Shown in pieces: positions 1 through 64,000 of a stretch of 64,000 bases of DNA. The notes beneath the pieces were generated by a model that did no database searches, was not told the origin of the DNA, and saw only the letters and a program-made list of their open reading frames with translations. The stretch lies in NCBI GenBank assembly GCA_021822115.1, contig JAJZSA010000004.1, forward strand, positions 3,838-67,837, given 5' to 3'. A program made the translations under genes and the position numbers. Origin of the DNA: Pseudomonadota bacterium. Its GTDB lineage: Bacteria > Pseudomonadota > Gammaproteobacteria > Burkholderiales > Gallionellaceae. Positions within the stretch are counted from its first letter, which is position 1. Each line of letters begins with the position of its first letter.

Positions 1-234
1 ATCGTGGACGCACACAAGGCGAACGGTTTCGGCCATTACGGTGCCATGGCGCTGGTACTGGTCGCGCTCAGCCTCACCGTGTGGCTGACCTTCCTCATCG
101 CCCCCTGGGTGTCGCAACGCCTGGGGCATATCGGCAGCACCATCGTCACCCGCTTGATGGGCCTGCTGCTGGCCGCCATCGCGGTCGAATTCATCGCCGG
201 CGGCCTGCGCGGCCTGTTCCCGGTTCTAGGTTGA
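1..234 (+). CDS. MarC family membrane protein, C-terminal part (gene starts before the window)
   Basis: Only the last 78 or so codons are present; the frame is open to the first base, so the true start lies upstream. The visible part has two hydrophobic segments, and the C-terminal stretch [20 protein letters not shown] is the conserved ending of the MarC/UPF0056 family of multi-pass inner-membrane proteins. The function of that family is not firmly established; an early link to multiple antibiotic resistance was not upheld. The stop lies 2 bases before the next start, so the two genes are probably co-transcribed. Confidence 0.85.
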
Positions 235-236
235 AC

Positions 237-968
237 ATGGAAAAGATACGACTCTCGAAATTGATGTCCGAGCAGGGCCTCTGCTCGCGCCGCGAAGCGG
301 ATGACTACATCGCCAAAGGCTGGGTGCTGGTGGACGGTGAAGTCGTCAGCGAACTTGGCAGCAAGATCTACCCGACCCAGCAGATCACGCTGAAGAAGGC
401 CGCCCAGTCGCGCCAGCAGGAACAGGTGACGGTGATCCTGCACAAACCGGTGGGCTACGTCTCAGGACAGGCTGAAGACGGCTACCAGCCGGCCGTGGTG
501 CTGGTGCGACCAGAGAAACACTGGAAACTCGACACCTCGCCGCAACGCTTCGACCCGCGCCACCTGAAGAGCCTGGTTCCCGCCGGCCGGCTGGACATCG
601 ACTCCACCGGCCTGCTGGTGCTGACACAAGATGGCCGCATCGCCAAGCAACTCATCGGCGAAGACAGCGACATCGAAAAGGAATACCTGGTGCGCGTATC
701 GGGACACATCGCGGCGGACGGCCTGGAGAAACTCAATTTCGGCCTGGCGCTCGACGGCAAGAAACTGAAACCGGCGAAAGTCACCTGGCAGAACGACGAC
801 CAGTTGAAGTTCATCCTCAAGGAAGGCAAGAAGCGCCAGATCCGCCGCATGTGCGAACTGGTCGGCCTCAAGGTCACCGGGCTGAAACGCGTGCGCATCG
901 GCAACGTGAAGCTGGAGAAGCTGCCGCTGGGGCAGTGGCGCTATCTGCGAGCGGAGGAACGTTTCTAG
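237..968 (+). CDS. rRNA pseudouridine synthase, RsuA/RluB/RluF family
   Basis: This 243-residue enzyme is expected to isomerise a specific uridine in ribosomal RNA. An S4 RNA-binding domain occupies residues 5-50 ([20 protein letters not shown]). The catalytic motif [14 protein letters not shown] follows, with the likely nucleophile Asp120. The C-terminal [16 protein letters not shown] is typical of the RsuA/RluF branch. Residues 80-112 form an insertion between the KPVGYVSG strand and the catalytic motif, which I associate with an RluF-like subgroup, but the exact target (23S U2604 or U2605, or 16S U516) cannot be fixed from sequence alone. The start at 237 was chosen over a longer open frame because the S4 domain begins there and it abuts the marC stop. 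The 3' end overlaps the convergent corC by 4 bp. Confidence 0.9.
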
Positions 969-1825
969 GCAGCAGCGTCTGCTGGATGATCGACGGCAAG
1001 TCGCTCCACCAGCAAGGCATGCAAGCGGCGACTGTCCGCACGCAGCACCGTGAAGCGCCAGCCGTCGATCAGGAAGCTCTCGCCACGCTTGGGCAACTGT
1101 CCTGCCGCCTTGAGTATCAGACCGCCCACCGTGTCACACTCGTCGTCGCTGAATGAAGCCCCGACAGCCTCGTTGAAGTCGGCGATCTCGGCATCCGCCT
1201 TCACGCGCCAATGCGTATCGTCCTGGCGGATGATGTTGTCCTCGTCTTCGTCGAAGTCGTATTCGTCGGCGATGTCACCCACGATCTGTTCCAGCACGTC
1301 CTCGATGGTGACCATGCCGCACACGCCGCCGTATTCGTCCACGACCAGCGCGAGATGATTATGGTTGCTGCGAAAGTCGCGCAGCAGCACATTGAGGCGC
1401 TTCGATTCCGGCACGAATACGGCGGGACGCAACATGTCGCGCACGTCGAATTCCTCGCCGGCGTAGTAACGCAGCAGATCCTTGGCCAGCAGGATGCCGA
1501 TGATGTTGTCCTTGTCGCCATCGATGACCGGGAAACGCGAATGTGCGCGCTCGATCACGAATGGAATGAAGGTCTCGGGGGATTGGCTGATGTCGATGAC
1601 ATCCATCTGCGCGCGCGGGATCATGATCTCGCGCACCTGGCGCTCGGATACCTGGATCACGCCTTCCATCATGGAGAGCGCATCGGCATCCAGCAGGTTG
1701 CGCTGGTAGGCGCTATACAGCAAGGCGATGAGTTGTTCGCGGTCTTCCGGCTCCCGCAACAACATCATGGAGAGCCGCTCCAGCAAGGTGGGTTTACTAC
1801 TGCTACTACTGTCTGAACCGTCCAT
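965..1825 (-). CDS. corC: CorC/HlyC family protein with paired CBS domains
   Basis: This 286-residue soluble protein belongs to the YbeX/CorC family, linked to magnesium and cobalt efflux and, more recently, to ribosome maturation through its neighbours. It has an N-terminal linker with a serine run, a CBS pair ([14 protein letters not shown] to about residue 115, then the [20 protein letters not shown] half) and the CorC_HlyC C-terminal domain ([18 protein letters not shown]). The ATG at 1825 is preferred over an upstream TTG at 1846 that would overlap ybeY. It is the last gene of miaB-phoH-ybeY-corC. The lnt gene that follows corC in enterobacteria is absent here. Confidence 0.92.
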
Positions 1826-1832
1826 CACAGAA

Positions 1833-2285
1833 CTACTGGCTAACAAGATAGGGCGCAGGATACCGCAATTTGAGCATCAACGCAGTCTCGCGCGCCTCCA
1901 TGCGCTCGGCATCCTTCTGCTTCTCGTGGTCATAACCTTGCAGATGCAGCACGGCATGCAGCGTGAGATGCGCGTAATGCGCGAGCAGGTCCTTGCCTTG
2001 TTCCCGCGCTTCGCGCTCCACCACCGGTGCACAGATCACCACGTCGCCGTATAGCGGATCGTTGTCGTCGTAGACGAAGGTCAGCACGTTGGTGGCGTAA
2101 TCCTTGCCGCGATAACTCTGGTTCAGCGCGCGCCCTTCGATCTCGTCCACGATGCGCAGCACCATCTGTACATCCTGCTCCAGCGCCACCTTCACCCAGC
2201 GGCGGAACTGTTGCCGCGTCGGCAATTTCTTGGCATTGGTCGCATATTGCACGGAGAGGGAAATGGTGTGTGCTTCAGTCATGGT
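1833..2285 (-). CDS. ybeY: YbeY endoribonuclease / rRNA maturation factor
   Basis: A 150-residue zinc-dependent RNase needed for 16S rRNA 3'-end maturation and ribosome quality control. The diagnostic metal motif HAVLHLQGYDH (HxxxHxxxxxH) is intact, and TNVLTFVYDD plus YGDVVICAPVV are family signatures. Several in-frame ATGs exist (2306, 2297, 2285). The last, beginning [12 protein letters not shown], best matches family length and overlaps phoH by only 11 bp. The phoH-ybeY-corC order is widely conserved in proteobacteria and supports a shared role in RNA processing. Confidence 0.93.
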   Translation of the reverse strand, partial: TMTEAHTISLSVQYATNAKKLPTRQQFRRWVKVALEQDVQMVLRIVDEIEGRALNQSYRGKDYATNVLTFVYDDNDPLYGDVVICAPVVEREAREQGKDLLAHYAHLTLHAVLHLQGYDHEKQKDAERMEARETALMLKLRYPAPYLVSQ

Positions 2286-3228
2286 CTTTACGTTCATGTC
2301 GTTCATAAGCCGAGACGATCTTCTGCACCAGTGGATGGCGCACCACGTCCTCGGCACGGAAATCCTGGAAGGCGATGCCGCGCACATCCTTCAATACCGC
2401 GCGCGCATCGTTGAGGCCGCTCCTCTGCCCGCGCGCCAGATCGATCTGCGTCACGTCACCGGTGATCACCGCCTTGCTGCCGAAACCGATGCGGGTGAGG
2501 AACATCTTCATCTGCTCGGGCGTGGTGTTCTGCGCCTCGTCGAGGATGATGAAGGCATGGTTCAGCGTGCGGCCGCGCATGTAGGCTAGCGGGGCGATCT
2601 CGATGGCGCCGCGCTCGAAGGCCTTGCTCACCTTGTCCAGACCCATCAGGTCATACAGCGCGTCATACAAGGGCCGCAGATAGGGATCGACCTTCTGCGC
2701 CAGATCGCCGGGCAGGAAGCCCAGCCGCTCGCCGGCCTCCACCGCCGGACGCACCAGCACCAGTCTTTTCACGCTCTCGCGCTGCAAGGCATCCACCGCC
2801 GACGCCACCGCCAGATAGGTCTTGCCGGTACCGGCCGGACCGACGCCGAACGTGATGTCGTGTTCCTGGATCGCCTGCAGGTATTCGTTCTGGCGCACCG
2901 TGCGCCCGCGCACCTCGGCCTTGCGCGTCATCAGCAGGGGTACTGATTCGCTGTCGGCATCCGGCAGGTCGCGCTTCATCGACTCGATCAAGCCGAGTTG
3001 CAGACGCTCGAGCGAGATGTCGTGCTTCGCTTCGAGGTAGAAACGTTCCAGTACGTCGCGCGCCAGCGCAGCCTGCTCGCCGCTGATGCTGAAGCGCTCG
3101 CCGCGGCGCGCGATGTTCACTTCCAGCGCAGTCTCGATCTGGCGCAGGTTCTCGTCGAACGCACCGCACAGATTGGCGAGACGTTCGTTGTCCACCGGCT
3201 CGAAGGAGATGTTCACCTGGCCGCTCAT
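2275..3228 (-). CDS. ybeZ: PhoH-like ATPase (YbeZ)
   Basis: A 317-residue P-loop ATPase that works with YbeY in RNA metabolism. The Walker A motif GPAGTGKT lies near residue 130 and the Walker B region is [23 protein letters not shown]. The N-terminal 100 residues form the KH-like portion typical of YbeZ rather than of enteric PhoH. It starts inside the end of miaB (ATGA overlap at 3225-3228), so translation is probably coupled. Confidence 0.93.
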
Positions 3229-4553
3229 ACTGCGCCCACCACCTCGCCGCGCAAGGTATGGTTGGACACCGCCGTGATGCGCACATCCAGGAAGCGCCCC
3301 AGCATGCCGGGCGAGCCGGCGAAATTCACCACGCGGTTGTTCTCGGTGCGCCCAGCCAGATCGCCCGCAGTCTTGCGCGACACGTTCTCCACCACCACGC
3401 GCTGCACCGTGCCGACCATGCGCTCGCTATACACCAGCTCCAATTCGTTGATGCGTGCCTGCAAACGATGCAGGCGCGCCAGCTTGACCTCATCCGGCGT
3501 ATCGTCTGCCATCTCCGCCGCCGGTGTGCCGGGACGCGGGCTGAACACGAAGCTGTAGCTGGCATCGAATTGCACATCCTCGATCAGCTTCATGGTCGCC
3601 TCGAAATCGGCCTCAGTCTCGCCGGGGAAGCCGACGATGAAATCCGAAGCGATGGCGATGTCGGGTCGCGCCGCACGCAGCTTGCGCACCACTGACTTGT
3701 ATTCGAGCGCGGTATAGCCGCGCTTCATCGCCGCCAGTACGCGATCCGAACCGGATTGCACCGGGAGATGCAGGTGACTCACCAGCTTGGGCGTGTCGGC
3801 ATAGACATCGATCAGGCGCTGCGTCATCTCGCGCGGATGCGAGGTGGTGAAACGCAGGCGCTGGATGCCCTCCAGCGCCGCGATGGCACGCAACAGGAAA
3901 GCGAAATCCACGGTATCGCCATCGTTCGTCGCCCCCTGGTAGGCATTCACGTTCTGCCCGAGCAAGGTGATCTCGCCCACGCCCTGTGCCACCAGGCGCT
4001 CTACCTCGCGCATCACATCCTCGAAGGGGCGCGACACCTCTTCACCGCGCGTGAATGGCACCACACAGAAGGTGCAATATTTGCTGCAGCCTTCCATGAC
4101 CGAAACGAAGGCCGTACCGTGCGTGGTCTGCGCGGTCGGCAGATGGTCGAACTTCTCGATCTCGGGGAAACTGACATCGACCTGCGGTTTGCCGCTGGCG
4201 CGGCGCGCCTCGATCAGCTGCGGCAAACGATGCAGCGTCTGCGGACCGAACACCACATCGACATATGGCGCACGCTTGATGATGGCCTCGCCTTCCTGAC
4301 TCGCCACACAGCCGCCGACGCCGATCAACAGATCTGGATTGGCCTGCTTCAAGGCTCGCGCACGTCCCAAATCGGAGAACACCTTGTTCTCTGCTTTCTC
4401 GCGGATGGAGCAGGTGTTGAACAGTATGATATCCGCCTCCTCCTGCCGTTCCGTCTGCTCCAGCATTGCGCCAACGCGCATCACATCCGCCATCTTGTCC
4501 GAGTCGTACTCGTTCATCTGGCAACCATAAGTTTTGATATAGATCTTCTTCAT
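3225..4553 (-). CDS. miaB: tRNA-2-methylthio-N6-isopentenyladenosine-37 synthase
   Basis: A 442-residue radical-SAM methylthiotransferase that adds the 2-methylthio group to isopentenyl-A37 in tRNAs reading UNN codons. The N-terminal UPF0004 domain carries the auxiliary-cluster cysteines in [22 protein letters not shown] and [11 protein letters not shown]. The radical SAM motif is [15 protein letters not shown], and a C-terminal TRAM domain binds tRNA. Length and start match the family. It is the first gene of the minus-strand miaB-ybeZ-ybeY-corC operon. The 600 bp upstream hold two small plus-strand genes and a tRNA. Confidence 0.96.
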
Positions 4554-4586
4554 TACTTCCGCTCTTCACTCTCAGCCATCAATGCC

Positions 4587-4627
4587 AATAACCCCTTAAA
4601 TAACAGCCTTTTCAAAAAGGGGTTATT
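4587..4627. repeat. 11-bp inverted repeat between miaB and the first small ORF
   Basis: AATAACCCCTT at 4587-4597 is the exact reverse complement of AAGGGGTTATT at 4617-4627, with a 19-nt spacer. On the plus strand the right arm lies where the -35 of the promoter with -10 at 4645 would be. On the minus strand it falls in the miaB leader. It may be an operator or an RNA hairpin; there is no U-run typical of a terminator. Confidence 0.6.
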
Positions 4628-4644
4628 CTTGACTATTTCACTAA

Positions 4645-4650
4645 TATAAT
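4645..4650 (+). promoter_or_regulatory. -10 element (TATAAT) upstream of the first 32-aa ORF
   Basis: A consensus TATAAT sits 66 bp before the start codon. No good -35 is found at 17 bp; TTGACT at 4629-4634 is only 10 bp away. The promoter may therefore need an activator, perhaps acting through the adjacent inverted repeat. Confidence 0.5.
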
Positions 4651-4716
4651 CGTTCTACCTCACTGCCATGCAGGTTTTGTCGAGGCCTTCATTATCAATC
4701 AGGGAAAGGTAATCAA

Positions 4717-4815
4717 ATGTCGTTCATCGCAGATATTTCTTCCATCGGCGTTGCAATCTTCTCCGTCGGTTTCTCCATCTGGATGGTGATGCAACTGTTC
4801 AGCACCAAGGAGTAA
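4717..4815 (+). CDS. Small hydrophobic membrane peptide, 32 aa (paralogue 1)
   Basis: An ATG-initiated 32-codon gene preceded by GGGAAAGG at a usable Shine-Dalgarno distance and followed 12 bases later by an intrinsic terminator. The peptide starts MSFIAD, has one predicted membrane span (about residues 9-28, SIGVAIFSVGFSIWMVMQLF) and ends in a short charged tail STKE. It shares 21 of 32 residues with the peptide encoded 194 bp downstream. That paralogy, with a start, a ribosome site and a terminator for each copy, is the main evidence that the gene is real. I recognise no family. Short single-span peptides often act as accessory subunits or regulators of membrane complexes, but nothing here identifies a partner. 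Confidence 0.8.
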   Translation: MSFIADISSIGVAIFSVGFSIWMVMQLFSTKE

Positions 4816-4827
4816 TCCCCTTGCTTC

Positions 4828-4861
4828 CCGGCCGGTGCTGACCAGGCCGGCCGGATTTTTT
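4828..4861 (+). terminator. Intrinsic terminator after small ORF 1
   Basis: The 8-bp stem CCGGCCGG (4828-4835) pairs with CCGGCCGG (4847-4854) around an 11-nt loop and is followed by ATTTTTT. It separates the first small gene from the second, so the two are probably not one operon. Confidence 0.85.
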
Positions 4862-4928
4862 CAGCAGTCCGAAACGACATGATGCTTGTGTGCTTGAGCG
4901 CCAGGCAGGGTTAATGCTGCGCCATCGC

Positions 4929-4957
4929 TTGCCACAGACAGGGTTTATCGCTAGCAT
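4929..4957 (+). promoter_or_regulatory. Promoter for the second 32-aa ORF (TTGCCA-17-TAGCAT)
   Basis: TTGCCA at 4929-4934 (5 of 6 matches to the -35 consensus) and TAGCAT at 4952-4957 (4 of 6) are spaced by exactly 17 bp. The expected transcription start is near 4964, giving a leader of about 45 nt that ends in a strong AGGAGG ribosome site. Confidence 0.55.
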
Positions 4958-5008
4958 TGTCCCCGCAGTTCTTAGGGCAATGTCTCAATCACAAAAGGAG
5001 GGTACACC

Positions 5009-5107
5009 ATGTCTTTCATCGCTGATCTGTCTTCCATCGGCACTGCAATCCTGGCCGTCGGCTTCTCGTTGTGGATGCTGAAGCAACTCTTCACCGACAA
5101 CCAGTAA
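5009..5107 (+). CDS. Small hydrophobic membrane peptide, 32 aa (paralogue 2)
   Basis: The second copy of the small membrane peptide, with a consensus ribosome site (AAAAGGAGGG) 7 nt before ATG. It begins MSFIADLSSIGTAILAVGFS and continues WMLKQLF before a polar TDNQ end. Conserved with copy 1 are MSFIAD, SSIG, AI, VGFS, WM and QLF. Divergence is confined to conservative hydrophobic swaps (I/L, F/L, V/T) and the tail, which suggests selection on a membrane helix. A perfect intrinsic terminator follows within 15 bases. Function unknown. Confidence 0.85.
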   Translation: MSFIADLSSIGTAILAVGFSLWMLKQLFTDNQ

Positions 5108-5120
5108 TTCGATCCTCGGA

Positions 5121-5158
5121 AATAAAAAAACTCCAGCCTCGGCTGGAGTTTTTTTATT
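5121..5158. terminator. Bidirectional intrinsic terminator between small ORF 2 and tRNA-Met
   Basis: A perfect 18-bp inverted repeat (5121-5138 and 5141-5158) with core ACTCCAGCC/GGCTGGAGT and A/T-rich ends gives a U-run on either strand. It ends the plus-strand small gene and lies directly at the 3' CCA of the minus-strand tRNA. Confidence 0.93.
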
Positions 5159-5235
5159 TGGTGGTGATAGGTGGACTTGAACCACCGACCCCAGCATTAT
5201 GAGTGCTGTGCTCTAACCAACTGAGCTATATCACC
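5159..5235 (-). tRNA. tRNA-Met (anticodon CAT, elongator type)
   Basis: A 77-nt cloverleaf read on the minus strand. The acceptor stem is GGTGATA/TATCACC followed by A and an encoded CCA. The D arm is AGCTCAGTTGGTTAGAGC, the anticodon stem-loop is CAGCA-CTCATAA-TGCTG, and the T arm contains GGTTCAAGTCC. The anticodon region and variable loop closely match elongator tRNA-Met of E. coli rather than the initiator or the lysidine-modified tRNA-Ile. Confidence 0.95.
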
Positions 5236-5283
5236 GTAAACTTGCCACGCCGCACAGACCGGCCTCGGCGCGAAAGAGGCGGC

Positions 5284-5312
5284 ATTTTCCTTATTTCACT
5301 GCAGCCTGTCAA
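5284..5312 (-). promoter_or_regulatory. Promoter for tRNA-Met (TTGACA-17-GAAAAT)
   Basis: On the minus strand a perfect TTGACA (5312-5307) is followed after 17 bp by GAAAAT (5289-5284). Transcription would start near 5277, about 42 nt before the mature tRNA. The -35 overlaps the stop codon of the upstream SPOR-like gene. Confidence 0.55.
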
Positions 5313-6049
5313 TTACAGTCTGCCATTTTCAGTTCGCTGTCCGGAAAGTCCTTCCTGAAAGCCTGCAATCTCGCCGCCAGCTCGTCATCCGCATCGGCGA
5401 TAACGAACTGCGTGAAACGCAGCCTGCTCTTGCGCTCGCTGACTTTGGCCGTACGCACCCCTTGTTGGCGCAAAGCCGCAAGATAGTTCTCTGCGGCTTG
5501 CTGCGTACGAAACACGCCGAGCGAGATGGCGTGCTGCCATTCCCCTGCCTCCTGCACCACGAAGTAATCCTGCACGCCCAGTTTTTTCAGTTGATCGATC
5601 TTGCGCTGCACCATGCTCATGCTGCGTTGCGGCGGCATGTAGACCCAGAACCCGCTGTTGTGCTCGATGATGCGCGTCTGCAGGCGCTCACCCAGCGCCA
5701 GCCTGTCCAATTCCGCTCGCACCTGCTGCAAACCGCTGCCGGAGAATTCGCCCCAGTACAGGCAACGCTTTGCCGCCGCCAACTCCGTACTCAGGCGCGG
5801 CGCCACCGTCTCCATTACGGCTGGTGCAGAGGTTGCCGGGGCTGGCGATACCGTGACCGGCGACTTGCCGTTCGCCGACGCAGCGGCGACTGCGGAAACC
5901 GCGTCATCCAGCAGCACGATTTTCTCCGCATGCAATGCGGACTGCGTCAACGTCGCATCCGGCTCCGCCGTCAACTCTGCCCCCCAGCGCATCGCCGCGA
6001 AGAACAGTGCATTAGCCAGCAACAAACCCCAGAACCATCCTTTGCTCAT
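5309..6049 (-). CDS. Membrane-anchored SPOR-like protein
   Basis: A 246-residue protein with one N-terminal membrane span (GWFWGLLLANALFFAAMRWG, residues 4-23), an Ala/Pro/Ser-rich linker and a C-terminal region resembling a SPOR domain (QEAGEWQHAISLGVFRTQQA, YLAALRQQGV). SPOR domains bind denuded peptidoglycan at division sites. The overall fit is weaker than in classical FtsN-like proteins, so the domain call is moderate. The start at 6049 overlaps the coaX stop by 4 bp (ATGA). It is the last gene of the long minus-strand array and stops just before the tRNA. Confidence 0.75.
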   Translation of the reverse strand: MSKGWFWGLLLANALFFAAMRWGAELTAEPDATLTQSALHAEKIVLLDDAVSAVAAASANGKSPVTVSPAPATSAPAVMETVAPRLSTELAAAKRCLYWGEFSGSGLQQVRAELDRLALGERLQTRIIEHNSGFWVYMPPQRSMSMVQRKIDQLKKLGVQDYFVVQEAGEWQHAISLGVFRTQQAAENYLAALRQQGVRTAKVSERKSRLRFTQFVIADADDELAARLQAFRKDFPDSELKMADCN

Positions 6050-6771
6050 ATCCCTTGCTCTCCCCATCGCTGCAAGCCATGCAGCACCATATGCTCGAAA
6101 TGCTCGACCGGCAGTTCCAGTCCCGTCATCACGGCCGCAGCCGCCCCGCCCCCCAGCAGGCAGCGCACCGATCCAGCCTGCCGCTGCAAGATCTCGTACT
6201 GATGACGGATGGCGCCATGCGTGGCGCGCAACGCGCCGCTCCACATGGCATCACCGGTCTGGCGCGGATAGTCGCACAACACCCCGCCGGCCGCCGCCAA
6301 CTGCGCGGTGCTCCCTTGCAGGCTGCGCAACATCAACGACACGCCCGGCAGGATCAGTCCGCCGAGGAACTCCCCTTCAGCCGACAGCGCATCCACCGTG
6401 GTCGCGGTACCACAATTCACCACCAGGCAGGCACCGCGATCTTGTGCCCGGGCGGCGATCAACGCCGCCCAACGGTCACTGCCCAGGCTGGCCGGGAGCT
6501 GATAGCGGTTACGCACCCCGCAACACTCGCTGCTCGCCTGCAAGTAACGCGGAGACAACTGCCATAAGGTGCGACAACATGCATCCAGACGCGCCGCGAC
6601 CGCATCCCCCGCGACATTGGAAACGAGCACCCGTTGCGGCACCGGCAACGCTGCCAGCCTTTGCGGCAATTCCCCCAGCCGGTCGTTGTCGAGCACCCCA
6701 GGGCATCCCCAGCGCCCGTCTTCTACCAGCACCCATTTGCAGCGACTGTTACCGATATCGAACAACAGCAT
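6046..6771 (-). CDS. coaX: Type III pantothenate kinase
   Basis: A 241-residue enzyme catalysing the first step of coenzyme A synthesis, ATP plus pantothenate to 4'-phosphopantothenate. The ASKHA-fold motifs are present: phosphate-1 LLFDIGNSRCKW at the N-terminus, LGSDRWAAL in the pantothenate region, and the VVNCGTATTVDAL phosphate-2 motif followed by GGLILPGVSLM. Type III enzymes use a monovalent cation and are not feedback-inhibited by CoA. The start is 1 base from the birA stop; birA-coaX adjacency is common in betaproteobacteria. Confidence 0.95.
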   Translation of the reverse strand: MLLFDIGNSRCKWVLVEDGRWGCPGVLDNDRLGELPQRLAALPVPQRVLVSNVAGDAVAARLDACCRTLWQLSPRYLQASSECCGVRNRYQLPASLGSDRWAALIAARAQDRGACLVVNCGTATTVDALSAEGEFLGGLILPGVSLMLRSLQGSTAQLAAAGGVLCDYPRQTGDAMWSGALRATHGAIRHQYEILQRQAGSVRCLLGGGAAAAVMTGLELPVEHFEHMVLHGLQRWGEQGI

Positions 6772-6772
6772 C

Positions 6773-7765
6773 TCACCTCCCGCGCAGGCTGACTTCGCCG
6801 GAATGGAACAGCCTTACACCATCCGCCGTCTCCACACGCAAAGCCCCCTCATCGTTCACGCCCAGCGCGACACCGTCGATATGCGAACCATCCGGCATCG
6901 ACAAGGATACCGGGCGCAGTGCATGCTGATGCGCAGCCTCCCACTCCTCGCGCAGCGCAGCGAAGCCGCGCGCTTCGAACATGGTGAGCACCTGCACCAG
7001 ATGGCGCAGCACAGCACCCAGCACCCGGTTACGCTGCTGCAACGGCACGCCACAGGACAACAAATCGCCCGCTGGCTGATCCAACGCGGCAGCGGGTGGC
7101 GCCAGATTGAGGCCGATGCCGATCACCACCGCACTCGGCCCCAGCACATCGCCTTGCGCTTCCAGCAGGATGCCAGCCAGTTTCCCTTGCGGCAGCAACA
7201 CATCGTTCGGCCATTTGAGGCCGGCATCATGCACACCCAGCTCTCGCAGAGTGCGCATCATGGCGACTCCCACCGCCAGACTCAACCCGGACAGCCCTGC
7301 CAGCCCGCAGTCGAAACGCCACAACAGGGAGAACGCCAGTGCATCGCCCAAGCCTGCATGCCAACGGCGTCCCAGGCGCCCGCGCCCCGCCGTCTGCCAC
7401 TCCACGGCCAGCACACTGCCACTGGGGGCACCTTGCGTGGCGCGCTGCATCAGCAAAGCATTGCTGGAGGTCGCCTGATCCAGGATCTCCAGGTACAAGC
7501 GCTGACGCGCCTCCCCCAATTCAACGGCAATCTCCGCCGCATCCAGCCAGTACAGCGGCTGAGCCAGGCGATAGCCGCGACCGCGCACGCTATGCAGCAC
7601 AACGCCGAACTCTGCCGGCACCGCCTGCAAGGCATTGTGCACACTGGCCCGGGTGATGCCGCAACGCTGTGCCATATCCTCGCCCGAATGGAAGGCACCG
7701 TCGGCCAGCATGCGCAGCAAGGCGAAAGTGAGCGGCCTGTGAGTTGCCGCAGGAGTCGCGCTCAT
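6773..7765 (-). CDS. birA: Biotin-protein ligase / biotin operon repressor
   Basis: A 330-residue bifunctional-type BirA. Residues 10-65 form a winged-helix DNA-binding domain (ADGAFHSGEDMAQRCGITRA), so a regulatory role is possible. The catalytic domain carries the biotinyl-AMP loop QTAGRGRLGRRW, the KWPNDVLL motif with its catalytic Lys and the GIGLNL strand. A short C-terminal SH3-like domain ends at the stop. It biotinylates acetyl-CoA carboxylase carrier protein. Its ATG overlaps the patatin-gene stop by 4 bp. Confidence 0.95.
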   Translation of the reverse strand: MSATPAATHRPLTFALLRMLADGAFHSGEDMAQRCGITRASVHNALQAVPAEFGVVLHSVRGRGYRLAQPLYWLDAAEIAVELGEARQRLYLEILDQATSSNALLMQRATQGAPSGSVLAVEWQTAGRGRLGRRWHAGLGDALAFSLLWRFDCGLAGLSGLSLAVGVAMMRTLRELGVHDAGLKWPNDVLLPQGKLAGILLEAQGDVLGPSAVVIGIGLNLAPPAAALDQPAGDLLSCGVPLQQRNRVLGAVLRHLVQVLTMFEARGFAALREEWEAAHQHALRPVSLSMPDGSHIDGVALGVNDEGALRVETADGVRLFHSGEVSLRGR

Positions 7766-8934
7766 TGCACCAGATCACGACAGGGCGCCGCGCCGCCCTG
7801 TTCCAGGAAGGCCACGATCTCCTCGCGCCGCCGCAAGGCATCCTGATAGCCGAGATCGATGAGGGCGCGACAGTAACGGCGATCGAACAGCAGATAGCTG
7901 ACCAGGTTGGCCCCACTGCCGCGCATCACCCCGGCCAAACGCAGCAGCAGCCGGATCGGCCATGGCAGGTAACGGATATAACGCTCGGCGATCTTCTCCA
8001 GTGGCTGACTGGGCGATACCACCAGCGCCTCCACATGGCGCAGGTTGAGTGCGGACCGCAACTCGGGTGGCACTACCTTGATGGTCTGGTTGATGCGATA
8101 CAGACGCTCCAGATCGACCTCCAGTCCATCGATGAAGATGCTATCCAGCGCATGGCCGGCGATCTCCGCCAGACTGGGATAGTGCTCTATCTTGGTACGT
8201 TTCTCATCCTCTTCGCTAGGACCATGGCCTACCCCCACCACCAGCACACGCTCCGCACCGAGATGCAACGCCGAGCCGATGGGGGCGATCTGACGCATGG
8301 AGCCATCGCCGAAGAATTCGCGGTTCACATGCATCGCGGGGAATATGAAGGGGATGGCGGATGAGGCCATCAGATGCTGCACATCGATCTGTGTCGGCAC
8401 GCCCACACGGCGGGTGCGTTTCCACGGCACGATGTCCGGGCTGCCCTGATAAAAGGTCACCGAATGGCCGCTGCCATAGCCGGAGGCCGTGATGCTGACC
8501 GCATGGATCAGCCCCTCGTCGATATTGCGCTGGATCAGTTCGCACGGCAGGGTGCGTTCGAGGAAGCTGCGCAGCGGCGAGTTGTCCAGCAGCGACACGC
8601 GGTTCAACCAGTTGCTGCCCAATACACTGAGCAACAAACCAAGCACCCAACGCACACTGTTGCTCAACACGCCCAGCACATCGGCACGATAGATATCGGT
8701 GACGCGTGCGTTGTTCCAGATGTTGAGCAGATAGCGCACACCTTTGCGGAAATGGCGCGCATTCACCACCAGCGTGACTGCATTCAGCGCGCCGGCGGAA
8801 GTACCGCATACCACCTGGAACGGGATGTGCGCGCGGTAAGGCTGGAACTCGGCGATGGCTTTCAGCACGCCGACCTGATACGCGGCGCGCGCGCCGCCGC
8901 CGGTGAGGATCAGGCCGATCTTCTCCTTCTTCAT
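7762..8934 (-). CDS. Patatin-like phospholipase
   Basis: A 390-residue protein with all parts of a patatin Ser-Asp dyad: the oxyanion Gly-rich GLILTGGGARAAYQVGVL at the N-terminus, the nucleophile elbow GTSAG and the catalytic aspartate in FFGDGSMRQ. The substrate is probably a membrane lipid acyl ester. A hydrophobic segment (SVRWVLGLLLSVLGSNW) follows the nucleophile domain and may give membrane association. The ATG at 8934 is chosen because the glycine-rich motif begins 10 residues later. It sits between a 78-aa unknown gene and birA in a cofactor/metabolism operon, so its partner process is unclear. Confidence 0.88.
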   Translation of the reverse strand: MKKEKIGLILTGGGARAAYQVGVLKAIAEFQPYRAHIPFQVVCGTSAGALNAVTLVVNARHFRKGVRYLLNIWNNARVTDIYRADVLGVLSNSVRWVLGLLLSVLGSNWLNRVSLLDNSPLRSFLERTLPCELIQRNIDEGLIHAVSITASGYGSGHSVTFYQGSPDIVPWKRTRRVGVPTQIDVQHLMASSAIPFIFPAMHVNREFFGDGSMRQIAPIGSALHLGAERVLVVGVGHGPSEEDEKRTKIEHYPSLAEIAGHALDSIFIDGLEVDLERLYRINQTIKVVPPELRSALNLRHVEALVVSPSQPLEKIAERYIRYLPWPIRLLLRLAGVMRGSGANLVSYLLFDRRYCRALIDLGYQDALRRREEIVAFLEQGGAAPCRDLVQ

Positions 8935-8939
8935 GCTGC

Positions 8940-9172
8940 TCAGGCGGCCGGGTGTGCCTTCACCGATTCCAGTGCATCCTGCAAGGTCTCTTCGGGCAAA
9001 GCATTCAGCATCTCGGACAACACTTCCGCCGCATCCACCGCCTGCGGTTGCAATCTGCTCGCATCCGCGTTCGCCACCAGCACTGCTGCCGCACCGACCA
9101 CCTTGAGCAGACGCGCACGCTCCGCCATCAACAACTCGATCTCCTTGCTCAGCAACGCCACTTCCTGTCTGT

Positions 9173-9176
<4 letters not shown>
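8940..9176 (-). CDS. Small conserved-looking protein of unknown function, 78 aa
   Basis: A 78-residue protein that I do not recognise. The first 30 residues are a charged amphipathic helix (LLSKEIELLMAERARLL), followed by an Ala/Val-rich stretch and an acidic helix (AAEVLSEMLNALPEETLQDAL). No cysteines, signal peptide or membrane span are evident; it looks like a small all-helical soluble protein. It overlaps maeB by 4 bp and ends 5 bp before the patatin start, so translation is likely coupled to both. Confidence 0.7.
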
Positions 9177-11452
<2,276 letters not shown>

Positions 11453-11497
11453 GCTGCCCTCCTCATTTGGCGCGGACCGCCGCGCGGCGTGGTACCG

Positions 11498-12991
11498 TTA
11501 CCTGGTAGCGCGATCCAGATGCAAGGTATGCAGCGTACGCTTGCGCACCGCATGCAGCAACGCCGCATCATCATCCAGTGACTGCCCGTAGGACGGGACC
11601 ATCTCGCGCATCTTGCGTTGCCACTCGGCGCCCTGCAAGCGCGTGCGGAAACAACGTTCGATGACCTCGATCATCGCCTGCACCGAAGTCGACGCACCGG
11701 GGGACGCACCGAGCAGCGTCGCCAGCGTACCGTCCTGCGAGGTAACGATCTCGGTGCCGAACTCCAGCTTGCCGCCCTTCTGGTCGCAGCCCTTGATGAT
11801 CTGCACACGTTGTCCGGCAGAAGCCAGCTCCCAGCCGTTCTCGCGCGCATTGCCGAAGAATTCGCGCAACACCGCCACCCGATCCTTGTGCGACTTCATC
11901 GCCTCGCCGACGAGATAGCGCATCAACGGCAGGTTGTCGCGCGCCACCGCCAGCATGGGTTTGAGGTTGCCGGATTTGAGCGAACCGAACAGATCGAACA
12001 CCGAGCCTTCCTTGAGGAACTTGGTGGTGATGCTGGCGAACGGTCCGAACAGCAGCACCGATTCGCCGCCCAGGATGCGCGCATCCAGATGCGGCACCGA
12101 CATCGGCGGCGCACCCACCGCCGCCTTGCCGTACACCTTGGTGGTGTGCTGGCGCACGATCTGCGGATCGTGGCAGATCAGCCACTGCCCGCTCACCGGG
12201 AAGCCGCCGTAGCCCTTGGCTTCCGGGATGCCGGACTTCTGTAGCAGCGGCAACGCCCCGCCGCCGGCACCGAGGAACACGAAACCGGCATCGACCGTGC
12301 GCGTCTTGTCGCTATGGTCATCATGCACGCGCACATGCCAGCGCCCGTCGTCGTGCTGTTTGAGTCCGGTGATGGTATGGTTCAACTGCAATTCGAAATT
12401 CGGCAGCTTGAGCAGCGCCTTCACCAGCTTGCGCGTGAGGAAACCGAAATCCACGTCGGTACCGTGCTTCACCTGCGTCGCCGCCACCGGCTCCTTGCTC
12501 TCGCGCCCCAGCATCACCAGCGGCATCCACTCGCGCAACACGGCCGGATCGTCGCTGAACTCCATCTCTTCGAACAGGTGATGTTTGTGCAGCGCTTCAT
12601 AGCGCTTGCGCAGGAAATCCACATCCGCCGCACCGCGCACGAAACTCTGGTGATAGACCGGATTGATGAATTTTTCCGGTGTCGGCAACAAGCCCTGATC
12701 CACCAGGTACGACCAGAATTGCAACGACACTTCGAACGCGGCATTGATCTGCAACGCGCGCTCGATCTTCACGCTGCCGTCCGCCTGCTGCGGCGTGTAG
12801 TTCAACTCGCAGTAACCCGCGTGCCCGGTACCCGCGTTGTTCAGCCCGTGCGAACTCTCGTTCGCCACCTTGGACAGGCGCTCCACCATCATGATCTTCA
12901 GCGACGGATCGAGCTGCGCCAGCAGTTTGCCCAGCGTCGCGCTCATCACCCCCGCACCGACCAGCAACACATCCACTTTCTTGTTCGACAT
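11498..12991 (-). CDS. mqo: Malate:quinone oxidoreductase
   Basis: A 497-residue FAD-dependent membrane-associated enzyme oxidising malate to oxaloacetate with electrons passed to quinone, an irreversible alternative to malate dehydrogenase. The N-terminal FAD motif is DVLLVGAGVMSATLG, followed by the family block HGLNNAGTGHAGYCELNYTP. Mid-protein FLGAGGGALPLLQKSGIPE and the C-terminal GASPGASTSVQAMI are also Mqo signatures. The ATG at 12991 (MSNKKVDV) is preferred to one 11 codons earlier. It lies between hrpA and maeB on the same strand. Confidence 0.96.
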   Translation of the reverse strand: MSNKKVDVLLVGAGVMSATLGKLLAQLDPSLKIMMVERLSKVANESSHGLNNAGTGHAGYCELNYTPQQADGSVKIERALQINAAFEVSLQFWSYLVDQGLLPTPEKFINPVYHQSFVRGAADVDFLRKRYEALHKHHLFEEMEFSDDPAVLREWMPLVMLGRESKEPVAATQVKHGTDVDFGFLTRKLVKALLKLPNFELQLNHTITGLKQHDDGRWHVRVHDDHSDKTRTVDAGFVFLGAGGGALPLLQKSGIPEAKGYGGFPVSGQWLICHDPQIVRQHTTKVYGKAAVGAPPMSVPHLDARILGGESVLLFGPFASITTKFLKEGSVFDLFGSLKSGNLKPMLAVARDNLPLMRYLVGEAMKSHKDRVAVLREFFGNARENGWELASAGQRVQIIKGCDQKGGKLEFGTEIVTSQDGTLATLLGASPGASTSVQAMIEVIERCFRTRLQGAEWQRKMREMVPSYGQSLDDDAALLHAVRKRTLHTLHLDRATR

Positions 12992-13025
12992 CGCTCGACT
13001 TTCCCGCACCCGGATGGTGCGCATT

Positions 13026-16000
13026 CTACCCGTTCAGGCTTTCCAGCACCTTCTGCAGCCGCTTCACCGACACGATCACCGGCGTCTTCAGTTCCTGCGC
13101 GAACAGCGACACGCGCAGCTCCTGCAACAGCCACTGGAAATCCTCCAGCCGTTCGTCCGCTGCGCCCTGCTGCGCTTGCAGGCGGCGCTGCCATTGTTGC
13201 AACAGCGGTTGCAGCTGCGCCAGGTTCTGCGCGTCGCGCGACGGGTTGCCGCGCAATTTCTCCAGCCGCACGTTGATCCCCTTGAGGTAGCGCGGCAGGT
13301 GTTGCAGGCGCTCATACGGGGTGCGCGCGATCCACTCTTTGCCCAGCAAGCCTTCCAGCTGACTACGGATATCCTGGGTAGCCTGGACATGCGACTTGAA
13401 GCCGGGCAAGGCCTTCTGCAAGGCCTGATATTCGTTGAGCACCGTGCCGACCAGACGGGCGATCTCCTGCCCCACCAGGTTGAGGCGCGACTTGCCGTCC
13501 TTGCAGCGTGCGGTGAAATCCTTCTCCTTTTCCGGCCATGGCTCATTCAGGCAGCAGCGGTCGAAGGTCAGGCTCAGGATCTGCCGTTGCAGATCCTGCG
13601 GGCTGCCGAAGGGCAGGAACAGCATGGCCATCTTCTGTAGCTCGGGCAGGTTCTTCTCCAGGTATTTCACCTGCTCCTTCAGCGCCAGCATGAACAATCG
13701 ACGCAAGCCACCGCGATGCACGGCGCGCGCTTCGTCGCGCGTGTCGTATTGGCGCAGCGTGACGGCGTCACCTTCGTCATGCAACGCATTGAACACGGTG
13801 ATGGTCTGTCCCGCGCGCGGCACTTGGGTGGTCTCGGCGAAATCGCCGAAGGTCCAGGCGGTGTAGCGTTGCAAATCTTCCCTCACCCCCCCCCCTCTCC
13901 CGGAGGGCGAGGGGCTAGAACCGGCACGCTGCACTGACTCCCTCTCCCTCCGGGAGAGGGCTGGGGTGAGGGAGATTTTTGGCGCCCATTCGCCGCGCAA
14001 TTGCATGAAGTTCCTGCCCATGCCGAGCTGACGGCCATGCTCGTCGATGATGCGGAAGTTCATCAGCAGATGCTGCGGCAGTTGCTCCAGGCGGAACGCA
14101 TCCAGCGGCACATCGAGCTGCTTCTGCTCGCGGACGTAACGCGCGATGGCTTGCAGCAGCGGCATATTCGCAGGCGGCACCGCAGTGCAGAACGCCGCCG
14201 CGAATTCCGGCACCGGCACGCAATGGCGACGCAGGCGCTGCGGCAGCGACTTGAGCAATTGCGCCACCTTCTCTGCCAGCAAACCCGGCACCAGCCATTC
14301 GCAGCGCGCCGCCGACACTTGGTTGATGAGTGCCTGTGGCACGGTCAGCGTGACGCCGTCATCGTTCTTGCCCGGTGCGAAGTTGTAGGCCAGTGCATAG
14401 CTGACGCCGTTCATCTCCAATTGCGGCGGGAACTGCTCGGTGGTGATGCCCGCCGCCTCGTGGCGCATCAGGTCGTCCTTCTTCAGGAACAGCAGCTTGG
14501 CATTGTCGCGTTCGGCTTCCTTGCGCCACTTGTCGAAATCCGCGCCGTTGTGAATGCCGGGCGGGATGCGCGCATCGTAGAAAGCGAAGATCAATTCATC
14601 GTCCACCAGTACGTCCGGACGGCGCGATTTGTGTTCCAGCGCTTCGATGTCGGCGATGAGTTTGCGGTTGTGCGCGAAGAACGGCGCCTGCGTGTTGAAC
14701 TCACCTTCCACCAGCGCGGTGCGGATGAGCACCTTGCGCGATTCTTCCGGGTCCATCGGCCCGTAGTGCACGCGCTTCTTCGGGTTGATGAGCAGACCGA
14801 ACAAGGTGCTGCGCTCCCACGCCGCTACCTGGGCCGCCTTCTTCTCCCAGTGCGGATCGAAATAACTGCGCTTGATCAGGTGCGCGCCCACCTCTTCCAG
14901 CCACTCCGGTTCGATGCGTGCCACGCAGCGCGCATATAGGCGCGTGGTCTCCACCAGTTCGGCGGCCAGCACCCATTTCGCGCCCTTCTTCGCCAGCACC
15001 GAGTTGGGCGCGATGAAGAACTTGGTCTCGCGTGCGCCGAGATAATGCGGCTCGTTCACCGCACGCGTACCGATGTTGCCGATCAGGCCGCACAGCAGCG
15101 CCTTGTGGATCTGCTCATAGCTGGCGGGCTGCTCGTTGAAACGCGCGCCGGTCTCGGAAAGTTGCGCATGCAGTTGCTGGTGCAGTTCATGCCACTCGCG
15201 CAGACGCAGCGGCGACAGGAAGTGATCGCGACACTCGGTCGCCCATTGCTTGTTGCTCTTCTTGTGCTGCACGCCTTGCTGGAACCAGGCCCACAACTTG
15301 GGATAAGCGAGGAAGTCCGAACGTTCGTCGTTGAAGCGCTGGTGCGCGGCATCCGCCGCTTCGCGCCGCTCCGCCGGGCGGTCGCGCGGATCTTGCAGCG
15401 CCAAGGCGCTGGCGATGATGACGATCTCGGTGAGGCACTGGTACTGCTTGCCGGCCAGCAACAGGCGCGCGATCTTGGGATCGAGCGGCAAGCGCGACAG
15501 CTCGCGCCCCAGCTTGGTGAGCCGGCGCTGCTCATCGATGGCGTTCAACTCGTGCAGCAACTGATAGCCGTCGGCGATGGCGCGCGAACCGGGCGGCTCG
15601 ATGAACGGGAATTCGCCCACCTCGCCCAGCCCCAGTGCGCTCATGCGCAGGATGACGGTGGCCAGCGAGACGCGGAAGATCTCGGGATCGGTGAATTCGG
15701 GGCGTTGCAGGAACTCTTCTTCATCGTACAGGCGGATGCAGACGCCGCTCATCACGCGGCCGCAACGACCGGCGCGCTGATTGGCCGCCGCACGCGAGAT
15801 CTTCTCGATGTGCAGTTGCTCCACCTTCTGGCGCAGGCTGTAGCGGTTGATGCGCGCCAGGCCGGTGTCGATCACGTAGCCGATGTTGGGCACGGTGAGC
15901 GAGGTCTCGGCCACGTTGGTGGCCAGCACCACGCGGCGCTGGTTGCCGGGCTTGAACACGCGATCCTGCTCGGCGGTGGACAGGCGCGAGAACAGCGGCA

Positions 16001-17279
16001 ATATCTCGATGCCCTTGTGCTGGTGCTTGCGTAGCGCCTCGGCGGCTTCGCGGATCTCGCGCTCGCCGGGCAAGAACACCAGCACGTCGCCGCGCAGGCC
16101 GCCGATGGACAACTCATCCAGCGCCGCGCAGATCGCCTGCGGCATGTCCTGCATCTCGCCTTCTTCATCCTGCTGCGGCGGCCGGTAACGCACCTCCACC
16201 GGATAGCTGCGACCGGAGACCTGCAACACCGGCGCGGGTTTCAGCCCTTCGCCCTCCGGGAGAGGGGGCGGGGTGAGGGAACGCGCACTCAATTTCTCCA
16301 GAATAACCTGGAGCACCCCCTCTGTATTTTCGAGCACCTCGTTGTTCCAGAACCTGAGCACATTGATACCCTGCTGCTCCAACCATGCGCTGCGTTTTTC
16401 ATCGTGCTTGAGCTGGTTATGCTCCGCATGCTGACCGCCATCCAGTTCGATGGCCAGTTTTGCGTCGTGGCAATAAAAGTCGAGGATGTAATTTCCTAGC
16501 GGATGTTGGCATCGAAATTTCTTGCCTGACAATTGATTGCCGCGCAGTAAATTCCAGAGCAACGACTCGGCATCGGTTGCCTCCTTGCGCAACTCACGAG
16601 CGTGGGTTCGCAATGACTCCGGCAAGGGGGCGTGATGCGTGGAGGATTCCCTCACCCCCACCCCTCTCCCAGTGAGAGAGGGGCTTATTGCCGCCCCTGC
16701 GAAGTGCTTCGAGAAACGTTCCGCATCCAGCGTGGCCGAGGTGATGATCAGCTTGAAGTCGGGGCGCTTCGGCAACAGCTGTTTGAAGTAGCCCAGCAGG
16801 AAGTCGATGTTCAGCGAGCGTTCGTGCGCTTCGTCGATGATCAGCGTGTCGTATTGCTTCAACAGCGGATCGCTGTGGATCTCGGCCAGCAGGATGCCGT
16901 CGGTCATCAGCTTGATGGCGGAATCGGGCGACACCTTGTCGTTGAAGCGCACCTTGTAGCCGACCACGCCGCCCAGTTCGGATTTCAGTTCCTGCGCGAT
17001 GCGCGCCGCCACCGAACGCGCGGCCACGCGGCGCGGTTGGGTATGACCGATGACGCCGTTGATCCCGCGCCCGATGGACAGGCATATCTTGGGCAGTTGC
17101 GTGGTCTTGCCGGAACCGGTCTCGCCGCACACGATGACCACCTGGTGTTTCTCGATGGCGGCGGCGAGGTCGGCGCGCCGTGCCACCACCGGCAGGTCGG
17201 CCGGATATTCGATGGCAGCGAGTTGCCGGATACGCGCCAGGCGGCGTTCGGCGAGGGCGGAAAGTTTCTGTTCGCTCAT
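13026..17279 (-). CDS. hrpA: ATP-dependent RNA helicase HrpA with two in-frame palindrome insertions
   Basis: A 1417-residue DEAH-box helicase. Core motifs are present: GETGSGKTTQ (residues 52-61), DEAH in IIDEAHERS, SAT at 181-183, and QRAGRCGR. The HrpA-type C-terminal extension (DUF3418) is complete. It is longer than the roughly 1300-residue E. coli protein because of two insertions. Residues 197-349 replace the direct junction between KHFAGA and PVLQVSGRSYPVEV and carry a DUF559 nuclease-like domain. Residues about 1100-1134 are pure palindrome-encoded sequence. Both keep the frame. In E. coli HrpA rescues stalled ribosomes; whether this version is active is unknown. The start at 17279 overlaps the upstream nuclease gene by 4 bp (ATGA). 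Confidence 0.93.
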   Translation of the reverse strand: MSEQKLSALAERRLARIRQLAAIEYPADLPVVARRADLAAAIEKHQVVIVCGETGSGKTTQLPKICLSIGRGINGVIGHTQPRRVAARSVAARIAQELKSELGGVVGYKVRFNDKVSPDSAIKLMTDGILLAEIHSDPLLKQYDTLIIDEAHERSLNIDFLLGYFKQLLPKRPDFKLIITSATLDAERFSKHFAGAAISPSLTGRGVGVRESSTHHAPLPESLRTHARELRKEATDAESLLWNLLRGNQLSGKKFRCQHPLGNYILDFYCHDAKLAIELDGGQHAEHNQLKHDEKRSAWLEQQGINVLRFWNNEVLENTEGVLQVILEKLSARSLTPPPLPEGEGLKPAPVLQVSGRSYPVEVRYRPPQQDEEGEMQDMPQAICAALDELSIGGLRGDVLVFLPGEREIREAAEALRKHQHKGIEILPLFSRLSTAEQDRVFKPGNQRRVVLATNVAETSLTVPNIGYVIDTGLARINRYSLRQKVEQLHIEKISRAAANQRAGRCGRVMSGVCIRLYDEEEFLQRPEFTDPEIFRVSLATVILRMSALGLGEVGEFPFIEPPGSRAIADGYQLLHELNAIDEQRRLTKLGRELSRLPLDPKIARLLLAGKQYQCLTEIVIIASALALQDPRDRPAERREAADAAHQRFNDERSDFLAYPKLWAWFQQGVQHKKSNKQWATECRDHFLSPLRLREWHELHQQLHAQLSETGARFNEQPASYEQIHKALLCGLIGNIGTRAVNEPHYLGARETKFFIAPNSVLAKKGAKWVLAAELVETTRLYARCVARIEPEWLEEVGAHLIKRSYFDPHWEKKAAQVAAWERSTLFGLLINPKKRVHYGPMDPEESRKVLIRTALVEGEFNTQAPFFAHNRKLIADIEALEHKSRRPDVLVDDELIFAFYDARIPPGIHNGADFDKWRKEAERDNAKLLFLKKDDLMRHEAAGITTEQFPPQLEMNGVSYALAYNFAPGKNDDGVTLTVPQALINQVSAARCEWLVPGLLAEKVAQLLKSLPQRLRRHCVPVPEFAAAFCTAVPPANMPLLQAIARYVREQKQLDVPLDAFRLEQLPQHLLMNFRIIDEHGRQLGMGRNFMQLRGEWAPKISLTPALSRRERESVQRAGSSPSPSGRGGGVREDLQRYTAWTFGDFAETTQVPRAGQTITVFNALHDEGDAVTLRQYDTRDEARAVHRGGLRRLFMLALKEQVKYLEKNLPELQKMAMLFLPFGSPQDLQRQILSLTFDRCCLNEPWPEKEKDFTARCKDGKSRLNLVGQEIARLVGTVLNEYQALQKALPGFKSHVQATQDIRSQLEGLLGKEWIARTPYERLQHLPRYLKGINVRLEKLRGNPSRDAQNLAQLQPLLQQWQRRLQAQQGAADERLEDFQWLLQELRVSLFAQELKTPVIVSVKRLQKVLESLNG
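13879..13914 (-). repeat. REP-like unit R1
   Basis: On the minus strand it contains CCCTCGCCCTCCGGGAGAGG followed by a G-run and GTGAGGGA. It is nearly identical to R3 inside the second insertion. Encodes SPSPSGRGGGVRE in hrpA. Confidence 0.85.
13938..13974 (+). repeat. REP-like unit R2
   Basis: Contains CCCTCCGGGAGAGGG then CTGGGGTGAGGGAG; inverted partner of R1. Read in the hrpA direction it encodes SLTPALSRRERE, a peptide type seen wherever this palindrome class falls in coding sequence. Confidence 0.85.
16243..16281 (+). repeat. REP-like unit R3 (left end of the DUF559 element)
   Basis: AGCCCTTCGCCCTCCGGGAG followed by AGGGGGCGGGGTGAGGGA. It matches R1 in the 106-bp insertion. Encodes SLTPPPLPEGEGL in hrpA. 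Confidence 0.85.
16647..16685 (-). repeat. REP-like unit R4 (right end of the DUF559 element)
   Basis: Read on the minus strand it is CCCCTCTCTCACTGGGAGAG followed by GGGTGGGGGTGAGGGAA. It is more diverged than R1-R3 but has the same architecture. Encodes SPSLTGRGVGVRE. Confidence 0.8.
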
Positions 17280-17761
17280 CGCGGCCCCTGTCGGCGCACG
17301 TCTGCCGGGTGCTCGCGCCGCCATTGCCATGGCGCTTGCGGATGCGCCTGCATCCACAGACCGCGTCGCGCCTGCTGAGCCTCGTGCTGGAGGGCGACCA
17401 GTTCGCGGTCGCTGTGATGAAAGGAATATTCCCAGGCCATGCCGCGCCTTAGTTGCTCGCGACTGGCGTCGCGCCCGTCCGTGCGCAAGGTACCGACGAT
17501 GCGTGCATATTGGTCGACTGCACGGCTTTCAACCTGCACCGTCTGCTCATGTACCAGTTCACGCAAGGAATCCCGGGAGCGCTCGCCGAATGGTTGTGAT
17601 TTCTCCGGCGCATCGATGTCAGCCAACCGCACCTTGAGTTGCTGCCCCTCGCGCAGCACCAGCACGGTATCGCCATCCAGCACAGCGATCACGCGCGCCT
17701 CGAACGTCTCCGCCTGCGCCGCCCAGCCCAGGCAGCCGAACACGATGCCCCACCACTTCAT
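17276..17761 (-). CDS. Exported staphylococcal-nuclease-like (SNase) protein
   Basis: A 161-residue protein with an N-terminal signal peptide (MKWWGIVFGCLGWAAQAE) and an SNase/thermonuclease OB-fold domain: VIAVLDGDTVLVL, VRLADIDAPEKSQPFGERSR (metal Asp and catalytic Arg region) and RGMAWEY with RGLW near the end. Calcium-dependent cleavage of DNA or RNA in the periplasm is the family activity. It overlaps pgpA by 4 bp upstream and hrpA by 4 bp downstream, so it belongs to the rib-pgpA-hrpA transcription unit. Confidence 0.9.
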   Translation of the reverse strand: MKWWGIVFGCLGWAAQAETFEARVIAVLDGDTVLVLREGQQLKVRLADIDAPEKSQPFGERSRDSLRELVHEQTVQVESRAVDQYARIVGTLRTDGRDASREQLRRGMAWEYSFHHSDRELVALQHEAQQARRGLWMQAHPQAPWQWRREHPADVRRQGPR

Positions 17762-18264
17762 AACAGGATGCTTTTGACCAGCGCCAGACAGAACAAGGTG
17801 TAACCGGCGGCCAGCAGGTCGTCGAACATGACACCCAAGCCGCCGTGCCAATGGCTGTCGAAATAACGGATGGGCGGCGGCTTCAGGATGTCGAAGAAAC
17901 GGAACAGCGAGAACGCCAGCAACTGCCAGATCAAACCGTCCGGCGTGAAGAACAGCACCAGCAGGAAAGCGACCACCTCGTCCCACACGATGCCGCCGTA
18001 GTCCGCCTCGCCCAGCGCCTTGCCGGTGAGGTCGCACACCCACACGCCGATGGCGAACATCCAGATCAGCACGAAGATGAACATGGCGTCGCTGAGACGC
18101 GGCGACAGATACCAGAAGAACGGGAACGCCAGCAGCGTACCGGCGGTGCCGGGAGAACGCGGCGTCAGCCCCAGCCCCAGCCCGAAGGCCAGCATGTGCC
18201 CGGGATGGCTCATCAGGAAACGCCAGTCCGGCTTCACTTTGAGCGTGTCATGCAAAATGGTCAT
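17758..18264 (-). CDS. pgpA: Phosphatidylglycerophosphatase A
   Basis: A 168-residue inner-membrane phosphatase that dephosphorylates phosphatidylglycerophosphate to phosphatidylglycerol. Family motifs are GLGLTPRSPGTAGTL near the N-terminus, IVWDEVVAF in the middle and FDILKPPPIRYFD before the last helices. Several hydrophobic spans are visible. The start overlaps thiL by 17 bp. The thiL-pgpA pair is conserved in many proteobacteria although the functions are unrelated. Confidence 0.95.
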   Translation of the reverse strand: MTILHDTLKVKPDWRFLMSHPGHMLAFGLGLGLTPRSPGTAGTLLAFPFFWYLSPRLSDAMFIFVLIWMFAIGVWVCDLTGKALGEADYGGIVWDEVVAFLLVLFFTPDGLIWQLLAFSLFRFFDILKPPPIRYFDSHWHGGLGVMFDDLLAAGYTLFCLALVKSILL

Positions 18265-19207
18265 AGCCCACCTTTTCGGTATGGATCACGTGACCGTCGG
18301 CCGCGCGTACCTTGCAGCCGGTGCCGGACACGATCTGGCCGACGCGCGCCAGCGGCAGATGCAGACGCTCGGCCAGCGCGGCGATGTTTTCGCGCTGCGC
18401 GAGCGGTGCGGTGAAACACAGTTCATAGTCGTCGCCGCCGGACAGCACGCATTCCTGCGCCAACGCATCGTGACTGTCGTCGGCGGAGGCGAAGAAGGAC
18501 GGCTTGGGCAGGCGGTCGTAACGCAATTCCGCCGCCACGCCGGAAGCTTGCAGGATATGGCCGAGATCGGCCAGCAGGCCATCCGACACGTCGATGGCAC
18601 TGTGCGCGACACCGCGCAAGGCCAGCCCCAATGCAACGCGCGGTTGCGGTTGCTGCAAGGCGGCCAGTGCTGCCTGACGCGCGCCTTCCGGCAACTCGAC
18701 GCGGCTCTGCAGATGCGCCAGTCCGAGTGCCGCCTCACCCAGCGTGCCGGACACCCAGATATCGTCGCCCACCTGCGCGCCGCTGCGGCGCAGCGCCTGT
18801 CCCTGCGGCACTTCGCCCAAGATGGTCACGTTGAGGTTGAGCGGGCCGCGCGTGGTATCGCCGCCCACCAGCTCCACGCCATGCGCCTCGGCCAGTGCGA
18901 AGAAGCCTTCACTGAAGGCGCGCAGCCAATCTTCATGGGCTTGCGGCAAAGCCAGCGACAGCGTGGCCCAGCGCGGTTGTGCGCCCATGGCGGCCAGGTC
19001 AGACAGGTTCACCGCCAATGTCTTGTGACCGAGCAGGCGAGGATCGACATCCAGATAGAAATGCGTGCCCCCCACCAGCATGTCGGTGGAGACCGCCAGC
19101 TCCATGCCCTGCGCCACGCGCAGCAAGGCGGCATCGTCGCCCACGCCCAGCACCGCACCGGGCGTAGGGCGTTTGAAATAACGGTCGATGAGGTCGAACT
19201 CGGACAT
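18248..19207 (-). CDS. thiL: Thiamine-monophosphate kinase
   Basis: A 319-residue ATP-dependent kinase making thiamine diphosphate from thiamine monophosphate. It has the PurM/ThiL-type fold: FDLIDRYF at the N-terminus, the metal-binding GVGDDAALL, AVSTDMLVGGTHF, the DLAAMGAQPRWATLSLALP helix and VSDGLLADLGHI. It follows nusB by 9 bp in the classical rib-nusB-thiL order. Confidence 0.96.
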   Translation of the reverse strand: MSEFDLIDRYFKRPTPGAVLGVGDDAALLRVAQGMELAVSTDMLVGGTHFYLDVDPRLLGHKTLAVNLSDLAAMGAQPRWATLSLALPQAHEDWLRAFSEGFFALAEAHGVELVGGDTTRGPLNLNVTILGEVPQGQALRRSGAQVGDDIWVSGTLGEAALGLAHLQSRVELPEGARQAALAALQQPQPRVALGLALRGVAHSAIDVSDGLLADLGHILQASGVAAELRYDRLPKPSFFASADDSHDALAQECVLSGGDDYELCFTAPLAQRENIAALAERLHLPLARVGQIVSGTGCKVRAADGHVIHTEKVGYDHFA

Positions 19208-19216
19208 GCGTCCTGC

Positions 19217-19663
19217 CTAGCGCGCCGCCACTTCCGTTGCGCGCGCCACCGCGGCCACCTTGTCCAGCACCCCGTTGACGAACTTGTGGCCGTCGCTGCC
19301 GCCAAAGGTCTTGGCCAGTTCCACCGCTTCGTTGATCACCACGCGATAAGGCACCTCGGGCTGATGGAACAGTTCGAAGGTACCCAGCAACAGCACGGAA
19401 TATTCGATCGGGCTGAGTTCGTTCAAGGCGCGGTCCAGATGCGGCGCGATCTGCGCGGCCAGCGCTTCGTGCTGGGCGATCACGCCGCGCAGCAGCAGGT
19501 CATACAGTTCGGCGTCGTAACGCCCCAGGCTCTTGTCGCCGCGCGTGGTCTTGCCGATCTGCGCGGCGCTGCTGCCCGACAGTTTCCATTCGTAGATACC
19601 TTGCAACGCCAGTTCGCGTGCACGGTGGCGCGGACTGACCGCGACCTTCTTCGCTTCCGTCAT
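19217..19663 (-). CDS. nusB: Transcription antitermination protein NusB
   Basis: A 148-residue helical RNA-binding protein that acts with NusE (S10) on boxA for rRNA antitermination. Matches are [16 protein letters not shown] near the N-terminus and [20 protein letters not shown] followed by [11 protein letters not shown] at the C-terminus. Its ATG overlaps the ribH stop by 4 bp. Confidence 0.96.
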
Positions 19664-20112
19664 GCCAGCTCCCGCATCAGGTTGACCATCTCGATGGCGA
19701 CCTGCGCCGCTTCCGCACCCTTCACGCTCATGCGCACCTCGGCCTGCTCATCGGTATCGGTGGTGAGGATGGCGTTGGCGATGGGGATGCCGGTGGCGAG
19801 TTGCACCTCGCCCACGCCGCGCGCGGACTCATTGGACACCACTTCGAAATGGTAGGTATCGCCGCGGATCACCGCGCCCAATGCGATCAACGCATCGAAA
19901 TCGTGGCTCTCGGCCATCTGCCACAGCGTCAGCGGGATCTCCAGCGCACCCGGCACGGTGGCCAGCACGATGTCGTCGTCCGCCACGCCGCACGTCAGCA
20001 GCTCGGCGCGACAGGCCGCCAGCAGGCCCTCGCACACCGTGGTATTGAAACGGCTCTGCACGATACCGATGCGCATGCCCGCACCGTTCAGGTTCTTCTC
20101 GATCTCTTTCAT
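19660..20112 (-). CDS. ribH: 6,7-dimethyl-8-ribityllumazine synthase
   Basis: A 150-residue lumazine synthase, the penultimate step of riboflavin synthesis, condensing the ribityl-aminouracil with dihydroxybutanone phosphate. Signatures are [17 protein letters not shown], the substrate loop [11 protein letters not shown] and [20 protein letters not shown] with its catalytic His. The ATG at 20112 (MKEIEKNL) overlaps the ribBA stop by 4 bp. Confidence 0.96.
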
Positions 20113-21212
20113 TTTTCTTCCTTTGCAGAACAGTAACCGACGATCTCCAGGCCGAAACCGGCCATGCTCGGCATCTTGCGTGCGGTGCCCAGCAGGCACA
20201 TCTTGCCCACGCCGATGTCGCGCAGGATCTGCGCACCGATGCCGTAGCTCTTGGGATCCCATTTGTGCGGCGGATGCTGCGTCTGTTCTTCCAGCGCACG
20301 CTCGAGCAGGCTGGCGGCACTCTCGCCCTGATGCATCAGCACCAGCACGCCGCTCTCCGCTGCGGCGATGCGGCGCAGCGCGTCATGCACGCTGGTGCTC
20401 TTGTCGAAACTGGCCTGCTCCAGGAAATCCATCACCGACAGCGGCTCATGCACGCGCACCAAGGTCTCGCGCTCGCGCTCGATCCGGCCCTTGACCAGGG
20501 CCAGATGGGTACGCTGCGTGCTGTTGTCGCGATAGGCGCACAACTCGAACTCGCCATAGGCGGTCTGCACCGTGCGCTGGCCCACGCGCTGCACCAAGGT
20601 CTCGTTGTGGGCGCGGTATTCGATCAGGTCGGCGATGGTGCCGATCTTCAAACCATGCTGTTGGGCGAACGGGATCAGGTCGGGCAGGCGCGCCATCTCG
20701 CCGTCTTCCTTGAGGATCTCGCAGATCACCGACGCCGGCGTCAGCCCGGCGAGTTGCGCCAGGTCGCAGCCGGCTTCGGTATGGCCGGCGCGCACCAGTA
20801 CGCCGCCGTCGCGCGCCATCAGCGGGAAGATGTGGCCCGGCTGCACGATGTCCTGCGGCTGGGCATCCTTGTTCGCCGCGGCCAGGATGGTGCGCGCGCG
20901 GTCGGCCGCAGAGATGCCGGTGGTGACGCCGGTCGCCGCCTCGATGCTCAAGGTGAAGTTGGTCGCCAGCGGCAGGCCGTTCTCACGCACCATCAGCGGC
21001 AGGTCGAGTTGTTTGCAGTGCGCCTGCGTCAGCGTCAGGCAGATCAGGCCACGCCCGTGCTTGGCCATGAAATTGACCAGCTCCGGCGTGGCGAATTCGG
21101 CGGCGAACACCAGGTCGCCTTCGTTCTCGCGGTCCTCTTCATCCACCAGCACGACCATACGGCCGGCGCGAATCTCTTCAATGATCTCGTGGATCGGTGC
21201 GACGTCGGTCAT
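20109..21212 (-). CDS. ribBA: 3,4-dihydroxy-2-butanone-4-phosphate synthase with degenerate GTP cyclohydrolase II domain
   Basis: A 367-residue RibBA-type fusion. The N-terminal DHBP synthase part is complete: [20 protein letters not shown], the LICLTLT strand and [15 protein letters not shown]. The C-terminal GTP cyclohydrolase II part (from about residue 210) lacks the zinc-binding cysteines: the normal SxCxTGD...RCDCG region reads [20 protein letters not shown]. It therefore should not make the pyrimidine precursor, and a separate ribA is expected elsewhere. Degenerate RibA halves of this kind are common in proteobacteria. The gene lies between ribE and ribH. Confidence 0.93.
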
Positions 21213-21814
21213 GCGCTCTGTTCTCTTTCTGCATTCATCATGCGTTCCACATAGCGCGCGATCAGGTCGATCTCCAGATTCACGCGCATACCTTTTGCCA
21301 ATTCGTTCAAGGTGGTCACTTCCAGCGTATGCGGGATCAGGTTCACCTCGAACTCGTCACCCGCGACATGGTTCACTGTCAGACTGACGCCATTGATGGT
21401 GATGGAGCCCTTCACCGCGATGTACTTCGCCAGCACGCCCGGCGCTTTCACCACCAGGCGCCAGCTCTCGCCGATGTCGTTGAAGGCCACCACTTCGCCC
21501 ACGCCGTCCACATGGCCGCTGACCAGATGGCCGCCGAGACGATCGGACAGGCGCAACGCCTTCTCCAGATTGACATGCTTGCCCTGCACTTCCAGGCCAG
21601 TGGTGCAATTCAAGGTCTCGCGCGAGACGTCCACGGTGAAATCGTTGCCGTCCTTGGCGATCACGGTCAGACAGACGCCGTTCACCGCGATGCTGTCGCC
21701 CAGCTGCACATCGTCCATCCCCAGCAATTCCGTGGCGATGGTCAAGCGCAGACCGCCTTCGCGGTCGGCCACCTTCTTGATCAATCCCGCATCTGCGACG
21801 ATGCCGCTAAACAT
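21209..21814 (-). CDS. ribE: Riboflavin synthase (alpha subunit)
   Basis: A 201-residue enzyme dismutating two lumazines into riboflavin. Two tandem lumazine-binding repeats are visible: MFSGIVADAGLIKKV with SIAVNGVCLTV and VSRETLNCT in the first, and GHVDGVGEV, SITINGVSLTVN and IPHTLEVTTL in the second. The ATG at 21814 was chosen because the canonical MFTGIV-like N-terminus begins there. The gene overlaps ribD by 8 bp and ribBA by 4 bp. Confidence 0.96.
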   Translation of the reverse strand: MFSGIVADAGLIKKVADREGGLRLTIATELLGMDDVQLGDSIAVNGVCLTVIAKDGNDFTVDVSRETLNCTTGLEVQGKHVNLEKALRLSDRLGGHLVSGHVDGVGEVVAFNDIGESWRLVVKAPGVLAKYIAVKGSITINGVSLTVNHVAGDEFEVNLIPHTLEVTTLNELAKGMRVNLEIDLIARYVERMMNAEREQSA

Positions 21815-22895
21815 GTTCCACCTCCGCCAATATCCGAATGTCCTCGCCGACCCGGCGCACATCGCGCCAGACCAGCGTCACTTTCTGCTCCAGGCGCGTC
21901 AGCTCGCCCAGATCGGCGATGCCGCGCGCCGCATCGCCCAGCATCTGCGGCGCCAGATACAACAGCAGTTCATCCACCAGACCGGCACGCAGCAGCGCCC
22001 CATTCAGGGTGGTGCCGGCCTCGACCAGCACCTCATTGATGCCGCGCTGCGCCAGCTCACTCAGCAACGCCGGCAGATCGACCTGGCCTTGCGCATCCGC
22101 CAGCACCAGCACTTGTGCGCCACGCGCTTCGAGCGCCGCACGCTTGTCGGCATCCTGCACTGCTGTGGCGATCAGCACCTTGCCGCCATGCAGCAGGCGC
22201 GCATCGAGCGGGGTGCGCAGCGTGCTATCCACCACCACGCGCCAAGGCTGACGCTCGGTGGCGATGCGCACATTCATCTGCGGATCGTCCGTCAGCACGG
22301 TGCCGCTACCGGTCAACACCGCACAGGAGCGCGCACGCCACTGTTGCACATCCTGCCGCGCCTGCGCGCCGGTGATCCACTGGCTGACACCGTTGTGCAA
22401 CGCAGTCCGGCCATCCAGGCTGGCGCCCACCTTGCTGCGCAGCCAAGGCCGGCCGCGCGTCATACGCGACACGAAACCGATGTTCAGGGTTTGCGCAGCC
22501 TCTTGCATCAAGCCGCATTCAACGGCGATACCGGCATCGCGCAAGCGGGCCAACCCTTTGCCCGCCACCAGCGGATTGGGGTCCTGCATGGCACACACCA
22601 CGCGCGCCACGCCGGCTGCCACCAGCGCCTCCGCGCAAGGCGGTGTGCGCCCGTGATGGCTGCACGGTTCCAGCGTAACGTAGGCCGTGGCACCACGCGC
22701 CGCCGCGCCCGCCATGCGCAGCGCATGCACTTCGGCATGCGGCTCGCCAGCGCGTTCATGCCAGCCTTCGCCGACCGCCACGCCCTCCTTCACCAGCACA
22801 CAGCCCACACGCGGATTGGGGCTGGTGGAATGCAGACCGCGCTGCGCCAGTTGCAGCGCCCGCGCCATCCACTGACTGTCGGCCGCCTGCAACAT
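21807..22895 (-). CDS. ribD: Bifunctional riboflavin deaminase/reductase
   Basis: A 362-residue fusion. The N-terminal cytidine-deaminase-type domain has zinc ligands in GEPHAEVHAL and LEPCSHHGRTPPC. The C-terminal NADPH reductase domain has RPWLRSKVGASLDGRTA and LTGSGTVLTDDP. Together they carry out steps 2 and 3 of riboflavin synthesis. It starts 2 bp after nrdR ends. No FMN riboswitch is visible upstream of the rib genes, so control probably acts at the glyA/nrdR end or is constitutive. Confidence 0.96.
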   Translation of the reverse strand: MLQAADSQWMARALQLAQRGLHSTSPNPRVGCVLVKEGVAVGEGWHERAGEPHAEVHALRMAGAAARGATAYVTLEPCSHHGRTPPCAEALVAAGVARVVCAMQDPNPLVAGKGLARLRDAGIAVECGLMQEAAQTLNIGFVSRMTRGRPWLRSKVGASLDGRTALHNGVSQWITGAQARQDVQQWRARSCAVLTGSGTVLTDDPQMNVRIATERQPWRVVVDSTLRTPLDARLLHGGKVLIATAVQDADKRAALEARGAQVLVLADAQGQVDLPALLSELAQRGINEVLVEAGTTLNGALLRAGLVDELLLYLAPQMLGDAARGIADLGELTRLEQKVTLVWRDVRRVGEDIRILAEVEHV

Positions 22896-22897
22896 GT

Positions 22898-23371
22898 TCA
22901 GTCCGACTGGCGTCGACGCGGCGGTTTGCGCATTGCATCCACTGCGTCGGTGAAATCGTCCACGTCCTGGAAACTCTTGTACACCGAGGCAAAGCGGATG
23001 TAGGCCACCTTGTCCAGCTTGAGCAGTTCCTTCATCACCAGTTCGCCGATCTGGCGCGAGGGGATCTCGCGCTCACCGAAGGCGAACAGTTTCTGCGTGA
23101 CATGCTCGATCGCCGCATCCACCAACTCGGTGGGTACGGGACGTTTGTGCAGTGCACGGGTGAAACTGGTGCGCAGCTTCTCTTCGTCGAATTCGCTGCG
23201 CATGCCGTTCTGCTTCACCACCTGCGGCATGCGCAGCTCCACCACCTCATGCGTGGTGAAGCGACGGTCGCAGGCCAGGCAGCGACGACGACGACGGATG
23301 CTGTCGCCTTCTTCGCTCAGGCGCGTGTCGACGACCTGGGTCTCGGGGTGCTTACAGAACGGGCATTTCAT
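22898..23371 (-). CDS. nrdR: Transcriptional repressor NrdR
   Basis: A 157-residue repressor of ribonucleotide reductase genes. The N-terminal zinc ribbon has cysteine pairs in [17 protein letters not shown] and [13 protein letters not shown]. The ATP-cone domain ([30 protein letters not shown]) senses ATP/dATP. It follows glyA by 20 bp, the common proteobacterial order. Confidence 0.96.
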
Positions 23372-23391
23372 CGCTCACCCGCCTGGACGGC

Positions 23392-24639
23392 TTATGCGCC
23401 GTAGACCGGGAATGCCGAAGTCAGCTTCTTCACCTCGCTGGCCACGCGTGCGATCACCGCGTCGTCGTTCGGTGCGTCCAGCACGTCGGCGATCAGGTGC
23501 GCCAGCTTCTCCGCTTCCAGCTCCTTGAAGCCGCGCGAGGTCATCGCGGGCGAGCCGATGCGGATGCCGGAGGTCACGAAGGGCTTCTCGGGATCGTTGG
23601 GGATGGCGTTCTTGTTCACGGTGATGTGGGCACGACCCAGCGCGGCTTCGGCATCCTTGCCGGTCAGCTTCTTGGCACGCAGGTCGACCAGGAACACGTG
23701 GCTGTCGGTACGACCGGAGACGATGCGCACCCCGCGCTCGGTCAGCACCTTGGCCATCACGCGGGCGTTATCGATCACTTGCTTCTGGTAATCCTTGAAC
23801 TCCTTGCTGGCAGCTTCCTTGAACGCCACCGCCTTGGCCGCGATCACGTGCATCAGCGGGCCGCCTTGCAGTTGCGGGAAGATCGCCGAGTTCAGCGCCT
23901 TCTCATGCTCGGCCTTGGACAGGATCAAGCCACCGCGCGGACCGCGCAGGGTCTTGTGCGTGGTGGTGGTGACAAAGTCGGCGATACCGACCGGGTTCGG
24001 GTAGTGACCGGCCGCGACCAGACCGGCGTAGTGTGCCATGTCCACGAACAGGAAGGCGCCGACGCTGTCGGCGATCTGACGGAAACGTTTCCAGTCGATC
24101 ACCAGCGCGAAAGCGGAAGCACCGGCCACGATCATCTTGGGTTTATGCTCATTGGCGAGACGCTGCACCTCGTCGTAATCGATGTCCTCGGCCGCATTCA
24201 GACCGTACTGCACGGAGTGGTACAGCTTGCCGCTGATGTTCACCGTGGCGCCATGGGTCAGGTGGCCGCCGTGCGCCAGGCTCATGCCGAGGATGGTGTC
24301 GCCCGGCTTGAGCACGGCGGCGTACACGGCCTGGTTGGCTTGCGAGCCGGAGTGCGGCTGCACGTTGGCGTATTCGGCGCCGAACAGCGCCTTGGCGCGG
24401 TCGATGGCCAGTTGCTCGACGATATCCACGTACTCACAACCGCCGTAATAACGCTTGCCGGGATAACCCTCAGCATACTTGTTGGTGAGCTGGCTGCCCT
24501 GCGCCTCCATCACCGCCGGGCTGGTGTAGTTTTCCGAAGCGATGAGTTCGATATGGTCCTCCTGGCGGGTGACCTCCTGCTGCATGGCGGCCCACAGATC
24601 GGGATCGACGACGGAGAGGGTGTTTTTACGCGAGAACAT
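23392..24639 (-). CDS. glyA: Serine hydroxymethyltransferase
   Basis: A 415-residue PLP enzyme interconverting serine and glycine with transfer of a one-carbon unit to tetrahydrofolate. The PLP lysine lies in [15 protein letters not shown]. Other family blocks are [34 protein letters not shown] and [15 protein letters not shown]. It is the first gene of the long minus-strand array and has a GGAAGG ribosome site and a nearby extended -10. Confidence 0.97.
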
Positions 24640-24681
24640 GGCTAACCTTCCAAAATTAAGGGGGAATCGGGAAAGGCGGGC

Positions 24682-24690
24682 ATTTTATCA
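24682..24690 (-). promoter_or_regulatory. Extended -10 (TGATAAAAT) for glyA
   Basis: Reads TGATAAAAT on the minus strand, 43 bp before the glyA ATG, matching the TGnTATAAT extended -10 pattern with one mismatch. No convincing -35 is present. The site lies just downstream of the pmbA terminator. Confidence 0.5.
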
Positions 24691-24703
24691 CGCCGCCGCC
24701 AAC

Positions 24704-24725
24704 AAAACGCCGCCCGTCAGGCGGC
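24704..24725 (-). terminator. Probable terminator of pmbA
   Basis: On the minus strand GCCGCC (24725-24720), a 5-nt loop and GGCGGC (24714-24709) form a GC stem followed by GTTTTG. The U-run is short, so termination may be partial and pmbA transcripts could run into glyA. Confidence 0.5.
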
Positions 24726-24747
24726 ATCCACGGAAGGCTGATCCGGC

Positions 24748-26094
24748 TTACTGCCCGGCCACCGCCATGCGTCCCACCAGCACCGAGCCGCACTGGCGCG
24801 AGCCCTGCACCAGTACGTCGTTGCCGATGGCGACGATGTCGCGATACATGTCTTTCAGGTTGCCGGCGATGGTGATCTCCTCCACCGGATAGGCGATCTC
24901 GCCGTCCTCCACCCAGAAACCCGCCGCACCGCGCGAATAGTCGCCGGTCACCGCATTCACGCCATGACCGAGCAACTCGGTCACCACCAGGCCGCGGCGC
25001 ATGGTGCGCAGCAAGCCGGCGAAATCCTCCGTGCCGGGACGGATGATCAGGTTGTGCGTGCCGCCGGCATTGCCGGTGGTCTGCATGCCCAGCTTGCGTG
25101 CGCTGTAACTGGACAGGAAATAACCGTGCAGCACGCCGCCCTCGACGATGGTGCGCCGACGCGTGCGCACGCCTTCGTTGTCGAACGGGCTGCTGGCCAG
25201 GCCGCGCGGGATGTCCGGCACATCCTCGACATGCACTACGTCGGAGAACACCGGCTGGCCCAGCTGGTCGAGCAGGAAAGATGATTTGCGATACAGCGCC
25301 CCACCACTCACCGCCTGCACGAAATGACCGAACAGGCTGGCCGCCACCGGCGCCTCGAACAGCACCGGGCATTGCAGGGTGGACAGCTTGCGCGCCTTGA
25401 GGCGGCGCACGGTGCGCTCGGCAGCGAGGCGGCCCACCTCTTCCACCTTGAGGATCTGCGCCGCATGGCGTGCGACGCTGTACCAGTAGTCGCGCTGCAT
25501 GCCGTCGCCCTTGCCGGCGATCACCGAACAACTCACGCTATGGCGCGAGGAGGCATAGCCGCCGACGAAGCCCAGACTGTTGGCCTGTACGAAGCAGCCC
25601 TGATTGGCATTGACCGAAGCACCCTCGGAATTGACCACGCGCTTGTCGGCGGCGAAGGCCGCCCGCTCGCAGTCGCGTGCCAGTTCCACCGCCTGCGCCA
25701 CCGAGATGTCCCATGGGTGATACAGATCGAGATCGCCATATCCACGCGCCAACTGGTCGGCGTCCGGCAACCCGGCACAGGCATCCTCGGCGGTGAAGCG
25801 CGCGATGTTGAGCGCGGCATCCACCGTGTCGCGCACCGCCTGCTGCGAGAAATCGGAGGTACTGGCATGGCCGCGCCGCTGGCCGAGATAGACGGTCACC
25901 CCCAGCCCCTTATCGCGCGTGTATTCGATGGTCTCGATCTCGCCCTGGCGTACGTTCACCGCGTGGCCACTGCCTTGCGACACTTCGGCCACACTGTCAC
26001 TCGCGCCTTGCTTGCGCGCATAGGCGACGATATCGGCCGCAAGTTGGCGCAGGTCGTCGAGGGAGGGGGCGAGGCGGTCGGCGGGTGCTTGCAT
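24748..26094 (-). CDS. pmbA: Metalloprotease-related protein PmbA/TldE
   Basis: A 448-residue TldE/PmbA protein, partner of TldD in processing of modified peptides such as microcins and CcdA. The N-terminus is soluble and helical. Typical blocks are IEYTRDKGLGVTVYLGQRRG, KARKLSTLQCPVLFEAPVAA, FLLDQLGQPVFSDVV and NAVTGDYSRGAAGFWVEDGE. TldD carries the zinc-peptidase HExxxH motif, and this subunit lacks it, as expected. TldD is not in the window. The gene is divergent from darP. Confidence 0.95.
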   Translation of the reverse strand: MQAPADRLAPSLDDLRQLAADIVAYARKQGASDSVAEVSQGSGHAVNVRQGEIETIEYTRDKGLGVTVYLGQRRGHASTSDFSQQAVRDTVDAALNIARFTAEDACAGLPDADQLARGYGDLDLYHPWDISVAQAVELARDCERAAFAADKRVVNSEGASVNANQGCFVQANSLGFVGGYASSRHSVSCSVIAGKGDGMQRDYWYSVARHAAQILKVEEVGRLAAERTVRRLKARKLSTLQCPVLFEAPVAASLFGHFVQAVSGGALYRKSSFLLDQLGQPVFSDVVHVEDVPDIPRGLASSPFDNEGVRTRRRTIVEGGVLHGYFLSSYSARKLGMQTTGNAGGTHNLIIRPGTEDFAGLLRTMRRGLVVTELLGHGVNAVTGDYSRGAAGFWVEDGEIAYPVEEITIAGNLKDMYRDIVAIGNDVLVQGSRQCGSVLVGRMAVAGQ

Positions 26095-26128
26095 AAAATT
26101 TAGGGTCGGATGCGAACGGCAGGGGCGC

Positions 26129-26134
26129 TATCAT
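26129..26134 (+). promoter_or_regulatory. Possible -10 (TATCAT) for darP
   Basis: TATCAT lies 33 bp before the darP start in the pmbA/darP divergent gap. There is no matching -35 at 17 bp. The same hexamer is used in front of the sigma factor gene and the bepA-like gene. Confidence 0.4.
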
Positions 26135-26166
26135 AACAACATCCCCATCTTCACAGACACACCACG

Positions 26167-26682
26167 ATGAGAGCGCACGACACCCCCGACGACGACTTGG
26201 AAGAACTGCCCCCCAGCAAGACCAAGATCAAGAAACAGATGCACGACCTGCAAGACCTGGGCAAGCAGTTGACCGAGCTGAACAAGGAGAAATGGCAGGA
26301 GCTGGATCTGCCCGAGAAGCTGTTCGAGGCGCTGGTCGAGTACAAGCGCATCAACAAATTCGGCGCGCAGAAGCGCCAGTTGCAATACATCGGCAAGCTG
26401 ATGCGCGAAGTGGAGACCGAGCCCATCCTGGCCAAGCTGGAGATCTGGAGCGGCAATTCGCGCCTGCACACCGCCTGGCTGCATCAGGTGGAGAACTGGC
26501 GCGACCGTCTGCTGGACGAACCGGATGCCTTGACGGCCTTGCTGGCTCAGCATCCGGAGGCTGATGCGCAACGCCTGCGCACGCTGATCCGCAACGCGCA
26601 CAAGGAAAAGGAGCTGAACAAGCCGCCCAAGTCCTATCGCGAGATCTTCCAGTTGCTGCGCGAGATCATCCCGCAACCGTGA
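26167..26682 (+). CDS. darP: Ribosome-associated protein DarP (YjgA, DUF615)
   Basis: A 171-residue all-helical, highly charged protein of the YjgA/DarP family, which helps late assembly of the 50S subunit around the peptidyl transferase centre. Typical segments are PSKTKIKKQMHDLQDLGKQL, RINKFGAQKRQLQYIGKLMR and the C-terminal SYREIFQLLREI. The final codons fall within a 23-bp direct repeat that recurs over the start codon of the next gene. Confidence 0.93.
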   Translation: MRAHDTPDDDLEELPPSKTKIKKQMHDLQDLGKQLTELNKEKWQELDLPEKLFEALVEYKRINKFGAQKRQLQYIGKLMREVETEPILAKLEIWSGNSRLHTAWLHQVENWRDRLLDEPDALTALLAQHPEADAQRLRTLIRNAHKEKELNKPPKSYREIFQLLREIIPQP

Positions 26683-26820
26683 GGCTCCATCGGCAGCGCC
26701 CGGGCGGCTGGCGCCCCTCCCCGCACCTGAGGGCTACGCCCTGCCGTGTCCGGTGCGCCCCGCCCAAATCCTGTCGCGACACATTCCCATTCCCGCACGA
26801 GATCATCCCGCAACCATGAG
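26661..26820 (+). repeat. 23-bp direct repeat bracketing the darP/esterase junction
   Basis: CGAGATCATCCCGCAACC plus 5 more bases (26661-26683) recurs at 26798-26820 with a single G/A difference. Copy 1 holds the darP stop (CCGTGA) and copy 2 holds the esterase start (CCATGA). The 114 bp between are GC-rich with short inverted repeats and no obvious gene. This looks like a former ATGA stop/start overlap split by a duplication or insertion. Confidence 0.85.
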
Positions 26821-27505
26821 CAAACTACTGCCGCATATCGCGTTCGACAGCGGGCGCAATCCGACTTACAGCATGATCTGGCTGCATGGCCTGGGCGCCA
26901 GCGGCGACGATTTCGTGCCGGTGGCCGAAGCGTTGAACCTGCCACATGCGGTACGCCATATCTTCCCGCACGCCCCGCGCCGCCCGGTCACCCTGAACGG
27001 CGGCTTCGTGATGCCGGCGTGGTACGACATCTACGATATCGACCCTGCCACCTGGAACCGTACCGGCGGCGATGCGCGCCAGGATGCGGCCGGCATCCGC
27101 GCCTCGCAACAGGCCATCGATGCCTTCATCGAACAGGAGATCGCACGCGGCATCGCGTCGTCGCATATCTTCCTGGCCGGATTCTCGCAGGGCGGCGCGA
27201 TCGCCCTGCAATGCGGGCTGCGCCGACCGCAAGCACTGGGGGGCTTGCTGGCGTTGTCCACTTATCTGCCGCTGGCCGACACCGTAACGCAAGAGGCCAC
27301 ACCGCAAGGCATCCGCACTCCGCTGTTCATGGCGCATGGCCGCCAGGACCCGGTAGTGCCGTACACCCTGGGCGCGCATTCGGCTGAACAGTTAATCAAG
27401 GCAGGCAGTGCACCCGCATGGCATGCCTACGACATGCCGCATTCGGTATGCATGGAAGAGATCGATGACATGGCGCGCTGGCTGACGGCGCGCATGCAGG
27501 CTTAA
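26816..27505 (+). CDS. Carboxylesterase/phospholipase, alpha/beta hydrolase
   Basis: A 229-residue alpha/beta hydrolase of the phospholipase/carboxylesterase family (like Pseudomonas EstB or eukaryotic acyl-protein thioesterase). The catalytic serine is in LAGFSQGGAIAL, the aspartate in HGRQDPVVP and the histidine in YDMPHSVCMEE. The N-terminal oxyanion motif is IWLHGLGASGDDF. Natural substrates are uncertain. The ATG at 26816 lies inside the second direct-repeat copy, and no clear ribosome site precedes it. The end overlaps the convergent neighbour by 4 bp. Confidence 0.92.
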   Translation: MSKLLPHIAFDSGRNPTYSMIWLHGLGASGDDFVPVAEALNLPHAVRHIFPHAPRRPVTLNGGFVMPAWYDIYDIDPATWNRTGGDARQDAAGIRASQQAIDAFIEQEIARGIASSHIFLAGFSQGGAIALQCGLRRPQALGGLLALSTYLPLADTVTQEATPQGIRTPLFMAHGRQDPVVPYTLGAHSAEQLIKAGSAPAWHAYDMPHSVCMEEIDDMARWLTARMQA

Positions 27506-29028
27506 TCGCTGGCGCTGTCCTGCGCCATCATGCGATAGCGCGCCAGGTCGTAGTCCTCGCCGCGCTCCACCAAACCCAAGGGCAGCAGCAGGTATTCCCG
27601 GTCGTCCAGTTCCATCTTGAGGCTGCGGCTGCCGGCATAGCTGTCCGCCTTCATCAGCAGCCAGGCTTCGCCGCTGGTGTCGTTGGGGCGATTGAGGTAC
27701 ATGCCCAGATGGCCGCCCTCCATCCCGTCCTCATCGGCTTTGTCATACAGCGGCACGCCCACGATGCGTGGACTCAACACCTCGACGCCGATATGCAGTT
27801 TACCCTCCGGATCGCGACGTAAACGACGCACCACGCCGGCACCCCAGTGATTGACGCTCTCCGGACGGCTGCCGATGAGCGAGCCGATCTTCACGCCGTC
27901 GGCGCGCGCCACGGGCAGGATGCAGCGGAAGCCGGAGGCGCTGATGTCTTCCACATCCCAGGTGTCGCTCTCTTCCACCCCGAAGCTGAGACCGACATCG
28001 CTATGCTCGAGCATCTTGAGGAAGCCACTGGCAACCTTGAGGCTGACCTGGATCCTGCGCCGCGGATTGCGCCGCGTAGGCGGCGGCAGGCTGAGGTTCT
28101 GCGCCACCCGGCGCGCCACGTCCAGCACCAGTTCCGCCTCGAACTTGGCGCCATACAGGTTGAGTCCTTCGGGCAGGATGCCCTTATCCAAGGTCTTCTG
28201 CATATCTTCCAGCTGCCTGCGCATACCGTCTGCCACGATGAAACGCAGGGCAGTATGCAGAGTACCTTCCGCCGTGGCCCGCATCGGTGGCGTGGGCTGT
28301 GCCAGGTCGAACACGAACAGCGCGGAAGCATGGTAGTTATCGAAGATCTCCACGCCCTTGCCGAGCGCGCTGAGCAGGCGTTCGGCGATATGTTCCTGCA
28401 CCGGATTCAGATTACCCGCGCTACAGCCGCACCACAGCACCATTACGCCGAATGCCTCGGCCACGCTCTGATTGCAACCGGGATAGACGGTCACGCTGGT
28501 ACGGGAGAAACCCTGCGTCTCGGCCAGGCTGTAATAGGCCGCCAGCCGTCGCCACAAGGCCGGATCGACCATGGCATAGCGTGCTGCCGCCATCTTGAGC
28601 AGACCGGAGATCGCGCCGATGCCGCGCGTGCATAGCAAGGGCAATTCATCCTTGATGGCAGACGAACCTTTGGCGCTGGACTGGTAGCGTTGCAACACAT
28701 CGGCATGCGCCAGGTCGCTCTGCGTGAGGTAGTTGTCGAGCAGGGTCCACAGGCGGTTCTCCTGGAACTGGGACAGGGTCTGCAAGGTGAAGTAGTCGTA
28801 GAACAGCTTGCGCACATGGCCCTGTGCGGCCAGGTCGAACATGCGCAGCACGGCCCAGTGATGATCCAGCTTCAGGGTTTCGGCCTGTTCGCGCAAGGCT
28901 TCCAGCCAATCGGTCAACTCGGGCAATGCCTTGAGTGCGTCGTGCTTGGGGATATCGTCGAGCAGCGCCTGCGCCGACTTCATGTCCGCCAACGGATGGT
29001 CCGATTTCTTGCCGAATAGCCCGAGCAC
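27502..29028 (-). CDS. Unknown protein with PilZ-like C-terminal region
   Basis: A 508-residue protein. The first 350 residues are mostly helical and I do not recognise them. The C-terminal part has RRNPRRRIQVSLKVASGF, then DVEDISASGFRCILP, and later HWGAGVVRRLRRDPEGKLHI. That pattern of a basic RxxxR stretch followed by D/N-x-S-xx-G is typical of PilZ c-di-GMP receptors, but it is imperfect. The start is a GTG at 29028 giving VLGLFGKKSDHPLAD; a second GTG lies one codon upstream and an ATG 15 codons downstream. A GAGAGGGGGG purine run sits at ribosome-site distance. It is divergent from aat with a hairpin-like palindrome between. Confidence 0.75.
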   Translation of the reverse strand: MLGLFGKKSDHPLADMKSAQALLDDIPKHDALKALPELTDWLEALREQAETLKLDHHWAVLRMFDLAAQGHVRKLFYDYFTLQTLSQFQENRLWTLLDNYLTQSDLAHADVLQRYQSSAKGSSAIKDELPLLCTRGIGAISGLLKMAAARYAMVDPALWRRLAAYYSLAETQGFSRTSVTVYPGCNQSVAEAFGVMVLWCGCSAGNLNPVQEHIAERLLSALGKGVEIFDNYHASALFVFDLAQPTPPMRATAEGTLHTALRFIVADGMRRQLEDMQKTLDKGILPEGLNLYGAKFEAELVLDVARRVAQNLSLPPPTRRNPRRRIQVSLKVASGFLKMLEHSDVGLSFGVEESDTWDVEDISASGFRCILPVARADGVKIGSLIGSRPESVNHWGAGVVRRLRRDPEGKLHIGVEVLSPRIVGVPLYDKADEDGMEGGHLGMYLNRPNDTSGEAWLLMKADSYAGSRSLKMELDDREYLLLPLGLVERGEDYDLARYRMMAQDSASD

Positions 29029-29068
29029 CACTGCGCGTCCCCCCTCTCTTCCCCCTGAAGCGGCCTGC

Positions 29069-29097
29069 AATATAAACAATTTCCGGCAAACTGCCCA
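29069..29097 (-). promoter_or_regulatory. Promoter of the PilZ-like gene (TGGGCA-17-TATATT)
   Basis: On the minus strand TGGGCA (29097-29092) and TATATT (29074-29069) are spaced 17 bp; each matches its consensus hexamer in four or more positions. The palindrome at 29097-29114 abuts the -35, a position expected for an activator or repressor site. Confidence 0.45.
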
Positions 29098-29114
29098 TAT
29101 GCCGAAAGGCATAT
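29097..29114. promoter_or_regulatory. Perfect dyad ATATGCC-GAAA-GGCATAT
   Basis: 7-bp arms around a GAAA centre in the divergent gap between the PilZ-like gene and aat. It could be a regulator binding site or, as RNA, a hairpin with a GNRA tetraloop in the aat leader. Confidence 0.5.
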
Positions 29115-29151
29115 ATCCCCTGGCCCCGGCGATTTGCAATATGCTCTCGCC

Positions 29152-29847
29152 ATGCTCCCGCTCCTGCATCACGACACCCCGTTCCCGCCGGTCGAACGCG
29201 CCCTCGCCGCCCCCAACGGCCTGCTGGCCATAGGCGGCGACCTGTCTCCCGCCCGCTTGTTCGAAGCTTACCGCCACGGCATCTTCCCCTGGTTCTCGCC
29301 CGGCGAGCCCATCCTGTGGTGGAGCCCGGACCCGCGCATGGTGCTGGTCCCACAGGAGTTCCGCATCTCGCATTCCATGCGCAAGACGTTGCGCCGTGGC
29401 GCCTACGAACTGCGCGTCGACAGCGCCTTCGAGCAGGTGATGCGCGCCTGTGCCGCGCCGCGCGAAGGCGCCAACGGCACCTGGATCGTGGAACAGATGG
29501 TGACCGCCTATTGCACGCTGCATCGCCTGGGCTACGCGCACTCGGTGGAAGTATGGATGGAGGGCGAGCTGGTAGGCGGACTATATGGCGTGGCACTGGG
29601 GCATATGTTCTATGGCGAATCCATGTTCAGCCGCCGCACCGACGCCTCCAAGATCGCCTTGGCCCATCTCAGCCGACAGCTGGCCGCCTGGGACTTCGCC
29701 CTGATCGACTGCCAGATGTACACCCCCCACCTGGCCTCGCTGGGCGCGCATGAGATGCCGCGTGCGACTTTCGTTGCGATAGTGGCGCAAGCCGTGGCCG
29801 CACCGCACCAACCAGGTCCTTGGCATTTCGCAACGCCGGGCTGGTAG
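29152..29847 (+). CDS. aat: Leucyl/phenylalanyl-tRNA-protein transferase
   Basis: A 231-residue N-degron enzyme that adds Leu or Phe from tRNA to proteins with N-terminal Lys or Arg, marking them for ClpAP. Family blocks are [56 protein letters not shown] and [14 protein letters not shown]. The ATG at 29152 is chosen from three nearby starts because MLPLL-type N-termini are usual. The partner enzyme bpt starts 87 bp downstream. Confidence 0.95.
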
Positions 29848-29895
29848 CGCACTTGTCCGTGCATGCGCCATGGTTTTCGCGGTGCGCGCGGAACT

Positions 29896-29904
29896 TGATA
29901 CACT
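29896..29904 (+). promoter_or_regulatory. Extended -10 (TGATACACT) for bpt
   Basis: TGATACACT lies 30 bp before the bpt ATG and matches the TGnTATAAT pattern with two mismatches. Bpt may thus have its own promoter in addition to read-through from aat. Confidence 0.4.
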
Positions 29905-29933
29905 CGCATCCCGAACCGTGATCGCCTGCCCGC

Positions 29934-30674
29934 ATGAGCCTGCTCAACGACATCCCGCTCTCCTCGCTCCAGCTGTATCTCACGGCGCCCTATCCGTGCA
30001 GCTACCTGGAAGGCTGCGAGGCGCGCTCGCAGGTGGCCACACCTTCCTTCCTGATCAACACGGCGGCGTATTCCGAACTGGTGCGCCAGGGCTTCCGTCG
30101 CAGTGGTACGTTCACCTACCGCCCGCGCTGCGACACCTGCCGCCAATGCATCCCGGTGCGCGTGGACGTGGCGAGTTTCGCACCGAACCGTTCGCAGCGT
30201 CGCAGCCGGAAACGGCACGGCGGCTTGCAGGTGGAATTGCTGCCGCTGCATGACCAGCCGGAATATTTCGCGCTCTACCACCGCTACCAACAGGCTCGCC
30301 ACGCCGATGGCGGCATGGCCGACGACGATCCCGAGCAGTACCGCAATTTCCTGCTGCAGAGCCATGTGGACAGCATGCTGGTGGCGTTCCGCGAAAACGG
30401 CATCCTGCGCATGGTAAGCATCGTGGACGTGTTGCAGGATGGGCTGTCGGCGGTGTACACCTTCTACGATCCTGATGTGCCGGGCGCGAGCTACGGTACC
30501 TATAACGTGCTGTGGCAGATCGAACTGTGCCGCAAACTGGGCCTGCCCTGGCTCTATCTCGGCTACTGGATCGCCGCATCCCCCAAGATGGCCTACAAGG
30601 CCGGCTTCCAGCCGTTGCAGGGGCTGCACGACGGACGCTGGCAAGCCCTGCCCGAGGAGACTCAACCATGCTGA
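29934..30674 (+). CDS. bpt: Aspartate/glutamate leucyltransferase (Ate1-like)
   Basis: A 246-residue transferase attaching Leu to proteins with N-terminal Asp or Glu, the bacterial counterpart of arginyltransferase. The N-terminal cysteine clusters needed for activity are present ([14 protein letters not shown] and [17 protein letters not shown]). The C-terminal GNAT-like domain has [20 protein letters not shown] and [19 protein letters not shown]. With aat it gives a complete set of N-degron tagging enzymes. Confidence 0.95.
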
Positions 30675-31549
30675 CCCGCGCTGCCCTGTTCGTGACCGCC
30701 CTGCTCATCCTGCCGCCGCTGTCGCTGACGCTGGCCGACCGGGAATGGCTGCCGCCGCAAACCCTGAACGGCGATGTCTGGCTGCCGGCAATGATCACGC
30801 TGGGCATGCTGGCGATGGCCATGCTGCTGTTCGACACCCTCGCTGCGCGCCGCAGCGGCGTCCGCCTGCTGCACAGCCAGCGCGGCTATCTGGCCTGGTG
30901 CACCGTAGCCGGCGCCCTGCTGGGTGCACTGTCCGGCTGGCTCAACCTGTTCGCCGAACTGTGGGTCAGCGCCGCTGCCACACCGAGCGCAGCCATCCTG
31001 CTCGCCGCCACCTGTGGCGCGCTGGCTTTGCCCTGCGTGTTGCTGGCGCGCCTGTGGCTGGCCGGCGTGCCGGGCTTGGTGCGTCTCAACCGTTTGGGGC
31101 TGACACTGCCCGCATTACCCGGCGAAGCCACGGCCCGCATGCTGTTGCTGCTGGCACTGGGCAGTCTGTCCGCCGGCGTGGTGTGGCCGGGCTTCCCGTC
31201 CGCGCTGTTCTGGTCGGCGCCGTTATGGCTGCTGGTGGCGCTGCAACTGCTGTGGCATGAAGGCACCGTGTTCGCCGGCCTGCCGCGCGGCGACTGGAGC
31301 CGCGTGCTGCATGGCATGCTGGCCGGCTTGCTGGTGGGCGGCCTCCTGCTCAGCACCTGGCGCCTGGCGTCCGGCGCACTGCACCTGAACGGCACCCCTT
31401 GGCAGATCGCGCTCGCTTGCGCGCTGTATGGCCTGACCGCACTGCAACTGGGCGACCTCGTCGCCGAACACTGGCGCGGCAAACCGCGCAGCGAAGTATT
31501 CAAACGCAAACCCTTCCCGATCCCCGTCGTTTCCAAGAAAGACCAGTGA
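30668..31549 (+). CDS. Multi-pass membrane protein of unknown function
   Basis: A 293-residue, very Leu/Ala-rich protein with about eight hydrophobic segments, starting [16 protein letters not shown] and ending with a short basic cytoplasmic tail ([19 protein letters not shown]). I recognise no catalytic motif. It overlaps the end of bpt by 7 bp and its stop overlaps the pyrD start (TGATG), so all three are probably translated in series. Confidence 0.8.
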
Positions 31550-32574
31550 TGTCCCTGTTCCAGTTGTTCCGCCCCGCCCTGTTCGCGCTCGATGCCGAAA
31601 CCGCCCACCACGCCACCATCGACGGTCTGAAGACCGCGCAATGTCTCGGCCTCACTTCGCTGATGTTCAAGCGTCCGCCCGATGATCCGCGTTGCGTGAT
31701 GGGCCTGACCTTCCCCAACCCGGTGGGACTCGCCGCCGGACTGGACAAGAACGGCGAAGTCATCGACGCGCTGGCCGCCTTCGGTTTCGGCTTCATCGAG
31801 ATCGGCACCGTCACCCCACGCGCACAGCCGGGCAATCCCAAACCGCGCATGTTCCGACTCCCCGAAGCGCAGGGCGTGATCAATCGCATGGGGTTCAACA
31901 ACGAGGGCGTGGATGCGCTGATCGCCAACGTGCAGCGCGCCAAGTTCAAGGGCATCCTCGGCATCAACATCGGCAAGAACGCCGATACGCCGATCGAGCA
32001 AGCAGCCGACGATTACCTCATCGGCTTGCGCAAGGTATATGCACATGCCAGCTACGTGACGGTCAACATCTCCTCGCCCAACACCAAGAACCTGCGCCAG
32101 CTGCAAGGCGGCGACGAGCTAGATGCGCTACTCGCGCAACTCAAGGCCGAGCAACTCAAACTGGCCACAACGCATGAGCGATACGTACCGCTGGCGGTGA
32201 AGATCGCGCCCGACCTCGATAGCGAGCAGATCAAACAGATCGCCGCGCTGCTCATCAAGCACCGCATCGATGGCGTCATCGCCACCAACACCACCTTGTC
32301 GCGCGACGGCGTGCAAGGACTGCCGCATGGCGAGGAGACCGGAGGCCTGAGCGGCGCGCCGGTACGCGACAGATCGACCGCCGTGATCCGCCAGCTCGCC
32401 GCCGAACTGCAAGGCGCACTGCCCATCATCGGCGTGGGAGGCATCCTCAAGGGAGAGGATGCTCTGGAGAAGATGCAGGCCGGCGCAGCGCTGGTACAGG
32501 TCTATAGCGGCCTGGTCTATCGCGGTCAGGAACTGGTGACCGAAAGCGCAGCAGCGATCCGCAACGCCCGCTGA
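31549..32574 (+). CDS. pyrD: Dihydroorotate dehydrogenase (quinone), class 2
   Basis: A 341-residue FMN enzyme of the inner membrane that oxidises dihydroorotate to orotate with quinone as acceptor. The N-terminal amphipathic helix ([20 protein letters not shown]) is the class 2 membrane-binding region. The catalytic-serine motif is [15 protein letters not shown], the FMN region is [16 protein letters not shown], and the C-terminal phosphate site is [20 protein letters not shown]. Confidence 0.97.
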
Positions 32575-32602
32575 TCCTGCCGCACAGGGACGTCCGACCG
32601 GA

Positions 32603-34621
32603 TCATTGCACAGTCACGAAGAAGGTAGTGGCGGTTGTGCCGGGCACGACCGCCACGCCTCCCGTCGTCACGATACTGCCGAATGAGCCGCTCACGCCGC
32701 CGGCGGCATCGATCAATACCAGCTGCTGCCCGGGGGTATAGGTGCCGGTGAAATGCAGATTGAGGGTCCCCCCCACCGTCGCCCTGCCTGCGACAGTGAT
32801 GTGTCCGTGATTTACGCCTTTGCTGATGCCATCGACCGGCAACGTCAACGTGCCGGTCGCACTTTGCTGGAAATCACCCCCCAGCGCGATCTCATATTGC
32901 CCGGCCGCGAGCGTCAATCCGGCGTTGTTGTTCAGGCTGCCGCTGCCGAACGGTGTAGCGCCGCCGACTGCAACGGCACCGGCATTGATGGTGGTGCCGC
33001 CGATGTAGCTGTTGCCTGACAGCGTGGTGGTCGCAGCCCCCGCCTGCACGAACGAGCCCGTACCGCTGATATTGGACAATGTGATCGGCGTAGCGGTGTT
33101 CTGCACGATGAGCCTACCGTTGTTGACGACGGCGTTGTTTCCGCCCGTCAGCAAACTGCTGTCGCCACTGTAGCTGCCGCGCTGCCAGGTCGTATTGCCG
33201 GTCGTTCTGACCGTAATGTCGTTCAGCGGCACGCTTGCCCCCTTGCCGATGCGCAAGATCGCGCTGGCACCGATGGTGGTAGTACCGTTGTAATTCTGCG
33301 GTTGCGCAAACGTCACATCGTTACCTGCCGTAGACATGATGGTGACGTTGCCCCACCCCGCTTCGCCGCCGCGGTAGGGACCTCCGCCGCCGGTGATGCC
33401 GATGTTCAACGTGACCGGGGCGTTGTAATTGAAGGCCAGATTGCTGCCGCGCAGGTTGATGTAGGCATTCTTCGCGCCCAGCACCGGATAAGGCTCGGCT
33501 GGCGATGGCGCGGAAGGCAGGAAGAAATTGGCATGCGTGCCGTCGCCCCATTGCACCGTGCCCGCGCCGGATTCGATGTTGACGCCGCGATAGCTGGCGT
33601 CGTTGCCGTTGTTCACGCCATTGCGGTAGATCGCTTTGGCGAAATTCAGATTCGGGTCGCTCAAACCGGGGTTCACCAGATTCGGGCTGTCGTGCGGGCT
33701 GTTGTCGGTGTGGCTGTAGACCCCGACCATCACGATGGTCGAATTGCCGATGGCGTGGAAGTTGATGTCGTTGCCGTAAGCAGCTTCGTAGATGTTATGC
33801 GGCACGGTGACGGTGCTGCCGGGCGGACTCCAGACCAGCCAGGAGCCTTCGTTGAGCACGCCTTTCGCATTGGGCATGGAGGCCGCCACATGGTTGCTGC
33901 CGAAATCGTGCCCCGCACTCAGCGCAACGGCGCCGGTCATGGTGTTGACGCCGCGCATGGAGTGTCCACCCCAGGCTCCCACCGCCTGCACGATACTGCC
34001 ACTGCCGCTGATCTCGCCCAGCAGCACAAACTGGTTGTTATTGAGGACGATCTTGCCGTTGTTGCGGATGTTGTTGAGGTTCACCTCGCCGTTGACCAGA
34101 CTCGCAGCATTCTTGCTATCCGAAGTGGCGATGATATTGGGATTGTTGTCGGCGGCGGAGTTGGTGCCGAGTTGCAGCGTCGCGCCCGGATCGATGGTGA
34201 GCACCGGTGGGTTCGAGCCGCTGATGGTGAGCTGGTATCCGGCGCCGGGATAATTGGTCTTGCTGACAATCTCCACCTGCAGAGCATCGGGCAGGGTGAA
34301 AGTACTGGCCTGGGTGATGATCAGCGTGCCGGGATTGGCGGTACCGCCCCATGCGGACAAGGTGAGCGTGCCTTTGCCCGAGATGATGCCGGTATAGGTA
34401 GTGACGCCGGCCGGCAGGTTGATGACGGCATCGCCGCTCAGCACGACATTGCTGTTTGCCTGGATAGAGGAAGTGATATCGACACTTCCGGCTGGAGCCG
34501 ACGAATTCCGATTGACGCCGCCCGCTGAGTGGCCACCGCCGCCACAAGCATTGATGGAGAGGACACACACCAGCGCCAACGACCGCGCTAGCGCACTAAA
34601 GCCAGATTTCGTGGATGACAT
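32603..34621 (-). CDS. Autotransporter-passenger-like lipoprotein without beta-barrel
   Basis: A 672-residue secreted protein rich in Gly, Asn, Ser and Thr. The N-terminus looks like a lipoprotein signal (ALARSLALVCVLSINAC followed by GGGG). The rest is repetitive beta-strand sequence with two segments of the autotransporter-associated repeat type, NYNGTTTIGASAILRIGKG and LSGNSYIGGTTINAGAVAVG. The C-terminus (ATTFFVTVQ) has no autotransporter barrel or YadA anchor, so it would be lipid-anchored or exported by another route. The base composition appears lower in GC than neighbours. No clear ribosome site precedes the ATG. Adhesin or surface-layer component is the best guess. Confidence 0.8.
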   Translation of the reverse strand: MSSTKSGFSALARSLALVCVLSINACGGGGHSAGGVNRNSSAPAGSVDITSSIQANSNVVLSGDAVINLPAGVTTYTGIISGKGTLTLSAWGGTANPGTLIITQASTFTLPDALQVEIVSKTNYPGAGYQLTISGSNPPVLTIDPGATLQLGTNSAADNNPNIIATSDSKNAASLVNGEVNLNNIRNNGKIVLNNNQFVLLGEISGSGSIVQAVGAWGGHSMRGVNTMTGAVALSAGHDFGSNHVAASMPNAKGVLNEGSWLVWSPPGSTVTVPHNIYEAAYGNDINFHAIGNSTIVMVGVYSHTDNSPHDSPNLVNPGLSDPNLNFAKAIYRNGVNNGNDASYRGVNIESGAGTVQWGDGTHANFFLPSAPSPAEPYPVLGAKNAYINLRGSNLAFNYNAPVTLNIGITGGGGPYRGGEAGWGNVTIMSTAGNDVTFAQPQNYNGTTTIGASAILRIGKGASVPLNDITVRTTGNTTWQRGSYSGDSSLLTGGNNAVVNNGRLIVQNTATPITLSNISGTGSFVQAGAATTTLSGNSYIGGTTINAGAVAVGGATPFGSGSLNNNAGLTLAAGQYEIALGGDFQQSATGTLTLPVDGISKGVNHGHITVAGRATVGGTLNLHFTGTYTPGQQLVLIDAAGGVSGSFGSIVTTGGVAVVPGTTATTFFVTVQ

Positions 34622-34695
34622 TGCGAATGAGTACCCGAGTATGCGCCATGCAGGCCGCGTTGGTTCTCACCCTATCACCCATGCTTTCGTTGCAC

Positions 34696-34713
34696 AGTCA
34701 GGAAATCCTGACT
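34696..34713. promoter_or_regulatory. Perfect palindrome AGTCAGGA-AA-TCCTGACT
   Basis: 8-bp arms in the 121-bp gap between the GGDEF gene and the downstream surface lipoprotein gene. No U-run follows on either strand, so an operator is more likely than a terminator. Confidence 0.5.
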
Positions 34714-34742
34714 CGCTTCAGCTGTGCTGACAGCGTTGCCCG

Positions 34743-36671
34743 TCAATCGCCGCGCACCGTACGGTTGCGGCCGCCGCTCTTGGCGGCATACAGATTGCGG
34801 TCGGCCTCGGCCAGCAGGTCGGGCAGCGCGGCATGCTGCGCGACTTTCTCCGCCACACCGACACTGAGCGTGAGACGCAGTTTGCCGCCCGGGACTTCCA
34901 GCAGCAATTCGCTCACTGCCTGACGCATGCGTTCGGCGCATTGCCAGGCATCGGCCGCCGCGCTATCGGGGCAGATCACCAGGAACTCCTCGCCGCCGTA
35001 ACGGCACACCACATCCTGCGTGCGTGCCGTGCGGCGCAAAGTCTCGGCCACCCGTTGCAGGGCTTCGTCGCCCACGTGATGCCCGAAGCGGTCGTTCACC
35101 GACTTGAAGTGGTCGATGTCCACCATCAGACAGGAAAGGCGACGCGCCCCGCGTTGCGCCAGCGCCCATTCCTGCTCCAGCCGCTCCATGGCATAACGCC
35201 GGTTGGGCAGGTCGGTCAGCGCATCGGTCAAGGCCTGCTGCTGCAAGCGTTCGTTGGCGGCGGACAGATCGGAGGCATAACGCAGCATGCGCTCACGGTC
35301 GAACGCCAGCTCGGCTTGCAGGCGCACCACGCGTTGCGCGGCACGCAGCCGGGCGAAAAAGATGCGCGGCGTCACCGGTTTCAGCAGATGGTCGTCGGCC
35401 CCGGCCTCGAAGGCTTCGATCAGCTTGTCCGGGGCGTTGTCCGCCGTGACCACCATCAGGTACAGGTCGCCGTTCTGCGCCTGCTCGCGCAAGGCACGGC
35501 ACAGTGCCACGCCGCCAGGTCCCGGCAGCGAATCATCGATGATGACCAATTGCGGTCGCTGTGCAGCGAACTGGCGCAGCGCCTCTTCCCCGCTGGCGGC
35601 GACATGCACCTCGTGTCCGGCGGTGACCAGCAACTGTTGCAGCAGATTACGCATCGGACGGTCATCCTCGACCACCAGCACGCGCATCTTGAAATCGTCT
35701 TCGCTTGCGTCCGGCACCGCCACCGGCGGCGCCTCCCCCTCGTGCGCGGCCAGCAAGCGCCCCATGTCGGGCAACTGCTGACTGCCTAGACCGAACAACA
35801 CCGCCCATTCATGCCAGTCGTGCGCACAGGTCTCGGCGATACGCAACAGATCGCCTTCCTCGATCGCCAGACGCGTGGCCGCATCGCGCAAAGGACCTAG
35901 TGCCAGCGCGCGCTCGCCATCCGGCATGGTCCACACATCGGCCATCAGCCCGGCCAGATGCAGCAGGTGCAGCAGGCGCCATTCGCGCGAGCCTTCGGCG
36001 GCGGCACTCTCCTGCGGCCGGCGGAAATGCTGCACCAGCGCCTGGAACAGCACAGGGAAATTCATGTCAGACAGCATCGCCACGCTGACGTCGGCCTGGT
36101 CGAAACCGAAGGCGGCACGTTCAGCACCGAGGCGGGCCGCGTCGTCGGCGACGGCGTTCTTCTCCAGCAAACCGGCATACTCGGAAGGGAACACGGTGGC
36201 CAGTGCCAGTTGACCGACCTGACCGAGCAGACCGAGCACAAAGAACTCTTCGGCCGCCACCAGCCGCTGTCGCTCCACCAGATGCCGCGCCGCGATGGCA
36301 GTGAGCAACGAGTGCAGCCAGAAATGGCGGTAATCGAAATTGGCACACGGGCCGTGCCGGTAATCGACCACCAGCGCGATACCCAGCACCAGCTGGCGCA
36401 AGGCGCGCATGCCGAGCACGGTGACCGCATCCTCGACGGTGATGACCGGGCGCGAAGGCGCGCCCAGCAGGACATTGGCGGCCTTGATGACGCGCTGGCT
36501 GAGGCCCGGGTCGCCGGCGATGAGATGGCCGATCTCATGACCGGAGACATCGTCGCGCTGCGACAGGTTGATGACCTCCAGCGCCACCCCCTTGGGGGTA
36601 GGCAGGCGCCCGCTGACGCTGAGGCGGTCCAGTATCTGTTGGTGGGTGAGTGGCAAGCTATCCTCCTGCAA
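34743..36671 (-). CDS. HDOD-REC-GGDEF regulator, probable diguanylate cyclase
   Basis: A 642-residue three-domain signalling protein. Residues about 20-215 form an HDOD domain (GRLPTPKGVALEVINL, AGDPGLSQRVIKAAN). Residues about 330-445 form a response-regulator receiver (RVLVVEDDRP, the phospho-Asp region LVIIDDSLPG and the Lys in LLKPVTP). Residues 470-640 form a GGDEF domain with an intact active site RYGGEEFLVI. The allosteric I-site RTQD sits exactly five residues before GGEEF, so product inhibition by c-di-GMP is expected. No cognate histidine kinase is in the window. The neighbouring surface lipoprotein is a possible output. Confidence 0.93.
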   Translation of the reverse strand: MQEDSLPLTHQQILDRLSVSGRLPTPKGVALEVINLSQRDDVSGHEIGHLIAGDPGLSQRVIKAANVLLGAPSRPVITVEDAVTVLGMRALRQLVLGIALVVDYRHGPCANFDYRHFWLHSLLTAIAARHLVERQRLVAAEEFFVLGLLGQVGQLALATVFPSEYAGLLEKNAVADDAARLGAERAAFGFDQADVSVAMLSDMNFPVLFQALVQHFRRPQESAAAEGSREWRLLHLLHLAGLMADVWTMPDGERALALGPLRDAATRLAIEEGDLLRIAETCAHDWHEWAVLFGLGSQQLPDMGRLLAAHEGEAPPVAVPDASEDDFKMRVLVVEDDRPMRNLLQQLLVTAGHEVHVAASGEEALRQFAAQRPQLVIIDDSLPGPGGVALCRALREQAQNGDLYLMVVTADNAPDKLIEAFEAGADDHLLKPVTPRIFFARLRAAQRVVRLQAELAFDRERMLRYASDLSAANERLQQQALTDALTDLPNRRYAMERLEQEWALAQRGARRLSCLMVDIDHFKSVNDRFGHHVGDEALQRVAETLRRTARTQDVVCRYGGEEFLVICPDSAAADAWQCAERMRQAVSELLLEVPGGKLRLTLSVGVAEKVAQHAALPDLLAEADRNLYAAKSGGRNRTVRGD

Positions 36672-36718
36672 GGCCTAGATTCTAGCGCAAACGCCGGGGT
36701 CCTGACCGCCGCACCGGT

Positions 36719-36730
36719 TATATGCATATA
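36719..36730. promoter_or_regulatory. 12-bp palindrome TATATGCATATA
   Basis: A perfect self-complementary site in the divergent gap between the GGDEF regulator and rnfA, 12 bp upstream of the rnfA -35. It could bind a dimeric regulator or supply -10 sequences for the minus-strand gene. Confidence 0.4.
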
Positions 36731-36742
36731 GCGCCTTCGTGG

Positions 36743-36771
36743 TTGAAGCGCCCCTTGTTCCGGCGCATAAT
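36743..36771 (+). promoter_or_regulatory. Promoter of the rnf operon (TTGAAG-17-CATAAT)
   Basis: TTGAAG (36743-36748) and CATAAT (36766-36771) are spaced 17 bp, matching sigma-70 consensus in 4 and 5 positions. Transcription would start near 36778, about 30 nt before rnfA. Confidence 0.55.
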
Positions 36772-36808
36772 CCGCCCCTGTTTTTTTCGCGCCTTGCGTC
36801 CTCCCGCA

Positions 36809-37384
36809 ATGACTGAATATCTGTTGATACTGGTCGGCACGGTGTTGGTGAACAACATCGTGATGGTCAAGATCCTCGGGCTGTGCCCGTTCATGGGCGT
36901 CTCCAAGAAACTGGAGACGTCGCTCAGCATGGGCGCCGCCACCACGTTCGTGCTGACCATCGCTTCCGGCTTGAGCTATCTGGTGAGCCATTACCTGCTC
37001 GGCCCCGACCTGGCCTACCTGACCACGCTGGCTTTCATCGTGGTGATCGCCGCCACCGTGCAGTTCACCGAGATGGCGATCAAGAAGACCAGCCCGGTGC
37101 TGTACCAGGCACTGGGCATCTACCTGCCGCTGATCACCACCAACTGTGCGGTGCTCGGCATCCCGCTGCTCAACGTGCAGGCCAAACACGACTTCATCGA
37201 ATCGTTGCTGTTCGGTTTCGGCGGCGCGGTCGGCTTCACGCTGGTGATGGTGCTGTTCGCCGGCATCCGCGAACGCATGGAAGGCGCGGACGTGCCGGCG
37301 GTGTTCCGTGGCACCGCCATCGCCATGGTCACCGCCGGTCTGATGAGCCTGGCTTTCATGGGCTTCTCGGGGCTGGTCAAATGA
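36809..37384 (+). CDS. rnfA: Rnf electron transport complex subunit A
   Basis: A 191-residue membrane subunit with six predicted spans. It shares with RnfE the core that holds a membrane-embedded iron-sulfur centre. Visible signatures are [35 protein letters not shown] and [17 protein letters not shown]; the two cysteines are the expected cluster ligands. The ATG at 36809 gives the canonical MTEYLLI N-terminus. The operon order rnfABCDGE-nth is the same as in E. coli rsx. Confidence 0.97.
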
Positions 37385-37929
37385 TCCAGGCGCTGTGGAT
37401 CATGGTCGCCATAGCGACGTTGCTGGGCGTGATCCTCGGCTATGCCGCCATCCGTTTCCGCGTCGACGGCAACCCGCTGGCGGAGAAGATCGATGCGGTA
37501 TTGCCACAGACGCAATGCGGCCAGTGCGGCTATCCCGGCTGCAAACCCTATGCCGAAGCCATCGCCAAAGGCGAGGCGGACATCAACCTGTGCCCGCCCG
37601 GAGGCGAGGAAGGCATCCACAAGCTGGCGGAGCTGCTGGGGGTGGAATTCAAGCCCTTCGGCAAGGATGCCCAGCCCAAACCCAAGTCCGTGGCCTTCAT
37701 TGATGAACAGACCTGCATCGGCTGCACCCTGTGCATCCAGGCCTGTCCGGTGGATGCCATCGTCGGTGCGGCCAAGCAGATGCACACCATCATCACCTCG
37801 GAATGCACCGGCTGCGAGCTGTGCGTGCCGCCGTGTCCGGTCGATTGCATCAGCATGCTGCCCATCGAGGAGAAGCTGGATAACTGGAAATGGAAATATC
37901 CGGTGTATGAGTTGAGGCACACCGCATGA
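37381..37929 (+). CDS. rnfB: Rnf electron transport complex subunit B (ferredoxin-like)
   Basis: A 182-residue iron-sulfur subunit. It has an N-terminal membrane anchor ([18 protein letters not shown]), a [4Fe-4S] domain with [15 protein letters not shown] and a distal cysteine in DINLCPPGG, then two ferredoxin motifs [14 protein letters not shown] and [15 protein letters not shown]. It is the likely entry or exit point for ferredoxin electrons. It overlaps rnfA by 4 bp. Confidence 0.97.
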
Positions 37930-39620
37930 GAAAACTGCATCGCTTCCATGGCGGCGTGCACCCCCCCACGCACAAGGCCGAATCCACGCGCACCCCGATC
38001 GCCCCGACCACACTGCCGTCGCGCCTGGTCATCCCCTTGCACCAGCATGTAGGCAACTGCGCGGTGCCGGTGGTGCAGGTAGGCGAGCACGTGCTCAAGG
38101 GGCAGATCATCGGTCGCCCGGAAGGGCGCCAGTCCAGCGCGGTGCACGCCTCCACCTCGGGTACGGTGAGCGCCATCGACATGCAAGTGGTAGCGCATCC
38201 ATCGGGCGAACCCGACCTGTGCGTGACCATCATCCCGGACGGCAAGGACGAGTGGATCGAACATCAGGGAGTCGATTACACGCAGACCTCGCACACCGAT
38301 CTGCGCCACCTGCTGCGCCGTGCCGGCGTGGTCGGCCTTGGCGGCGCGGTGTTCCCCAGCGATCTCAAGGCTTACTCGCGCCACCACAAGATCACCACGC
38401 TGGTGATCAACGGCGCCGAGTGCGAGCCCTACATCACCTGCGACGACATGCTGATGCGAGAACGGGCCGGCGACATCCTGCGCGGCGCAGAGCTGTTGCG
38501 CGAACTGCTGCATGCGGAAGAGGTGCTGATCGGCATCGAGGACAACAAGCCGCAAGCCATTGCCGCGATGCAGCGCGCCGTGGGACAGGACGGTCATCGA
38601 CGCATGGAAGTGATCGCCGTCCCCACGCTGTATCCGGGCGGCGGCGCCAAGCAGCTGATCCGCGTGCTGACCGGCATCGAGGTCGCCGCCGGCGTGCGCT
38701 CGACCGAGCTGGGCGTGCAATGCTTCAACGTCGCCACCGCCTATTGCGCCTGGCGCGCCGTGGCGCATGGCGAGCCGCTGCTGTCGCGCATCGTCACCGT
38801 CACCGGCAATGTGGCTGAGGCGCAGAATTTCGAAGTGTTGCTGGGCACCCCGGTGGATGAGCTGGTGGCGCAAGCCGGCGCGAAACCGGACACCGACCGC
38901 TACATCATGGGCGGCCCGATGATGGGCGTGGATCTGCCGTCCGCCGCAGTGGGCGTGACCAAGGCCACCAACTGCATCATCGCCGCCTCGCCCGCGCTGT
39001 TCCCGCCGCCGCCGCTGCCCATGCCGTGCATCCGTTGCACGCGCTGCGCCGACGTCTGCCCGGCCGAACTGCAACCGCAGGAGCTGTACTGGTTCGCCAA
39101 AGCGAACAACTTCGGCAAGGCGCAGGAATACCATCTGTTCGACTGCATCGAGTGCGGCGCCTGCGCCTATGTCTGCCCCAGCAGCATCCCGCTGGTGCAC
39201 TACTATCGTTACGCGAAGAGCGAGATCCGCGTACGCGACCACGACAAACGCGCCGCCGACCAGGCGCGCGAACGCCATGAGTTCCGCCAGTTCCGCCTGG
39301 AGCGCGAGAAGCAGGAGAAGGCCGAGCGTCTGGCGCAGAAGGAACGCGAAGCGGCAGCCGCCAAGGCCGCTACGGCGACCGCCGCCCCGGTCGCCACACC
39401 GGTCGGCGCCTCCAGCGACCCGGACGACACCTTGCAGATGCGCATCGATGCTGCGGTGGAACGCGCCAAGGCACAGGTCGCAGCCGCGCATCCGAAGAAC
39501 ACCGAGGCGCTCACCCCTGAGCAGCAGGCGGAGATCGCCGCCGTCGAAGCACGGCGCGCCAAGATCCGCGAACTGGCCTCCGCTGCCGGCGCCGAAGACG
39601 AGCCGCCCAAACAACAGTAA
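37926..39620 (+). CDS. rnfC: Rnf electron transport complex subunit C (NADH-binding)
   Basis: A 564-residue peripheral subunit with NADH and FMN sites ([36 protein letters not shown]) resembling NuoF. Two [4Fe-4S] motifs follow: [15 protein letters not shown] and [20 protein letters not shown]. After residue 440 a charged Ala/Glu/Lys-rich coiled-coil tail ([20 protein letters not shown]) extends to the end, of the kind that varies between species. It starts inside the rnfB stop. Confidence 0.97.
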
Positions 39621-39634
39621 GGATCGCGCACATC

Positions 39635-40663
39635 ATGTGGAGCTCCCCCTTCATCACCCAACCCGCCAGCGTCAGCCAGATCATGCTGCGCGTGCTGTTC
39701 GCACTGGTCCCGGGCATCGCGCTCTACGTCTGGTACTTCGGTCCAGCCATCCTGATCTCGCTCACGCTGGCTTCGATCACCGCGCTGGCCACCGAGGCGC
39801 TGATGCTCAAGCTGCGCGACCGTCCGCTCAAACCGTTCCTGAGCGACAACAGCGCCCTCATCACCGCCTGGCTGCTGGCGCTGTCCATCCCGCCGCTGGC
39901 GCCTTGGTGGCTGGTGGTGGTGGGCACCGCCTTCGGCATCGCCGTGGCCAAGCAGCTGTATGGCGGCCTGGGCAACAATCCGTTCAACCCGGCGATGGTC
40001 GGCTATGCCGTGCTCATCATCTCCTTCCCGGCGCATATGACGCACTGGCTGACGCCAGCCATGCTGAGCGAACATACGCTGACCTTCGCCGAACAGCTGC
40101 ACTACATCTTCGGCGGCCTGTTGCCACCGGATGCCACGCTGGATGCGCTGACCATGGCGACGCCGCTGGACACCATGAAGACCGAGTTGCATCGCGGCCT
40201 GTCGGTGGACGAGATCCGCAACATGCCGATCTACGGCCACCTGGGCGGTAAGGGCAGCGAGATGGTCGCGCTCGGTTTCGCCATCGGCGGCGTGTACATG
40301 ATCGCCACGCGCCTGATCAACTGGGTGATACCGGCCATCTATCTCGCCTCGCTGTTCACCATCGCCGGCGTCTTCAATCTGTACGACCCGGCACATTACG
40401 CTGCGCCGAGCTTCCACCTGTTCTCAGGGGCGGCGATGCTGGGGGCGTTCTTCATCTACACCGATCCGGTGGGCGGCCCGACCACCTACAAGGGCCGCTT
40501 GGTCTATGCCTTCGGCGCGGCACTGCTGACCTGGCTGATCCGCACCTATGGCGGCTTCCCCGATGGCGTGGCATTCGCCGCTCTGCTGATGAACCTGTGC
40601 GTGCCGCTGATCGACGCCTGGACGCAGCCGCGCATCTTCGGCAAGAAAGGGGAGGGCAAATGA
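39635..40663 (+). CDS. rnfD: Rnf electron transport complex subunit D
   Basis: A 342-residue multi-pass membrane flavoprotein homologous to NqrB. The covalent FMN threonine is expected in ALTMATPLDTMKTE. Other blocks are GLGNNPFNPAMVGYAVLII and the C-terminal FSGAAMLGAFFIYTDPVGGP. About nine hydrophobic spans are seen. The complex couples NADH/ferredoxin electron transfer to ion movement. Confidence 0.96.
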   Translation: MWSSPFITQPASVSQIMLRVLFALVPGIALYVWYFGPAILISLTLASITALATEALMLKLRDRPLKPFLSDNSALITAWLLALSIPPLAPWWLVVVGTAFGIAVAKQLYGGLGNNPFNPAMVGYAVLIISFPAHMTHWLTPAMLSEHTLTFAEQLHYIFGGLLPPDATLDALTMATPLDTMKTELHRGLSVDEIRNMPIYGHLGGKGSEMVALGFAIGGVYMIATRLINWVIPAIYLASLFTIAGVFNLYDPAHYAAPSFHLFSGAAMLGAFFIYTDPVGGPTTYKGRLVYAFGAALLTWLIRTYGGFPDGVAFAALLMNLCVPLIDAWTQPRIFGKKGEGK

Positions 40664-41295
40664 AGCGCATCGTCCGCTCCACCCTGCAAACCGCCCTCAA
40701 TCTGGTGTTCTTCGCCATCATCGGCACCGCCATCCTGTCCGCCACCTATTTCCTGACGCACGCCGCCATCGTGCATAGCGAGCAACAGGAAAAGCTCAAA
40801 CTGATCACACAGATCGTGCCCACCGATCTGTTCGACAACGACATCATCCAGGACACGTTACCCATCGCTGCCGATCCCTTGCTCGGCACGACCGAAACCA
40901 CCACCGTCTATCGCGCTCGCCTCAAGGGAGCACCTTCCGCCGTGGTGCTGGAAGCCATCGCACCCGATGGCTACAGCGGCAAAATCGCGCTCGTGTTGGC
41001 GGTACGCAGTAACGGTCAACTGGCGGGCGTGCGCGTGGTGGCACACAAGGAGACGCCCGGACTGGGTGATTACATCGAACTCGGGAAGAGCCCGTGGATC
41101 AAGGGCTTCGACGGGAAATCACGCACCGCGTACAGCGCTGAGGATTGGCAGGTGGAGAAGGACGGCGGCAAGTTCGGTTACATGACCGGCGCCACCATCA
41201 CCCCGCGCGCAGTCATCAAGGCCGTGCACCATGCCCTGCAATATTTCGATGCCCACCGCGACGAACTGTTCGCCCCCCAAGGAGGCCGGTCATGA
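40660..41295 (+). CDS. rnfG: Rnf electron transport complex subunit G
   Basis: A 211-residue subunit with one N-terminal membrane span ([20 protein letters not shown]) and a periplasmic FMN-binding domain. The covalent FMN threonine is in [29 protein letters not shown] is the second family block. It starts 4 bp inside rnfD and ends 4 bp inside rnfE. Confidence 0.96.
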
Positions 41296-41987
41296 ATCTG
41301 CACGAGATGAAGGACATCGCCTATAACGGCTTGTGGAAACAGAATCCCGGCCTGGTACAACTGCTCGGCCTGTGCCCGTTGCTGGCGGTGAGCAGCACCT
41401 TGGTCAACGCGGTGAGCTTGGGGCTGGCCACCGCCTTGGTGATGAGCTTGAGCAACGCAGCCATCGCCCCCATCCGCAGCTATGTCCCGAACGAGATCCG
41501 CATCCCGGTGTTCATCCTCATCATCGCGGTGCTGGTGACCGTGGTGCAATACCTCATGAATGCCTACATGTATGGGCTGTATGTGGTGCTGGGCATCTTC
41601 ATCCCGCTGATCGTGACCAACTGCATCGTGCTGGCACGCGCCGAATCGTTCGCCTCCAAGAACCCCATGCTGCCGTCCGCTTTCGACGGCATGATGATGG
41701 GGCTGGGACTCACCGCCGTACTGGCGGCACTGGGTGCGCTGCGCGAGATCGTCGGCAAGGGCACGCTACTGTCCGGCATCGATCTGGTGTTCGGCGAATC
41801 GACCAAAGCCTGGGTGATCCACGTGATCCCCGATTACCACGGCTTCCTGCTGGCCATCTTGCCGCCCGGCGCCTTCCTCGGTCTCGGCCTGCTCATCGCC
41901 GGCAAGAACTGGCTGGACATGCACGCCGCCGCCAAGGCCCGCAAACAAACGGCAGCGGGCGTACAGCCTGAGGCCGCGCAGGGATGA
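41292..41987 (+). CDS. rnfE: Rnf electron transport complex subunit E
   Basis: A 231-residue membrane subunit paralogous to RnfA, with six spans and the conserved cysteines in [11 protein letters not shown] and [18 protein letters not shown]. The C-terminal tail is short and basic. Its stop overlaps the nth start by 4 bp, tying the DNA repair gene to the redox operon, as in E. coli. Confidence 0.96.
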
Positions 41988-42616
41988 ATGCTGCCAAACG
42001 GCGCGAGATCTTCCTGCGCCTGCAAGCCGCCAATCCGCACCCCACCACTGAACTGGAGCACCAGTCGGCGTTCGAGCTGCTGGTCGCGGTGATCCTGTCC
42101 GCCCAAGCCACCGACAAGAGCGTCAACCTGGCCACGCGCGAACTGTTCCCGGTGGCGCGCACGCCGCAGCAGATCCTCGACCTGGGAGAAGACAACCTGC
42201 GCGAATATGTGCAGCGCATCGGCCTGTACCAGACCAAGAGCAAGCACATCATCCAGATGTGCCGCATCCTGCTGGAGAAACATCAAGGACAGGTCCCGCA
42301 GACGCGCGAAGCGCTGGAGGCACTACCCGGCGTCGGCCGCAAGACCGCCAACGTGATCCTCAACACCGCCTTCGGCCAGCCCACCATCGCCGTGGACACC
42401 CACATCTTCCGCATCAGCAACCGCATCGGCCTGGCGCCGGGCAAGGATGTCCTGGCGGTGGAGAAGAAACTGATGAAAGTGGTGCCGGACGAATTCAAGC
42501 AGGACGCCCATCACTGGCTGATCCTGCATGGGCGCTACGTATGTGTGGCGCGCAAACCGAAATGCCGCGAGTGCTGCCTGCTCGATCTGTGCGAATTCAA
42601 GGAAAAGGTGTTGTGA
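41984..42616 (+). CDS. nth: Endonuclease III (DNA glycosylase/AP lyase)
   Basis: A 210-residue base-excision enzyme removing oxidised pyrimidines. The helix-hairpin-helix is [13 protein letters not shown] with the Schiff-base Lys, and the catalytic Asp is in VDTHIFRI. The [4Fe-4S] cluster motif has the exact C-x6-C-x2-C-x5-C spacing ([17 protein letters not shown]). It is the last gene of the rnf unit before DUF1841. Confidence 0.97.
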
Positions 42617-43038
42617 TGTTCAATCCCACTCGCGACGAGGCTCGCAATTTCCTGTTCGAATCATGGCGCAAACGGCGTGCCGGCGAACTGCTGTCGCCGC
42701 TGGAAGACCTGACGGCGCAACTCATCGACAAGCATCCCGAATACCATGATCTGTTCAGAGATCCGGAGAAGTTCGCCGCCAAGGATTACGCCCCGGATGG
42801 TGACGTGGTCAATCCGTTCCTGCATCTGATGATGCACCTGACCATCGAGGAGCAGATCAGCATCGGCCAGCCGCATGGCATCCGCGAACAGTTCGCCCGC
42901 CTGAGCGAAAAATACCAATCGGAACACGAGGCCCAGCACGCGATGATGGATTGCCTGGGCGAGATGATCTGGCAGGCGCAACGCAATCGCAGCGCGCCCG
43001 ACGCGGCCATCTATCTCGACTGTCTGGCCCACCAATGA
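42616..43038 (+). CDS. DUF1841 family protein
   Basis: A 140-residue soluble protein starting [20 protein letters not shown], the DUF1841 signature, with NPFLHLMMHLTIEEQ and a C-terminal MMDCLGEMIWQAQR. The His-rich central helix could bind metal, but no function is established for the family. It overlaps the nth stop (TGATG), so it is co-translated with the rnf-nth operon. Confidence 0.9.
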   Translation: MFNPTRDEARNFLFESWRKRRAGELLSPLEDLTAQLIDKHPEYHDLFRDPEKFAAKDYAPDGDVVNPFLHLMMHLTIEEQISIGQPHGIREQFARLSEKYQSEHEAQHAMMDCLGEMIWQAQRNRSAPDAAIYLDCLAHQ

Positions 43039-43063
43039 GCCCGTTGCCGGCCGCTTCGTGCCG

Positions 43064-43092
43064 CTGACGAAAAACGGACTAACCGCTATAAT
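43064..43092 (+). promoter_or_regulatory. Promoter of the CBS-domain gene (CTGACG-17-TATAAT)
   Basis: CTGACG (43064-43069) and a consensus TATAAT (43087-43092) are spaced 17 bp in the gap after DUF1841. The leader is about 39 nt and carries AAGGAG before the ATG. Confidence 0.65.
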
Positions 43093-43137
43093 CGCCGGCG
43101 CACCGAATAACAACCAATCTGCATGAAGGAGAGTTCC

Positions 43138-43716
43138 ATGCCGCATCGCCAGCAGCAACCGCACTTCGAACTGAAGACGACCAGCCATGTCCAGGAGATC
43201 CTGGAGCCGCACAACGAACCTTGGCAAGTCGAACTGAATGCCCCCGCCATTTCCGTGATGACGGACTTCCGCGTGCGCGGCATGTTCAAGGTCGGCCCGG
43301 ACGAGACCATCGACCAGGCCCTGCATGAGATGAAGGTGGCCGGTCTGCGTATCGCCTTCGTGAAGGAGAAAGGTTCCGAGAAACTGCTGGGTTCCATCAC
43401 TTCCTACGACATCATGGGTGAGAAGCCGATGCGCTATCTGCAAAGCGTGGGCTTCGCCGACCGTGGCGTGACGCACAAGGACATCCGCGTGGGCGACATC
43501 ATGGAGCACACCAAGGACTGGGTGGTCGCCGAGATGCATGATGTGGAAAAAGCCACGGTGAAGGACGTGCTGGATGCGCTGCAAAAGGCTGGCAAGACCC
43601 ACATGCCGGTGCTGGAAGTGACTGAAGGCAAACAACCGCAACTGCGCGGCCTGTTCTCCGCCGCCAAGATCCTGCGCCTGACCGAAGTGAGCCGCCAGAA
43701 GGCTGCTGCCAAGTAA
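43138..43716 (+). CDS. CBS-domain protein
   Basis: A 192-residue protein consisting mainly of two CBS motifs: ISVMTDFRVRGMFKVGPDET through LLGSITSYDIMG, and VGDIMEHTKDWVVAEMHDVE through LRGLFSAAKIL. CBS pairs usually bind adenine nucleotides or S-adenosylmethionine and regulate a partner; no fused effector domain is present. AAGGAG lies 7 nt before the ATG. It is monocistronic, with its own promoter and terminator. Confidence 0.88.
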   Translation: MPHRQQQPHFELKTTSHVQEILEPHNEPWQVELNAPAISVMTDFRVRGMFKVGPDETIDQALHEMKVAGLRIAFVKEKGSEKLLGSITSYDIMGEKPMRYLQSVGFADRGVTHKDIRVGDIMEHTKDWVVAEMHDVEKATVKDVLDALQKAGKTHMPVLEVTEGKQPQLRGLFSAAKILRLTEVSRQKAAAK

Positions 43717-43734
43717 ACGGACGCAAGATTAAAC

Positions 43735-43764
43735 AAAAAGGCGCATCCGAGGATGCGCCTTTTT
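43735..43764. terminator. Bidirectional intrinsic terminator between the CBS gene and pssA
   Basis: A perfect 14-bp inverted repeat, AAAAAGGCGCATCC and GGATGCGCCTTTTT, with a GA centre. It ends both the plus-strand CBS gene and the minus-strand ilv-psd-pssA unit. Confidence 0.93.
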
Positions 43765-43785
43765 TATCGCCCGTCGAAAGGCAAA

Positions 43786-44532
43786 TCAACCGGCATTCGG
43801 TCGCTTGCGCAGGTCAAGCGCGGCCATCACATAGCCGGACAAGCAATAGGCGAAGAACAACAGGAACAGATGCAGCGGCGGGTTCTGCGCCACGAAGATG
43901 AAGAACAGCGCGAACAGGAAGATCACGAAGAACGGCACGCTCTTGCGCATGTTGATCGACTTGAAGCTGTAGTACTTGAAGTTGCTCACCATGGACAGGC
44001 CGGCGAACACGGTCAGTGCCGCCGCATACCAGCGCAGGTCGTAACCGGTGAACTTGTTGTCCAGCATCACCCACACGAAACCGGCCACCAGGGCCGCCGC
44101 CGCCGGGCTGGGCAGCCCTTGGAAGTAACGCTTGTCGACCACGTCGATATTGGTGTTGAAACGTGCCAAGCGCAGCGCCGCACCGGTGCAATAGATGAAG
44201 GCAGCGAACCAGCCCCACTTGCCCAGGTCGCGGAACGCCCATTCGTACATCAGGATGGAGGGGGCGACACCGAAGGAGACCATGTCCGACAGGCTGTCGT
44301 ACTCGGCGCCGAACTCGCTCTGGGTATGCGTCAACCGCGCCACACGGCCATCCAGACCATCCAGCACCATGGCGATGAAGATGGCGACCGCCGCGATCTC
44401 GTAACGGCCGTTCATCGACTGCACGATGGCATAGAAGCCGGCGAACAGCGCAGCCGTGGTGAACAGGTTGGGCAGCAGATAGATGCTGCGCCGGCGCAAG
44501 TTCATTTTGCTGCGGGGGTTCATCGGCTCCAT
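43786..44532 (-). CDS. pssA: CDP-diacylglycerol-serine O-phosphatidyltransferase
   Basis: A 248-residue integral-membrane enzyme making phosphatidylserine from CDP-diacylglycerol and serine. The CDP-alcohol phosphotransferase motif is split across DGLDGRVAR and GAEYDSLSD, matching D-G-x2-A/G-R-x8-G-x3-D-x3-D. About eight spans are seen. This is the membrane (Bacillus-type) Pss, unlike the E. coli enzyme. It directly follows psd. Confidence 0.96.
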   Translation of the reverse strand: MEPMNPRSKMNLRRRSIYLLPNLFTTAALFAGFYAIVQSMNGRYEIAAVAIFIAMVLDGLDGRVARLTHTQSEFGAEYDSLSDMVSFGVAPSILMYEWAFRDLGKWGWFAAFIYCTGAALRLARFNTNIDVVDKRYFQGLPSPAAAALVAGFVWVMLDNKFTGYDLRWYAAALTVFAGLSMVSNFKYYSFKSINMRKSVPFFVIFLFALFFIFVAQNPPLHLFLLFFAYCLSGYVMAALDLRKRPNAG

Positions 44533-44535
44533 GGG

Positions 44536-45180
44536 TCAGTTCAGTTGTGCAAGGATGGTCTCGGTGGCGCGCACTTTATCACCGATGCTGACCTTGACGG
44601 TAGCATCCAGCGGCAGATACACATCCACACGCGAACCGAAGCGGATGAAGCCGTAACGCTGGCCGCGTGCCAGCGTGTCGCCCGCTTTCACGTAACACAG
44701 GATGCGGCGCGCGATCAGACCGGCCACTTGCACGAAGGTCACCGTCTGCCCCGCAGGGGTCTTGAGCACGATGGCGTTACGCTCGTTCTCGCTCGATGCC
44801 TTGTCCAGATCGGCATTCACGAACTTGCCGGGGAAGTACTGCACCTTGCCGATGACGCCGTCCACCGGACTGCGATTGGAATGCACGTTGAACACGTTCA
44901 TGAACACGCTGACCAGCAAGGCCTCGCGCTCACCATAAGGGTCGGTGGTACGCTCGACCTTGATCACGCGGCCATCCGCTGGACTCAGCACGGCACCAGC
45001 CTGCTGCGGGATCACACGCGCCGGGTCACGGAAGAACTGCAATACGAAAACGAAGATGATCCAGAACGGGATCGCCCAGGCGAGACACCAGGCCGAGACG
45101 GCCACGGCGACGACCAGCGAGATCGCCAAGAACGGCCAGCCTTCGCGGGCGATGATGGGATGCGGATAATTATTGCTCAT
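44536..45180 (-). CDS. psd: Phosphatidylserine decarboxylase (short type)
   Basis: A 214-residue proenzyme that makes phosphatidylethanolamine. The N-terminus has two membrane spans. Self-cleavage at Gly-Ser to form the pyruvoyl cofactor is expected in [24 protein letters not shown] and [17 protein letters not shown] are family blocks. It is shorter than the E. coli enzyme and of the archaeal-like class usual in betaproteobacteria, where it pairs with pssA downstream of ilvC. Confidence 0.95.
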
Positions 45181-45211
45181 AGATCAGGCGTAGGAATAGG
45201 AGGGCCGATAG

Positions 45212-45243
45212 CAAGAAGGTGAAGCCTGCGCTTCACCTTCTTG
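45212..45243. other. Perfect 13-bp stem-loop between ilvC and psd
   Basis: CAAGAAGGTGAAG (45212-45224) and CTTCACCTTCTTG (45231-45243) pair around CCTGCG, 11 bp after the ilvC stop. No U-run follows on the minus strand. It may attenuate or process the ilvBNC transcript ahead of psd-pssA, or protect the 3' end of the ilv message. Confidence 0.75.
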
Positions 45244-45254
45244 TCGGACTGCGT

Positions 45255-46304
<1,050 letters not shown>

Positions 46305-46796
46305 TCAGAGTTTGAGGATGCGTTCGCCGCGCCCGATGCCAGAGGCACCGGTGCGCACCGTCTCCAGGATCAGGCCGCGCTCGATCGCCAGCAGGAACTT
46401 GTCCAGCTTGGAACCGGCACCGGTCAGTTCGATGGTGTAGGTCTTGTCGGACACGTCGATGATGCGTCCGCGGAAGATGTCGGTCATGCGCTTCAGCTCT
46501 TCGCGGTCGGCGCCTTCGGCGCGCACCTTGACCAGCATCAGTTCGCGCTCGATATGGTCGCCGTCGGACAGGTCCATCACCGACACCACGTCCACCAGCT
46601 TGTTCAGCTGCTTGTTGATCTGCTCGACGATCGCGTCGGAACCGCTGGTGACGATGGTCATGCGCGACAGCGTCGGGTCCTCGGTGGGTGCCACGGTGAG
46701 CGATTCGATGTTGTAGCCACGCGCGGAGAACAGGCCGGCCACGCGCGACAGCGCGCCGGCTTCGTTGACCATCAGCAGGGAGATGATATGGCGCAT
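46305..46796 (-). CDS. ilvN: Acetolactate synthase, regulatory small subunit
   Basis: A 163-residue regulatory subunit giving valine feedback inhibition. The N-terminal ACT domain is MRHIISLLMVNEAGALSRVA, with GLFSARGYNIESLTVAPTED, followed by the ALS_ss_C domain ending near SGIGRGERIL. It starts 1 base after the ilvB stop. Confidence 0.96.
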   Translation of the reverse strand: MRHIISLLMVNEAGALSRVAGLFSARGYNIESLTVAPTEDPTLSRMTIVTSGSDAIVEQINKQLNKLVDVVSVMDLSDGDHIERELMLVKVRAEGADREELKRMTDIFRGRIIDVSDKTYTIELTGAGSKLDKFLLAIERGLILETVRTGASGIGRGERILKL

Positions 46797-46797
46797 G

Positions 46798-48504
46798 TTA
46801 CAGGTCCTCCGCCAGAATGATCTCGGACAGGCCCTTGCCGCCGGGCACCATGGGATACACGTTCTCGGTGGAATCGGTGCGGAAATCGAGGAACACCAAT
46901 TCATCCTTGCGCGCGAAGGCTTCCTTGAGTGCGCCCTCCACGTCCGCAGGGTTCTCCACCTTGATGCCGACGTGACCGTAGGCCTCGGCCACCTTCACGA
47001 AATCGGGCAGCGCATCCATATACGACTGCGAATAGCGGTTGCCGTGGAAGAACTCCTGCCACTGGCGCACCATGCCCAGATAGCGGTTGTTCAGCGCGAT
47101 GATCTTGATCGGCAGGTTGAACTGCTTGCAGGTGGACAGCTCCTGGATGTTCATCTGGATACTGCCCTCACCCGTCACACAGGCCACTTGCGCGCCGGGA
47201 TGGGCCAGTTGCACGCCCATCGCCGCCGGCAGGCCGAAGCCCATGGTGCCGAGGCCGCCGGAGTTGATCCAGCGACGCGGCTCGTTGAACTTGTAATACT
47301 GAGCCGCCCACATCTGGTGCTGACCGACATCGGAAGTCACGAAGGCATCGCCGCGCGTGACCTTGTGCAACATCTCGATCACATATTGCGGCTTGATGAG
47401 TTCGGTCGAGTTCTTGTACGACAGCGAATTCGCTCCGCGCCATTCCTCGATCTGCGTCCACCAGGCTTTGAGTGCGGCAGCATCCGGCTTCTGCTTGCTG
47501 CTCTTCAGCACTTGCAGCAGGTCGCCCAGCACGTTGGCGACGTCGCCGACCAGCGGCACATCCACCTTCACGCGTTTGGAGATGGACGCAGGGTCGATAT
47601 CCAGATGGATGATCTTGCGCGGCACTTCGGCGAAATGCGCGACATTGCCGATCACGCGGTCGTCGAAACGCGCGCCCACCGCCAGCAGCACATCGCAGTT
47701 CTGCATGGCCAGGTTGGCTTCCAGTGTGCCGTGCATGCCCAGCATGCCGAGGAACTGCTTGTCGCTGGCAGGATAGCCACCCAACCCCATCAGGGTGTTG
47801 GTGCAGGGGAAGCCGAGTTGGCGCACCAGTTCGGTCAGGTGTTTGGCCGCGTCGGACAGGATCACACCGCCGCCGGCGTACACCATGGGGCGCTTGGCTT
47901 CGAGCAGCATCTGCGCAGCCTGCTTGACCAGCGCCGGATCGCCCTTGACCTGCGGATTGTAGGAACGGATGCTGACCTTCTCCGGATAGACGAACTCGGT
48001 CTTATGGTTGGACACATCCTTGGGGATGTCCACCAGCACCGGACCGGGACGACCGCTCTTGGCCAGATAGAACGCCTTCTTCAGCGTGCTGGCCAGATCC
48101 TTGACGTCCTTCACCAGGAAGTTGTGCTTCACGCAGGGACGGGTGATGCCGACCGCATCCACCTCCTGGAACGCATCCTCGCCGATGAAACCGGTCGGCA
48201 CCTGGCCGCTGATCACCACCATCGGGATGGAATCCATATAGGCGGTGGCGATGCCGGTGACGGCATTGGTCACGCCAGGACCGGAAGTCACCAGCGCCAC
48301 ACCGACCTTGTCGGTCGAGCGGGAATAGCCATCCGCAGCATGCACGGCCGCCTGCTCATGGCGCACCAGCACGTGCTTGACCTTGTCCTGCTTGAACAGC
48401 TCGTCATAAATGAACAACACTGCCCCGCCGGGGTAGCCGAAGACGTATTCGACCCCCTCCTCCTGCAGGCAGCGGATGGTTATCTCTGCGCCGGTCAATT
48501 CCAT
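46798..48504 (-). CDS. ilvB: Acetolactate synthase, catalytic large subunit
   Basis: A 568-residue ThDP-, FAD- and Mg-dependent enzyme condensing pyruvate with pyruvate or 2-oxobutyrate. The catalytic Glu is in VRHEQAAVHAADGYSRS. The ThDP/Mg motif runs from GEGSIQMNIQEL to NNRYLGMVRQW. The ATG at 48504 gives the canonical MELTGAEI start. It heads ilvBNC-psd-pssA and has a sigma-70-like promoter overlapped by an inverted repeat. Confidence 0.97.
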   Translation of the reverse strand: MELTGAEITIRCLQEEGVEYVFGYPGGAVLFIYDELFKQDKVKHVLVRHEQAAVHAADGYSRSTDKVGVALVTSGPGVTNAVTGIATAYMDSIPMVVISGQVPTGFIGEDAFQEVDAVGITRPCVKHNFLVKDVKDLASTLKKAFYLAKSGRPGPVLVDIPKDVSNHKTEFVYPEKVSIRSYNPQVKGDPALVKQAAQMLLEAKRPMVYAGGGVILSDAAKHLTELVRQLGFPCTNTLMGLGGYPASDKQFLGMLGMHGTLEANLAMQNCDVLLAVGARFDDRVIGNVAHFAEVPRKIIHLDIDPASISKRVKVDVPLVGDVANVLGDLLQVLKSSKQKPDAAALKAWWTQIEEWRGANSLSYKNSTELIKPQYVIEMLHKVTRGDAFVTSDVGQHQMWAAQYYKFNEPRRWINSGGLGTMGFGLPAAMGVQLAHPGAQVACVTGEGSIQMNIQELSTCKQFNLPIKIIALNNRYLGMVRQWQEFFHGNRYSQSYMDALPDFVKVAEAYGHVGIKVENPADVEGALKEAFARKDELVFLDFRTDSTENVYPMVPGGKGLSEIILAEDL

Positions 48505-48533
48505 GGGCAAACTACCTATTCGTCCAGTCAATG

Positions 48534-48573
48534 AAAGACCGTGCAAGATACTGGCTGCGGTCTTTTTGGTCAA
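48534..48573 (-). promoter_or_regulatory. ilvB promoter with symmetric operator-like repeat
   Basis: On the minus strand TTGACC (48573-48568), a 17-bp spacer and TATCTT (48550-48545) form a promoter with start near 48538. AAAGACCG (48534-48541) and CGGTCTTT (48558-48565) are exact inverted arms 16 nt apart, centred on the -10. A bound dimer would be well placed to block polymerase. Confidence 0.6.
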
Positions 48574-48621
48574 CCCCGCAGCCCCCATGGACCCGGGAAA
48601 ACCATTGCCACAACAGGAATT

Positions 48622-48630
48622 TGCTATCAT
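48622..48630 (+). promoter_or_regulatory. Extended -10 (TGCTATCAT) for the sigma factor gene
   Basis: TGC directly precedes TATCAT, the extended -10 form. No -35 is seen at 17 bp. The leader would be about 24 nt. Confidence 0.5.
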
Positions 48631-48660
48631 CCGCCGCCCGCAACCCGCATTTCGCCGACA

Positions 48661-49242
48661 TTGTCCACCCGCGCCGAGCTTTCCGACTTCCTCGCCAGCG
48701 TAGAACGCCGCGCCTACAAGCACGCGCTCTACGCGGTGCGTGACGAGGATGCCGCACTGGACATCGTGCAGGATGCCATGATCAAGCTGTCCGAGCGCTA
48801 CGGCAACAAGCCCCCCGCCGAGTTGCCCCTGCTGTTCCAGCGCATCCTGCAGACCACCATCCTCGACCATTTCCGCCGGCAGAAGGTGCGCAACCTGCAT
48901 TTCAGCCTGTTCTCCTCCTTCGCCCCGAAGCAGGAGGATGATGATTTCGAAGTGCTCGACCTGCTACAGGACGAAGACAATGCCAGCCAGCCAGCCGCCC
49001 CGGATACGGCGCTGGCACAAAGCGAGTTGCTGGGCATCATCGAACATGCCCTGCAACGTCTGCCACCCCGTCAACGGGAAGCCTTCATATTGCGTTACTG
49101 GGAACAACTGGATACGGCCCAGACGGCCGCCGCCATGGGCTGTACCGAAGGTAGCGTCAAGACACATTGTTCGCGCGCCACGCACACGCTGGCGGGCATA
49201 CTCAAAGCCAAAGGGATAGACCTGTCATGGGAAACAGAGTGA
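48661..49242 (+). CDS. RNA polymerase sigma factor, sigma-70 family (ECF-like)
   Basis: A 193-residue sigma factor with only regions 2 and 4. Region 2 is AALDIVQDAMIKLSERYGN through ILDHFRRQKVRN. Region 4 is LQRLPPRQREAFILRYWEQL with the helix-turn-helix TAAAMGCTEGSVKTHCSRAT. The start is assigned to TTG at 48661, giving (M)STRAELSDFLASVERRAYK, which matches related proteins; no ATG lies nearby in frame. It overlaps the DUF3619 gene, and the trio is typical of betaproteobacteria. No classical anti-sigma domain is encoded next to it. Confidence 0.9.
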   Translation: MSTRAELSDFLASVERRAYKHALYAVRDEDAALDIVQDAMIKLSERYGNKPPAELPLLFQRILQTTILDHFRRQKVRNLHFSLFSSFAPKQEDDDFEVLDLLQDEDNASQPAAPDTALAQSELLGIIEHALQRLPPRQREAFILRYWEQLDTAQTAAAMGCTEGSVKTHCSRATHTLAGILKAKGIDLSWETE

Positions 49243-49565
49243 ACATCGAAGAACTGAAGAATCTGCTCGACCATGCGGCCGAAGCGCCGCTCGCGCCGGC
49301 GATCGCGCAGCGCCTGCAACTGGCGCGCCAGTCCGCATTGGCGCGCCAGCGCCGACCGCACGCATGGCTGACACGCCTGCAACATCTCCTCCGTCCGCAC
49401 GAACATGAACCGCACCGCACGCTGCACTGGGTGGGTGCGCTGTTACTGCTCGCCGTGGTGCTGGCCGGCGGCTGGCAATGGAAGCAGGTCGCGCTGCACG
49501 ACCATGCCGCCCTCGACCTGGCCATCCTCACCGACGATCTGCCGTTGCGCATGTATGTGGAGTAA
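49227..49565 (+). CDS. DUF3619 membrane protein, possible anti-sigma partner
   Basis: A 112-residue protein with a cytoplasmic N-terminal 65 residues (Arg-rich helix, LAPAIAQRLQLARQSALAR), one membrane span (TLHWVGALLLLAVVLAGGWQ) and a short periplasmic tail (ALDLAILTDDLPLRMYVE). It overlaps the sigma gene by 16 bp. The topology is that of a small anti-sigma factor. That role is inferred from position and topology only. Confidence 0.85.
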   Translation: MGNRVNIEELKNLLDHAAEAPLAPAIAQRLQLARQSALARQRRPHAWLTRLQHLLRPHEHEPHRTLHWVGALLLLAVVLAGGWQWKQVALHDHAALDLAILTDDLPLRMYVE

Positions 49566-49575
49566 GAAGACCGCG

Positions 49576-49935
49576 ATGCGCAACACCCTGCTATGGCCCT
49601 TGCTCGCACTATTGCTGAGTCCGCTCGCTGCCAGCGCCGAAAAATGGAGCGAACTGAGTCCGACCGCCCGCCAGATCCTGTCCCCCCTGGAACAGAGTTG
49701 GGACACGTTGCCGCGTAGCGAACAGAAGAGCTTCATCGGGGTGGCCGATGCCTACCCCACCCTGCCGCCGGAAAAACAACAACGTCTGGTGTCGCAGATA
49801 CAGGAATGGGCCGGACTGACCCACGAACAGCGCGAACGCGCACGCGAGAAGTTCTCGGCCTTCAGCAAGGTGCCGGAAGAGAAGCGTGAAGCGGTAAAAC
49901 GCATGGTGCGCGAACAGGAAGACCAGCAACGCTGA
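49576..49935 (+). CDS. DUF3106 exported protein
   Basis: A 119-residue protein with a signal peptide (LLWPLLALLLSPLAASAEKW) and a helical body with repeated helix-capping units (LSPTARQILSPLEQSWDTLP, AYPTLPPEKQQRLVSQIQEW). Its size, charge and repeated L-P-P-E pattern resemble periplasmic stress sensors of the CpxP/Spy type, but this is only a resemblance. It follows the sigma/DUF3619 pair by 10 bp. Confidence 0.85.
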   Translation: MRNTLLWPLLALLLSPLAASAEKWSELSPTARQILSPLEQSWDTLPRSEQKSFIGVADAYPTLPPEKQQRLVSQIQEWAGLTHEQRERAREKFSAFSKVPEEKREAVKRMVREQEDQQR

Positions 49936-49944
49936 GCCGAGCGC

Positions 49945-51021
49945 TCAACGACGCTCGGTGCGCCACAGCAGGAATAAAGCCACTCCAAGGAATATCCAGC
50001 TCACCGCCGTGGCGCTGAACATGGCCGGCCATTCGTTCAACGTACCCAGGTTGGCGAACAGCCGACTGGCGAAATGGAAAGCCAAGCCCAGCACCACGCC
50101 GAGGAATATCTTGCCGCCGACGCCGCCTTCGCGCCGCTGATAGGAAGAGAACGGCAGCGCCAGCATCATCATCACGAACACCGCGAACGGATACACCATC
50201 TTGTTCCACAGGGCGATCTCGTAACGCAGGGTACTTTGCTTGTTGTCCGCCAGATGGCGCGTGTACTGGTACAGGTTCCAGGCGGACATCTGCTCCGGCA
50301 TCACCATCAAGACATTCAGCAGGCTGGGATTGAGCGCGGTATGCCACTCCATCGAGGGCAGGCTTTCGGCGCGCGCACCGACGCCTTCGAACACGGTGCG
50401 CTGCACATCTTCCAGCTGCCAGCGCCGCTCTTCCAGGAAGGTCGCGCGCTTAGCCGCCGTTACACTGACCAGATGGTAGTTCTCATCAAATTGATAGATG
50501 CTGACATTCAGCAGCGAGGTGTCCGGCAATACGCTGCGCACATTGACGAAACTGCCTTCATCCTTGACCCACACGCCGGAGCGGAACTCGCGCACATTGA
50601 CTTGCGCGTTCTGCGCCTTGAGCTTGATCTGCTGCGCCAGCTTCTCGCTCGGCGGCGCGACGAATTCGCCGATCACGAAGCAGGCGAGCAACAAGGGAGC
50701 GCCGATGCGCAGCAACGTCTGGATCAGCTGCTTCAACGACACACCCGAGGCGCGATACACCGTCAGTTCGGAACTCGCCGCCAGTTGCACCAGCGCCACG
50801 ATGGTGCCGATCAGCACCGCGACCGGGAACAACTCATAGATATGACCCGGCAGGATGAGCGCGACATAGAGCAGCATGAACCCCAGCCGATAGTCGCCGC
50901 GCCCCATCTCGTTGAGCTGGTTGATCAGGTCGATCAGCGCGAACAGCATGAGCAGGGCGGCGAACACCAGGAATACGCTGGCGTAGATCTCGCGGGCAAG
51001 GTAGCGCGACAACAGCTTCAT
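49945..51021 (-). CDS. lptG: LPS export permease LptG
   Basis: A 358-residue transmembrane subunit of the LptB2FG transporter that extracts lipopolysaccharide from the inner membrane. N-terminal spans (VFLVFAALLMLFALIDLINQ), a periplasmic beta-jellyroll and three C-terminal spans are visible. The cytoplasmic coupling helix lies in ELTVYRASGVSLKQLIQTLL. It overlaps lptF by 4 bp. The end is 9 bp from the convergent DUF3106 gene. Confidence 0.94.
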   Translation of the reverse strand: MKLLSRYLAREIYASVFLVFAALLMLFALIDLINQLNEMGRGDYRLGFMLLYVALILPGHIYELFPVAVLIGTIVALVQLAASSELTVYRASGVSLKQLIQTLLRIGAPLLLACFVIGEFVAPPSEKLAQQIKLKAQNAQVNVREFRSGVWVKDEGSFVNVRSVLPDTSLLNVSIYQFDENYHLVSVTAAKRATFLEERRWQLEDVQRTVFEGVGARAESLPSMEWHTALNPSLLNVLMVMPEQMSAWNLYQYTRHLADNKQSTLRYEIALWNKMVYPFAVFVMMMLALPFSSYQRREGGVGGKIFLGVVLGLAFHFASRLFANLGTLNEWPAMFSATAVSWIFLGVALFLLWRTERR

Positions 51022-52103
51022 CGTTTCCAGCGCCCCCACGGCCGCAGCGTGCTGCGTTGATAGAACAGCAGCAGCACGACGACGAACATGCCGGTATGCA
51101 GCATCCACATGCCGCTCACGGCATCGATCTTGCCTTGTGCCACCCAGGAGTTGGTCACGCTGATCATGTTGTTATAGAAGATGTAGACCACGAACGCGAT
51201 GATCAGATTGAAGGAACGCCCGGAACGCGGATCGACGCGACTCATCGGCACCGCCAGCAAGGCCATGATCAACGCACTCAACGGCAAGCCGACACGCCAT
51301 TCCAGTTCCGCCAGGTTCCACGAATCGGCATGCTGGATCAGATACCAGGTACTCAGCGTCTTCACCCCTGGCTGCGACTGCCGCAACTCGGCCGGCTCGA
51401 TACGCATGGCATAGCGCTCGAACTGCGCGATGCGGAAATCCGCCTGTCCCGGCGTGCCTTCGTAGCGCGTGCCGTTCAACAGCACCAGGAAACGGTCGCC
51501 GTTCTCGGCCGTCTCCTGATAACCCTCCTTGGCCACCATGGTGCCTTCGCGCCCATGCTGGATGGAACGCACGAAGATGTTGCCGACGCGCTTGTTCTCG
51601 GTATCCACCCCTTCCAGGAAGAACACGCGGTCCGCCTGCTTCGATTCGCGGAACGCCCCCGGCGAAGCGGCCGACACATCATCCCGGCTATCCAGGCGAC
51701 GCTTGTACTCCTCCGCTTTGGACAAGGCCCAAGGCGACAACACCAGGCTGGTCATGGCGATGACCGCGACCACCGGCACGGCATAACCCAGAACAGGACG
51801 TATCCAGCGCGTCAGCCCGATGCCGGAGGCGAACCACACCACCATCTCGCTGTCGCGATAGCAGCGCGTCAGCGTGATGAGGATGGACAGGAACAGGCTG
51901 ATGGACAGCAGCACCGGCAGATAGTTGATGGCATTGAAGCCGAGGATCACCAGCACGCCATCCACAGCCAGCAAGCCGCTCACCGATTCGCCCAACAGGC
52001 GGATCAACTGGGTGAACACCACGATGCCGATCAGGATGGAGAACACCAGCATGCCGACCGAAGCGAACTCGCGGACCAGCGTGCGCTGGAAGATGCCGCG
52101 CAT
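51018..52103 (-). CDS. lptF: LPS export permease LptF
   Basis: A 361-residue partner of LptG with the same architecture: IFQRTLVREFASVGMLVFSI at the N-terminus, the EMVVWFASGIGLTRWIRPVL coupling region, the jellyroll (RVFFLEGVDTENKRVGNIFV) and C-terminal spans. An ATG 19 codons upstream would give a basic, Pro/Gln-rich extension. The ATG at 52103 is preferred because homologues begin near it and it leaves room for the divergent pepA promoter. Confidence 0.93.
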   Translation of the reverse strand: MRGIFQRTLVREFASVGMLVFSILIGIVVFTQLIRLLGESVSGLLAVDGVLVILGFNAINYLPVLLSISLFLSILITLTRCYRDSEMVVWFASGIGLTRWIRPVLGYAVPVVAVIAMTSLVLSPWALSKAEEYKRRLDSRDDVSAASPGAFRESKQADRVFFLEGVDTENKRVGNIFVRSIQHGREGTMVAKEGYQETAENGDRFLVLLNGTRYEGTPGQADFRIAQFERYAMRIEPAELRQSQPGVKTLSTWYLIQHADSWNLAELEWRVGLPLSALIMALLAVPMSRVDPRSGRSFNLIIAFVVYIFYNNMISVTNSWVAQGKIDAVSGMWMLHTGMFVVVLLLFYQRSTLRPWGRWKR

Positions 52104-52123
52104 CCGTCCCGCAGGGGGTTGCT

Positions 52124-52153
52124 TTGACTTTTGCGGCGTGGATTGCGGATAAT
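52124..52153 (+). promoter_or_regulatory. Promoter of pepA (TTGACT-18-GATAAT)
   Basis: TTGACT (52124-52129) and GATAAT (52148-52153) each match consensus in five of six positions, with an 18-bp spacer. The start point near 52160 would give a leader of about 35 nt. Confidence 0.6.
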
Positions 52154-52194
52154 CCGGCATCTTGAAATTTCAGGGATTCATCGAGGAGAGGCGC

Positions 52195-53679
52195 GTGGAA
52201 TTTAGCATAAAACAAGGTAGTCCGGAGAAACTGAAGAGCGCGTGCATCGTGGTCGGCGTGCATGATGGCGGCAAATTATCCAAGGCGGCACAGGTGCTGG
52301 ACAAGGCTTGCGCACACGCGCTCAGCGACGTCATCGCGCACGGAGATATGAGCGGCAAGGCCGCCTCCACGCTGTTGTTGCACAAGATCGAAGGCATCGC
52401 CGCCAGCCGCGTGCTGCTGGTCGGCCTGGGCAAGCCCGCCGAGCTGGACAACCGCACCCGCGTGGACATCCTGCGCAGCGCATTCAAAGCGCTGCATGCC
52501 ACCGCCAGCAAGGATGCCGCGCTGTTCATCTGTGACGACGCGCTGGGCACCGAGTCCGCCTGGCTGCTGCAACAAGCGGTGATCGCCGCGACGGAAGGCG
52601 CCTTCCGCAGCGACGGCCTGAAGAGCAAACCGGCGAAAGCGGCGACCTTGAAGCAGATCACCTTCGCCACGCTGGACAAACCGACTGCCACTCTCAAGCA
52701 AGCCGTCGAACAAGCGGCCGCCATCGCCCACGGCATGGAACTGACCAAGGAACTCGGCAACCTGCCCAGCAACATCTGCACCCCCAGCTATCTCGCCGCC
52801 AAGGCGCTGGCGCTGGCCAAGGCGCATAAACACATCAAGACCACCGTGCTGGAAAAGAAGGATATGGAACAGCTCGGCATGGGCTCTTTCCTCTCCGTCA
52901 CGCGCGGTAGCGCACTGCCGCCCAAGTTGATCACGCTGGAATACAGCGGCGGTGCCAAGACGCAGAAACCCATCGTGCTGGTCGGCAAGGGCATCACCTT
53001 CGACACCGGCGGCATCTCGCTGAAACCCGGTGCCGACATGGACGAGATGAAGTACGACATGAGCGGCGCCGGCACCGTGCTCGGCACGCTGCAAGCCATC
53101 GCCGAGATGGAGCTGCCGCTCAACGTGGTCGGCGTCATCCCCACCTGCGAGAACATGCCTTCCGGCACCGCCACCAAGCCGGGCGACATCGTCACCTCGA
53201 TGTCCGGCCAGACCATCGAGATCCTCAACACCGATGCCGAAGGCCGCTTGATCCTGTGCGACGCACTGACCTACTCGGCCAAATTCAAGCCGGATACCGT
53301 GATCGATATCGCCACCCTCACCGGCGCCTGCGTGATCGCGCTGGGCAATGTCGCCAGCGGCATGTTCGCCAACGACGACAAGCTGGCGCACGAACTGATC
53401 GCCGCCGGCGAACAATCGCATGACCGCGTCTGGCAACTGCCGCTGTGGGAAGACTATCAGCCGCTGCTGGACAGCAACTTCGCCGACATGGCCAACATCG
53501 GCGGCCGCGCCGGCGGCACCATCACCGCCGCCTGCTTCCTGGCGCGCTTCACCAAGGATTACCGCTGGGCCCACCTGGACATCGCCGGCACTGCCAACAA
53601 GTCCGGCAAGGACAAGGGCGCGACCGGCCGTCCGGTGCCGCTGCTCGCACAATACCTGATCAACCGCGCCGCCAAGTGA
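52195..53679 (+). CDS. pepA: Leucyl aminopeptidase (M17)
   Basis: A 494-residue dizinc aminopeptidase; in E. coli it also binds DNA. The metal-binding and catalytic blocks are GKGITFDTGGISLKPG, DMSGAGTVLG and the signature NTDAEGRLILCDALTY. The GTG at 52195 is chosen because it follows GAGGAGAGG and gives the canonical (M)EFSIKQGSPEK N-terminus; an upstream ATG-like start would add 11 atypical residues. The stop overlaps the holC GTG start. Confidence 0.96.
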   Translation: MEFSIKQGSPEKLKSACIVVGVHDGGKLSKAAQVLDKACAHALSDVIAHGDMSGKAASTLLLHKIEGIAASRVLLVGLGKPAELDNRTRVDILRSAFKALHATASKDAALFICDDALGTESAWLLQQAVIAATEGAFRSDGLKSKPAKAATLKQITFATLDKPTATLKQAVEQAAAIAHGMELTKELGNLPSNICTPSYLAAKALALAKAHKHIKTTVLEKKDMEQLGMGSFLSVTRGSALPPKLITLEYSGGAKTQKPIVLVGKGITFDTGGISLKPGADMDEMKYDMSGAGTVLGTLQAIAEMELPLNVVGVIPTCENMPSGTATKPGDIVTSMSGQTIEILNTDAEGRLILCDALTYSAKFKPDTVIDIATLTGACVIALGNVASGMFANDDKLAHELIAAGEQSHDRVWQLPLWEDYQPLLDSNFADMANIGGRAGGTITAACFLARFTKDYRWAHLDIAGTANKSGKDKGATGRPVPLLAQYLINRAAK

Positions 53680-54101
53680 CCCGCGTCGACTTCTACACCG
53701 GCAGCGAGGACAAGCTCAGGACCGCCTGCCAGCTGAGTCACAAGGCCATGCAGCATGGACTGCGCGTCCTGCTTCATGTGCCCGACGACGCCACCGCAGA
53801 CAAGCTCGACCGCCTGCTGTGGCATTACCCGCCTACCGCCTTCATGCCGCATTGCCACAGCAACCAGGCGGAAGCGGTCGACATGCCGGTGGTGATCGCG
53901 CGCGACGAGCAGTTCCCGCATGCCGAACTGCTGATCAGTCTGCACGATGAATGCCTGCCCTTCTTCAGCCGCTTCGAACGTGTGATCGAGATCGTCGGCC
54001 ACGACGATGCCGATGCGGTTCGCGGACGCGACCGCTTCAAGTTCTACCGCGACCGTGGCTACGAACTCAGTCATACCGACCTCAGGAAGCTGCGCGCATG
54101 A
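53676..54101 (+). CDS. holC: DNA polymerase III subunit chi
   Basis: A 141-residue clamp-loader accessory protein that links the replisome to single-strand-binding protein. The N-terminus (M)TRVDFYTGSEDKLRTACQL and the later MPVVIARDEQ, ECLPFFSRFERVIEIV and FYRDRGYELSH are HolC signatures. The GTG start overlaps the pepA stop by 4 bp (GTGA). The pepA-holC-valS order is widely conserved in proteobacteria. Confidence 0.94.
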   Translation: MTRVDFYTGSEDKLRTACQLSHKAMQHGLRVLLHVPDDATADKLDRLLWHYPPTAFMPHCHSNQAEAVDMPVVIARDEQFPHAELLISLHDECLPFFSRFERVIEIVGHDDADAVRGRDRFKFYRDRGYELSHTDLRKLRA

Positions 54102-54421
54102 GCGACGGCCGCACAACCTTGCCGCCCGACCTGCCGGTACTGACCGAAGTAGTGGGGAGCGACGAGCTGCCAGTGCTGACCGAGGTGGTGGAAGCAGACT
54201 GGCTCACCGCCCCCGTCGCGGATAAACGTCCGGCCGACGTGGATGCCCCCCACATCCCCCTGGAGCTGGAAGCACACCTGGAGGCACTGTTCATGGAGCG
54301 GCTGCTGCCGCGTCTGGAAGCGGCCCGGCGTGAAGCCATCGAACGCACGTTAGCCGAATTCAGGCAAGAGCTGCCACAACTGCTGCGCGATGCGCAGGGC
54401 GCCCCCTCCGCTGCAGACTGA
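54098..54421 (+). CDS. Small acidic protein between holC and valS, unknown function
   Basis: A 107-residue protein starting ATGA inside the holC stop. The N-terminal half repeats the motif LPVLTEVV twice (residues about 12-19 and 24-31), then a Pro-rich acidic stretch. The C-terminal half is a predicted amphipathic helix ([20 protein letters not shown] and beyond), probably a coiled coil. No membrane span or catalytic motif. I do not recognise a named family; its place in the operon suggests a replication or chi-associated role, which is only a guess. Confidence 0.75.
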
Positions 54422-54446
54422 AGCCGCCGCAAGCCGTGCCCCGGCT

Positions 54447-54455
54447 TGATATAAT
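54447..54455 (+). promoter_or_regulatory. Extended -10 (TGATATAAT) for valS
   Basis: A perfect TGnTATAAT lies 47 bp before the valS ATG. No -35 is needed for strong extended -10 promoters. It is expected to give valS expression independent of pepA-holC. Confidence 0.65.
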
Positions 54456-54501
54456 CGCGCCCCTCTTCAGCCAGCCGGCTGATCCACTTCGCCGCACGAA
54501 C

Positions 54502-57303
54502 ATGACTCAGCAAAAAGAACTCGCCAAAAGTTTCGACCCCAAGGACATCGAAGCGCGCTGGTACCCCACCTGGGAGAACGCCGGCTACTTCAAGGCCGGC
54601 CTCGACGCCGCCAAACCCGACAATTTCTGCATCCAGCTGCCGCCGCCCAACGTCACCGGCACGCTGCACATGGGGCACGGCTTCAACCAGACCTTGATGG
54701 ATGCGCTCACCCGCTACCACCGTATGCGCGGGGACAACACGCTGTGGCAACCGGGCACCGACCACGCGGGCATCGCCACGCAGATCGTGGTCGAGCGCCA
54801 GCTCGACGCGCAGAAGATTTCGCGCCACGACCTCGGCCGCGAGAAGTTCATCGAGAAGGTGTGGGAGTGGAAGGAATATTCCGGCAACACCATCACCAAG
54901 CAGATGCGCCGCCTCGGCACCTCGCCCGACTGGTCGCGCGAACGCTTCACCATGGACGAAGGCCTGTCCAAGTCGGTCACCGAGACTTTCGTGCGCCTGT
55001 ACAACGAAGGCTTGATCTATCGCGGCAAGCGCCTGGTCAACTGGGACCCGAAACTGCACACCGCCGTCTCCGACCTCGAAGTGGTGCAGGAAGAAGAAGA
55101 CGGTTTCATGTACCACATCCAGTATCCGCTGGCGGATGGCTCCGGCCATCTGGTGGTCGCCACCACCCGCCCCGAGACCATGCTCGGCGACGTGGCGGTG
55201 ATGGTGCATCCCGAGGACGAGCGCTACAAGCACCTCATCGGCAAACAAGTCACACTGCCGCTGTGCGACCGCACCATCCCGGTCATCGCCGACGAATACG
55301 TGGACAAGGAATTTGGCACCGGCGTGGTGAAGGTCACGCCTGCGCATGATTTCAACGACTATGCAGTGGGCCAGCGCCACAAGCTGGAAATGATCTCCAT
55401 CCTCACGCTGGATGCGAAGATCAACGAACACGCACCCAAGCAATACCAGGGCATGGACCGCTTCGCCGCGCGCAAGCAGATCTGCGCCGACCTCGAAGCG
55501 GCAGGTCTGTTCATCAAGGCCGACAAGCACAAGCTGAAAGTGCCGCGCGGCGACCGCACCGGCGTCGTCATCGAGCCGATGCTGACCGACCAGTGGTTCG
55601 TGGCGATGAGCAAACCGGGCGACGGCGGCAAGAGCATCACCGAGCAGGCGCTGGAATGCGTCGCTTCCGGCGAGATCAAGTTCCACCCCGAGAACTGGGT
55701 CAACACCTACAACCAGTGGCTGAACAACATCCAGGACTGGTGCATCTCGCGCCAACTGTGGTGGGGGCACCAGATTCCCGCTTGGTACGGCGTGAACGGC
55801 GAAGTGTTCGTCGCGCGCGACGAAGCCGAAGCGCGCAAGCTCGCCGACAAAGCCGGTTACGCCGGGCAGCTCGACCGCGACAACGACGTGCTCGACACCT
55901 GGTTCTCCTCCGCGCTGTGGCCGTTCTCCACGCTCGATTGGGACATGTCCAAGCCATTCGATGCACAGAACCAGTTCGTCAAACAGTACCTGCCGTCGTC
56001 GGTGCTGGTCACCGGCTTCGACATCATCTTCTTCTGGGTGGCGCGCATGGTGATGATGACCAAGCACATCACCGGCAAGATCCCGTTCAAGGACGTGTAC
56101 GTGCACGGCCTGATCCGCGATGCGGAAGGCCAGAAGATGTCCAAGTCCAAGGGCAACGTGCTGGACCCCATCGACCTCATCGACGGCATAGCCCTCGAAG
56201 ATCTGGTGAAGAAACGCACCACCGGCCTGATGAACCCCAAGGATGCCGAGAAGATCGAGAAGCGCACGCGCAAGGAATTCCCCAACGGCATCACAGCCTT
56301 CGGTACCGACGCGCTGCGCTTCACTTTCGCCTCGCTCGCTTCGCCCGGCCGCGACATCAAGTTCGACATGCAGCGCTGCGAGGGCTATCGCAACTTCTGC
56401 AACAAGCTGTGGAACGCCACGCGCTTCGTGCTGATGAACTGCGAAGGCAAAGATGTCGGTCTCGACGCAGCACTGCCGCAGGAATTCTCTGCTGCCGACC
56501 AGTGGATGATCAGCCGTTTGCAGCAGGCCGAAGCCGAGATGGCGACGCACTTCGCCGATTACCGCTTCGACATGGCCGCACGCACCGTGTACGAATTGGT
56601 GTGGGACACCTATTGCGATTGGTATGTGGAACTGGCCAAGGTGCAATTGAACGGCAACGAAGCTCAGCAACGCGGCACGCGCCGCACGCTGGTGCGCGTG
56701 CTGGAGACCATCCTGCGTCTCGCCCACCCCATCATCCCGTTCATCACTGAAGAATTGTGGCACTCGGTCGCACCGTTGGCAGACAAGCAAGGCGACAGCA
56801 TCATGCTGCAAGCCTATCCGCAGGCAGACCGCAGCAAGATCGACGAAACTGCCAGCGCCCAGGTCGGCGTGTTGCAGCAACTCATCGCCGCCTGCCGCAG
56901 TCTGCGCAGCGAGATGAATCTGTCGCCGGCACAGCGCGTACCGCTGATCGCGGCTGGCGATGCCGTACAACTGCACAGCTTCGCGCCTTATCTGCAAGCG
57001 CTGGCCAAGCTCAGTGAAGTCGAGATCGTGAACGAACTGCCGGCAGGCGACGCGCCAGTTTCCATCGTCGGCAACTTCAAGTTGATGCTGAAGGTGGAGA
57101 TCGACGTCGCAGCCGAACGCGAGCGCCTGGACAAGGAGATCGCCCGCCTGACCGGCGAGATCGCCAAGGCCAACGGCAAACTGTCTAACGAAAGCTTCGT
57201 CGCGCGCGCACCGGCAGCGGTGGTGGAACAGGAGAAGCAGCGCCTGGCCGATTTCGGCGCCACACTGGAACAGTTGCAGGCGCAGCGCAAGAAGCTGGGC
57301 TAA
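54502..57303 (+). CDS. valS: Valyl-tRNA synthetase
   Basis: A 933-residue class Ia synthetase. The HIGH motif appears as [17 protein letters not shown] is [12 protein letters not shown], and the editing domain contains [11 protein letters not shown]. The C-terminus has the anticodon-binding domain and the valine-specific coiled coil ([20 protein letters not shown]). The length is typical. A strong terminator follows. Confidence 0.97.
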
Positions 57304-57320
57304 GCTCTCTGCATCACAAA

Positions 57321-57355
57321 AAAACGGCGGCCTTCGCAATGAAGGCTGCCGTTTT
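57321..57355. terminator. Bidirectional intrinsic terminator between valS and the tusA-like gene
   Basis: AAAACGGCGGCCTTC (57321-57335) pairs with GAAGGCTGCCGTTTT (57341-57355), one G-T mismatch, with a 5-nt loop. The longer A-run on the left gives a strong U-run for minus-strand transcripts as well. Confidence 0.9.
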
Positions 57356-57366
57356 GCTTTCTTGCT

Positions 57367-57594
57367 TCAACGACGACGGATGAAGAAGGTGAATCCCTCG
57401 TCCTGCGCGCTGGACGACAACAACTCGTTGCCGGTCTTGCTACAGAATTCGCTGAAGTCTTTGGGCGCCCCCTTGTCGGTCGCCAGCACTTTTAGCACCT
57501 GTCCTGTCGCCATGGTCGAGAGCGATTTCTTGGCACGCAAGATGGGCAGCGGGCAAGCCAGCTCGCGCACATCCAATTCCAGATCGAAATTCAT
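57367..57594 (-). CDS. TusA/SirA family sulfur-carrier-like protein
   Basis: A 75-residue protein with the TusA signature VRELACPLPILRAKKSLSTM; the single CPxP cysteine would carry a persulfide. Family roles include tRNA thiolation, molybdenum cofactor and sulfur oxidation. The C-terminal half (LLSSSAQDEGFTFFIRRR) fits the fold. It starts 9 bp after the kinase gene, so the two are co-transcribed. Confidence 0.92.
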   Translation of the reverse strand: MNFDLELDVRELACPLPILRAKKSLSTMATGQVLKVLATDKGAPKDFSEFCSKTGNELLSSSAQDEGFTFFIRRR

Positions 57595-57603
57595 TTCGTT
57601 TCC

Positions 57604-58896
57604 TTATTGCTCTTCTTGATGGTCGCTCAACAGGCGTGCGATGCGCGTGTTGGCGACTGCCAGCCGCTTGACCACGATGCGCAGGAACGCTTCGTCGAAT
57701 TTGTAGCGGCAGTTGGATGAGGCCTGCGCCAGTACGGCCGGGTCGATCTCGATCAGTTTGACCTCGGTGCGCGCCAGCACGTCGGTAGTGCGACGGGCAC
57801 CCGGTTCCGAGAGATGCGCCATCTCGCCGAAGCAATCGCCTTGGTGCAACAGGCTGAGCAGCCGCCCCTGCTTCACCACGCGCACCGAACCGCTGGCAAT
57901 GATGTAGAAATTCTGTCCCTCCTCGCCTTCGCGCAGGATCTGTTCACCCTTGTGCACCTTGCGCCATTCGCTGATGTGCAACACTTCCCACAGTTCGACG
58001 TCGGTGAACTGCCTGAAGAACGGCAGTTCACGCACAGTATCGAATTTCTCGGTGTCGTAGATGTTCTCCTGTTGCGGCTCGTAATCGCTGATGAACGAGA
58101 CCAGTGCGCGCGCCATCTCGTCCCAGCTCGGATAGCGACGCGCGATGTCCTTGCTCATGGCGCGCAGCACGATGGCATCCAGCGCCGGCGGGATCTCGGG
58201 GCGGAAAGTGCTGGGTGCCGGCGGTTCGATGTTCATGATCTGATAGATCATGCTGTAGTTGTTCGCGGCATCGTAGGGCAGCTTGCCGGTGAGCAGGCGA
58301 TACAAGGTCACACCGAGGGAATAGATGTCGGTCTGGTGCGTCAGCGGCTGCTCGCGGATCTGCTCCGGCGACATGTAGGCCGGCGAACCGACACCGGTGA
58401 CCTGGGTTGTCTGCTGACTCTCGATCACCGCAGCGCCGAAATCGGATATCTTGATATCGGTCTCGCCGCACAACAGGATGTTGGCCGGCTTGATGTCTCG
58501 ATGGATGACACCTTGGTATTGCGCATATTCCAGTGCCTTGCAGCATTTGTAGCCGATCTCGGCGATGCGCCCCAATGGCAACAGATGGTCGACCTCGGCA
58601 TGGCGTTCCAGCGTCTCGCCCTCGACATATTCCATCACCATGTAGTTGGTGTCGCCTTCCAGGATGGCATCGTGGATCTTTACGATATGCGGATGCGAGA
58701 GTTTGCCGGCAAGCGAAGCCTCGTTCAGCAGCAGCTTGCGGAACGCCTTGCCGCTGGTGCTGTTGTTGAGCACACTGGCATTGAACACCTTGAGCGCGAC
58801 CTGTTGCTCATTGAAGGGATCCACAGCCAGATACACGGTGCTGGTCGCACCATGCCCAAGCTCTCTGACGATGTGATATTTGCCTATGGATTCCAT
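57604..58896 (-). CDS. Serine/threonine protein kinase with C-terminal cyclic-nucleotide-binding domain
   Basis: A 430-residue fusion. Residues 1-270 are a Hanks-type kinase: Gly loop LGHGATSTVYLA, VALKVF with the ATP Lys, HRDIKPANILL, DFG in KISDFGAAV and the activation-segment end SPAYMSPEQI. Residues 300-420 are a CRP-like sensor (LPFFRQFTDVELWEVLHISE, EGEEGQNFYIIASGSVRVVK, HQGDCFGEMAHLSE). The Arg expected for cAMP/cGMP phosphate binding lies near ARRTTDV. No membrane span, so it is cytoplasmic. The ATG at 58896 is chosen to start the kinase fold directly. Confidence 0.93.
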   Translation of the reverse strand: MESIGKYHIVRELGHGATSTVYLAVDPFNEQQVALKVFNASVLNNSTSGKAFRKLLLNEASLAGKLSHPHIVKIHDAILEGDTNYMVMEYVEGETLERHAEVDHLLPLGRIAEIGYKCCKALEYAQYQGVIHRDIKPANILLCGETDIKISDFGAAVIESQQTTQVTGVGSPAYMSPEQIREQPLTHQTDIYSLGVTLYRLLTGKLPYDAANNYSMIYQIMNIEPPAPSTFRPEIPPALDAIVLRAMSKDIARRYPSWDEMARALVSFISDYEPQQENIYDTEKFDTVRELPFFRQFTDVELWEVLHISEWRKVHKGEQILREGEEGQNFYIIASGSVRVVKQGRLLSLLHQGDCFGEMAHLSEPGARRTTDVLARTEVKLIEIDPAVLAQASSNCRYKFDEAFLRIVVKRLAVANTRIARLLSDHQEEQ

Positions 58897-58973
58897 ATGT
58901 TGCAAGCCCCCCGGGGCACGCATTCTGCGGTCTGGGCGGCGCCATGTCCAGCACGGGAACCGAACGGGGCGGG

Positions 58974-58982
58974 TGCTATCAT
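58974..58982 (+). promoter_or_regulatory. Extended -10 (TGCTATCAT) placing the start point at the bepA-like ATG
   Basis: TGC followed by TATCAT ends 7 bp before the ATG at 58990, so transcription would begin at or next to the start codon. No ribosome site precedes the ATG, consistent with a leaderless message. Confidence 0.45.
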
Positions 58983-58989
58983 ACGCACC

Positions 58990-60414
58990 ATGGAAAAACT
59001 GCTGATCTGCCTGCTAGCCCTGCTCCCCCTATCGCTCTTTGCCGAAGGCCTGCCTGACCTGGGCGACGAGTCGCAAGCCACCATGACCCCGCAACAGGAA
59101 CGCTTGATCGGCGAGCAGACCATGTTGCAGATCCGCGCCAGCGACCAGTATCTGGACGATCCCGAGGTCACCGACTATCTGAACCGGCTCGGCCATCGTC
59201 TGGTGGCCAACAGCAGCGAACCGAGTCAATCGTTCGAGTTCTTCGTCGTCAATGACGAGGCGATCAATGCCTTCGCCATGCCCGGAGGCTTCATCGGCGT
59301 GAACACCGGCCTGATTCAGCTCGCCCAGAGCGAATCGGAACTGGCTTCGGTACTGGCTCACGAGATCTCGCACGTCACGCAGCACCATCTGGCGCGCATG
59401 GTCTCCGGCAGGAAGTATGACTCGATGGCGGCCATGGCAGCGATGGCGGTGGCCATCCTCGCGGCGCGCAACAGCCCACAAGCGGCGCAAGCCACCATGA
59501 TCGGCGCGCAAGGCGGGTTGATGCAACGCCAGCTCGATTTCACGCGCGAGCATGAGAAAGAAGCTGACCGCATCGGTATCGATTTGCTCAAGCAATCCGA
59601 CTTCGATCCGCATGCCATGCCGCAGTTCTTCGAACGACTGCAAAAGGCGACGCAACTCCAGGAGGGAGACGCGCCGAGTTACCTGCGCACCCATCCTCTG
59701 ACCATCGAACGCATTGCCGATGTAGACAACCGCGTGGCCCAAATCCCGTTCAGGCTGGTCGCAGACAGCCTGGATTTCCAGTTGATCCGGGCCCGCCTCA
59801 TCGCCCTGCAGAAACCACCCCAGGAAGCCGTTGCGTATTTCCAATCGGCACTGGGCAACAAGCGCTTCGGCAATCCGGTGGCACAACGCTATGGCTTGGT
59901 ACTCGCATTACTGCGCGACGGAGAAGAAAAACGTGCCGCGCAGGAATTCAAACAACTGCACAGCTCGGCACCGCGCAATGCGACCATAGAGACGCTCGCG
60001 GGACGCATCCGACAGCTGGAGCGCCAGGATGAGGGCGTCCTGGCATTCTATGAGACGACGCTCAAGCAATATCCCACCCATCGGGCCTTGATCTACGACT
60101 ATGCGCTGCTGCTGTTACAGAAGCAGCGCTATTCTCAAGCCTTGAAGCTGCTCGACGAACAGATCAACCGCGACGGCAACGATGCCACGCTGTATGAATT
60201 GCAGGCGCGCGCCTATACCGCTTTGGGACGTCATCAGGAGGCTCACCATGTGCTGTCTTACTACCAGATCCTGCATGGCAACCTGCGCGGCGCGATCGAA
60301 CAACTGGAACTCGCCAAACTCGCCGGCAACGATTATTACCAGCTATCGGTGATCGAGACCGAATTGCGACAGTACCGCGAGTTCCTCAACGCACAGCAGC
60401 GCAAACAGCAGTAA
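58990..60414 (+). CDS. BepA-like periplasmic M48 metalloprotease with TPR repeats
   Basis: A 474-residue exported protease/chaperone related to BepA (YfgC), which helps assemble LptD and degrades stalled outer-membrane proteins. The signal peptide is LLICLLALLPLSLFAEGLP. The zinc site is HEISH in VLAHEISHVTQHHLARMV, with the third ligand in EHEKEADRIGIDLL. The last 200 residues form tetratricopeptide helices (ALLLLQKQRYSQALKLLDEQ). LPS export genes lptFG in the same window are functionally related. Confidence 0.92.
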   Translation: MEKLLICLLALLPLSLFAEGLPDLGDESQATMTPQQERLIGEQTMLQIRASDQYLDDPEVTDYLNRLGHRLVANSSEPSQSFEFFVVNDEAINAFAMPGGFIGVNTGLIQLAQSESELASVLAHEISHVTQHHLARMVSGRKYDSMAAMAAMAVAILAARNSPQAAQATMIGAQGGLMQRQLDFTREHEKEADRIGIDLLKQSDFDPHAMPQFFERLQKATQLQEGDAPSYLRTHPLTIERIADVDNRVAQIPFRLVADSLDFQLIRARLIALQKPPQEAVAYFQSALGNKRFGNPVAQRYGLVLALLRDGEEKRAAQEFKQLHSSAPRNATIETLAGRIRQLERQDEGVLAFYETTLKQYPTHRALIYDYALLLLQKQRYSQALKLLDEQINRDGNDATLYELQARAYTALGRHQEAHHVLSYYQILHGNLRGAIEQLELAKLAGNDYYQLSVIETELRQYREFLNAQQRKQQ

Positions 60415-60419
60415 CTGCG

Positions 60420-61454
60420 TCAACCCGCGCGTAGTGCCAGCAACACCCGGCGCAACGGTGTGGGGATGGCTGCCGCCAGCGCCTGTTCGATCCCCTGCCA
60501 CATCATGCCGGGCTCGGCACAGTTCACAGGTGCATCGCCGATCTCCAGTATCAAGGGCTGGATGTGCAGGCGGAAATGCGTGAAGGTGTGACTGAATGAC
60601 GGCAGTGTGTGCTCCGCCGCGACCGTCATGCCATGTCGCGCGACATAACCTGCGATCGCATCGCGCCCGTCCAACTGCGGCACACACCACAGCCCCCCCC
60701 AGATACCGGTGGCCGGCCGTCGCTCCAGCCACAGCTGGTCACCGTGCCGCAACAACAGGAAAATGGCATGCCGTTCCGGCAGCGCCTTGCGCGGACGCGC
60801 CGCAGGCAACTGCGCCACGCGCTCGGTGCGCCAGGCGACACAACCTTCTCGCACTGGGCATGCACTGCATTTGGGCTTGCTGCGGGTGCAGATCGTCGCC
60901 CCCATGTCCATCAGCGCTTGTGTATAGATAGCGACTTCCGCGCGCGGCAATAACGCTTCCGCCTCGGCCCACAAGCGCTGCTCGACGCGACGCTCTCCGG
61001 GCCAACCGTCGATCCCGAGGTGGCGTGTGAGCACGCGTTTGACGTTGCCATCCAGGATGGCACGCGGTTCGTGCCAAGCCAGCGCCGAAATCGCCGCGGC
61101 CGTGGATCGACCAACTCCCGGCAATGCCAGCACTTGTTCGAAGTCGCGCGGAAACACGCCCGCATGCTGGGCCATGACCTGGCGCGCGGCCCTGTGCAGG
61201 TTGCGTCCACGCGCGTAATAACCGAGTCCGCTCCAGTGCGCGAGCACCTGCTCCTCGCTGGCGGCAGCCAATGCGGCGACATGCGGGAACGCTTGGATGA
61301 AGCGCAGATAGTATGGAACGACGGTGGCGACCTGGGTCTGTTGCAGCATGATCTCGGACAACCAGACGCCATAGGCGTCCGCCCCCTGCCAAGGCAGGTC
61401 GTGACGACCATGCTGCTTTTGCCAGCGGATCAGCCGGCTTGCAAAGCTATCCAC
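60420..61454 (-). CDS. mutY: A/G-specific adenine glycosylase
   Basis: A 344-residue glycosylase removing A opposite 8-oxoG. The catalytic Glu is in SEIMLQQTQV, the helix-hairpin-helix is LPGVGRSTAAAI, the Asp is in ILDGNVKRVL, and the iron-sulfur motif is CTRSKPKCSACPVREGC (C-x6-C-x2-C-x5-C). The C-terminal MutT-like domain recognising 8-oxoG is present (IWGGLWCVPQ, SFSHTFTHFRLHI). The ATG is 9 bp after the asmA stop. Confidence 0.96.
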   Translation of the reverse strand: MDSFASRLIRWQKQHGRHDLPWQGADAYGVWLSEIMLQQTQVATVVPYYLRFIQAFPHVAALAAASEEQVLAHWSGLGYYARGRNLHRAARQVMAQHAGVFPRDFEQVLALPGVGRSTAAAISALAWHEPRAILDGNVKRVLTRHLGIDGWPGERRVEQRLWAEAEALLPRAEVAIYTQALMDMGATICTRSKPKCSACPVREGCVAWRTERVAQLPAARPRKALPERHAIFLLLRHGDQLWLERRPATGIWGGLWCVPQLDGRDAIAGYVARHGMTVAAEHTLPSFSHTFTHFRLHIQPLILEIGDAPVNCAEPGMMWQGIEQALAAAIPTPLRRVLLALRAG

Positions 61455-61463
61455 CGGACTTCC

Positions 61464-63797
61464 CTACTTGAACAGGTTCTTGAGTCCTTGTTTGAGCTGC
61501 TCTTCGGCCTTAGCCTTAGCGGCAGCTTTCTCGGCTTCCAGCTTGGCTTTGGCTGCGGCCTTTTCTGCCTCTAATTTAGCTTGGGCTGCTGCTTGGGCGG
61601 CGGCTTTCTCGTCATCCAGCTTGTGCTTCAATGCAGCCTTCTCTTCTTCCAGACGCTGACGTGCGATATCCGCAAACAAGGCCGCATAATCGATCTTGAT
61701 CTTGAGTGCATCGAACGGACCTTGCACATTGACCGGCAAGGTCCCGGTATTCCCCTGCTCCGTCTTGGCCATGATGACCTTGGCGTTATAGTTCATACGG
61801 TCATGGCCGATATCGATATCGCCATTACCTGCCAATCGGAGTACCGTCGAACGTACGGATAGATCATCGTTATGTGCGACTCCGTCCTTGATGTCCAGGC
61901 TGGCCTTGAACTCGCTGAAAGTGGTTCGCTCGCTCTGATTCACGCCCAGAGTCTCGGCTTTGGTATCCTTGTTCAAACGCTGTATGCCTTGCACCAGCTT
62001 GCCCAGATCGACGCCGCGTATCGCTCCATCAGTCAGATCGATGGCCACCTTGCCGTTCAGAGCGCGCTTCAGTGCCGTGACGGTATTCCCCTGCGTATGA
62101 AGCGCAAGCTGCACATTACCCTTTCCGTCAGCGATCTCCAGTCCGGCCGCATCCTTCAACAAGGGAGCGATCTGGACACCCACCAGTTTCTGCGTCACAT
62201 CGAAGCTGGAAGTATTCGCATCGATCCGCAGCCTGCCATCCAGATTGCCCTGATACAGGGCCGCCGACAACGGCGCAATGGTCGCAATACCATCCCTGGC
62301 TTTGAGATCGATGCGCAATTTAGCAACTTGTACATTGGCCGCCTTCAGTGCACCGATGCGCACACTGCCTTCGACGTCCAATCCTTTCAGTGCTGACAGA
62401 TCGAACGGTTGTTCCTGCGTCACCGTCTTGGCCTGTTGTTGCTCAGTATTCTTGGGCGGCAAATATGCGTCGGCATCGAAGTTGTCGACCTCGAGGTCGT
62501 AGCGGATAACCGGGGCTTTGAATCCCTTCACAGCCGCTTTGGCCCGGATCTGACTTTGCAGCAGCCCGCCGGCCAAATTGGCCTGAATACTCTCTCGTTG
62601 CAGATCTGCCTGCACACTGCCTTTCAGGGTGCTCTCGATCACCTTGCCCGGCAGTTGCTCGCCATTTGCCTTGAACCTGATCTGCATATCCTTGAGGTTG
62701 AACTGCTGCGTCTTCAGCCCGGCGATCAACTCGGTTTCCAGTCGCGCACTCAGCAATTGCCGCGGCTGTTCCAGACCGACATCAACTGCGAGGCCGCGCA
62801 ATGCGATCTTTTCCAGATTGCCATTCACTCGCGGCAAAGACAGCGTAGCCGCGAGCTTGCCGAACGCCGCGTCCATATTGGCGCGCAGGGCCAGATTCTC
62901 AATGGAGATTTCTTCCTGCTTCAACATGGCTCCCGGCAGGGCCAGGTGCACATCGAATGTCCCAGCTTGTTTACCCTGGATATCGAGCAGCAGATCGGTC
63001 AATTGGAAAGTCTGGCTGGTCAGGTCCGCATCGGCTCCGGCCTTCAGTTTCAACTTCAACCCTTCGATGTCGAGCGCCTGACCACTCACCCTAAGATCGA
63101 GTCCACTGAGTGCATAGTGAGCCTTGTCCAGATCGAAACGCACTTTACCCGCCATTTCCACACCGACATCGACTTTCGGTTGCGTCATCTGGATACGTGT
63201 GGCAAGTATCACATCAGTGGGAACCGCGGGAGCCAAACGGCCGGTGCGCAAACTGAGCCGCTCCAAGCGAAGCTGATTACCCGTACCCTGATCATCGTAG
63301 CTGAACGCGCAATTTTCCACTGCTACGCCGGCTATATCGAATGTGATCGGAGCAGCCTGTGTCGCCGGCGTGTCTTCCGCCACAGCCGGAGATGCGCCCT
63401 TACTCAGCAGATCATCCAGATTGGTCGTTCCATCTGCACGCTTGACGACAGCCACCGTGACGCCCGAGACGGCGACCTGACTGACCACCACCTGCTTGCG
63501 CAACAACGGCCAGACAGCCAGTGAGACGCTCGCATCTTCCACCGCCGCGAATTCGCGTTCGCTCTTGTATTCCGACAACGAAATTTTGCCGAGATGGACG
63601 CCGATGCTGGGAAAGAACATCAATTTGATATCACCATCCAACTTGAGCGTGCGCTGCGTCTGCGCTTGCACCGCCTCGATGATCTGCGGCTTGTAGGCAT
63701 TCGGATCGAAAGTCAGCGCAAGATATGCCCCCAGAGTCGCCCCCATGGAAACCAGGCCGGCCAATATCCAGAACAACCATTTAAGGAATCTCTTCAT
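61464..63797 (-). CDS. AsmA family protein
   Basis: A 777-residue inner-membrane-anchored periplasmic protein. It has one N-terminal span (FLKWLFWILAGLVSMGATLG), the AsmA N-terminal block (DPNAYKPQIIEAVQAQTQRT), a long beta-rich body of the bridge-like lipid transfer type, and the AsmA-like C-terminal domain (GKVAIDLTDGAIRGVDLGKL). The last 65 residues are an Ala/Glu/Lys coiled coil with the 10-residue repeat KLEAEKAAAK present in tandem. AsmA-like proteins are implicated in phospholipid transport to the outer membrane. GAGGG precedes the ATG. Confidence 0.92.
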   Translation of the reverse strand: MKRFLKWLFWILAGLVSMGATLGAYLALTFDPNAYKPQIIEAVQAQTQRTLKLDGDIKLMFFPSIGVHLGKISLSEYKSEREFAAVEDASVSLAVWPLLRKQVVVSQVAVSGVTVAVVKRADGTTNLDDLLSKGASPAVAEDTPATQAAPITFDIAGVAVENCAFSYDDQGTGNQLRLERLSLRTGRLAPAVPTDVILATRIQMTQPKVDVGVEMAGKVRFDLDKAHYALSGLDLRVSGQALDIEGLKLKLKAGADADLTSQTFQLTDLLLDIQGKQAGTFDVHLALPGAMLKQEEISIENLALRANMDAAFGKLAATLSLPRVNGNLEKIALRGLAVDVGLEQPRQLLSARLETELIAGLKTQQFNLKDMQIRFKANGEQLPGKVIESTLKGSVQADLQRESIQANLAGGLLQSQIRAKAAVKGFKAPVIRYDLEVDNFDADAYLPPKNTEQQQAKTVTQEQPFDLSALKGLDVEGSVRIGALKAANVQVAKLRIDLKARDGIATIAPLSAALYQGNLDGRLRIDANTSSFDVTQKLVGVQIAPLLKDAAGLEIADGKGNVQLALHTQGNTVTALKRALNGKVAIDLTDGAIRGVDLGKLVQGIQRLNKDTKAETLGVNQSERTTFSEFKASLDIKDGVAHNDDLSVRSTVLRLAGNGDIDIGHDRMNYNAKVIMAKTEQGNTGTLPVNVQGPFDALKIKIDYAALFADIARQRLEEEKAALKHKLDDEKAAAQAAAQAKLEAEKAAAKAKLEAEKAAAKAKAEEQLKQGLKNLFK

Positions 63798-63823
63798 GGG
63801 GCACCCTCGTAAAAGTTTTGGCG

Positions 63824-63829
63824 ATTATA
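63824..63829 (-). promoter_or_regulatory. -10 element (TATAAT) for asmA
   Basis: A consensus TATAAT on the minus strand 27 bp before the asmA ATG; no clear -35. It lies downstream of the rRNA operon terminator, so asmA-mutY is separately transcribed. Confidence 0.5.
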
Positions 63830-63878
63830 GCCGTGCGGACAAATCGCAGCGGTCATATGCAGCTTGGCTGAAGGCAAT

Positions 63879-63905
63879 AAAAAACCCCACCTATGAGAGG
63901 TGGGG
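63879..63905 (-). terminator. rRNA operon terminator
   Basis: On the minus strand CCCCACC (63905-63899), a 7-nt loop and GGTGGGG (63891-63885) are followed by TTTTTT. It lies 53 bp beyond the 5S 3' end. Confidence 0.93.
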
Positions 63906-63922
63906 TGATTTATAAACAACGA

Positions 63923-63941
63923 AGCCCTCACGAGGAGGGCT
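63923..63941 (-). other. Stem-loop in the rRNA 3' trailer
   Basis: AGCCCTC and GAGGGCT pair around a 5-nt loop between the 5S gene and the terminator. Probably a processing or stabilising hairpin of the rRNA precursor. Confidence 0.6.
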
Positions 63942-63957
63942 AGGTTGATTTGTAAGG

Positions 63958-64000
63958 AGTCTGACGATGACCTACTTTCACATGGGTAATCCACACTATC
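63958..64000 (-). rRNA. 5S ribosomal RNA, 3' end only (continues past the window)
   Basis: Read on the minus strand the last 43 bases end GTGAAAGTAGGTCATCGTCA, preceded by a GTGTGGATTACCCAT segment. This is the conserved 3' portion of 5S rRNA (loop E/helix IV and the terminal stem). Most of the 5S and presumably 23S and 16S lie beyond the window. The exact 3' end is uncertain by 1-3 bases. Confidence 0.93.

Follow-up and report, generated by a model that had tools for sequence, protein, structure and literature searches.

The hrpA gene in the window (the whole 64,000-nucleotide stretch of DNA that was analyzed) contained an in-frame insert, and the best reading is that the insert was a copy of a mobile element in which a DUF559 nuclease gene is flanked by two inverted palindromes, each a hairpin plus a tail. 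Sequence comparisons indicated that the element was discrete and in frame, with a nuclease under strong purifying selection; that the hrpA site repeatedly held an element, a lone palindrome, or nothing, with different inserts in near-identical hosts; that in other genes, too, different hosts carried related elements at the same sites; and that palindromes accompanied most of the DUF559 genes examined. We infer that the element cleaves DNA and is mobile. In our judgment, it is probably a homing-type mobile element that is tolerated because it is translated in frame, and its hairpin ends probably also spread as REP-like repeats; we hold this reading with some reserve.

Position of the insert in hrpA

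The features of the gene and the element were as follows.

13026..17279, minus strand: hrpA, DEAH-box RNA helicase gene including the stop codon (TIGR01967 HrpA, 1577.6 bits)
17106-17126, minus strand: helicase motif GETGSGK, intact
16821-16835, minus strand: helicase motif DEAH, intact
16728-16742, minus strand: helicase motif TSAT, intact
16236..16694, minus strand: in-frame element of 153 codons (from comparison with an empty allele and alignment to a solved HrpA)
16649..16683, minus strand: upstream element end, hairpin CCCCTCTC..GGGAGAGGGG plus tail GTGAGGG towards DUF559
16290..16613, minus strand: DUF559 (PD-(D/E)XK / Vsr-like) nuclease core, amino acids 223-330 (from Pfam, conserved residues, and a model)
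16245..16279, minus strand: downstream element end, tail CCCTCAC plus hairpin CCCTCTCCC..GGGCGAAGGG, inverted relative to the upstream end
15756-15779, minus strand: helicase motif QRAGRCGR, intact
13880..13972, no strand assigned: second in-frame palindrome insert in hrpA, an inverted hairpin pair with tails outward and no nuclease

The hrpA coding frame (13029-17279, minus strand) started with ATG and was a single open frame of 1,417 codons. An earlier sequence-only reading had proposed that 153 codons were inserted in frame in HrpA and that the host sequence joined seamlessly around them. This was borne out when the window HrpA was compared with L007, an empty allele (0.88 amino acid identity): the insert was exactly 153 codons and zero host codons were lost. 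The coordinates shifted by one codon, to 16236-16694, and the element can also be written as 16233-16691 because an Ala codon is repeated. When the two halves of the window HrpA (to amino acid 195 and from amino acid 349) were aligned to the solved HrpA chain 9ggr_A2, which we take to be that of E. coli, the first half matched as far as position 243 of the chain and the second half resumed at position 244. These positions are adjacent at the junction, so the solved HrpA also corresponds to an empty allele. The Pfam domains were ordered DEAD (amino acids 41-185), DUF559 (223-330), and Helicase_C (395-509), and it was the solved-HrpA alignment and these limits that placed the insert; a model of the fusion (592 amino acids, mean pLDDT of 46.9) was left aside. 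The core helicase appeared to be preserved, as had been proposed, with all four motifs listed above intact.

No target-site duplication was evident by eye relative to L007-L009, in which the junctions had diverged. The whole HrpA protein had no Pfam match to a Hint self-splicing domain (E of 0.001), and positions 15900-17000 had no Rfam match to a group I or group II intron RNA at the gathering score. PADLOC yielded merely a weak local match to DpdF. The frame was open throughout the element, and the element RNA folded better than shuffled sequences (-208.5 kcal/mol, z of -6.2, 0 of 100 shuffles), with its ends paired. Such a fold could point to ribosomes bypassing the insert, a step that need not be invoked, as the DUF559 frame was conserved, stop-free, and under purifying selection.

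Palindromic ends of the element

The ends of the element were inverted repeats of 51 nt (arms 16231-16281 and 16647-16697) with 76% complementarity. Each end had a hairpin on the outside and a GTGAGGG tail facing the nuclease, and both ends were stop-free in frame, in agreement with the REP-like, open palindromes that the sequence-only reading had described. The palindromes translated as Ser/Pro/Gly-rich peptides, such as SPSLTGRGVGVRE and SLTPPPLPEGEG. The arm CCCTCNCCC occurred in 11 copies in the 64-kb window, compared to 2.8 expected (0 of 100 shuffles reached 11), and 10 of the 11 copies fell within hrpA. The tail of the window element contained an in-frame GTG, so an internal translation start would be possible. 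As the element lacks a stop codon of its own, such a start would yield the nuclease attached to the C-terminal part of HrpA, and proteolysis would be required to release it.

The hairpin pair at 13880-13972 was located in the C-terminal part of HrpA and resembled a REPIN-like miniature form. In some palindromes, the loop held a second repeat of about 60 bases that was also in frame (i.e., a repeat nested in a repeat). This nested repeat was observed in the flanks of DUF559 or in palindromes at L001, L012, L022, L091, and L093, and peptides like GTTSHSTKPASGQVAGYL were observed in P0003, P0014, P0017, and P0025.

The hrpA site in relatives

The first 58 of 80 HrpA loci were compared pairwise; L020 was mis-picked and L050 did not cover the site. 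Nine loci (L001-L006, L010, L012, and L032) had a DUF559 insert at the same site as the window, four (L011, L022, L035, and L049) had a short palindrome insert, and the remaining covering loci had no insert of at least 10 codons. In a wider set of 86 non-redundant HrpA genes, the site (HrpA position 205) was covered in 84. An insert of at least 100 codons, in each case of the DUF559 type, was present in 14 of the 84, a shorter insert (at least 8 codons) was present in 10, and 60 had none. Thus, aligning HrpA with its relatives, as the earlier reading had suggested, did uncover empty alleles, and the close relatives were mixed rather than uniformly carrying a domain devoid of palindromes. One locus, L114, retained a single palindrome, and its right junction peptide was that of the window (LTPPPLPEGEGLKPAPVLQV). 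The junctions at the site differed by a few codons between alleles.

Short inserts, many of the palindrome type, recurred near HrpA positions 440, 570, and 970. DUF559-sized inserts were found at site 570 in 4 of 85 genes, and 14 proteins with an insert at this site were included in the DUF559 tree described below. In the pairwise set, HrpA genes that were uncut by contig ends kept one frame over at least 1,229 host positions, so the inserts seen there were frame-neutral. Other types of repeats were also observed in frame in HrpA, around position 441 in L002, L019, L035, and L041 and around position 410 in L003 and L023; these were of the PPSGGKLEGG type and the DRDTLLAKPxDCGNGRPAA type. Judging from such sequences, HrpA looks like a general trap for in-frame repeats.

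The DUF559 nuclease domain

The match to the DUF559 profile (PF04480) scored 127.5 bits against a gathering cutoff of 20.6. The PD-(D/E)XK-type residues that had been named from the sequence (Asp267, Glu278, Asp280, and His284) were all present, as was Asp293. The columns of these catalytic-type residues were 99-100% conserved in 147 aligned domains (the 146 domains of the tree plus the window query) and invariant in a set of 48 domains. Residue 257 of the window copy (codon 16509-16511) was Cys, while Arg was found in 99% of the aligned domains; this substitution may alter the activity of the window copy. The omega value for the hrpA DUF559 domain was 0.088 (21 of 55 pairs were computable), compared to 0.087 for the host helicase (40 pairs), so purifying selection on the nuclease was comparable in strength to that on the helicase.

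The model of the DUF559 domain was good (pLDDT of 88). The nearest solved structures were Neisseria ngo0050 (3hrl), then the EDxHD homing endonuclease I-Bth0305I (PDB 3r3p), then Vsr, which was tenth in the Foldseek ranking. I-Bth0305I was the closest solved fold outside DUF559. A common fold, predicted here from a model, is not proof of homing.

DUF559 copies with an internal stop were observed in five cases (G016:C6, G061:C8, G115:C123, G146:C1, and G143:C8), as expected if old copies decay. Two loci, L107 (G029) and L108 (G023), had a weak DUF559 match in a 1,781-codon frame without palindromes and represented a different kind of DUF559 protein.

DUF559 elements in other genes and between genes

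The insert region was used to search proteins similar in length to HrpA, and the analysis covered the best 120 of 369 matches; this set favors filled alleles, so changes on a tree built from it are informative, and frequencies taken from it are not. Among the matches listed, the hosts were HrpA (at two sites), methionyl-tRNA synthetase (16 proteins), Eco57I-type methylases (17 proteins), DUF1156 methylases, MmeI-like methylases, a class I tRNA-synthetase-domain protein (P0005), RecG (P0118), MutS (P0098), and MetH-like proteins (P0108 and P0109), with putative host-gene names taken from Pfam columns, source names, and motifs. The sequence-only reading had regarded the use of a coding gene as a target as unusual. 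It turned out not to be rare; the same hrpA site was used repeatedly, and other conserved genes were used likewise. In RecG, DUF559 was in frame between the DEAH-type and SAT motifs, and in MetG, it was in frame in the linker ahead of the tRNA-binding domain.

By an automatic pattern, DUF559 had palindrome peptides both upstream and downstream in 95 of the 120 proteins listed (upstream in 105 and downstream in 109), compared to a background of 58 of 600 single windows, and more were detected by eye. When the other 25 proteins were inspected by eye, most had variant readings of the peptides, and P0040 (cut at its start), P0078 (on the upstream side), and P0107 were ambiguous.

In a tree of 146 DUF559 domains, lineages clustered by site. 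All 16 MetG copies formed one clade (100/99), and the Eco57I methylase copies required 3 changes, compared to a shuffled mean of 16.3. HrpA site 205 required 12 changes, HrpA site 570 required 6, and the DUF1156 and MmeI-like methylases required 3 each, and none of these formed a single clade; the two HrpA values are inflated, as some domains labeled standalone (L095, L097, L098, and L103) and several labeled other (truncated HrpA proteins) are HrpA copies. The MmeI-like copies fell among the HrpA-570 copies. Thus, the DUF559 lineages appear to follow the insertion site largely, not strictly, as would be expected of elements that have home sites and sometimes jump.

DUF559 was also found outside larger genes: in 43 of 52 loci, it occupied a separate short frame between genes. 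An ATG or GTG codon was present at most 18 bases after a purine-rich, palindrome-type tail in 22 of the 43, the frame ran into a downstream palindrome-like arm ahead of its stop codon in 36, and the stop codon lay within ATGA, a possible overlap with the next start codon, in 10; all three counts were made with loose patterns and no background run. These patterns suggested that the ends of the element are fit for read-through inside or between genes, and the purine-rich tail could serve as a ribosome-binding sequence.

The spread of host genes bears on the idea that the insert is an adaptive domain fusion, in which the cell uses a HrpA nuclease (e.g., for RNA or DNA processing or for defense) and strains exchange the domain by ordinary recombination. 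We consider this explanation unlikely, although it is the best supported of the alternatives. The purifying selection noted above (omega of 0.088), the near-invariant catalytic-type residues, and the intact helicase motifs of the host all agree with it. In addition, there is a precedent for chromosomal action of DUF559 proteins: when Caulobacter cells lack a methylase, a DNA damage response depends on a DUF559-containing Vsr-like protein (PMC12907096). However, the same kind of cassette was found in the unrelated MetG, MutS, RecG, MetH, and methylase genes and between genes, its ends were palindromes that reach 253 copies per genome in Gallionellaceae, and 60 of the 84 relatives had no element at the site.

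Palindromes, DUF559, and Y1 transposases across genomes

In 158 Gallionellaceae genomes, the palindrome was found in 140 (5,321 copies) and DUF559 was found in 107, with weak DUF559 matches treated as present; a control sequence of the same composition was found in 8 copies in 7 of the 158 genomes. The number of palindromes was correlated with the number of DUF559 matches (rho of 0.68), and all 39 genomes with at least 50 palindromes had DUF559. In a phylum sample of 249 genomes, rho was also 0.68. DUF559 was present in 26 of 32 genomes with at least 20 palindromes and in 7 of 152 genomes without palindromes when 23 genomes whose best DUF559 match was above 1e-5 were counted as lacking it. Genomes are not independent, so these correlations should not be read as probabilities. 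At least 20 palindromes and no DUF559 were found in 9 Gallionellaceae genomes and 6 genomes of the phylum sample.

At the level of single loci, hairpins were present on both sides within about 150 bases in 40 of 50 DUF559 loci (2 of the 52 loci were dropped as short, and a few loci of the set are DUF559 copies within larger genes). Such a hairpin was found in 3.5% of 1,760 random windows from hrpA neighborhoods.

These counts were also used to weigh a second alternative, namely that the palindromes are ordinary REPs moved by another enzyme, such as a RAYT/IS200-type transposase, with pairs of them simply carrying DUF559 genes along. The anatomy of the element is like that of REPs flanking RAYT genes, REPs in frame inside genes are known (PMC3733652), and a Y1_Tnp match was present in 122 of the 158 genomes. 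However, the number of palindromes tracked Y1_Tnp (rho of 0.22) less closely than it tracked DUF559, and DUF559 was present in 11 of the 12 genomes that had at least 20 palindromes and no Y1_Tnp match. Furthermore, six genomes with at least five Y1_Tnp matches held zero palindromes. The palindromes were found on both sides of 0 of 19 RAYT-like loci (defined by length, a Y1_Tnp match, and an HxH motif; 1 of 20 was dropped as short), and the tails of the element were GTGAGGG rather than GTAG or CGTC. By eye, several RAYT-like genes (L243-L262) had ends of their own, e.g., GGGGTCAGACTCGA..TCGAGTCTGACCC, that were unrelated to the DUF559 palindromes. Taken with these results, a transposase-driven origin is improbable.

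Non-vertical history of filled and empty alleles

For the host tree (109 rows), columns around the insert sites were removed, rows that were identical over host columns were merged, and the truncated L032, P0012, and P0033 were left out. The D205 state required at least 19 changes by a quick method, 14 of which were forced by starred branches, compared to a shuffled mean of 34.2; two of the rows were wrongly labeled empty, namely P0040 (truncated) and P0044 (DUF559 near site 570). Filled and empty alleles were neighbors on the tree, as in the pairs L008/P0002, L009/P0048, and L004/L053. P0003 and P0024 were 99.6% identical in host HrpA, and their inserts were 68.7% identical. Over 528 pairs from 33 proteins, the correlation between host and insert identity was 0.26. 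In the 11 genes with available DNA, pS was higher for the insert than for the host in 53 of 55 pairs, with medians of 0.77 and 0.54, respectively, which are rough owing to saturation.

Host codons flanking site 205 were closer than expected to those of other filled alleles (p < 0.05) in 7 of 14 DUF559-bearing alleles and in 1 of 10 short-insert alleles. The same signal was found in 11 of 23 alleles at site 441 and in 2 of 20 at site 570. This pattern is no more than suggestive of co-conversion of the flanks at filled sites, and adaptation of residues beside the insert could imitate it. The window hrpA was among the 7 of 14, yet the best empty allele matched its flanks at 0.864 and the best filled allele at 0.841, so the window copy provides no sound sign of a conversion tract.

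A single ancient entry into hrpA followed by many independent deletions would fit the closeness of many HrpA-site inserts to one another, the nesting of part of the site-570 DUF559 copies inside site-205 lineages, and the resemblance of L114 to a deletion remnant, but it is very improbable, as inserts are distant from each other in P0003/P0024 and in other close hosts and the inserts are more diverged than their hosts at synonymous sites, and loss alone yields neither pattern unless inserts mutate much faster than the host gene.

Comparison with known systems

Inteins with homing endonucleases are located in frame in conserved proteins, have a patchy distribution, and reuse the same sites. The element was like inteins in its in-frame insertion, patchiness, and repeated use of sites, but Pfam detected no splicing domain in it, and the insert would remain in the protein. 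The EDxHD / Vsr-like homing endonucleases were similar to the element in fold (I-Bth0305I, 3r3p), in having lineages tied to sites, and in patchy presence; filled and empty alleles with a non-vertical history were found here, as would be expected of EDxHD homing endonucleases. A DUF559 gene was previously assigned to the EDxHD homing family in the context of an intein (PMC9403480). As described in PMC3943268, EDxHD enzymes are long and built of several domains, with additional DNA-binding parts, and they are discussed together with group I introns. In contrast, no intron or intein was found here, the DUF559 element had no extra domain, and its ends were palindromic.

The element also resembled REP/REPIN sequences with their RAYT genes (REPtrons). 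As described in PMC3733652, REPtrons share the hairpin with a conserved tail, the solo and inverted-pair forms, the catalytic gene between two units, and the occurrence of some copies in frame inside genes. They differ in that the gene here was a DUF559 nuclease and not a Y1 transposase, the tail was GTGAGGG and not GTAG/CGTC, and the palindromes were not seen beside RAYT-like genes (0 of 19). Rickettsia palindromic elements (RPEs) are likewise palindromes in frame within proteins; what is available of the same source describes them as palindromic inserts and does not mention a nuclease gene (PMC3733652). The LAGLIDADG nucleases fused to fungal mitochondrial rps3 are similar in that a homing-type nuclease shares one frame with a host protein. 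They differ in belonging to another nuclease family and in being found in one host gene, within an intron-encoded gene, and the available portion of the source does not mention palindromic ends (PMC7902536).

Already known are REPs and RPEs that lie in frame, inteins or introns that carry homing nucleases, and LAGLIDADG nucleases fused in frame to rps3. In the open-access literature searched, no system was found that combines a nuclease of homing fold with hairpin ends and uses many conserved genes without splicing. The sequence-only reading had also stated that DUF559 reading frames beside such palindromes are known in bacterial genomes, and the same literature provided no such link.

Proposed mode of spread and implications

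The sequence-only reading had left two options for the insert: a HrpA that bears a nuclease domain or a selfish, frame-neutral passenger. The evidence favors the passenger. The site was filled, empty, or palindrome-only in relatives, its state changed often on the host tree, near-identical hosts carried different inserts, and palindromes flanked 40 of 50 DUF559 loci.

In the homing-type mechanism that we propose, DUF559 would be a homing endonuclease that cuts an element-free allele in or close to the insertion site. A filled copy, arriving by DNA transfer, would then serve as the repair template, so that the element is installed together with a few flanking codons. Single or paired hairpin ends would spread or persist as non-autonomous derivatives. 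Harmlessness would come from a frame that is open end to end, where known in-gene homing elements rely on splicing; with the palindromes read as linkers, the host protein would be made with an extra domain between DEAD and Helicase_C. The proposal has weak points, namely the variable junctions, the imperfect fidelity to sites, and the missing extra DNA-binding region. The junctions varied by a few codons, so insertion would be less exact than textbook homing, and the element is too short to hold an additional DNA-binding region like that of the EDxHD enzymes (PMC3943268).

A broader proposal is that there is a class of splicing-free homing elements, composed of DUF559 and hairpin ends and open throughout, that in many bacteria invades fixed sites, both within conserved genes and between them. 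In these elements, the palindromes would double as protein linkers or, between genes, as ribosome-binding, start, and stop sequences, and the elements would be the source and mover of a large REP-like palindrome family. We give this broader proposal about an even chance.

A selfish homing gene that enters coding sequence would be expected to rely on an intron or intein to keep its host unharmed. The DUF559 nuclease, with its homing-type fold, appears to persist in conserved genes, including tRNA-synthetase, mismatch-repair, and helicase genes, simply by staying in frame. Two carriers without a MAG label, Sideroxydans lithotrophicus (P0014) and Ferrigenium sp. UT5 (P0016), may be testable in culture. 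If the proposal is true, it would provide a function for part of DUF559, a widespread domain of unknown function, and would name the mover of a palindrome family that has over a hundred copies in some genomes. It would also provide a route for new domains into old proteins, and some annotated nuclease fusions may be passengers.
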